From positions 1 to 23,552 of the IMG/VR virus record IMGVR_UViG_3300032006_000087: a stretch of DNA of 23,552 nucleotides; one strand, 5' to 3'. The position numbers were made by a program, and so were the translations under genes. Below the pieces are notes generated by a model. That model was given only the letters and a program-made list of their open reading frames with translations, searched no databases and was not told the origin of the DNA. Source of the DNA: a virus. Below are positions 1 through 23,552 of this stretch, piece after piece. Numbering within the stretch: the stretch's first letter is position 1; the number at the start of each line of letters is the position of its first letter.

Positions 1-689
1 AAATAACAAAACGTTATCCGGATATAAAAGTCTGGGTTAACGACTTATACTATCCAGTATATAATTTCTGGAAGCAATTACAAGAGAAAGGAGATGAACT
101 CTCAAACTTCTTAGAAGCATTGAAAGTAGCGCATTCTATACCAGAGGATGCTAAGCGTCTGTTTCGCCACGCTAAGGAGCATATAGGCACCGATGGTGAC
201 GAGTTCAAGGACGCTATCCGATTCTATATAATCAATAAGTGTTCTTTCTCTGGTTTATCTGAGTCATCCTCATTCTCTAAGCAAGCTAGTGTATCTAATT
301 TCTCTATGCGAGGGATCAGTAAACTACCTGCTTATCAGAAGATTATAAAGGATTGGAAGATAACCAATCAGTCTTATGAAGAGTTACTAACAAATGATCC
401 TAGTATATTTACCTATTTAGATCCTCCTTATGAGATTGGATCTAATCTATATGGTAAGAAGGGTTCAATGCATAAAGCATTTAATCATGATGTCTTTGCT
501 GAAAACTGTTCTTATTATAAAGGTCATCAATTAATTTCTTATAATGATTCCTGTATGATTAAGGATAGATTCAACAGCAAATGGTCTGTAGATACTTACC
601 CTTTAACATATACAATGAGATCTAGAGGTTCTTATCTAGAGGATCAAAAGAAAAGAGACGAGTTGGTTTTATACAATTATGGAATCTGA
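1..689 (+). CDS. DNA N6-adenine methyltransferase, D12 class (Dam-like), 5'-truncated by the window edge
   Basis: The reading frame is open from the first bases (codons start at position 3), so the N-terminus lies outside the window. The TTG at 120 is an internal codon, because clear family sequence (VNDLYYPVYNFW) lies upstream of it. Motif IV DPPY is at nt 420-431, preceded by TYL, and an INKCSFSGL stretch corresponds to the FNGL-type segment of Dam enzymes. The N-terminal FxGxG AdoMet motif should lie upstream. The family transfers methyl from AdoMet to adenine N6, often in GATC; the target here is not determinable. GATC is plentiful in the first 700 nt, so it is not being avoided. In a phage the likely role is protection from host restriction or marking of phage DNA. 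The last 11 nt overlap the primase-helicase gene, so the two are probably co-translated. Confidence 0.85.
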   Translation, partial: ITKRYPDIKVWVNDLYYPVYNFWKQLQEKGDELSNFLEALKVAHSIPEDAKRLFRHAKEHIGTDGDEFKDAIRFYIINKCSFSGLSESSSFSKQASVSNFSMRGISKLPAYQKIIKDWKITNQSYEELLTNDPSIFTYLDPPYEIGSNLYGKKGSMHKAFNHDVFAENCSYYKGHQLISYNDSCMIKDRFNSKWSVDTYPLTYTMRSRGSYLEDQKKRDELVLYNYGI

Positions 690-2247
690 ATTCGTAAGGC
701 ACTTACCTTGCGACACGTGTGGATCATCAGATGCAAATAGCTTATACACTGATGGACACACTTTTTGTTTCGTCTGTCATAGTCGTACATCAGGCGATAT
801 GGACAATCACACTCATCAAATGAGCGACAAAATCCACCTTAAAGGCTCAGCCGAACGGCTGCAGAAGAGGAATATATCACAAAAAACATGTCAATTCTAT
901 CAAATCTATCAGTATGATCAGACCTTAAGATTCCCTTACTTCACAGAAGATGGAGTTCTGCAGGGAGTTAAAACAAAAACTAAACGCAAGGACTTTAGAT
1001 ATGAAGGAATTTCCACTAATACCTTATTCGCTCAGCATCGCTTTCCTAGTTCTGGTAAACGCATTGTTGTTACTGAAGGTGAATTAGATGCTGCGAGCTG
1101 TTATGAATGCATGCCTGGATGGCCTATGGTATCCTTACCGCATGGTGCAGCGTCGGCAAAGAAGGATATACAGAAACAGATACCGCTATTCCAGGGGTAT
1201 GATGAGATCGTATTATTCTTCGATAGCGATGATGCTGGAAGGAAGGCGGCAGAAGAAGCTTGCTCGGTATTACCGCCAGGTAAGGTTAAAGTCGCTAGAC
1301 TCGAGGGGTACAAGGATGCTTCGGAGGCACTCCAAGAGAATGATTCGGAGGCTGTAAGGAAAGCTATATGGGACGCGAAACCCTATCGACCAGATGGAAT
1401 TATTGATGGAAAATCATTAAAAACACTAGTCACAACACCACAACAACCATGTCAACATGAGTATCACTTCAAAGGAATACAGGAGAAATTACACGGGATC
1501 AGGTATGGAGAGCTTACAACAATTACTGCGGGCTCTGGTACAGGAAAAACATCATTCTGTCGGGAGCTTGCAGCTAGACTATGTGACCAAGGTGAATGCG
1601 TTGGGATCCTGGAACTTGAATCAAGTAATAGGAGAACCGCCCTCGGACTCATGTCTGTCGTTGCACAAAAACCCCTTCACATAGGTGAGCACTCAGAAGA
1701 AGAACTCGGAGATGCCTTTGAGCGTAGTATTGCCAATTGGAATCTTTATTGTTTTGATGGGTTTGGAAGTTTTGATCCAGATGTCATATATAACAGAATC
1801 GAATACATGGCGACCGGACTCGATTGTAAGGTGGTATTCTTGGATCACCTCTCAATTCTCTTAAGTGGTCTTGATGGTGATGAACGGAGAATGATAGACA
1901 CCACTATGACCAGACTACGATCTTTAGTAGAACGTACAGGCATAGCATTATTCCTTGTATCTCACCTTAGAAGAACAAATAGCGATCAAAATCATGAAGA
2001 AGGAGCACGGGTCACCCTGGGACAACTTAGAGGATCTGCTGCAATTGCTCAACTTAGCGATCAAGTCATTGCCCTCGAAAGAGATCAGCAGACCGATGCT
2101 GCTAGAAGTTTTACGACAGTTAGAATTCTTAAAAACCGCTATTCTGGCGAAACTGGCAAAGCATGCGAACTAGAGTACGATCTTAACACCTGTAGATTTA
2201 TCGAACATGAAACTCAACCCGAATTCAACCCAACCACAGATTTTTGA
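679..2247 (+). CDS. Bifunctional DNA primase-helicase (T7 gp4-like)
   Basis: A 522-residue protein with the T7 gp4 domain order (gp4 is 566 residues). The N-terminal zinc ribbon has Cys11, Cys14, Cys30 and Cys33. The TOPRIM primase domain has EGELDA (Glu134) and FDSDDAG (about 181-187). The RecA-like hexameric helicase has Walker A GSGTGKTS (285-292), Walker B VVFLDH (385-390), a SHLRR motif near 429 and RGS near 451. It should unwind the fork 5'-3' and make short RNA primers for the lagging strand. The chain ends in Asp-Phe. In T7 gp4 a C-terminal Phe on an acidic tail docks onto the DNA polymerase, so a similar contact with the polymerase encoded next is a reasonable inference. The start overlaps the methyltransferase by 11 nt, and a small ORF overlaps the 3' end. 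Confidence 0.96.
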   Translation: MESEFVRHLPCDTCGSSDANSLYTDGHTFCFVCHSRTSGDMDNHTHQMSDKIHLKGSAERLQKRNISQKTCQFYQIYQYDQTLRFPYFTEDGVLQGVKTKTKRKDFRYEGISTNTLFAQHRFPSSGKRIVVTEGELDAASCYECMPGWPMVSLPHGAASAKKDIQKQIPLFQGYDEIVLFFDSDDAGRKAAEEACSVLPPGKVKVARLEGYKDASEALQENDSEAVRKAIWDAKPYRPDGIIDGKSLKTLVTTPQQPCQHEYHFKGIQEKLHGIRYGELTTITAGSGTGKTSFCRELAARLCDQGECVGILELESSNRRTALGLMSVVAQKPLHIGEHSEEELGDAFERSIANWNLYCFDGFGSFDPDVIYNRIEYMATGLDCKVVFLDHLSILLSGLDGDERRMIDTTMTRLRSLVERTGIALFLVSHLRRTNSDQNHEEGARVTLGQLRGSAAIAQLSDQVIALERDQQTDAARSFTTVRILKNRYSGETGKACELEYDLNTCRFIEHETQPEFNPTTDF

Positions 2248-2362
2248 AGGAGGTTACAACCACCCATGGTATGAATATTTAAAGAAACCTAAACCACCTA
2301 CTAAAGAAGCCGTTGAAAAAGCACAATTCAGAGATAAAACCTATCGATGGAACGGACGGTAG
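2207..2362 (+). CDS. Small overlapping ORF, 51 aa, unknown
   Basis: The ATG lies inside the primase-helicase 3' end and the stop lies inside the exonuclease 5' end, so the ORF bridges the gap between them. The product is rich in Tyr, Trp, Pro and Lys (GGYNHPWYEYLKKPKPP, then a charged helix and RWNGR) and looks like a real protein rather than random translation. No Shine-Dalgarno precedes the ATG. Without this ORF, 2248-2312 would be the only unexplained gap in a cluster otherwise packed end to end. No family is recognised. Confidence 0.5.
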   Translation: MKLNPNSTQPQIFEGGYNHPWYEYLKKPKPPTKEAVEKAQFRDKTYRWNGR

Positions 2363-2912
2363 AACTATTGTATTCGATCTGGAGGCTAACGGATTACTAG
2401 ATGATGTTACCCGTATCCACTGTATTGCATACTATGATTCAGAGACAGATGAAATTCATTCTTGTAATGATGAATGTAATTGGAAAAACCCAACGGGAGC
2501 TGGTAAAGGTATGTCGTCTCCTATTGTTCGAGCAATACAGTACCTCGAACAAGCTTCGACTATTATTGGCCATAACATTATTGGTTATGATATACCAGTT
2601 ATTCGTAAACTCTATCCATTCTTTAAGCCTCTTGGCACTGTTATTGATACCCTGCTCCTTAGTCGCCTCTATCATCCACGACTTATGTCACTAGATAAAG
2701 ATCGTAATTGGAGTCATATGCCACTTCAGCTGTATGGACGTCATTCACTTGAAGCATATGGTTATAGATTAGGAGAGTACAAAGGAGAATATGGAAAAAA
2801 TACTGATTGGAAAGAATGGAGTCAAGAATTAGAAGATTACTGTAAACAAGATGTTGCTGTTACTAAAAAACTATGCGACCACTTCCACCCATACCTGAGT
2901 GGATTACGTTAG
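2313..2912 (+). CDS. DNA polymerase 3'-5' proofreading exonuclease domain (N-terminal half of T7 gp5)
   Basis: 199 residues matching only the exonuclease domain of family A phage polymerases. Exo I is FDLEANGLL with Asp22 and Glu24, Exo II is HNIIGYDIP with Asp93, and Exo III is DYCKQDV with Tyr176 and Asp180. All catalytic carboxylates are present, so proofreading activity is expected. T7 gp5 starts with the comparable motif at its first residues, so the true start lies near 2313; the only conventional start available in frame is TTG 2313, after a stop at 2280. The ORF ends shortly after the domain while T7 gp5 continues into the polymerase. Here that continues in the -1 frame from 2873, with a 40-nt overlap. 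It is either a separate subunit or half of a frameshifted gene. Confidence 0.9.
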   Translation: MKKHNSEIKPIDGTDGRTIVFDLEANGLLDDVTRIHCIAYYDSETDEIHSCNDECNWKNPTGAGKGMSSPIVRAIQYLEQASTIIGHNIIGYDIPVIRKLYPFFKPLGTVIDTLLLSRLYHPRLMSLDKDRNWSHMPLQLYGRHSLEAYGYRLGEYKGEYGKNTDWKEWSQELEDYCKQDVAVTKKLCDHFHPYLSGLR

Positions 2913-4135
2913 AACACCAGGTAGCCCACATATTACAACAACAGGAGGAACATGGATGGTACTTTGATGAACGAGGAGCTCAAGAACTTGAATCAACTCT
3001 CCGAAGAGAGCTGGAAGAAACTACTGAGTTACTTCGAAAACAATTCCCTTACGTTGCAGGAGCGTTGTTCACTCCTAAACGAAATAACTCACGCCAAGGA
3101 TATGTCGAAGGCGCAGAACTACAACGATTAAAAGAATTTAACCCTACATCAAGAGATCATATCGCATGGATACTCCAGACACATTTTGGCTGGACACCAA
3201 CCCAGATGACAACTACTGGGAAGCCTATTATCGACGAGATTATTCTGAAAGAGATAAGCTCACCCTTCTCGAAGCAATGTCTGAAACTTTTAGATCTGAC
3301 AAAGAAGCTTGGGATGATCTCAGAAGGCGTGAACGCATGGAGCAAATTATGTACGACGTCTAGCAGGATTCATCATCACTGTTCTGTAGGGTGTGCTACA
3401 CATAGATGTAGTCATAGAAATCCTAATTTAGCACAGGTACCGAGCGATGAAAGATTTAGGTCTTTGTTTTTACCTACGCCAGGGATGGTTATGGTTGGGG
3501 CTGATCTTTCGGGTATTGAGTTACGTATGCTGGCACATTATCTCGCTAAGTATGACGACGGTAGGTACGCGGATATCTTACTTAATGGCGACATCCACCA
3601 AGAAAATGCAGATAAAATTGGAATCAGTAGAAGAGAAGTTAAAACAGTTACCTACGCATTCTTATATGGAGCAGGAAATCAAAAGATCGGCACATCCTTC
3701 GATGGTAGCCTTGGGGAAGTTGAAGCAAAAAGAAAGGGTCAAGAAATTCGCAAAGCTTATGTTGACGCCATTGAAGGTCTTTCCGATCTCCTTAAGGCTG
3801 TTAAACGGGCTGCGGAAAGAGGTTTCGTCCGTGCACTCGACGGTCGTAAGCTCAGCGTTGACAAGGGGCATATCGCCCTCAATTACCTCCTCCAAGGGTC
3901 AGCAGCGACGATAGCAAAACGATGGATGTTAATTGCCAATGAAAATCTACCAGAAACTACTAGACAACTTGCATTCATTCATGATGAATTACAATTTGAA
4001 GCAGAAGAAAAGGACATCAAAGACTTGATGTTCAATCTAGAACACAGTGCTGTACGCGCTGGTGAATACTACAATTTACGAATCCCAATTGCTGCTGAAG
4101 CAAAGTCGGGAAGTAACTGGGCGGAAGTCCACTAA
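2873..4135 (+). CDS. Family A DNA polymerase, polymerase domain (C-terminal half of T7 gp5)
   Basis: 420 residues covering thumb, palm and fingers of a T7-type polymerase. Motif A is VGADLSGIELRMLAHY (catalytic Asp211), motif B is REVKTVTYAFLYGAG (Lys257, Tyr261) and motif C is FIHDELQFE (His370, Asp371). Tyr261 matches T7 Tyr526 and E. coli Pol I Phe762; Tyr at this site favours ddNTP use and has been associated with virulent phages. The region between thumb and palm (about residues 57-95) is much shorter than in T7 gp5, so the thioredoxin-binding insertion appears absent. No Shine-Dalgarno precedes the ATG, which sits just after an A6 run inside the exonuclease ORF. Translation may depend on coupling or frameshifting. 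The 5'-3' exonuclease gene follows 6 nt later. Confidence 0.93.
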   Translation: MRPLPPIPEWITLEHQVAHILQQQEEHGWYFDERGAQELESTLRRELEETTELLRKQFPYVAGALFTPKRNNSRQGYVEGAELQRLKEFNPTSRDHIAWILQTHFGWTPTQMTTTGKPIIDEIILKEISSPFSKQCLKLLDLTKKLGMISEGVNAWSKLCTTSSRIHHHCSVGCATHRCSHRNPNLAQVPSDERFRSLFLPTPGMVMVGADLSGIELRMLAHYLAKYDDGRYADILLNGDIHQENADKIGISRREVKTVTYAFLYGAGNQKIGTSFDGSLGEVEAKRKGQEIRKAYVDAIEGLSDLLKAVKRAAERGFVRALDGRKLSVDKGHIALNYLLQGSAATIAKRWMLIANENLPETTRQLAFIHDELQFEAEEKDIKDLMFNLEHSAVRAGEYYNLRIPIAAEAKSGSNWAEVH

Positions 4136-4141
4136 CACTAT

Positions 4142-4912
4142 ATGAAACTACTAATTGATGCAGACTTCATAGTTTATAAAAGCTGTGCTGCTGCTGAAAC
4201 AGAAATAGATTGGGGTGATGATGTAATAATGGTGACAAGCAAGTTTTCAGATGCAATGCAAGCTGTTACCAGAGAGATAGGTAAAATAAAACAGAAATTT
4301 ATGTGGGATGTACCAGAAGTAATATTATTCTTCTCTGATTCCGTGAATTTCAGGAAAGAAATTTTACCAGAATACAAAGGTCATCGCAATCGGAAAAAAC
4401 CGTGCGGATATAAGAGAGTTATAAACGCACTGAAAGATATACATCAAGTCATCGTCATGCCTACATTAGAAGCTGATGATGCAATGGGGATCTATGCCAC
4501 CAAGAACCCTGGTAATATTATATGCTCACCTGATAAAGACATGCGTCAGATCCCAGGTAAGTTATATAATATGGAAGAGATCACACTCATCAGTGATACC
4601 GATGGTCCAAAATGGCATCTTGTACAGAGTTGTAGCGGCGATCAAACCGATGGTTATTCTGGTTGTCCTGGTATTGGCGTCAAAAGGGCTACTACCATTT
4701 TTGAAAATAAAGGTTACAGTTGGGAAACTGTAGTTGATATTTTTAAAGAGAAGGATTTAACTGAAGATGATGCACTACTTAACGCTAGACTCGCTAGAAT
4801 TCTTACTGTTGACGATTATGACTTCGACAAACGAAAACCCCTATCCTGGACTCCCATCCCCAGTTACAAAATTGACAGTGGAGCAGGATCTAAAGTTAAG
4901 GCTGTTGTATGA
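4142..4912 (+). CDS. 5'-3' exonuclease / flap endonuclease (T7 gp6-like)
   Basis: 256 residues of the FEN/PIN-like 5' nuclease family. The metal-binding acidic clusters are visible in order: LIDADF at the N-terminus, FRKEILPEYKGHR, TLEADDAMG, CSPDKDMRQIPG, then GDQTDGYSGCPGIGVKRA, the helix-3-turn-helix DNA-binding loop. T7 gp6 (about 300 residues) removes RNA primers and degrades host DNA to nucleotides for phage synthesis. Its place directly after the polymerase, and before the pyrophosphohydrolase and ribonucleotide reductase, fits both roles. The 3' end overlaps the next small gene by 95 nt. Confidence 0.92.
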   Translation: MKLLIDADFIVYKSCAAAETEIDWGDDVIMVTSKFSDAMQAVTREIGKIKQKFMWDVPEVILFFSDSVNFRKEILPEYKGHRNRKKPCGYKRVINALKDIHQVIVMPTLEADDAMGIYATKNPGNIICSPDKDMRQIPGKLYNMEEITLISDTDGPKWHLVQSCSGDQTDGYSGCPGIGVKRATTIFENKGYSWETVVDIFKEKDLTEDDALLNARLARILTVDDYDFDKRKPLSWTPIPSYKIDSGAGSKVKAVV

Positions 4913-5048
4913 TAGTCTTAACAACCCACAAACAAGAAAAGAAGATATGATAACTGTCTTCATGGCACTACAAGAGCAATGCTATGTATTGTCCAATTCA
5001 TTAACAAATTTAGTCCATAAATGGCCGAAACCACCAGCAAAAGTTTAA
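4818..5048 (+). CDS. Small conserved-looking phage protein, 76 aa, unknown function
   Basis: The frame extends upstream to 4767, but ATG 4818 (MTSTNENPYPG) is the likely start because the upstream part only shadows the exonuclease. The body (EQDLKLRLLYDSL, REDMITVFMALQEQCYVLSNSLTNLVHKW) is a helical protein of a type I associate with marine cyanophages, but I cannot name a domain. It overlaps the exonuclease 3' end and ends 3 nt before the MazG-like gene, so it belongs to the replication and nucleotide operon. Confidence 0.7.
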   Translation: MTSTNENPYPGLPSPVTKLTVEQDLKLRLLYDSLNNPQTRKEDMITVFMALQEQCYVLSNSLTNLVHKWPKPPAKV

Positions 5049-5051
5049 CTA

Positions 5052-5459
5052 ATGCCGAACGTAAGAATCTACCCAGATCAACACAAGACATTCCTATCAT
5101 CACAAGCGATGGAATTCAGGAATGCTTACAAGATAGTCAACTCGAAAACAGTTCCACGGAGGAATGGTCAAAAGAATTTGATCGTTGAAGAGTTTAAAGA
5201 ATTCCTTGAAGCTGAAGGAAATTTATTTAGAGATAGTCCTTCTATAAGATCAGAGGCACTAAAAGAATTAGCAGATTTAATTTATGTATGCTATCAGTAT
5301 GCTGCTAATATGAATTGGGATTTAGATGAAGCTATGCATAGAGTGCATGAAAGTAATATGTCTAAACTTGATGAAGATGGTAAACCTATTTACCGAGAAG
5401 ACGGAAAAGTATTAAAAGGACCAAATTATTCACCACCAAACCTTGAAGATTTAGTATGA
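5052..5459 (+). CDS. mazG: MazG-like nucleoside triphosphate pyrophosphohydrolase
   Basis: 135 residues with the all-alpha NTP-PPase signature: EEFKEF (Glu47 and Glu50) and, 21 residues on, ELAD (Glu72 and Asp75), the ExxE...ExxD magnesium-binding set. The tail (NMSKLDEDGKPIYREDGKV) is also typical of phage members. The family hydrolyses (d)NTPs to monophosphate and pyrophosphate. In cyanophages it is thought to bias the nucleotide pool, for example against dGTP/dCTP when host GC content is higher, or to act in ppGpp-type signalling; the substrate cannot be read from sequence. It overlaps the RNR alpha gene by 4 nt (ATGA), pointing to translational coupling. Confidence 0.85.
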   Translation: MPNVRIYPDQHKTFLSSQAMEFRNAYKIVNSKTVPRRNGQKNLIVEEFKEFLEAEGNLFRDSPSIRSEALKELADLIYVCYQYAANMNWDLDEAMHRVHESNMSKLDEDGKPIYREDGKVLKGPNYSPPNLEDLV

Positions 5460-6835
5460 ACAGTAATGTAATCTCCCGCACTGGTCGGGTCCAATCATGG
5501 TTGGATAACCCAGAATCAAGACTTCCAGTGAGCTGTACCGTATTTGTCGTAGAAGATTCCATGGAGGGATCTGAAGGCATCGAGGCGAGCTGGAGATTTG
5601 CATCACATGCTCTGAGAAATGGAGCAGGTTGTGCTATACATTTATCAAAACTCAGACCGAAAGGTCACGAAAACGGAAGAGGTCTCACTGCTAGTGGACC
5701 TGTATCATTTGCAAAAATCTACTCAACATTAAATGAAATACTTAGAAGAGGCGGGACGTACAAAAACGGCGCGATTGTGGCCCATCTTGATATTGACCAC
5801 GCCGATATTCTTGAGTTCGTGCGGGCTGATCGGACTTCCCTTGCCTGGATTAAAAGATGCGTCGACCTTGATGAAAAAAGGTGGAGATCTACCAGCGATG
5901 AAGTTAGAAACGCCATCATTACCGGGATCAAATCCGGGGACATCTGGCTTAACAAAATAAAACATGATGAAAACGGGAACCGTATCTATGGAAACGTCTG
6001 TCTTGAGGTATATCTGCGATCACGAGGAACGTGCTTGCTCCAGCATATCAATTTCGGTGCCACTACAATCTCCGACATACCAGCGGCTTTCCATAAGGGT
6101 ATGTCCGAGCTGTGCGATCTTCATGGCCGAACAGGCGTTGGAGGGACTGGAGAATACCTTCCAAGTGAAGAGGATCGTCAAGTCGGACTTGGATGCCTTG
6201 GACTCTCGAATCTCTTGCGACGATACGGTGTTAAATACAGAGAATTCGGAACAGCCTTAGCTGCTGTTAATAATGAATCACAACCACCTGGATCAAAAGC
6301 AGTGGAGATAGCAGTTGCAATTAAAGATGGTATTGATTTGGCTGCGCACGTGGCACGGGACAACAATATGGTCAGAGCCTTTTGTATTGCTCCTACAGCT
6401 AGTTGTTCTTATAGGTCACAAGATTTAGATGGATACACTTGTACACCGGAAATAGCACCACCAATTGCTAGGACAGTTGATAGAGACTCTGGTACATTTG
6501 GAGTGCAGAAATATGAATATGGCGATGTAGAAATCGCAAGTGAAGTTGGTTGGGATGCTTACAAAAAGGTTGCCGACGAACTAATGATAATGTTAAATAA
6601 TACGGGACTTCTTCACGGATACTCATTCAACTCATGGAGTGATGTAGTAACCTACGACAATTTGTTCGTGGAAGAGTGGCTAGCTTCACCGCAAACCTCC
6701 CTTTACTACTCTCTTCAAGTGATGGGAGACGTGCAGGATAAGACCGATGCGTATGCAGCATTAGATCAGACTGATGTCGACGACTACTTGGAGGGGATTT
6801 TAAATGAACCCCTTACATGTGATTGTCAAGAATAA
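5456..6835 (+). CDS. nrdA: Ribonucleotide reductase class I alpha (large) subunit, compact cyanopodovirus type
   Basis: 459 residues, far shorter than E. coli NrdA (about 760), with no N-terminal ATP cone, so dATP overall activity control is probably absent. All catalytic residues can be placed: Cys27 (E. coli Cys225); Asn180, Cys182 and Glu184 in GNVCLEV (Asn437, Cys439, Glu441); Cys193 (Cys462); Tyr417-Tyr418 in LYY (Tyr730-Tyr731, the radical relay, a class I mark); and a CDC tail at 455-457 for thioredoxin or glutaredoxin re-reduction. The enzyme makes dNTPs from ribonucleotides. Such cyanopodovirus RNRs were once annotated as class II; the Tyr pair and the adjacent beta gene argue for class I. 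It overlaps mazG by 4 nt and touches the beta gene at TAATG. Confidence 0.92.
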   Translation: MNSNVISRTGRVQSWLDNPESRLPVSCTVFVVEDSMEGSEGIEASWRFASHALRNGAGCAIHLSKLRPKGHENGRGLTASGPVSFAKIYSTLNEILRRGGTYKNGAIVAHLDIDHADILEFVRADRTSLAWIKRCVDLDEKRWRSTSDEVRNAIITGIKSGDIWLNKIKHDENGNRIYGNVCLEVYLRSRGTCLLQHINFGATTISDIPAAFHKGMSELCDLHGRTGVGGTGEYLPSEEDRQVGLGCLGLSNLLRRYGVKYREFGTALAAVNNESQPPGSKAVEIAVAIKDGIDLAAHVARDNNMVRAFCIAPTASCSYRSQDLDGYTCTPEIAPPIARTVDRDSGTFGVQKYEYGDVEIASEVGWDAYKKVADELMIMLNNTGLLHGYSFNSWSDVVTYDNLFVEEWLASPQTSLYYSLQVMGDVQDKTDAYAALDQTDVDDYLEGILNEPLTCDCQE

Positions 6836-7557
6836 TGAGGAAAACACCATACCAAAAATTAATAGATAGGCGTCGGACATGGACGCCAGTACAAACCACC
6901 CCTGGAGAACTAAAACATGGAGCTGAAGAAACCATCTACCGTGCTCTCGCAATACGTCATATGGAGTTACCTGTTGGTGCCTTCATTAAGGAAGGCCTTG
7001 AGAAGGACGTTCCCGAACACGCTAGAACATTATTAGAACTTAACGTAGAGGATGAATTAAAACATGACCTTGCTCTTGGGTATATTGCTAATTCAATTGG
7101 GACTGACGCTCAGGCTGAGCTCGAAGCACTCAGACTTCGATCAGCATGGGAGCAACACCCCGACCACACCATAACTAAAGCATTGGTAGCAGAACGTGCT
7201 ATATTCTTTGTTTTACTTCCTTTCTTTCGCTTTAATGGTGATGCTGGTCTCAGAACGGTATCAGCTGATATTTCCAGAGATGAACAGATCCACGTTGCTA
7301 CTAATTCTCTCGTTTGTAGGGAGTTGGGGTTGGTTCCTAGTAATTCTCTGGATAAACTTCGGAAAGCCACCATTAATTGGATACTTCAACCACTAGGTAA
7401 TTGTACCTACGATAGATATTTAGACAAAAAATTCTGGCTGGATGCCAGTGATAGATTAATGTACGAGGGCAAGGCACCGGAATTTTCTGAGACCAAGGCT
7501 GCTAGAATGCCCGCTTTTTTTGAACACTCGAATGCAAACCTCCCACAATATGCTTGA
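6835..7557 (+). CDS. nrdB: Ribonucleotide reductase class I beta subunit lacking the usual radical tyrosine
   Basis: 240 residues from ATG 6835, which overlaps the alpha stop (TAATG); a TTG at 6823 would add four residues. The ferritin-like fold has the six metal ligands: Glu44 (RHMELP), Glu74 and His77 (DELKH), Glu120 (VAERAIFF), Glu150 and His153 (RDEQIH). These match E. coli NrdB Asp84, Glu115, His118, Glu204, Glu238 and His241, with spacing kept. The residue four after the first His, Tyr122 in E. coli, is Leu81 here. A Tyr-free site suggests a metal-centred oxidant as in class Ic or Id enzymes rather than a tyrosyl radical. The protein is much shorter than E. coli NrdB (about 375). Partner of the alpha subunit just upstream. 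Confidence 0.88.
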   Translation: MRKTPYQKLIDRRRTWTPVQTTPGELKHGAEETIYRALAIRHMELPVGAFIKEGLEKDVPEHARTLLELNVEDELKHDLALGYIANSIGTDAQAELEALRLRSAWEQHPDHTITKALVAERAIFFVLLPFFRFNGDAGLRTVSADISRDEQIHVATNSLVCRELGLVPSNSLDKLRKATINWILQPLGNCTYDRYLDKKFWLDASDRLMYEGKAPEFSETKAARMPAFFEHSNANLPQYA

Positions 7558-7717
7558 GGCTGTACTTGGACCTCGAGTTGATGATAAAATTCTTCAAGAG
7601 ATGGAAGAAAACTTCCCACCCAGTACACCTCATCCTAAAGAAGAACTAGCAAGTATAATGTACAAGGCAGGTCAACGCTCAGTAGTAGAGTGGCTTGTCG
7701 AACGACTTGAGGAATAA
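7532..7717 (+). CDS. Small acidic helical protein, 61 aa, unknown
   Basis: The frame overlaps the end of the RNR beta gene and ends 3 nt before the next gene. Three starts are possible: TTG 7520, ATG 7532 and ATG 7550. ATG 7550 overlaps the beta stop closely and would give 55 residues starting MLEAVLGPRVDD. No Shine-Dalgarno decides between them. The body (DKILQEMEENFPP, KEELASIMYKAGQRSVVEWLVERLEE) is predicted all-helical and acidic. No domain is recognised; the position suggests a small accessory to nucleotide metabolism or the first late gene. Confidence 0.6.
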   Translation: MQTSHNMLEAVLGPRVDDKILQEMEENFPPSTPHPKEELASIMYKAGQRSVVEWLVERLEE

Positions 7718-7720
7718 CTA

Positions 7721-8731
7721 ATGCCTTATGTATCTCCTAACGAAAGAGAAAGATTAAACAAAGAAAAAGCAAAAGCAAAAGCAAAACAGTCAGAAGAAGA
7801 GAAGTATGCGTATCACCCAGGATCGTTCAGTGATGTTGATGAGCATGCTCGTTCTGTAGCTCAGATACCTTTTTATGATTGGGAAGGAGAAACAGCACCT
7901 GTTAAAGAAGGGTTTGAATATTGGACTGAAAGGGAGAGAAGTGAAGTTCCTGGGAATGAATACTCTTTATCCTTCCACGAAAAGTATGAAGTTGCACACC
8001 TTTTGGATATTGATCCATATGATACTGATACAGCAAAACTTTTAGATAATATTGAAAGTAAATTTATCGATGCAGTTTATGGTACTGATCGTAATATGAC
8101 ACTAGATGCAGGAGAAGATCCTGAACTGGCTGGTGCTATTGCAAAAGGTGAAGATGTCAGTATGTGGGGTTTAGATTGGAGACGTGTTAATCCTGGTGAA
8201 GATAACCCTATTGAGTTCGGTAGTTCTGAATGGTTTAATTACTATGCCTTAGGTAAAGATAAAGAAGGTAAAGAAGTTGAAATTAATTGGAATAGTTACC
8301 AAACCGATCCAAGATTTCAAGTAGCATTTAAACAGTTAGGTTATAATATAAATGACTTAGCAAAAGTAGAACCTCAGCAAGCTCAGTCTTGGGTTAGACA
8401 TGCTAATCAAAAATTAGCTGGAGATGAGTATAATACCAGGATAAAGACATCAGGTACATGGAAACATTATTGGGATAATCAATACGATAAGGATCGCATA
8501 CAACTACATGATGGAAATCTTTATGTAGAGGGTCAAAGGCAAGAAACATTAGCTGAAAAGTATGCTGACGGTAGAGGTAGACTTAACATTACTCATCATT
8601 TTGAACCTTTAGCTCAGAAAGCTGGCAGAAGATCAGCACCTTTAGCACCTGATATTAAGATACCTGAAATATTCAGTGCAAAACTAACAAACGAACAAGC
8701 AGGAATACCAACTACTATGGGAGTCACTTAA
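7721..8731 (+). CDS. Unknown protein, 336 aa, upstream of the portal
   Basis: A soluble, strongly charged protein with a Lys/Ala/Glu-rich N-terminal helix (residues 10-28) followed by an aromatic, acidic body with several W/Y-rich stretches (WGLDWRRVNPGEDNPIEF, TWKHYWDNQYD). There is no signal peptide or membrane segment and no catalytic motif that I recognise. It starts 3 nt after the preceding gene and is followed 3 nt later by another unknown gene and then the portal. The position between RNR and portal suggests a middle/late product, possibly virion-associated, but nothing in the sequence proves this. Confidence 0.8.
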   Translation: MPYVSPNERERLNKEKAKAKAKQSEEEKYAYHPGSFSDVDEHARSVAQIPFYDWEGETAPVKEGFEYWTERERSEVPGNEYSLSFHEKYEVAHLLDIDPYDTDTAKLLDNIESKFIDAVYGTDRNMTLDAGEDPELAGAIAKGEDVSMWGLDWRRVNPGEDNPIEFGSSEWFNYYALGKDKEGKEVEINWNSYQTDPRFQVAFKQLGYNINDLAKVEPQQAQSWVRHANQKLAGDEYNTRIKTSGTWKHYWDNQYDKDRIQLHDGNLYVEGQRQETLAEKYADGRGRLNITHHFEPLAQKAGRRSAPLAPDIKIPEIFSAKLTNEQAGIPTTMGVT

Positions 8732-8734
8732 ATT

Positions 8735-9415
8735 ATGGCATACAATTGGACAGGACATGGATTAGATGATAAGTTTGGTGCCGCAGATTATGCTGCAGCA
8801 TTAGCAGCAGGAAAAAGCAGAGCACAAATAAAAAGTTATTTAGCTTCGAATCCAGGTACAAAAAGAGTAGGTACAAAAATTGATTCTCTTTTAGCTGGAG
8901 ACCAAGGAGGACTTAGATCTGATATAGGTGTCTCAAGAGATGCATCAGGAGTTAGTACCCCTACATCATCTCAGTTACAGCAATTTGGTAGAGCTGATGA
9001 GAGGCATGCAAGAGCAGTTCTTGCAGAGCGAGGTATAACAGGACAAGAAGCTGATTTGCAAATCAGTGAGTATATGAAAGGAGCTGATGTACAGGAACAG
9101 TTCACCACTAGTTCTTATGGACAAGCTCTTGAAGGAAGAGCAGGTAGTGAGAGAATACTGCAACAAGGTCAAGCACATCAACTAGAGCAGATGAAAATTC
9201 TGCAGCAACAACTTGCTCAAGCCCAAGAAGCTGAAGAACAGAGAAGATTAGATAGAATGAAAATTCGTTTCCAAGGAACTACTAAAGCAGATAACCCTAC
9301 TGCAAGAGGTGTTATGTTTAAACGATCACCTACATTTAAAGGTAGTAATCTGACAGGAACTGCTCAGTTAGCTAGAAGCACTGCTGGAAGACAGCTCACA
9401 AATATTAATGTATAA
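8735..9415 (+). CDS. Unknown protein with Gln-rich coiled coil, 226 aa, probably virion-associated
   Basis: The N-terminal 70 residues are Ala/Gly-rich and helical (LDDKFGAADYAAALAAGKSRAQ). Residues about 140-175 form a Gln/Glu-rich coiled coil (QAHQLEQMKILQQQLAQAQE). The C-terminus is basic and low in complexity. The stop codon shares a base with the portal start (TAATG), so the two are translationally coupled. A coiled-coil protein next to the portal could be a head-assembly or internal protein; this is inferred from position only. Confidence 0.75.
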   Translation: MAYNWTGHGLDDKFGAADYAAALAAGKSRAQIKSYLASNPGTKRVGTKIDSLLAGDQGGLRSDIGVSRDASGVSTPTSSQLQQFGRADERHARAVLAERGITGQEADLQISEYMKGADVQEQFTTSSYGQALEGRAGSERILQQGQAHQLEQMKILQQQLAQAQEAEEQRRLDRMKIRFQGTTKADNPTARGVMFKRSPTFKGSNLTGTAQLARSTAGRQLTNINV

Positions 9416-10983
9416 TGACAGCTAAAAAAAGGTATGACGCTCTCGCAGCATATCGTTCCGAGTATCTAGACCAAGCGGATGTATCGGCTAGACTTACACT
9501 TCCATATTTAATTCGGGATGAAGAACAGTACAGAGGTGGGACCAGAGATTTAAATACACCTTGGCAATCAGTTGGAGCCAAAGGTGTAGTGACTTTAGCA
9601 AGTAAACTTATGCTAGCTCTTATGCCAGTTAACACAAGTTTCTTTAAGCTACAAGTAGAAGAATCTCAATTAGGTCAAGTACCTCCAGAAGTTAAAACCG
9701 AATTAGACTTATCCTTTGCAAAGATTGAACGCACCATCATGGACGCTATCGCAGCTTCTGATGATCGTGTAGTAATACACCAAGCATTGAAGCATTTGGT
9801 AGTATCAGGTAACGCTCTGATCTTTATGGGTAAGGATGGATTGAAGCTCTATCCGTTGAACCGTTTTGTGGTAGATCGAGATGGTAACGGTAATATAATC
9901 GAGATCGTAACTAAAGAAAAAATTGCTAAAAAATTATTAGCAGATGTTGTTCCTGGTTACACACCAGACATGCAGGGACAAGATCCGGATGATGATAGAG
10001 AAGATTGTGATGTCTTTACACACGTCAAGAGAGACGGTAACCGTTTCATCTGGCATCAAGAAGTGTTTGATAAAGTCATCGCTAAGTCTAGAGGTAAAGC
10101 ACCTTTAGAATCAACTCCATGGATTCATCTTAGATTCAATACAGTTGATGGAGAAGCCTACGGAAGAGGTCGTGTTGAGGAATTTGTTGGAGACTTGAAG
10201 AGTCTTGAGGCATTGTCCCAAGCATTAGTAGAAGGATCAGCAGCTGCAGCTAAGGTTGTGTTTGTTGTATCCCCAAGTTCTACCACTAAACCACAGACAC
10301 TAGCTCGTGCAGGTAATGGTGCAATCGTCCAAGGACGTCCAGATGATATAGGGGTTGTGCAGGTCGGAAAGACTGCTGACTTTGCCACCGCATATCAAAT
10401 GGTAGGACAATTAGAGAAGCGTCTATCAGAAGCATTCCTTATACTTACGGTACGCCAAAGTGAAAGGACTACAGCAGAAGAAGTACGCATGACACAGATG
10501 GAACTAGAGCAGCAATTAGGTGGACTATTCAGTTTACTTACTGTTGATTTCTTAGTACCATATTTAAATCGTAAACTTTCTGTATTCCAAAAGTCAGGGC
10601 AGATACCTAGACTACCTAAGGAAATGGTTAAACCTACTATAGTAGCAGGTGTTAATGCCTTAGGTCGTGGTCAGGATAGAGAAGCATTAGGTCAATTCCT
10701 AACTACTATCTCTCAGACTATGGGACCAGAAGCTACGCAACAATTTATTAATCCAGAGGAAGTCATTAAGAGATTAGCCGCTGCTCAAGGTATTGATGTG
10801 TTAAATCTTGTACGTTCTATGCAAGAGATACAAGGTGAACAGCAAGCAATGCAGCAGCAGCAGATGCAACTTGAACAACAGAAGGTTGCTAATACTGATC
10901 CTATGAATGATCCTACTAAAAACCCACAACTAGCGGAGGAACTCAGTGGACAAGGTCAACCCATCCCGCCCGAAGCGGGTTAG
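9415..10983 (+). CDS. Portal / head-tail connector protein (T7 gp8-like)
   Basis: 522 residues (T7 gp8 is 536) with the podovirus connector pattern: an N-terminal helical region (KRYDALAAYRSEYLDQADVSARLTLPYL), GAKGVVTLASKLMLALMPVNTSFFKL, a central FNTVDGEAYGRGRVEEFVGDLKSLEALSQALVEGSAAAAKVVF stretch (broken here only for naming: start FNTVDGEAYGRGR at about 241), and TAEEVRMTQMELEQQLGG in the stem. The C-terminus is Gln-rich. Twelve copies form the ring at one capsid vertex through which DNA is packaged and ejected, and on which the tail tubular proteins assemble. It is coupled to the preceding gene by a TAATG junction, and its last 38 nt overlap a GTG-start gene. Confidence 0.95.
   Translation: MTAKKRYDALAAYRSEYLDQADVSARLTLPYLIRDEEQYRGGTRDLNTPWQSVGAKGVVTLASKLMLALMPVNTSFFKLQVEESQLGQVPPEVKTELDLSFAKIERTIMDAIAASDDRVVIHQALKHLVVSGNALIFMGKDGLKLYPLNRFVVDRDGNGNIIEIVTKEKIAKKLLADVVPGYTPDMQGQDPDDDREDCDVFTHVKRDGNRFIWHQEVFDKVIAKSRGKAPLESTPWIHLRFNTVDGEAYGRGRVEEFVGDLKSLEALSQALVEGSAAAAKVVFVVSPSSTTKPQTLARAGNGAIVQGRPDDIGVVQVGKTADFATAYQMVGQLEKRLSEAFLILTVRQSERTTAEEVRMTQMELEQQLGGLFSLLTVDFLVPYLNRKLSVFQKSGQIPRLPKEMVKPTIVAGVNALGRGQDREALGQFLTTISQTMGPEATQQFINPEEVIKRLAAAQGIDVLNLVRSMQEIQGEQQAMQQQQMQLEQQKVANTDPMNDPTKNPQLAEELSGQGQPIPPEAG
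10935..10940 (+). promoter_or_regulatory. Shine-Dalgarno deciding the GTG start at 10946
   Basis: GGAGGA lies inside the portal 3' end, 5 nt ahead of GTG 10946. Most starts nearby lack any Shine-Dalgarno, so this strong one supports the non-ATG start of the following small gene. Confidence 0.65.
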
Positions 10984-11185
10984 GTCAAAGAAAGTCCAAC
11001 CACCTTTGAGTAAAGAAGATAAGGAACTCTTTAATGAAAAAGAGAAACCTAATAAGTATGCTCCAAAGATGAAAGTTGGCAAACCAATTATTAAAGCACC
11101 TGGATCTAAGGTGGTTACAACAGTTGGTTTAGGTAATTTAACTGTAGAAACAATCAATGGCGACACTAACGTACAACCCAAATGA
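10946..11185 (+). CDS. Small basic protein between portal and scaffold, 79 aa
   Basis: Starts with GTG behind a GGAGGA Shine-Dalgarno, overlapping the portal gene by 38 nt and the scaffold gene by 29 nt. The N-terminus is very basic (PSRPKRVRSKKVQPP), the middle is Lys-rich and charged, and the C-terminus is apolar (VVTTVGLGNLTVETI). There is no membrane segment or named domain. T7 also has small genes in this part of its genome. The position between portal and scaffold suggests a minor head or assembly factor. Confidence 0.7.
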   Translation: MDKVNPSRPKRVRSKKVQPPLSKEDKELFNEKEKPNKYAPKMKVGKPIIKAPGSKVVTTVGLGNLTVETINGDTNVQPK

Positions 11186-11942
11186 GCAAGCTGAAGGCGA
11201 GCTTACTGCAGAAGAGCAAGAGTCACTTGCAGTTGGTGAAAAACTAGCTGAACAACAGAATGAATTGCTTGCTGGTAAATTTAAAGACGCGGAGGAACTT
11301 GAAAAAGGTTACATCGAACTCCAGAAAAAGCTTGGCTCTCCGGAGGAGAAGACTGAAGAGGAACCTACTGAGACCAAAGACGAAAAGGTAGAGGAGAAAG
11401 AGAAAGAGGAAGATGAAAAAGTTGACACCTCTTTTTTGGATACTTTATGGGAAGAAGCTCAAGGAGAATTCAGTAAAGAAACTCTAGAGAAACTAGCTGG
11501 CATGGATTCTCGTGAAGTAGCACAGATGTATTTAAATTATCGTGCAGAGAATAAAACACCAGCACCAACATCAGAAGGTCTTACAGATGAAACCGTCTCA
11601 CAATTGAAAGATGTAGTAGGCGGTGAAGAGCAGTATGGACAGATGATGCAGTGGGCTTCCACTAATCTCAGTGCTAAAGAAGTTGAGATGTATGATCAAG
11701 TCATGGATAGAGGAGATCCTCTTGCAGCATTCTTTGCTGTTCAAGCACTCACCTATAGATTCAATGATTCACGTGGAGTAGATGGAGAAATGCTTCAAGG
11801 TAAAGCACCTACTAATAACGCTGATGTATTCAGAAGCCAAGCTCAAGTAGTAGAAGCTATGAATGACCCACGTTATGAAAAAGATCCTGCTTATCGCCAG
11901 GACTTATATAATAAACTTGAACGATCTAATATAGATTTCTAA
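11157..11942 (+). CDS. Capsid scaffolding / assembly protein (T7 gp9-like)
   Basis: 261 residues. It is very acidic, with a Glu/Lys-rich low-complexity segment at about 60-92 and helical segments before and after, typical of T7 gp9-type scaffolds (gp9 is 307 residues). FKDAEELEKGYIELQKKLG and the C-terminal FRSQAQVVEAMNDPRYEKDPAYRQ region are characteristic of the family. The scaffold forms the core of the procapsid around which the major capsid protein polymerises, then leaves at DNA packaging. It lies downstream of the portal as in T7. The capsid gene, next in T7, is displaced here by the psbA-hli cassette. Confidence 0.92.
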   Translation: MATLTYNPNEQAEGELTAEEQESLAVGEKLAEQQNELLAGKFKDAEELEKGYIELQKKLGSPEEKTEEEPTETKDEKVEEKEKEEDEKVDTSFLDTLWEEAQGEFSKETLEKLAGMDSREVAQMYLNYRAENKTPAPTSEGLTDETVSQLKDVVGGEEQYGQMMQWASTNLSAKEVEMYDQVMDRGDPLAAFFAVQALTYRFNDSRGVDGEMLQGKAPTNNADVFRSQAQVVEAMNDPRYEKDPAYRQDLYNKLERSNIDF

Positions 11943-11944
11943 TT

Positions 11945-12043
11945 ATGCCAGTAGTAGCAGGTAAGCACTACGCTTACACAAAGAAGGGTAAAGCAGCTGC
12001 CAAAAAAGCTGCAAACAAAATGAAAATTAAACCAAAGTATTAA
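11945..12043 (+). CDS. Tiny Lys-rich basic protein, 32 aa
   Basis: A 32-residue ORF starting 2 nt after the scaffold stop in the context TAATTATG and ending 2 nt before the next gene. The product is extremely basic: a short start (MPVVAGKHYAYTKKG) followed by an Ala/Lys helix (KAAAKKAANKMK). Short Lys/Ala proteins of this kind occur among structural genes of cyanophages and could bind DNA or neutralise charge in the head. The clean fit between two stop-start junctions supports it as a real gene. Function unknown. Confidence 0.65.
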   Translation: MPVVAGKHYAYTKKGKAAAKKAANKMKIKPKY

Positions 12044-12045
12044 CT

Positions 12046-12240
12046 ATGTCCATAATTTACAACCCAAAACCTGCTTCAAGAGCAAACGATTTTCAAATTG
12101 AATATGCGGTCAACACAACAGGAGATCGTTGGTTCATTCCTTATAATGATAGCGGAACTACTGCTGCTCAACTAGCACAGTGCAAGAAGATGGTCGGTAC
12201 TACAACCGATGGATCTGACTGTGGAGCAGAATCAGTATAA
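12046..12240 (+). CDS. Small unknown protein, 64 aa, just upstream of psbA
   Basis: Starts 2 nt after the previous stop (TAACTATG) and ends 2 nt before psbA (again TAACTATG). The product is neutral to acidic with four aromatic residues near the middle ([12 protein letters not shown]) and two late Cys ([14 protein letters not shown]). It has no membrane segment and no signal peptide. No family is recognised. The matched junctions show that psbA is read as part of the same mRNA rather than from its own promoter. Confidence 0.65.
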
Positions 12241-12242
12241 CT

Positions 12243-13292
12243 ATGTCCGCTGTAATTGCTCAACCCAGACGTAATTGGGATCTCTTTTGTGAGTGGGTTA
12301 CAAGCACTGAGAACCGCCTCTACGTGGGGTGGTTCGGTGTTCTTATGATACCTACACTATTAACTGCAACAACTTGTTTTATTATTGCTTTTATTGCAGC
12401 ACCACCTGTTGATATTGACGGGATTAGGGAACCTGTATCAGGTGCTCTAATGTATGGAAATAACATTATCTCTGGTGCTGTTGTCCCTAGCAGCAATGCT
12501 ATCGGAATGCACTTTTATCCTATATGGGAAGCTGGTACAATCGATGAATGGCTCTATAATGGAGGACCGTATCAGCTAGTTATATCCCATTTCCTTATTG
12601 GTATCTCAGCTTACATGGGACGTCAATGGGAATTATCCTATCGCTTGGGCATGCGCCCTTGGATTTGTGTTGCTTATTCTGCACCAATCTCAGCAGCCTT
12701 TGCTGTCTTCCTCATTTATCCTTTCGGACAAGGAAGTTTCTCTGACGGTATGCCGTTGGGGATATCAGGAACGTTCAACTTTATGTTTGTCTTTCAGGCG
12801 GAACATAATATCCTCATGCATCCTTTCCATATGTTGGGAGTTGCGGGGGTATTTGGTGGATCTCTTTTCTCTGCTATGCATGGATCATTGGTCTCCAGTT
12901 CTATTATCAAAGAGACAACAGATAATGAATCACCAAACTACGGGTATAAGTTCGGACAAGAAGAAGAAACTTATAACATCGTAGCAGCTCATGGATATTT
13001 CGGGAGGTTAATTTTCCAATATGCCAGCTTTAATAATAGCCGTAGTCTTCATTTCTTCCTTGCTGCTTGGCCAGTCGTTTGCATATGGCTTACCAGTATG
13101 GGAGTCTCAACCATGGCTTTCAATCTCAACGGTTTTAACTTCAATCAATCCATTATTGACTCAACTGGGCGAGTGGTTCCGACATGGGCTGACGTGCTCA
13201 ACCGTGCCAACTTAGGATTTGAAGTTATGCACGAGCGTAATGCTCACAATTTCCCTCTAGATTTAGCAGCGGAAAAAATAACGGTAGGGTAA
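12243..13292 (+). CDS. psbA: Photosystem II reaction-centre protein D1
   Basis: 349 residues of near-canonical cyanobacterial D1, two residues shorter at the N-terminus. In standard D1 numbering, Tyr161, Asp170, His190, His198, His215, His272, His332, Glu333, His337, Asp342 and Ala344 are all present, so the charge-separation and Mn-cluster ligands are intact and the protein should be functional. The residue at D1 position 130 is Gln (GRQWELS), as in the D1:1 form of cyanobacteria. The C-terminal extension after Ala344, removed by CtpA, is only 7 residues (AEKITVG) instead of about 16. Phage D1 replaces rapidly turned-over host D1 and sustains photosynthesis during infection. No promoter separates it from upstream genes, so expression is probably late and operonic. 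Confidence 0.99.
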
Positions 13293-13302
13293 ATTTAATC
13301 GC

Positions 13303-13327
13303 GCCGACCTGACCTATCATCCTCGGC
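13303..13327 (+). other. Weak hairpin between psbA and hli
   Basis: GCCGA (13303-13307) can pair with TCGGC (13323-13327) around a 15-nt loop in the 60-nt psbA-hli spacer. An AT-rich, T-containing stretch follows without a clean T run, so at most it is a weak attenuator or processing site. Confidence 0.35.
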
Positions 13328-13352
13328 CATTAACCTAATTTATTTTATCTTA

Positions 13353-13538
13353 ATGACTACAACAACTGAACAAGGTGGACGCTTCAATCGTTATGCAAAT
13401 GAACCGCAAGTAGAAGTACTTGACATACAGTATGCTGAGAACGCAGAACGTGTTAATGGACAACTAGCTATGCTTGGATTCGTTGCTGCTGTTGGCGCTT
13501 ACCTATTCACCGGTCAGATTATACCTGGCGTTTTCTAA
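13353..13538 (+). CDS. hli: High-light-inducible protein (HLIP / CAB-ELIP superfamily)
   Basis: 61 residues with one chlorophyll-binding transmembrane helix: AERVNGQLAMLGFVAAVGAYLF, ending in TGQIIPGVF (about 53-61). The E..NG..AM.GF core is the family signature. The position usually Arg is Gln here, as seen in some phage members. The TGQIIPG ending marks the type shared by cyanophages and the multicopy hli genes of Prochlorococcus. HLIPs sit in thylakoids and protect PSII assembly and D1 from light damage, which explains pairing with psbA 60 nt upstream. No Shine-Dalgarno is visible. Confidence 0.97.
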   Translation: MTTTTEQGGRFNRYANEPQVEVLDIQYAENAERVNGQLAMLGFVAAVGAYLFTGQIIPGVF

Positions 13539-13543
13539 CTACC

Positions 13544-13601
13544 GCGTCCGTTCATCCTGGTCTCAGGACGCATGCCGCCTAACCATGGAACGGGGGTTAG
13601 G
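13544..13601 (+). other. Tandem hairpins downstream of hli (structured spacer)
   Basis: Two perfect inverted repeats stand side by side. GCGTCC (13544-13549) pairs with GGACGC (13566-13571), with an alternative inner stem CCTG (13556-13559) and CAGG (13564-13567). CCTAACC (13578-13584) pairs with GGTTAGG (13595-13601). No T run follows, so this is not an intrinsic terminator. Likely roles are mRNA 3'-end stabilisation for psbA-hli, RNase processing, or a small RNA. Confidence 0.6.
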
Positions 13602-13605
13602 TACT

Positions 13606-13611
13606 AAGGAG
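13606..13611 (+). promoter_or_regulatory. Shine-Dalgarno for the 17-codon ORF
   Basis: AAGGAG lies 7 nt ahead of TTG 13619, an ideal spacing. No ATG is available at that distance. It is one of the few strong ribosome binding sites in the window and supports translation of the tiny ORF. Confidence 0.55.
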
Positions 13612-13618
13612 AAGATCA

Positions 13619-13672
13619 TTGAAAAAGATCCAACTAAAGTATCGCGGTATACCTTATACCAAAAACACTTAA
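13619..13672 (+). CDS. 17-aa micro-ORF resembling the N-terminus of DUF4278 proteins
   Basis: A TTG-start ORF encoding MKKIQLKYRGIPYTKNT. The K-YRGxxY pattern at the very N-terminus is the hallmark of cyanobacterial DUF4278 proteins, which begin with similar LxYRGVxY words. A perfect AAGGAG Shine-Dalgarno lies 7 nt upstream, unlike most neighbouring genes. It ends 6 nt before the outer-membrane-like gene and may act as a leader peptide for it or as a microprotein. A dyad GGTATA-CCT-TATACC (13646-13660) lies within the ORF and covers the codons for GIPYT. It is too short to be certain; the alternative is a chance ORF. Confidence 0.5.
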   Translation: MKKIQLKYRGIPYTKNT

Positions 13673-13678
13673 AAAATT

Positions 13679-14050
13679 ATGAAACTTATTGCACTTGCAG
13701 CACTGACTGCATCAGCAGCCTTGGCTACACCTGCAACAGCGGGAGTCTTCGTGAACGTGGAAGCAAATTCTTCCCGCACCGGAAGCAATTTCGAATCTAC
13801 CGTAACAGATCTACATGTAGGTTATGAAGGTGGTGGTGAACAGTTTGGTTATTATGTTCAAGGCGGTCCTGCTATCGTAGCAGTTGACGGTGTTGATTCT
13901 GATAACAGACTCTCCGGTAAACTTGGTGGTTCTTTCCAGGCCACTGAAGCATTTGGAGTTTATGGTGAAATCTCAGTACTTACTGCTGACAATGACACCA
14001 ATAATGACAACTCCTGGGGAACCAAGATCGGAGCTAAATATAGCTTCTGA
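13679..14050 (+). CDS. Exported outer-membrane beta-barrel-like protein, 123 aa
   Basis: The N-terminus is a clear Sec signal peptide: MKLIALAALTASAALATPATA with cleavage after Ala21 (A-T-A), shown here only to define the site; residues 4-16 are the hydrophobic core. The mature part of about 102 residues has alternating polar/apolar strands rich in Gly, Tyr and Val (VFVNVEANS, DLHVGYEG, YYVQGGPAIVAV, KLGGSFQAT, FGVYGEISVL) and ends in KYSF. A C-terminal Phe after an amphipathic strand is the BAM-recognised signal of outer-membrane barrels. About six strands are visible, a small barrel. The function is unknown; it may remodel the host surface during infection. It lies in the psbA-hli cassette and overlaps the next gene at TGATG. 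Confidence 0.8.
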   Translation: MKLIALAALTASAALATPATAGVFVNVEANSSRTGSNFESTVTDLHVGYEGGGEQFGYYVQGGPAIVAVDGVDSDNRLSGKLGGSFQATEAFGVYGEISVLTADNDTNNDNSWGTKIGAKYSF

Positions 14051-14181
14051 TGAAAGTAAATGAATTATGGTTAGGGGTCTTAGGACTCCTTTCCATTTTT
14101 ATTTTCATTGAAGGACTACACATGTATGAACACCAGCACTGTAGATCCTGTGAACCGTGCGAAATCACGGAAAACTACTAA
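14050..14181 (+). CDS. Tiny membrane protein with Cys-rich tail, 43 aa
   Basis: Starts at the TGATG junction with the preceding gene, so the two are coupled. Residues 6-20 (LWLGVLGLLSIFIFI) form one transmembrane helix. The tail has HMYEHQHCRSCEPCE with Cys31, Cys34 and Cys37, a CxxCxxC spacing that could bind metal or form disulphides. It could be a small holin-like or spanin-like lysis factor, or an accessory to the exported barrel protein; neither can be proved. No family is recognised. Confidence 0.65.
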   Translation: MKVNELWLGVLGLLSIFIFIEGLHMYEHQHCRSCEPCEITENY

Positions 14182-14184
14182 TGT

Positions 14185-14207
14185 CTTACGTAGCGGAACT
14201 ACGTGAG
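14185..14207 (+). other. Hairpin upstream of the 183-aa gene
   Basis: A 9-bp stem with one G-T pair; the core is ACGTAG (14188-14193) and CTACGT (14199-14204) around the loop CGGAA. No T run follows. It sits 22 nt ahead of ATG 14230, so it could be a 5' stabiliser or RNase III-type site of the late mRNA. Confidence 0.5.
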
Positions 14208-14229
14208 GTCAATTACTCAATAATTAATT

Positions 14230-14781
14230 ATGCCTTTTACAACCAACACTAGTCAAGGAATTGTTAACTATACAACTAACAGTTTCTATGATAAATCTAT
14301 TATTATAGCGAATGATACTGATTCACTATCTTCTAATACTTTAGCAACACAAGATGGCTTTACTATAGCACTTGGCGGGTATGAAAGGGTGATGGGTAAG
14401 TATGTTCTCTGGTATGATTCAGATAACACTAATGAACTTAAGTTTATAGTTAGAACTGTAGCTCAATCTGATGGTACCACAGCTGTTGCAAGTACAATCT
14501 ATACACAAGCAATCGCTAGTGTACTAGAATCTACTTCAGCTGCTACTTGTGCAGCTACTGCATTAGAATCATCAGGTACATCTTCTACAGATGGAACAGG
14601 TGTAGAGCTTGAAGTTGACATCGGTGCGGCTACAACTGGCACACTATTGACTGTAGATTTCAATGTTCTAAGTACAGCATCTACAAAAGCTAACTTAGTA
14701 TTAGCAGCACGTAATACAAGCGGTTCTGGCGCAGGAACTCACTTCTTAGCTGGTTCACATGTATTGTATAAGAAGTGGTAA
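14230..14781 (+). CDS. Unknown Thr/Ser/Ala-rich protein upstream of the capsid gene, 183 aa
   Basis: A soluble, Thr/Ser/Ala/Gly-rich, beta-prone protein without signal peptide or membrane helix. It has long strand-like stretches (FTIALGGYERVMGKYVLWYDS, given here only as the region near residues 44-64) and ends in HVLYKKW. This composition is typical of virion surface or decoration proteins. It is separated from the major capsid gene only by a structured leader. A capsid decoration role is an inference from composition and position. It starts in the TAATTATG context shared by other late genes. Confidence 0.75.
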   Translation: MPFTTNTSQGIVNYTTNSFYDKSIIIANDTDSLSSNTLATQDGFTIALGGYERVMGKYVLWYDSDNTNELKFIVRTVAQSDGTTAVASTIYTQAIASVLESTSAATCAATALESSGTSSTDGTGVELEVDIGAATTGTLLTVDFNVLSTASTKANLVLAARNTSGSGAGTHFLAGSHVLYKKW

Positions 14782-14944
14782 ATTAATCACTTCGGAAGAG
14801 AGACACCTCAGAGTCGGATCTCTCTTTCATTGGCATTGGCCCGTACGCGGATACCCTTTGCCGTCTAGACGGTGGGAAAGACCACAAAACTTTTAAATTT
14901 TTCAATCGATTGAGAGCAACGTAAACAATACAACTCTCTAAATA
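14782..14944 (+). promoter_or_regulatory. Structured leader of the major capsid gene
   Basis: The longest non-coding stretch in the window (163 nt). Hairpin 1: 14794-14803 pairs with 14819-14828 over 10 bp (AGAGAGA with TCTCTCT at the core) around a 15-nt loop. Hairpin 2: the perfect palindrome CCGTCTAGACGG (14861-14872), extended by CCC (14854-14856) with GGG (14874-14876) past a TTT bulge. Neither is followed by a T run. Between them ATTGG (14835-14839) abuts CCCGTA (14840-14845), words also found in the Syn5 phage RNA polymerase promoter but with different spacing. A late promoter and mRNA-processing signals are plausible. Confidence 0.55.
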
Positions 14945-15955
14945 ATGGCTACGCTAACCCAGTCAGTAGTAGGTACCCTTAATAAGGCTGCCTCTGATAC
15001 TTCTGGCGCAGTTGCATATGATACCAAGTATGCAACCTATTTGAAGCTGTTCTCAGGTGAGCTATTTAAAGCTTATGAGTCAGCAACTATAGCAAAAGGA
15101 ACTGTACAGAACCGTCAACTAAAGAACGGTAAGAGTCTACAGTTCATCTTTACGGGACGTATGCAAGCTGCTTATCATACTCCTGGAGAACCAATCCTTG
15201 GATCTGGTGATCCTCCAGTAGCAGAGAAGACTATCGTCTGTGACGACCTTCTCATAAGCTCAGCTTTCGTATATGATCTCGATGAAACACTTGCTCATTA
15301 CTCCCTACGTTCAGAGATCTCCAAGAAGATTGGACATGCTCTAGCTGAGGCATATGACAAGAAAGTATTCCGTACTATCGCACTAGCAGCACGCTCTGCT
15401 CACCCAATCACTGCATCACCAGGTCCAGAACCAGGTGGTTCCGTTATTAAGATTGGTTCGAACAATGAGTATGATGCTCAGAAACTAGTAGATTCATTCT
15501 TTGAAGCTGCTTCAATTCTTGATGAAAAGAACCTACCTAAGACTGGTAGAACTGCAGTACTCGCACCTCGCCAGTACTACGCTCTAGTATCTCAGGTCGA
15601 TTCGAACATCCTCAACCGTGACTACGGAAATACACAAGGTAACTTGAATTCTGGAGAAGGTTTGGTATCTATCGCTGGTATCAACATCCAACGTTCTAAC
15701 AACCTACCATTCCAAGCTGGTACAATTAATGCTGTAACTGGTGAAAACAACGATTATTCCGGTGCTTTCGCTAACCATGCAGGATTGATTTATCAGAAGG
15801 ATGCAGCTGGTGTTGTTGAAGCAATTGGACCACAAGTACAAACAACCGGAGCCGATATTAAGACAATGTATCAAGGCGACTTGATCGTTGGACGTTTGGC
15901 AATGGGTGTAGGTACATTGAACCCTGCTGCTGCAATTGAAATACAAACTGCTTGA
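14945..15955 (+). CDS. Major capsid protein (T7 gp10-like)
   Basis: 336 residues, close to T7 gp10A (345). The HK97-fold T7 family pattern is visible: a short N-terminal arm, then KLFSGELFKAYESATIA, GKSLQFIFTGRMQAAYHTPG in the E-loop region (about 60-81), DLLISSAFVYDLDETLAHYSLRSE across the spine, AEAYDKKVFRTIALAARSA, LPKTGRTAVLAPRQYYAL, and the C-terminal GDLIVGRLAMGVGTLNPAAA. It forms the icosahedral shell with the scaffold and portal encoded upstream. It follows a structured 163-nt leader and is followed within 550 nt by an intrinsic terminator, which would raise its mRNA level over downstream tail genes as in T7. Confidence 0.96.
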   Translation: MATLTQSVVGTLNKAASDTSGAVAYDTKYATYLKLFSGELFKAYESATIAKGTVQNRQLKNGKSLQFIFTGRMQAAYHTPGEPILGSGDPPVAEKTIVCDDLLISSAFVYDLDETLAHYSLRSEISKKIGHALAEAYDKKVFRTIALAARSAHPITASPGPEPGGSVIKIGSNNEYDAQKLVDSFFEAASILDEKNLPKTGRTAVLAPRQYYALVSQVDSNILNRDYGNTQGNLNSGEGLVSIAGINIQRSNNLPFQAGTINAVTGENNDYSGAFANHAGLIYQKDAAGVVEAIGPQVQTTGADIKTMYQGDLIVGRLAMGVGTLNPAAAIEIQTA

Positions 15956-15963
15956 GGTTAATC

Positions 15964-16152
15964 ATGTCAGTTAAACCAGGAACAACATCAAAGAGAACCA
16001 TCTCTGCTGCAAATGGACTAGGATCTATTGACGCACCTTCTACCACTAAAACTGGAGTAGGTTCAGAAACAATGAATCCACCTAGTCCTTTAGAGTACGG
16101 TAGAACACTTCTTAATTATGCTACCGATTATGCAGATGCAAGTTCTCTATAA
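15964..16152 (+). CDS. Small unknown protein downstream of the capsid gene, 62 aa
   Basis: ATG 15964 is preferred over an in-frame TTG at 15952, because GAGG at 15955-15958 is a ribosome binding site for the ATG and the TTG overlaps the capsid stop. The product is Thr/Ser/Pro/Gly-rich with a short helical end (PLEYGRTLLNYATDYADASSL). There is no membrane segment or known domain. Cotranscribed with the capsid and before the terminator, so probably abundant and possibly a minor virion protein. Confidence 0.65.
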   Translation: MSVKPGTTSKRTISAANGLGSIDAPSTTKTGVGSETMNPPSPLEYGRTLLNYATDYADASSL

Positions 16153-16168
16153 TTTAATATAAAATATT

Positions 16169-16474
16169 ATGGCTATTGTAAACGCATCTACAGCTGCAGG
16201 CAACAATGGTGTCTGCGGTCCAACTAAAGCACTGATTGATGCAGGTGCAAGTTTACCATACGCTACTGTAACAGGTACCCTAGCTGGTAACAATTTAGAT
16301 GGCAACAAATCTACTGCTCTTAGATTTTCTGTAGCAGGAACCCAAGGTGGTTCTGTCGCTCTAAAATCTGAAGTCTACTCTGAGACTATGTGTTTCCGTA
16401 CTGCCTATTCAGGGCAAGACGGTGATACTGGTGTTGAAGCAGACGGCGGTGATACACAAGCAAGAGGTGACTAA
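16169..16474 (+). CDS. Small Gly/Ala/Thr-rich protein, 101 aa, last gene before the capsid terminator
   Basis: A beta-prone protein (PYATVTGTLAGNNLDGNKST, ALRFSVAGTQGGSVALKSEVY) with two Cys and an acidic, Gly/Asp-rich tail (YSGQDGDTGVEADGGDTQ). No signal peptide. It ends 10 nt before the terminator hairpin, so it shares the high-level capsid transcript. The composition suggests a structural or decoration protein; no family is recognised. Confidence 0.7.
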   Translation: MAIVNASTAAGNNGVCGPTKALIDAGASLPYATVTGTLAGNNLDGNKSTALRFSVAGTQGGSVALKSEVYSETMCFRTAYSGQDGDTGVEADGGDTQARGD

Positions 16475-16484
16475 CCTCAACACG

Positions 16485-16508
16485 GGGGACTTCGGTCCCC
16501 TTTTTTTT
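16485..16508 (+). terminator. Intrinsic terminator after the capsid cluster
   Basis: GGGGAC-TTCG-GTCCCC (16485-16500), a perfect 6-bp GC stem with a stable UUCG tetraloop, is followed directly by eight T residues (16501-16508). It lies between the capsid cluster and the tail tubular genes, where T7 has Tphi. It should partly stop late transcription and so set the capsid to tail ratio. Confidence 0.95.
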
Positions 16509-16525
16509 ATTAACATAACTTAATT

Positions 16526-17170
16526 ATGGCTTTCCCTACTACAAACGCTGCTCAAGAACTGCCAGCGGTAAATGAAATATTGGCGTCTGTAGGACAGGCA
16601 CCTGTAACCACTCTAGATCAAACCAACCCTGACGTTGCGATTGCGTATGATACATTACTTAATGTGTCAAGAGAAGTACAGAGTGAAGGGTGGATTTTTA
16701 ACAAAGATGAATATGTTAAAATGACACTTAACGGCGATAATGAAATAGATATAGCTAATAATGTATTACAGATAGATCTACATGATGAAGTAGATGATGA
16801 ATACGATGCCGTCAGAAGGGTTGATCCTAATGATGGTCAAGCTAAATTATACGATAAAGTAAATCACACATATACTTGGGATGCAACTGATTGGTCCGAA
16901 GGTGTGAGATGTAATATAGTCTATTTATTTGATTGGGTTGACCTGCCTAGACCTATTCAAGACTATATTGTAGCAAGAGCTGCTGCCATTGTATCCTCTA
17001 GAATAGTTGGAGATCCTCAACAGTATCAAATACTATCTCAAAAGGAACAATGGAACAGAGCACAAGCTATGGAGTATGAATGCTCTCAAGGAGACTATAC
17101 CTTCTTTGGACATCAAAGAGGTAAAAAAGTTTATGAGAGTTATCAACCTTATAAAGCACTATTACGCTAA
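16526..17170 (+). CDS. Tail tubular protein A (T7 gp11-like adaptor / gatekeeper)
   Basis: 214 residues (T7 gp11 is 196) with the family pattern: AVNEILASVGQAPVTTLDQ, NPDVAIAYDTLLNVSREVQSEGW, FNKDEY, then VYLFDWVDLPRPIQDYIVARAA and a helical C-terminus containing QREWNRAQA-like sequence (KEQWNRAQAMEYE). It forms the dodecameric ring that joins portal and nozzle. It starts 18 nt after the T run of the terminator in the context TAATTATG and is coupled to tail tubular B by a TAATG junction. Confidence 0.95.
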   Translation: MAFPTTNAAQELPAVNEILASVGQAPVTTLDQTNPDVAIAYDTLLNVSREVQSEGWIFNKDEYVKMTLNGDNEIDIANNVLQIDLHDEVDDEYDAVRRVDPNDGQAKLYDKVNHTYTWDATDWSEGVRCNIVYLFDWVDLPRPIQDYIVARAAAIVSSRIVGDPQQYQILSQKEQWNRAQAMEYECSQGDYTFFGHQRGKKVYESYQPYKALLR

Positions 17171-20100
17171 TGGCAGCAGTAACTCAAACAATTACGAATT
17201 ATCTAGGTGGTGTTTCAAACCAACCTGATGATAAAAAATTATTAGGTCAGGTAACACAAGCAAAGAATGCCTATCCTGACCCTACATTTGGTCTACAAAA
17301 AAGACCTGGTTTTAAATATCTTTTAGAATTAAAAGACGGCATACCTACTGGTGGTAGTGCTTTTGATCAAACTGATTTAGATACCGGCAAATGGTTTTAC
17401 TATAACCGTGATGCTGATGAAAGATACATAGGATGTATTATAGGAAATGCGTCTGCTGATACAGCTGCTATACATGTATGGAATGCAATTGATTTAAAAA
17501 AAGCAACAGTTAATTATACAGCAACAACTTTTACTATAACAGAAAGTGGTAACTCTAACTCTGGAAACAATGGAACCTATACTGGTGTAAGTGTTACCGG
17601 TGGTAGTGGTAGTGGCATGAAAGTAACATTAACCGTCAGTGGTGGTGAAGTTACAGTAGCTGCTTTACATACTGAAGGAACTGGTTATAAAAGAGGGGAA
17701 ACTGTTACTGTTCCTAAAGCGAATGCAGGTAATACACAGGTAGATCCACAGCTTACCATAGCTACTATAAATTCTAGAACTTATTTAAACTCAACCGCTG
17801 CAAGTGATTATGATTTTCTAACAATTAGAGATACTTCTATTGTTACAAATAAACAGAAAGAAGTAACTTTACAAGCTACACCATCTTATACTGATAATAA
17901 AAAAGCTACTATTAGATTACATTTAGTAGAGTACGCTTCTAAATATCAAGTAGTACTAACTAAAGCTGGTACTACATATACATGTACACTAGATACAAAA
18001 TCTGGTGATACAGCTGCTTCAGATGCTGCTACTACAAACTTCTTAAAAGCAAATGATATACTTACTTCTTTAAAAGCTGGATCTAGCACAGGTGGTGCAT
18101 ATAGTCATACAAATGCAGGAAGTGGTTTAAACGGTATATCCGGTATAACAGCTACTATTGTTGGTACATCCATTGAATTAGAAGGTGATGGTGCATTCAC
18201 AGTTAGCACTATTACAGGTGGTAAAGGTGGAAACGGTTTAACAGGTTATCAGGAATCAGTTGATAATGTAACTCAATTAACAACAGAATCTATTCATGGT
18301 AGGATTGTTAAAATTGTTAATACAGCGGATGCTTCAGATACATACTATGCTAAATTCGTAGCTAATGATGGTACTTCTGGTCCTGGTACATGGGAAGAAA
18401 CTATAGCACCTAATGTTTCACCAGGTTTAGAAGGCAGTACAATGCCACACCAATTAAAGAATACTGCTAAAAATGTATTCACTTTTGAACCTATTACTTG
18501 GATAGATAGATTAGTAGGTGATGATACTACTAATGAACACCCATCATTTGCTAATGCTACTACAGCAAAAACTATACAACAAGCATTCTACTATAACAAT
18601 AGATTAGGATTCTTAACAGAAGATAATGTGTCTATGAGTCAATCTCAGGATTTCTTTAACTTCTATATGACCACAGCACAGACTTCTACAGATGCTGATC
18701 CTATTGATATAAGTGTGTCTAGTATTAGACCTGCTACACTGCATGGAATTATACCTACAGCTTCAGGTTTACTGTTATTCAGTCAGAATCAGCAATTCAT
18801 TCTGTTCTCTGCTGAAGGTAATTTAACACCTTCTACAGCATTGATTCGTGGTCTTTCTAACTATCAGATGGATGAAAATATAGATCCAGTTGACGTTGGT
18901 ACTAGTGTTAACTTTGTCAGTAAGACACATACAACAGCAGGTTTTACCAGGATATTCGGTATGATACCTCAAGGTATGGGTCAAGCACCTAAAGTAGTTG
19001 ATGTAGGTAGAATAGTTGCTGAGTATGTTCCTGCTACTATAACTGCATTGACAGCAAGCCCACAGAATAGCTTCATTGCTATGTATGGTACTACATTAGA
19101 TAAAGTTTATTTCTATCGTACCTATAGTGATGGTGAGAAAGATATAATGCAGACATGGTTTGATTGGGAATTACCAGGTAATGCACATTTCATAGAAGTT
19201 GATTCAGATACTATGTACTCTATTATAAAAACAGGTACAGGAGCATCTGCTAGATATAATCTATGTAGTGCTACAATGACTCAAACTCCTGAGGAAGAGA
19301 TTATTGTAACAGCAGAAGGTCAGCAGGTTAACCCTCATATGGACTTCTATAAAGCTACTACTGCTATATCTCAATACCCAGTGGAAAGCGTTACTATAAC
19401 AAACGGTGGATCAGGTTATTCAGGCACACCTACTGTTGCTATAGCAGCACCTGCTAGTGGCACCCAAGCTACTGGTACAGCGACTGTAGCTGGTAATGCT
19501 GTAACAGGTATTACTATTACAAACCCAGGTAAAGGGTATGATCCTGCTAACCCTCCAGCAGTTACATTTAGTGGAGGTGGAGGATCTAATGCAGCGGGTA
19601 CAGCTGTTGTGTACGATGGTTCATATGCAGAGATACCATTTAGTAATTTAACTTCTTCACTTGAACCTGTTGTTGTTATTTCTGGTAATGCTACTTCTAA
19701 CTTCTCTGGTACTACTGAATCAGGTTTCACTACTAAACCTGGACTCGCTACTGTAGGTAGCACTAATTATTATACAATACCTAAAAAAGATTTATCAGGT
19801 CAAGCTGCTAAAGTATTCTTAGGTTATAAATATAAGTATGATATAGCTTTACCTAAGATATATTTCCGTCGTGATCCAGAAAGAAAGGTATCTGATTATA
19901 CTGCTAATCTTACAGTTGCTAGATGTAAGTTCTCTATAGGACAATCTAGTGTTGTAGGCTTTAAACTTAAGAGAAAAGGTGTACAATCTAATACACAGTC
20001 ATTTACAGGTGACGGTAGTACTACAGCATTTTCACCGGATTTTGATGTAAAAGATAAAAATGATGTTATTGTTAAAAAGAATAATGCAATACAAACCATA

Positions 20101-20637
20101 GTTACAGATTATACTATAGCAGATCACGCTTCTTTAGAAGATAAAGTTACAGTTACATTTGGATCAGCACCTGCTAAAACAACCTTCTGGGCACATAGTC
20201 CTGTTGGTACTGGTTATTCAAATGGTGCTGGTGTAGCTACTACAGGAGGATCTGGTACAGGTTTAACAGTTGATATCACTACTTCAGGTGGTGCTATAAC
20301 TGCTGCTGTCGTTAACCAATCTGGTACAGGTTATAAAGTTAATGAACTTATAACTGTAAGCACAGGTGGTGCTAATGCAAAATTAATGATAAAAACACTT
20401 CCTGATTCTGTTGAGATTTATATGGATCAATGGTATACATTAACACCTACTCAAGAAGCTAACTACTACTTAGGTGATGATGTACCACTTGAAACCCAAA
20501 ATATCTTTAGTGTACCTATACACCAAAAATCAGATAATTACACACTGAGAGTTTTCAGTGATTCCCCTTTCCCATTAGCATTGACTTCTATGTCTTGGGA
20601 AGGTAACTATTCACCACGTTATTATAGACGAACATGA
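17170..20637 (+). CDS. Tail tubular protein B (T7 gp12-like nozzle), enlarged
   Basis: 1155 residues against 794 for T7 gp12. The N-terminus (TNYLGGVSNQPDDKKLLGQV, PDPTFGLQKRPGFKYLLEL) and the beta-propeller core (about 440-720, with YYNNRLGFLTEDNVSMSQSQDFFNF and GLLLFSQNQQFILFSAEG) are typical nozzle sequence, as is the C-terminal FSDSPFPLALTSMSWEGNYSPRYYRR. The extra length comes largely from Gly/Thr-rich insertions: two related modules near 132-187 and 1006-1075, and a different GSGY-type pair near 738-817. The hexameric nozzle holds fibres and conducts DNA. Inserted modules probably decorate the outside and may touch the host surface. Confidence 0.95.
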   Translation: MAAVTQTITNYLGGVSNQPDDKKLLGQVTQAKNAYPDPTFGLQKRPGFKYLLELKDGIPTGGSAFDQTDLDTGKWFYYNRDADERYIGCIIGNASADTAAIHVWNAIDLKKATVNYTATTFTITESGNSNSGNNGTYTGVSVTGGSGSGMKVTLTVSGGEVTVAALHTEGTGYKRGETVTVPKANAGNTQVDPQLTIATINSRTYLNSTAASDYDFLTIRDTSIVTNKQKEVTLQATPSYTDNKKATIRLHLVEYASKYQVVLTKAGTTYTCTLDTKSGDTAASDAATTNFLKANDILTSLKAGSSTGGAYSHTNAGSGLNGISGITATIVGTSIELEGDGAFTVSTITGGKGGNGLTGYQESVDNVTQLTTESIHGRIVKIVNTADASDTYYAKFVANDGTSGPGTWEETIAPNVSPGLEGSTMPHQLKNTAKNVFTFEPITWIDRLVGDDTTNEHPSFANATTAKTIQQAFYYNNRLGFLTEDNVSMSQSQDFFNFYMTTAQTSTDADPIDISVSSIRPATLHGIIPTASGLLLFSQNQQFILFSAEGNLTPSTALIRGLSNYQMDENIDPVDVGTSVNFVSKTHTTAGFTRIFGMIPQGMGQAPKVVDVGRIVAEYVPATITALTASPQNSFIAMYGTTLDKVYFYRTYSDGEKDIMQTWFDWELPGNAHFIEVDSDTMYSIIKTGTGASARYNLCSATMTQTPEEEIIVTAEGQQVNPHMDFYKATTAISQYPVESVTITNGGSGYSGTPTVAIAAPASGTQATGTATVAGNAVTGITITNPGKGYDPANPPAVTFSGGGGSNAAGTAVVYDGSYAEIPFSNLTSSLEPVVVISGNATSNFSGTTESGFTTKPGLATVGSTNYYTIPKKDLSGQAAKVFLGYKYKYDIALPKIYFRRDPERKVSDYTANLTVARCKFSIGQSSVVGFKLKRKGVQSNTQSFTGDGSTTAFSPDFDVKDKNDVIVKKNNAIQTIVTDYTIADHASLEDKVTVTFGSAPAKTTFWAHSPVGTGYSNGAGVATTGGSGTGLTVDITTSGGAITAAVVNQSGTGYKVNELITVSTGGANAKLMIKTLPDSVEIYMDQWYTLTPTQEANYYLGDDVPLETQNIFSVPIHQKSDNYTLRVFSDSPFPLALTSMSWEGNYSPRYYRRT
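17566..17730 (+). repeat. Gly-rich module, copy 1 (within tail tubular B)
   Basis: Encodes GNNGTYTGVSVTGGSGSGMK then VTLTVSGGEVTVAALHTEG and GTGYKRGETVTVP. It matches copy 2 at 20185-20395 in pattern: GGSGxGxxVxxTxSGGxxT, then GTGYKxxExxTV. Confidence 0.7.
19382..19620 (+). repeat. GSGY/PTV-type tandem module (within tail tubular B)
   Basis: Two successive half-repeats: VTITNGGSGYSGTPTVAIAAP and VTGITITNPGKGYDPANPPA followed by VTFSGGGGSNAAGTAVV. Each has ITN-x-G-x-GY-x-P-x-V, a beta-hairpin-like unit common in phage tail and adhesin-like proteins. Confidence 0.7.
20185..20395 (+). repeat. Gly-rich module, copy 2 (within tail tubular B)
   Basis: Encodes VGTGYSNGAGVATTGGSGTG, LTVDITTSGGAITAAVVNQS and GTGYKVNELITVSTGG, the counterpart of copy 1 at 17566-17730, about 870 residues away in the same protein. 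Confidence 0.7.
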
Positions 20638-20678
20638 TTACTCAAGTATTATTAAAAAATAAAATAGGAGAATAAAAC

Positions 20679-21758
20679 ATGGGATTAGGTGATTTATTTG
20701 GCGGAGGTAGAAAAGCTGCAGATGCCAAGAAAAACGCTCAGATTCAGTTTAATGCTGAGATGGATAGATTTCAACATGAACTTGCAACTGTATGGGAAAA
20801 CTACTGGTATGCACAAGATGAGCATGCTTATGCTGTATCTAACGCTCAACAGGAAATAGATTTTAGAAACGGAAGTGCTAGTAATGATTGGATCTACCGT
20901 GAAAGTATGCGTAGATTCAATTATAACAATGAAATTTCTGCTTATAATCAAAGTCTTGCGACTTACGAAAAGCAGATGGATTACAATAATTTAGCACTTG
21001 AAATAACAGCATCTGATAATACAAGAAAATATAATGAAAGATTAGTTGCCATAGGTCTTCAAAATGAAGAACTATTTATGAAGTATGGGTTTGATGTCCG
21101 TGGTAAACAGAAAGAAATTGAGAAAATAAAATCAGAAACAGCTTTTAAAGCACAGGATTTAGCTATACAAGCACTTGAAAAAAGGGGTGCAATAAGAGCT
21201 GGAGGTCAATCAGGACGAAGTGCAAGAAAAAATATGCAAGCTTCATTAGCTGCTCATGGCAGGAAGCAAGCGGTATTAGCAGATTCTTTATTAAGAGATG
21301 AGGATGCTTATACATTTGGTTTAGAAAAAGCAGGATCTCAGTATAATTTTAATAAAAAGCAATTAAATGAATCAACGCATAGTGCTAAGATGCAACATAC
21401 ATTTGATCAAGTTAATGCTGCATTACAGAAACATTCTGCTGATCTAGTTGCTGAAAGTCAGATACTACCTGAACCAATGGAACCACCACAACTACCTAAA
21501 CCTTTGGAATTATACCCACCTAAGATTATGGAACCACAGGAACCGCCTAGTTGGGAGCGTTTTAAAACAATGGTACCGGAAAAAATGAAAGTCAGTTCAC
21601 CAGGAATCCTAGAAACTGTTGGAAATGTTGTAGATGCAGGTCTATCAATATATGGTGTGGCTAAAGGATTTGGAGCATTTGGAGGCGGAGGAACAAATTA
21701 CTCAGGAATGTCACAAAAAAGCTATGGTTCACTACCAAAAATGAGCTTTCCAAATTAA
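20679..21758 (+). CDS. Internal virion / core protein (T7 gp14-like)
   Basis: 359 residues (T7 gp14 is 196). The N-terminus MGLGDLFGGGRKAADAKKNA is followed by a long helical region (about 20-270) rich in Gln, Asn and Ala with many charged residues, including RFNYNNEISAYNQSLATYEK and GGQSGRSARKNMQASLAAHG, which resembles gp14-type internal proteins. A Pro/Glu-rich stretch (about 265-300) and an apolar Gly-rich end (TVGNVVDAGLSIYGVAKGFG) follow. In T7, gp14 leaves the head first and forms a pore in the outer membrane during ejection. AGGAG at 20666-20670 is a good Shine-Dalgarno 8 nt before the ATG. The gene lies between nozzle and gp15-like genes, as in T7. Confidence 0.8.
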   Translation: MGLGDLFGGGRKAADAKKNAQIQFNAEMDRFQHELATVWENYWYAQDEHAYAVSNAQQEIDFRNGSASNDWIYRESMRRFNYNNEISAYNQSLATYEKQMDYNNLALEITASDNTRKYNERLVAIGLQNEELFMKYGFDVRGKQKEIEKIKSETAFKAQDLAIQALEKRGAIRAGGQSGRSARKNMQASLAAHGRKQAVLADSLLRDEDAYTFGLEKAGSQYNFNKKQLNESTHSAKMQHTFDQVNAALQKHSADLVAESQILPEPMEPPQLPKPLELYPPKIMEPQEPPSWERFKTMVPEKMKVSSPGILETVGNVVDAGLSIYGVAKGFGAFGGGGTNYSGMSQKSYGSLPKMSFPN

Positions 21759-21760
21759 TT

Positions 21761-21780
21761 ATTAACAGTAAGCTGTTAAT
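21761..21780 (+). other. Hairpin between the two internal core genes
   Basis: ATTAACAG (21761-21768) pairs perfectly with CTGTTAAT (21773-21780) around the loop TAAG. It is AT-rich and lacks a T run, so a processing or stabilising element is more likely than a terminator. Confidence 0.5.
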
Positions 21781-21806
21781 TAATACAAAACAATTAAATC
21801 TAAATA

Positions 21807-23552
21807 ATGACAAATTATCTTAATCAATTTGCAACGCAAAGAGGATTTGGAGCTAACTTAATTAAAGTTCCACAAGATAAAGCAGACAAGATTCGTAAAA
21901 GAGGTTTGCAATCTTTACGTTATCAGGAAGAAGATTTGAAAATGATTAATCGGCAAGCCGATAGAGTCATATCTCAATTTGAATCTAATAACAGAGTAGA
22001 AAAAGAAGCACGTGAGAGTAACTTTAAACTTAAACAAGAGTATGCTAACACATTAGCTGAAGCTAGATGGAGGAATTTTGAGACTAAGATAAAACAAAAT
22101 GAACTCGATTCTAGAAGACCTGATCCATTACAACAGCTTCTTAGTATAACTCAAAAAGGTCAGCAACTATACGGTCAGATAGAATCTAACCGCAGAAAAG
22201 ATATTGATCTTTACGCTGATACACTATATAGAGATTATGATATAGGTGCAGCAGCAGCAGAAAGGATTAGAAATGCTAAGAAAACAGGTAGACTTGATGA
22301 GTTATTGAAGGAAGATGCTGCTTCGAATGCTGTACAGAATGAGTTAGGTCTAAAACCTGATATACCATTAGAAATTATAGAACGTGTAGGTAGTGGTAGT
22401 GGTTACTTACGTGTAGCTATTCAGAATCAAGCTGCTAGACGTCATGTAAGAAATTTAAAACTTACATTACCTCAACATTTTAATGATGAAGATGTCATCC
22501 CTGGATTAAAACCAGGTCAAACTTATAATAATACTCAAGATCCTAAAGTTAAAGAGCTGATATTAAATCAACTTATATCTAACGAAAATCTAGATACGAA
22601 TGGTAATAAAATATTCTCAAATAATACCTTCCATCTTATTGGTGCTCATGGGCCAGACGGTACAATTAATTCAATTAAAGCATCATTCATAGGAGCATCT
22701 GACGAAGCAAGGAGGCAGCGATCTTATAACGATAGACATAAACCTGTATTATATAGAGTTAAAGAATTCATAGACCAACCACAAAAATACGATGGACAAG
22801 GTTTCCAAGAAGCGGTCTGGCATATGGCAGGCGGTCAGTTTGTAGGAGATCCTAACGTATCATCTGAAGCATTAGCTATAGGTAGACATAAAGTTACAGA
22901 GTCTGTTATTTGGGGTCTTAAGAATCAGGAACTTACTTGGGGTGAGGTAGAGCAGTGGGGTGAGGCACCTGTGAAACAACGCGGATCTAACAAGACCAAA
23001 AAATGGAAAGATCAGTTCAGAGATGAGTGGTTGGACATTAAAAAAGCAGGTAAAGACGCTGTTACACTTGCATCGAAAGATTATGAATTAAGATTAGGAG
23101 CTAAGAAAGAAGAATTATATGATGATATGGAGGGTTTTGAAAAGTCTCAGATTTATGATATAGAGACTTTAACTACTTTATATCGAAGAACTCTTGAAAA
23201 AGGAGAGGTATACGCACCACTTGCTCAAAAAATTTTGGCAAGAATGGATAAGATGAGAACTACTTCTAATGATAAGGTAGTAGAAGCTCGAGTAAAACAT
23301 CTAATTAATACTAATCAAATCGTAACAGATGAATTACTAAATGGACTTAGTCTTGGAGCACAGGCACGGTTAAGATCTTTAGCAGATTCTAATAACGCGA
23401 ATCTACCTTCAGGCGGTGGAAGAGATGATGACGAAAGAATTGAGGATTATGTTGATGCACTATTACATAGAAAAATTGGAACAGGACTTACTGGTAAAGA
23501 AAGTCCAACTCATGATGATGCAGTCAGATTAGCTAAAGCCATAGCATCTGGT
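21807..23552 (+). CDS. Internal virion / core protein (T7 gp15-like), 3'-truncated by the window edge
   Basis: The frame from ATG 21807 (MTNYLNQFATQRGFGANLIK) is open for 582 codons to the last base, so the protein is longer than seen; T7 gp15 is 747 residues. It is hydrophilic and mostly helical, with Arg/Lys/Glu-rich coiled-coil segments (about 35-110) and no signal peptide or membrane helix, in line with an inner-core protein. The assignment rests on position after the gp14-like gene and on size and composition. In T7, gp15 and gp16 form the periplasmic part of the DNA ejection conduit. A gp16-like gene and the tail fibre would be expected further downstream. Confidence 0.75.
   Translation, partial: MTNYLNQFATQRGFGANLIKVPQDKADKIRKRGLQSLRYQEEDLKMINRQADRVISQFESNNRVEKEARESNFKLKQEYANTLAEARWRNFETKIKQNELDSRRPDPLQQLLSITQKGQQLYGQIESNRRKDIDLYADTLYRDYDIGAAAAERIRNAKKTGRLDELLKEDAASNAVQNELGLKPDIPLEIIERVGSGSGYLRVAIQNQAARRHVRNLKLTLPQHFNDEDVIPGLKPGQTYNNTQDPKVKELILNQLISNENLDTNGNKIFSNNTFHLIGAHGPDGTINSIKASFIGASDEARRQRSYNDRHKPVLYRVKEFIDQPQKYDGQGFQEAVWHMAGGQFVGDPNVSSEALAIGRHKVTESVIWGLKNQELTWGEVEQWGEAPVKQRGSNKTKKWKDQFRDEWLDIKKAGKDAVTLASKDYELRLGAKKEELYDDMEGFEKSQIYDIETLTTLYRRTLEKGEVYAPLAQKILARMDKMRTTSNDKVVEARVKHLINTNQIVTDELLNGLSLGAQARLRSLADSNNANLPSGGGRDDDERIEDYVDALLHRKIGTGLTGKESPTHDDAVRLAKAIASG

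Follow-up and report, generated by a model that had tools for sequence, protein, structure and literature searches.

The family A DNA polymerase of the T7-like cyanophage analyzed here is most likely made as two independently translated chains, an exonuclease and a polymerase, which arose by fission of the gene in the interdomain linker and are expected to form a two-subunit polymerase; we put the probability of this reading at about 0.87. True gene fission into two chains was one of several readings weighed in an earlier note on this DNA, and it is supported by the start and stop codons at the junction, by an A run that is not conserved, and by relatives in which the two genes are separated. 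In the following, the window is the whole stretch of DNA that was analyzed (23,552 nt).

Clade-B cyanopodoviruses are common among viruses of Prochlorococcus and Synechococcus, and their polymerase gene is a standard counting marker. The clade-B polymerase has been recorded as 'split or frameshift' (2012 paper; PMC3350473), and the GenBank notes on P-SSP7 and S-TIP37 do likewise. Proteomics of P-SSP7 was reported to support a two-frame gene (PMC3350473), which is compatible with both a split and a frameshift, and a 2019 paper states that the polA gene of some cyanophages carries a frameshift mutation (PMC6370689). No paper settling split versus frameshift was found in the literature searched, which did not cover the 2005 P-SSP7 genome paper. 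The split itself is already known from GenBank and the literature; the window is a new member, and the comparative evidence for separate chains is new.

Layout of the locus

Genes in the window, a 23.5-kb virus record, are ordered as in a T7-like cyanophage: primase/helicase, exonuclease ORF, polymerase ORF, a further exonuclease, ribonucleotide reductase, structural genes, psbA, and hli (names by inspection, except for the tested genes). The extents of the two ORFs, their overlap with the polymerase in the −1 frame relative to the exonuclease, the A6 run with the polymerase ATG 2 nt after it, and the −1-frame stop at 2864 were all found as the earlier note had described them (Table 1). The note had described the A6 run as lying at the junction. 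The run and the ATG are indeed there, but the homology does not change frame at the run: the change lies at HPYL/PEW (about 2897–2902), ~30 nt past the A run, where single-chain relatives read MFEPKLEQYADCIDTEH.

Table 1. Features of the exonuclease/polymerase junction (positions in the window unless a locus is named)
Feature	Position	Strand	Remarks
Exonuclease ORF	2313–2912	+	DnaQ-like 3′-5′ exonuclease; equivalent to T7 gp5 residues 2–183; conserved domain from ~2367
Polymerase ORF	2873–4135	+	Family A DNA polymerase domain, 420 aa; equivalent to the T7 gp5 polymerase domain; −1 frame
Dual-coding overlap, 40 nt	2873–2912	+	40 nt in 157/202 split relatives; 34–52 nt in 201/202
Invariant Leu codon CTA (exonuclease frame)	2871–2873	+	Third base is the A of the polymerase ATG; A- or T-ending in 202/202
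Leu codon TTA plus G of the polymerase LEH motif	2909–2912	+	Creates the exonuclease stop TAG at 2910–2912
A6 run	2865–2870	+	Not conserved in the clade; not the mechanism
In-frame TAA (polymerase frame)	2864–2866	+	Just upstream of the polymerase ATG
Homology change, exonuclease HPYL / polymerase PEW	2897–2908	+	Interdomain linker of single-chain relatives; probable original fission site
HNH-type ORF insertions at the exonuclease/polymerase junction	L239: 1196–1511; L394: about 1234–1512

Both halves of the polymerase are intact

Pfam and PDB searches identified the exonuclease ORF as a DnaQ/RNase H-type exonuclease and the polymerase ORF as the polymerase domain of T7 gp5 (PF00476 above cut-off). 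The AlphaFold models of both halves were confident and complete (mean pLDDT 90.4 and 90.6), and for the exonuclease half as well as for the polymerase half the best fold match was T7 gp5. The statement that both ORFs keep their catalytic motifs was borne out by alignments of 21–25 relatives, in which the acidic residues of Exo I, II, and III (D4, E6, D75, and D162, numbered from 2367) and the polymerase residues D211/E216, R253/K257/Y261/Y265, and H370-D371-E372 are invariant; motifs A, B, and C of the polymerase are intact in the window. A split frame alone can suggest decay, but that the polymerase is a decaying pseudogene is scarcely credible with all catalytic residues invariant, halves that hardly vary in length within the clade, selection on the start and stop codons (see below), and replicating isolates among the clade-B phages.

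While the extent of the exonuclease ORF stands, its TTG start at 2313 is doubtful. The residues ahead of IVFDLE are not conserved and overlap a conserved small ORF; on these grounds the true exonuclease start probably lies near 2364–2369. No in-frame ATG or GTG is present near the conserved N-terminus (2313–2369) of the window, nor in the near relatives L003 and L008, and a candidate non-canonical start is ATT at 2367, which directly follows the stop codon of the small ORF. The small ORF (51 aa, 2207–2362, ending EGGYNHPWYEYLKKPKPPTKEAVEKAQFRDKTYRWNGR) is itself conserved in relatives, overlaps the 3′ end of the helicase gene and the 5′ end of the exonuclease gene, and was missed at a 60-aa cut-off.

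Distribution of the split among relatives

Searches with tblastn against phage records showed that P-SSP7, S-TIP37, S-SBP1, S-RIP2, S-CBP1, P-SSP10, and others carry this gene pair in the same arrangement. P-SSP7 (PSSP7_017A/017B) and S-TIP37 (STIP37_17A/17B) agree with the window in gene order, −1 frame, 40-nt overlap, and start and stop positions; the window polymerase is 66–68% and the exonuclease 56–58% identical to theirs, with no architectural difference. Among loci drawn from three IMG/VR scans plus isolates, the split in the −1 frame is present in each of the 202 clade-B (MPP-B; P-SSP7/S-TIP37-type) loci, and each of the 53 Syn5/P60-type loci has a single frame, with no mixture. In a further scan, 77 loci had the −1 relation, some of which were not new; in one other locus the genes were separate and in frame 0. 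The clade-A phages Syn5, P60, S-CBP2, and SS120-1 carry homologous exonuclease and polymerase halves in the same genomic neighbourhood as the window, but in one unbroken frame, with the above linker where the window has HFHPYL / PEWITLEH.

These data also bear on a one-base assembly or sequencing deletion in the window contig (A7 to A6), which had been raised earlier and for which the short homopolymer at the junction could speak. Since the split is clade-wide and includes sequenced isolates, such an error is excluded for all practical purposes: the same frame and 40-nt overlap recur in isolates that several research groups had sequenced and in more than 200 loci, the window being no exception, and loci with A7 are split, too.

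In the polymerase tree, the split loci are monophyletic (support 0.996–1.0) with the window inside, and the single-chain phages T7, RHEph01, and S-EIV1 fall outside the split group. Trees of the exonuclease only were too weak and did not recover clade B as a group. A FastTree analysis of the polymerase joins clade B with an uncultured clade having separate exonuclease and polymerase genes (support 1.0; see below), whereas IQ-TREE (stopped at a time limit, without bootstrap values) and a concatenated tree group this uncultured clade with the single-chain phages. Owing to these different placements, fission may, from the sequence trees, have arisen once or twice.

Start and stop codons at the junction

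Every one of the 202 split loci has an NTG codon (187 ATG, 15 TTG) as polymerase start, placed over a Leu codon that is invariant in the exonuclease frame. Because of this position, a start exists only if the Leu codon ends with A (ATG), T (TTG), or G (GTG). The exonuclease stop is TAG in 188 of the 202 loci and lies 34–52 nt past the polymerase start in 201; in variants with MEH instead of LEH, the stop moves 12 nt further. As to the less frequent start codons, TTG is dominant in one subgroup of split loci (43/75), and GTG does not occur in the split loci, though Leu CTG or TTG would yield it and it should work.

At the start site, the Leu codon ends in A in 55 of 60 lineages, compared with 19 expected from the Leu usage of each genome; the Leu codon of the LEH motif that makes the TAG does so in 43 of 46 lineages, compared with 14 expected. 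G- or C-ending codons at the start site occur in 0 of 69 lineages (P about 3e-16 under independence); these codon statistics assume independent lineages, though the lineages are related. As a control for shared ancestry, which meets kinship only in part, every one of the 43 conserved-Leu columns in the two proteins was ranked site by site by its A-ending codons. The two junction columns rank as the top two, with 0.87 and 0.90, followed by 0.63 for the next column and a median of 0.31. Leu codons before TG are already 50% A-ending elsewhere (26% for Leu before GA), so sequence context accounts for part of the start signal. Judged from these codon comparisons, the start and stop codons at the junction are under selection. 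Maintenance of the start codon favors internal initiation over frameshifting, because only initiation needs a start codon.

A run, slippery sites, and local structure

One T7-like chain would result from programmed −1 frameshifting by the ribosome or if transcription slipped on the A run. The layout, with a second ORF that begins shortly before the end of the first and lies in the −1 frame, resembles that of known frameshift genes and fits such a mechanism, as does the A6 of the window at the junction, and the GenBank notes on P-SSP7 and S-TIP37 leave both options. However, a canonical X XXY YYZ slippery heptamer is present in 6 of 202 loci (1 of 69 lineages), and a four-base slip codon is missing from the allowed stretch in 23 of 69 lineages. 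The run comprises at most three A residues in 60 of 99 relatives, and the six loci with A7 at the run are all split like the window; A-run slippage, one of the readings in the earlier note, was thus rejected. The region around the polymerase ATG is AT-rich (33% vs 45% G+C) and less structured than average (mean −4.0 vs −6.9 kcal/mol), these figures being for the whole region and not keyed to any particular slip site. Further evidence against frameshifting comes from the conserved start codon, which it does not need, and from intervening ORFs and stops in two relatives (L239 and L394, described below) that forbid a fused chain. We regard frameshifting as the main route to be improbable; a low-level or non-canonical shift may occur.

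It is still less probable that, besides two main chains, the phages also produce and use a frameshifted fusion as a minor product. A shift of a few per cent at non-canonical sites is compatible with the data, and slippage at the run could take place in those members that have A6 or A7 there, the window among them. Against this stand the lack of a conserved slip element and a stop 6 or 9 nt before the polymerase ATG in many loci; the polymerase frame is not kept open upstream.

As had been stated before, no Shine-Dalgarno match precedes the polymerase ATG in the start region (best match 2 nt), and most genes of the window phage are also without one.

Relatives with separated genes

Separate chains should allow their genes to lie apart, and natural relatives with such separated exonuclease and polymerase genes exist. 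In two clade-B loci, both metagenome contigs, an HNH-like ORF lies between the two genes: L239 (a 44-kb contig, identical with L348) and L394. The inserted ORF starts at the conserved polymerase ATG itself (in L394 ttATGGCACCAC, MAPLSYEDKL...CEILCANCH). The exonuclease still ends at its own stop codon, and a new polymerase ATG follows 281 nt (L239) or 225 nt (L394) after it. The relative frame of the two genes in L394 is no longer −1. The HNH match of L239 (E 0.018) is below the cut-off of Pfam, and the ORF inserted in L239 does not itself have an intact frame. A group I intron as source of these insertions was considered and rejected, no Rfam match to one being found in the L239 and L394 insertions at E up to 1 and 0.5.

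The second case is a large, related clade of uncultured marine phages (L243 and L265–L344; contigs up to 80 kb), in which exonuclease and polymerase are distinct genes. These are mostly apart, ranging from a 14-nt overlap to a distance of 949 nt, in all three relative frames and with variable inserts. Shine-Dalgarno-like sequences precede 33 of 79 polymerase starts in this clade, and the best isolate among the matches listed is 45.5% identical to its polymerase.

Proposed origin and expression of the two chains

For the preferred reading of two separately translated chains, we propose that an ancestral clade-B cyanopodovirus polymerase gene of T7 type was split by a frame-changing mutation in the exonuclease-polymerase linker. 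Each half would then be translated alone, with the exonuclease ending at a TAG ~40 nt inside the polymerase gene. For initiation in vivo, we infer that the polymerase would start without a Shine-Dalgarno sequence at the conserved ATG (or TTG), which lies within the exonuclease gene; the stretch around it is rich in A+T and has little structure, which would suit direct initiation. Ribosomes terminating nearby may help; coupling to exonuclease termination is only a possibility, because the near-fixed start-stop distance is partly fixed by dual coding.

The two chains would be expected to associate non-covalently as a proofreading polymerase. T7 gp5 unites both domains in a single enzyme, and the split gp43A/43B polymerase co-purifies and is active; by analogy to these two systems, assembly of the two chains into one enzyme is inferred. 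The comparative evidence thus predicts two associating chains of about 20 and 47 kDa and pinpoints the codons concerned. Tentatively, and at somewhat below even odds, clade B and the related uncultured marine clade might have a true two-subunit family A replicase with separately initiated proofreading and synthesis, a tunable ratio of the two, and a start captured by the HNH-like ORF.

Comparison with known systems

T7 gp5 shares fold and motifs with both halves of the window polymerase, but it is one chain where the window has two, and the window is without ~45 residues of the region that follows residue 262 in T7 and contains the thioredoxin-binding loop. The T4-related Aeromonas phages 25 and 44RR also have their replicative polymerase in two chains, gp43A/43B; those of phage 25 co-purify with polymerase activity present (PMC2988022). 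Some members have a homing endonuclease at the junction (PMC2988022), similar to the HNH-like ORFs of L239 and L394. Unlike the window polymerase, gp43A/43B belongs to family B, is split at another place, and has inserted sequence between the halves, whereas the window halves overlap. The OM43 phages MEP401 and MEP402 likewise carry a marine phage family A polymerase on two ORFs, but with the split inside the polymerase domain and a small ORF between (PMC10580990).

Other features of the window

At ~3060–3100, the polymerase has 6 residues where T7 has about 50; most of the region with the thioredoxin-binding loop is thus missing, which bears on the processivity factor of the polymerase. A Glutamine-II riboswitch aptamer was detected at 13546–13602 (57.6 bits; gathering score 33), between an hli-like ORF and the ORF at 13679.

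Follow-up and report, generated by a model that had tools for sequence, protein, structure and literature searches.

Among the structural genes of a T7-like cyanophage lies a short open reading frame (ORF) whose product carries the marks of an outer-membrane protein, raising the question of where this protein goes in an infected cyanobacterium and what it does there. The window, meaning the whole 23,552-base stretch of DNA that was analysed, is a virus record with portal, scaffold, psbA, hli, major capsid and tail genes. The first-pass annotation had described the ORF as a host-modifying outer-membrane barrel gene held in a photosynthesis cassette, with possible effects on envelope permeability, nutrient uptake or superinfection by other phages.

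The Phage_OMP gene and its family

The protein encoded by this ORF (Table 1) matches the family PF24653, Phage_OMP, with an E-value of 4e-40 and 137 bits against a curated cut-off of 27, covering positions 5-122 of the 122 in the profile. The Pfam description of this family is 'Cyanophage outer membrane protein like beta barrel domain'. With pairwise dN/dS ratios of ~0.1-0.2 against its relatives, the gene is real, conserved and under purifying selection. The Sec signal, AxA motif, amphipathic strands and C-terminal phenylalanine noted earlier were all found, and the pattern of AxA followed by G at the signal cleavage site recurs in 68 of the 71 aligned relatives. The C-terminal Bam β-signal (polar-x-G-x-x-hydrophobic-x-aromatic, ending in Phe) recurs in every one of the 71. 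Export by the Sec and Bam machineries into the host outer membrane is very probable, and the broader claim of a host-acting outer-membrane beta protein is well supported by the family match, the signal, the β-signal, the fold search and the outer-membrane-type relatives found in hosts.

Table 1. Features of the Phage_OMP locus and its surroundings, with positions given in the window. Strand boundaries are predicted.
Feature	Position	Strand	Description or evidence
Scaffold protein gene	11157..11942	+	Similarity to annotated 9515-10a scaffold; neighbourhood counts; upstream limit of podovirus OMP interval
psbA (PSII D1), optional neighbour	12243..13292	+	phrog_182
hli (high-light-inducible protein), optional neighbour	13353..13538	+	phrog_178
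Phage_OMP gene (PF24653), 123 aa	13679..14050	+	ATG start, stop included; ORF, Pfam match, dN/dS
Sec-type signal peptide, residues 1-21	13679..13741	+	Motif prediction; cut after ATA21 before G22 (AxA then G); low-confidence helix in models
Mature outer-membrane module, 102 aa	13742..14047	+	10.6 kDa, pI 4.2; block-mean pLDDT 91-96 except residues 101-110
Strand 1, residues 22-34	13742..13780	+	Lumen face Y/F24 N26 E28 N30
Strand 2, residues 37-52	13787..13834	+	Lumen face D44 H46 G48 E50
Strand 3, residues 56-69	13844..13885	+	Lumen face Y59 Q61 G63
Strand 4, residues 75-87	13901..13939	+	Lumen face S79 K81 G83
Strand 5, residues 92-101	13952..13981	+	YGE motif; lumen face Y95 E97
Strand 6, residues 112-121	14012..14041	+	Lumen face K116 G118 K120
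C-terminal Bam β-signal, residues 116-123	14024..14047	+	KIGAKYSF; pattern in 71/71 relatives
Small ORF, 43 aa	14050..14181	+	ATG overlaps OMP stop (TGATG); one hydrophobic segment then HMYEHQHCRSCEPCE
Major capsid protein gene	14945..15955	+	phrog_267; downstream limit of podovirus OMP interval

The family is already named in databases, and the core claim of an outer-membrane-type barrel protein is not new. The phage protein is a member of phrog_417 (function unknown), and among its relatives are Syn9 gp222, which is 52% identical over the matched parts and adjoins a glutaredoxin gene, and S-TIM4 ORF224, which is 38% identical over the matched parts, annotated as DUF680 and called PhCOG173. 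The window protein and these family members are alike in length, signal, strands and C-terminus, with no separating feature. No DUF680 match was obtained in current Pfam at E-values up to 10, and the sole other sequence-family match was a weak similarity to OMP_b-brl (E 0.15). The homologues to be sought in cyanophages and hosts were recovered, in picocyanobacterial genomes and in 405 phage records identified by name as Synechococcus and Prochlorococcus phages, cyanophages, and uncultured or marine viruses.

A spread of the family to assorted bacterial and archaeal hosts was also considered, and was rejected wherever it could be checked: seven such loci have cyanophage neighbours (portal, scaffold, capsid, psbA, or nrdC-td-phoH) and, because these genes adjoin, they are phage contigs within bins or assemblies. 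Six of them, Phage_OMP contigs binned in MAGs of Dehalococcoidia, Euryarchaeota, Flavobacteriales and others, represent binning contamination. The seventh, a 188-kb contig of Nonlabens xiamenensis (NZ_RMVE01000006.1), has nrdC-td-phoH beside Phage_OMP in a cyanomyovirus layout and a size that fits such a phage, and is probably a phage genome within an isolate assembly. One single-module copy on a 2.4-Mb picocyanobacterial contig (G120:C1:132523-132861) has decayed, carrying two TAG stops, and is likely a relic of phage DNA in the host chromosome.

Predicted strands and ring closure

AlphaFold2 was run twice on one chain only, with 71 and 109 sequences, and both runs returned a low-confidence signal followed by six confident strands, with a pTM of 0.69 and high pLDDT over most of the mature part (Table 1). 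Alternation of side chains along these strands exceeds chance; the mean face difference is 2.76 versus 1.10 in within-strand shuffles, none of 5000 shuffles reaching 2.76. The same polar face holds most of the residues conserved among the 71 relatives, namely Y24, N26, E28, N30, D44, H46, G48, E50, Y59, Q61, G63, K81, G83, Y95, E97, K116, G118 and K120. A fold search of the PDB, used for fold class only since its E-values are weak (best 0.03), returned outer-membrane barrels as the leading neighbours, with OmpX first (TMq 0.57, E 0.03) and OprF, OmpA, Ail, OmpG and porins also listed. The corresponding search of a viral library led back to the Phage_OMP family, and a family-profile sequence search of solved structures gave no meaningful match.

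To our knowledge, the smallest natural membrane barrels have eight strands, two more than the six predicted for the phage chain. Covariation across 308 unique sequences recovered the antiparallel pairing of neighbouring strands, and β1-β6 was the strongest non-adjacent antiparallel pair, in 48 of 60 subsamples. The block-permutation p for this pair is 0.11, which is not significant, and the mfDCA is underpowered for ring closure at an effective number of 66, with the expected β2-β3 pair also failing the permutation test. The β1-β6 coupling fits closure within one chain or between chains, and closure of one kind or the other is suggested by the alignment. The six strands of both AlphaFold2 runs and this level of β1-β6 coupling do not demonstrate the closed barrel initially ascribed to the chain.

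Gene neighbourhoods in phages and hosts

T7-like structural genes were found in the flank of 145 of the 340 phage loci with a Phage_OMP match. In podoviruses, the gene lies between the scaffold and major capsid genes, with psbA upstream, downstream or absent; at 27 podovirus loci, including two near relatives of the window, scaffold and capsid genes occur on either side with no psbA in the flank. T4-like phages carry the gene with nrdC, td and phoH. Because of these scaffold-capsid loci without psbA and the separate address in T4-like phages, the link to photosynthesis genes is incidental: the fixed podovirus address is the scaffold-capsid interval, and neither the fixed place with psbA-hli nor the membership of a photosynthesis cassette that had been claimed for the gene survives the comparison.

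A second, separate copy of the OMP gene was found nearby, mostly just downstream, at 15 of the 340 phage loci. Two adjacent divergent Phage_OMP genes, present as separate ORFs on one contig, were seen at ten individually noted loci and at others. No two-module chain was found in the 340 phage loci or in the viral contigs searched with the host protein, and the window protein is itself single-module. The small ORF that overlaps the OMP stop ends in a tail, HxHCRxCxxC, that is kept in six related loci and lost or altered in others (two examples noted), and its product is a possible metal-binding partner. Between the OMP and capsid genes, at 14230-14781, the window also contains a 183-aa Thr/Ser/Ala-rich ORF with no convincing family match.

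For cellular relatives, PF24653 was scanned against 300 genomes (the family of Prochlorococcus AG-418-C09), a 386-genome phylum sample and 14 control genomes. Besides phage-like copies, the 300-genome scan yielded host proteins above the family cut-off, matches in the phylum sample were few and again of these kinds, and the 14 control genomes gave none; cyanobacterial matches are confined to picocyanobacterial-type genomes. The best host proteins, of ~256 aa, carry two tandem PF24653 modules (E 2e-13 and 1e-13, both above the curated cut-off), and in profile-profile comparison the phage family matches their first half with a probability of 96 and their second half with a probability of 85. End-to-end alignment of phage and host proteins keeps E28, GY, GP, K81, YxE, K116 and G118. 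Proteins of a second host group are 320-400 aa long with His-rich loops, and their C-terminal half matches the phage family (probability 80). A host match of this His-rich group was found in 96 of the 300 genomes, and the short 256-aa group, which contains the closest host relatives of the phage module, is rarer (~6 of 300). The module is thus the same in phage and host, however the host chains hold two modules (~256 aa) or reach 320-400 aa with His-rich loops, whereas the phage chain has one module and no such loops.

Genes for these host proteins lie in zinc loci, as counted in the fetched flank of mostly 1.5 kb. ZnuA (PF01297) is near 34 of the 38 His-rich host genes, and ZnuA, COG0523 (CobW) or Fur/Zur is near 36 of the 38 and near all five of the short ones. 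The host layout, with znuC divergent from znuA and the OMP-type gene after znuA, is the same as that of synw0970/0971/0972 in Synechococcus WH8102, in which the uncharacterised synw0972 is Zur-repressed and induced at low zinc (PMC9337993). From this synteny we infer that synw0972 is this OMP-type gene. At three host loci and others, a His-rich outer-membrane-type protein named only by the phage Pfam family is encoded directly 3' of znuA, and is probably SYNW0972. The zinc exoprotein ZepA (PMC10957091) was considered as a candidate and dropped, as nothing supported it. The occurrence of modules that are fused in hosts and unfused in phages, some of which have two neighbouring copies, is what would be expected if two modules must meet as a working unit, without amounting to proof.

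Possible functions in the infected cell

A literature search found no functional study of the family under its Pfam name or as a cyanophage outer-membrane barrel, and published observations on individual relatives bear on its role. S-TIM4 populations passaged in WH8102 under nutrient-replete conditions all mutated ORF224, often by nonsense mutation, frameshift or deletion. In the authors' proposal, expressing the gene carries a fitness cost in WH8102, and the gene serves a nutrient response and is lost when nutrients are replete; they classed it as non-structural, and it is dispensable in this host (PMC6224464). A gene of the Phage_OMP family is over-represented at BATS, as is pstS (PMC3686209), and a 122-aa relative was detected by LC-MS in S-SZBM1 virions (PMC9146016).

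In the reading that we favour, the phage protein would be exported by the host Sec system and assembled by the host Bam machinery in the outer membrane of the infected cyanobacterium, where two copies, or one copy and the adjacent paralogue in some T4-like phages, would join along their edges to form a 12-strand barrel resembling that of the fused host protein. The conserved residues E28, D44, H46, E50, K81, E97, K116 and K120 would then line its interior. Such a barrel would let more of a scarce ion through the outer membrane during infection, and the gene would be an asset to the phage in poor water and a cost in rich medium. Zinc is the leading candidate because the host relatives lie in zinc loci, and phosphate-linked nutrition is the alternative, drawn from the literature. 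Taken whole, this paired half-barrel raising the passage of a scarce ion is a tentative proposal, judged somewhat short of an even chance. Its parts differ in standing: the location is well supported; the pairing, proposed since a single module supplies just six strands, is plausible and evenly balanced; and the substrate is speculative, a role in scarce-ion passage with zinc first, linked by association, being possible but doubtful. Among the effects first suggested for the protein, altered nutrient uptake fits best because of the host relatives in zinc-uptake loci, although its substrate stays in the realm of speculation. A counterpoint to zinc is that most znuA-linked host proteins have His-rich loops, which are absent from the phage module, and the narrower proposal, that a free six-strand half-barrel becomes a membrane barrel only on pairing with a second copy and, as the unfused counterpart of the host zinc-locus protein, controls metal entry, is rather unlikely.

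The rival explanations rank in the order of a monomeric OmpX/Lom-like surface protein, interference with a host protein, a virion part and a lysis aid. Lom of phage lambda is a phage-encoded outer-membrane protein of the OmpX/Ail type, and the cyanophage product may likewise be a tiny single-chain barrel of six strands with loops that modify the cell surface, for instance to block adsorption or DNA entry by other phages. The PDB fold search, led by OmpX and also listing OprF, OmpA and Ail, and the confident compact sheet of the AlphaFold2 monomer agree with this, the β1-β6 covariation (p 0.11) would be consistent with a ring closed within a single chain, and the position among capsid genes may suggest expression in time to seal the infected cell. 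However, OmpX, Ail and Lom, which are likewise small outer-membrane beta proteins, have the eight strands of the smallest membrane barrels and not six, the nearest cellular relatives are double modules, the conserved inner face bears many charged and aromatic side chains, and most loops are short, with the conserved residues located on the inner face and not in the loops; we consider the single-chain surface role unlikely. Less probable again is a dominant-negative or decoy action, in which the half-barrel would pair with, or jam, the host two-module protein or the Bam machine and thereby alter host metal uptake or receptors instead of adding a channel. The phage protein does resemble precisely one module of its host counterpart and ends at the same β-signal position, and its expression is apparently costly in WH8102 (PMC6224464), but its inner-face residues are conserved across phage groups, as expected of a working lumen, and the host protein was matched in only 96 of 300 picocyanobacterial genomes, many of which may be incomplete.

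An improbable explanation that comes next in order is that of a virion component or structural assembly factor, in keeping with the location between scaffold and capsid genes in podoviruses and with the relative in S-SZBM1 virions (PMC9146016). The assertion of the first-pass annotation that the protein is not part of the virion agrees with the non-structural, dispensable relative of S-TIM4 (PMC6224464) and is at odds with this virion proteome, a detection that could be explained by outer-membrane debris, which can co-purify with virions. A signal peptide and a Bam β-signal would be unneeded in a virion, and the nrdC/td/phoH address in T4-like phages also argues against a structural role. A spanin-like aid to outer-membrane lysis, working with the overlapping small membrane ORF, is very unlikely: the 43-aa ORF starts within the OMP stop, is conserved in near relatives and shares the capsid gene cluster, but it is absent or altered in many relatives, its ~20-residue tail is too short to cross the periplasm, and the neighbours in T4-like phages are genes of nucleotide metabolism.

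New in this analysis are the six-strand count, the tandem host relatives in zinc loci, the adjacent phage copies and the scaffold-capsid address. Of the marine cyanophage genes that have no assigned role, those of the Phage_OMP family are some of the more widespread, and the link to host proteins encoded in Zur/ZnuA zinc loci replaces an orphan annotation with a specific, testable job. If the zinc reading is true, trace-metal supply would join the host functions that phages adjust, and if the six-strand chains pair, they would follow an uncommon route to an outer-membrane protein and might illustrate, in present-day organisms, how barrels double in evolution.
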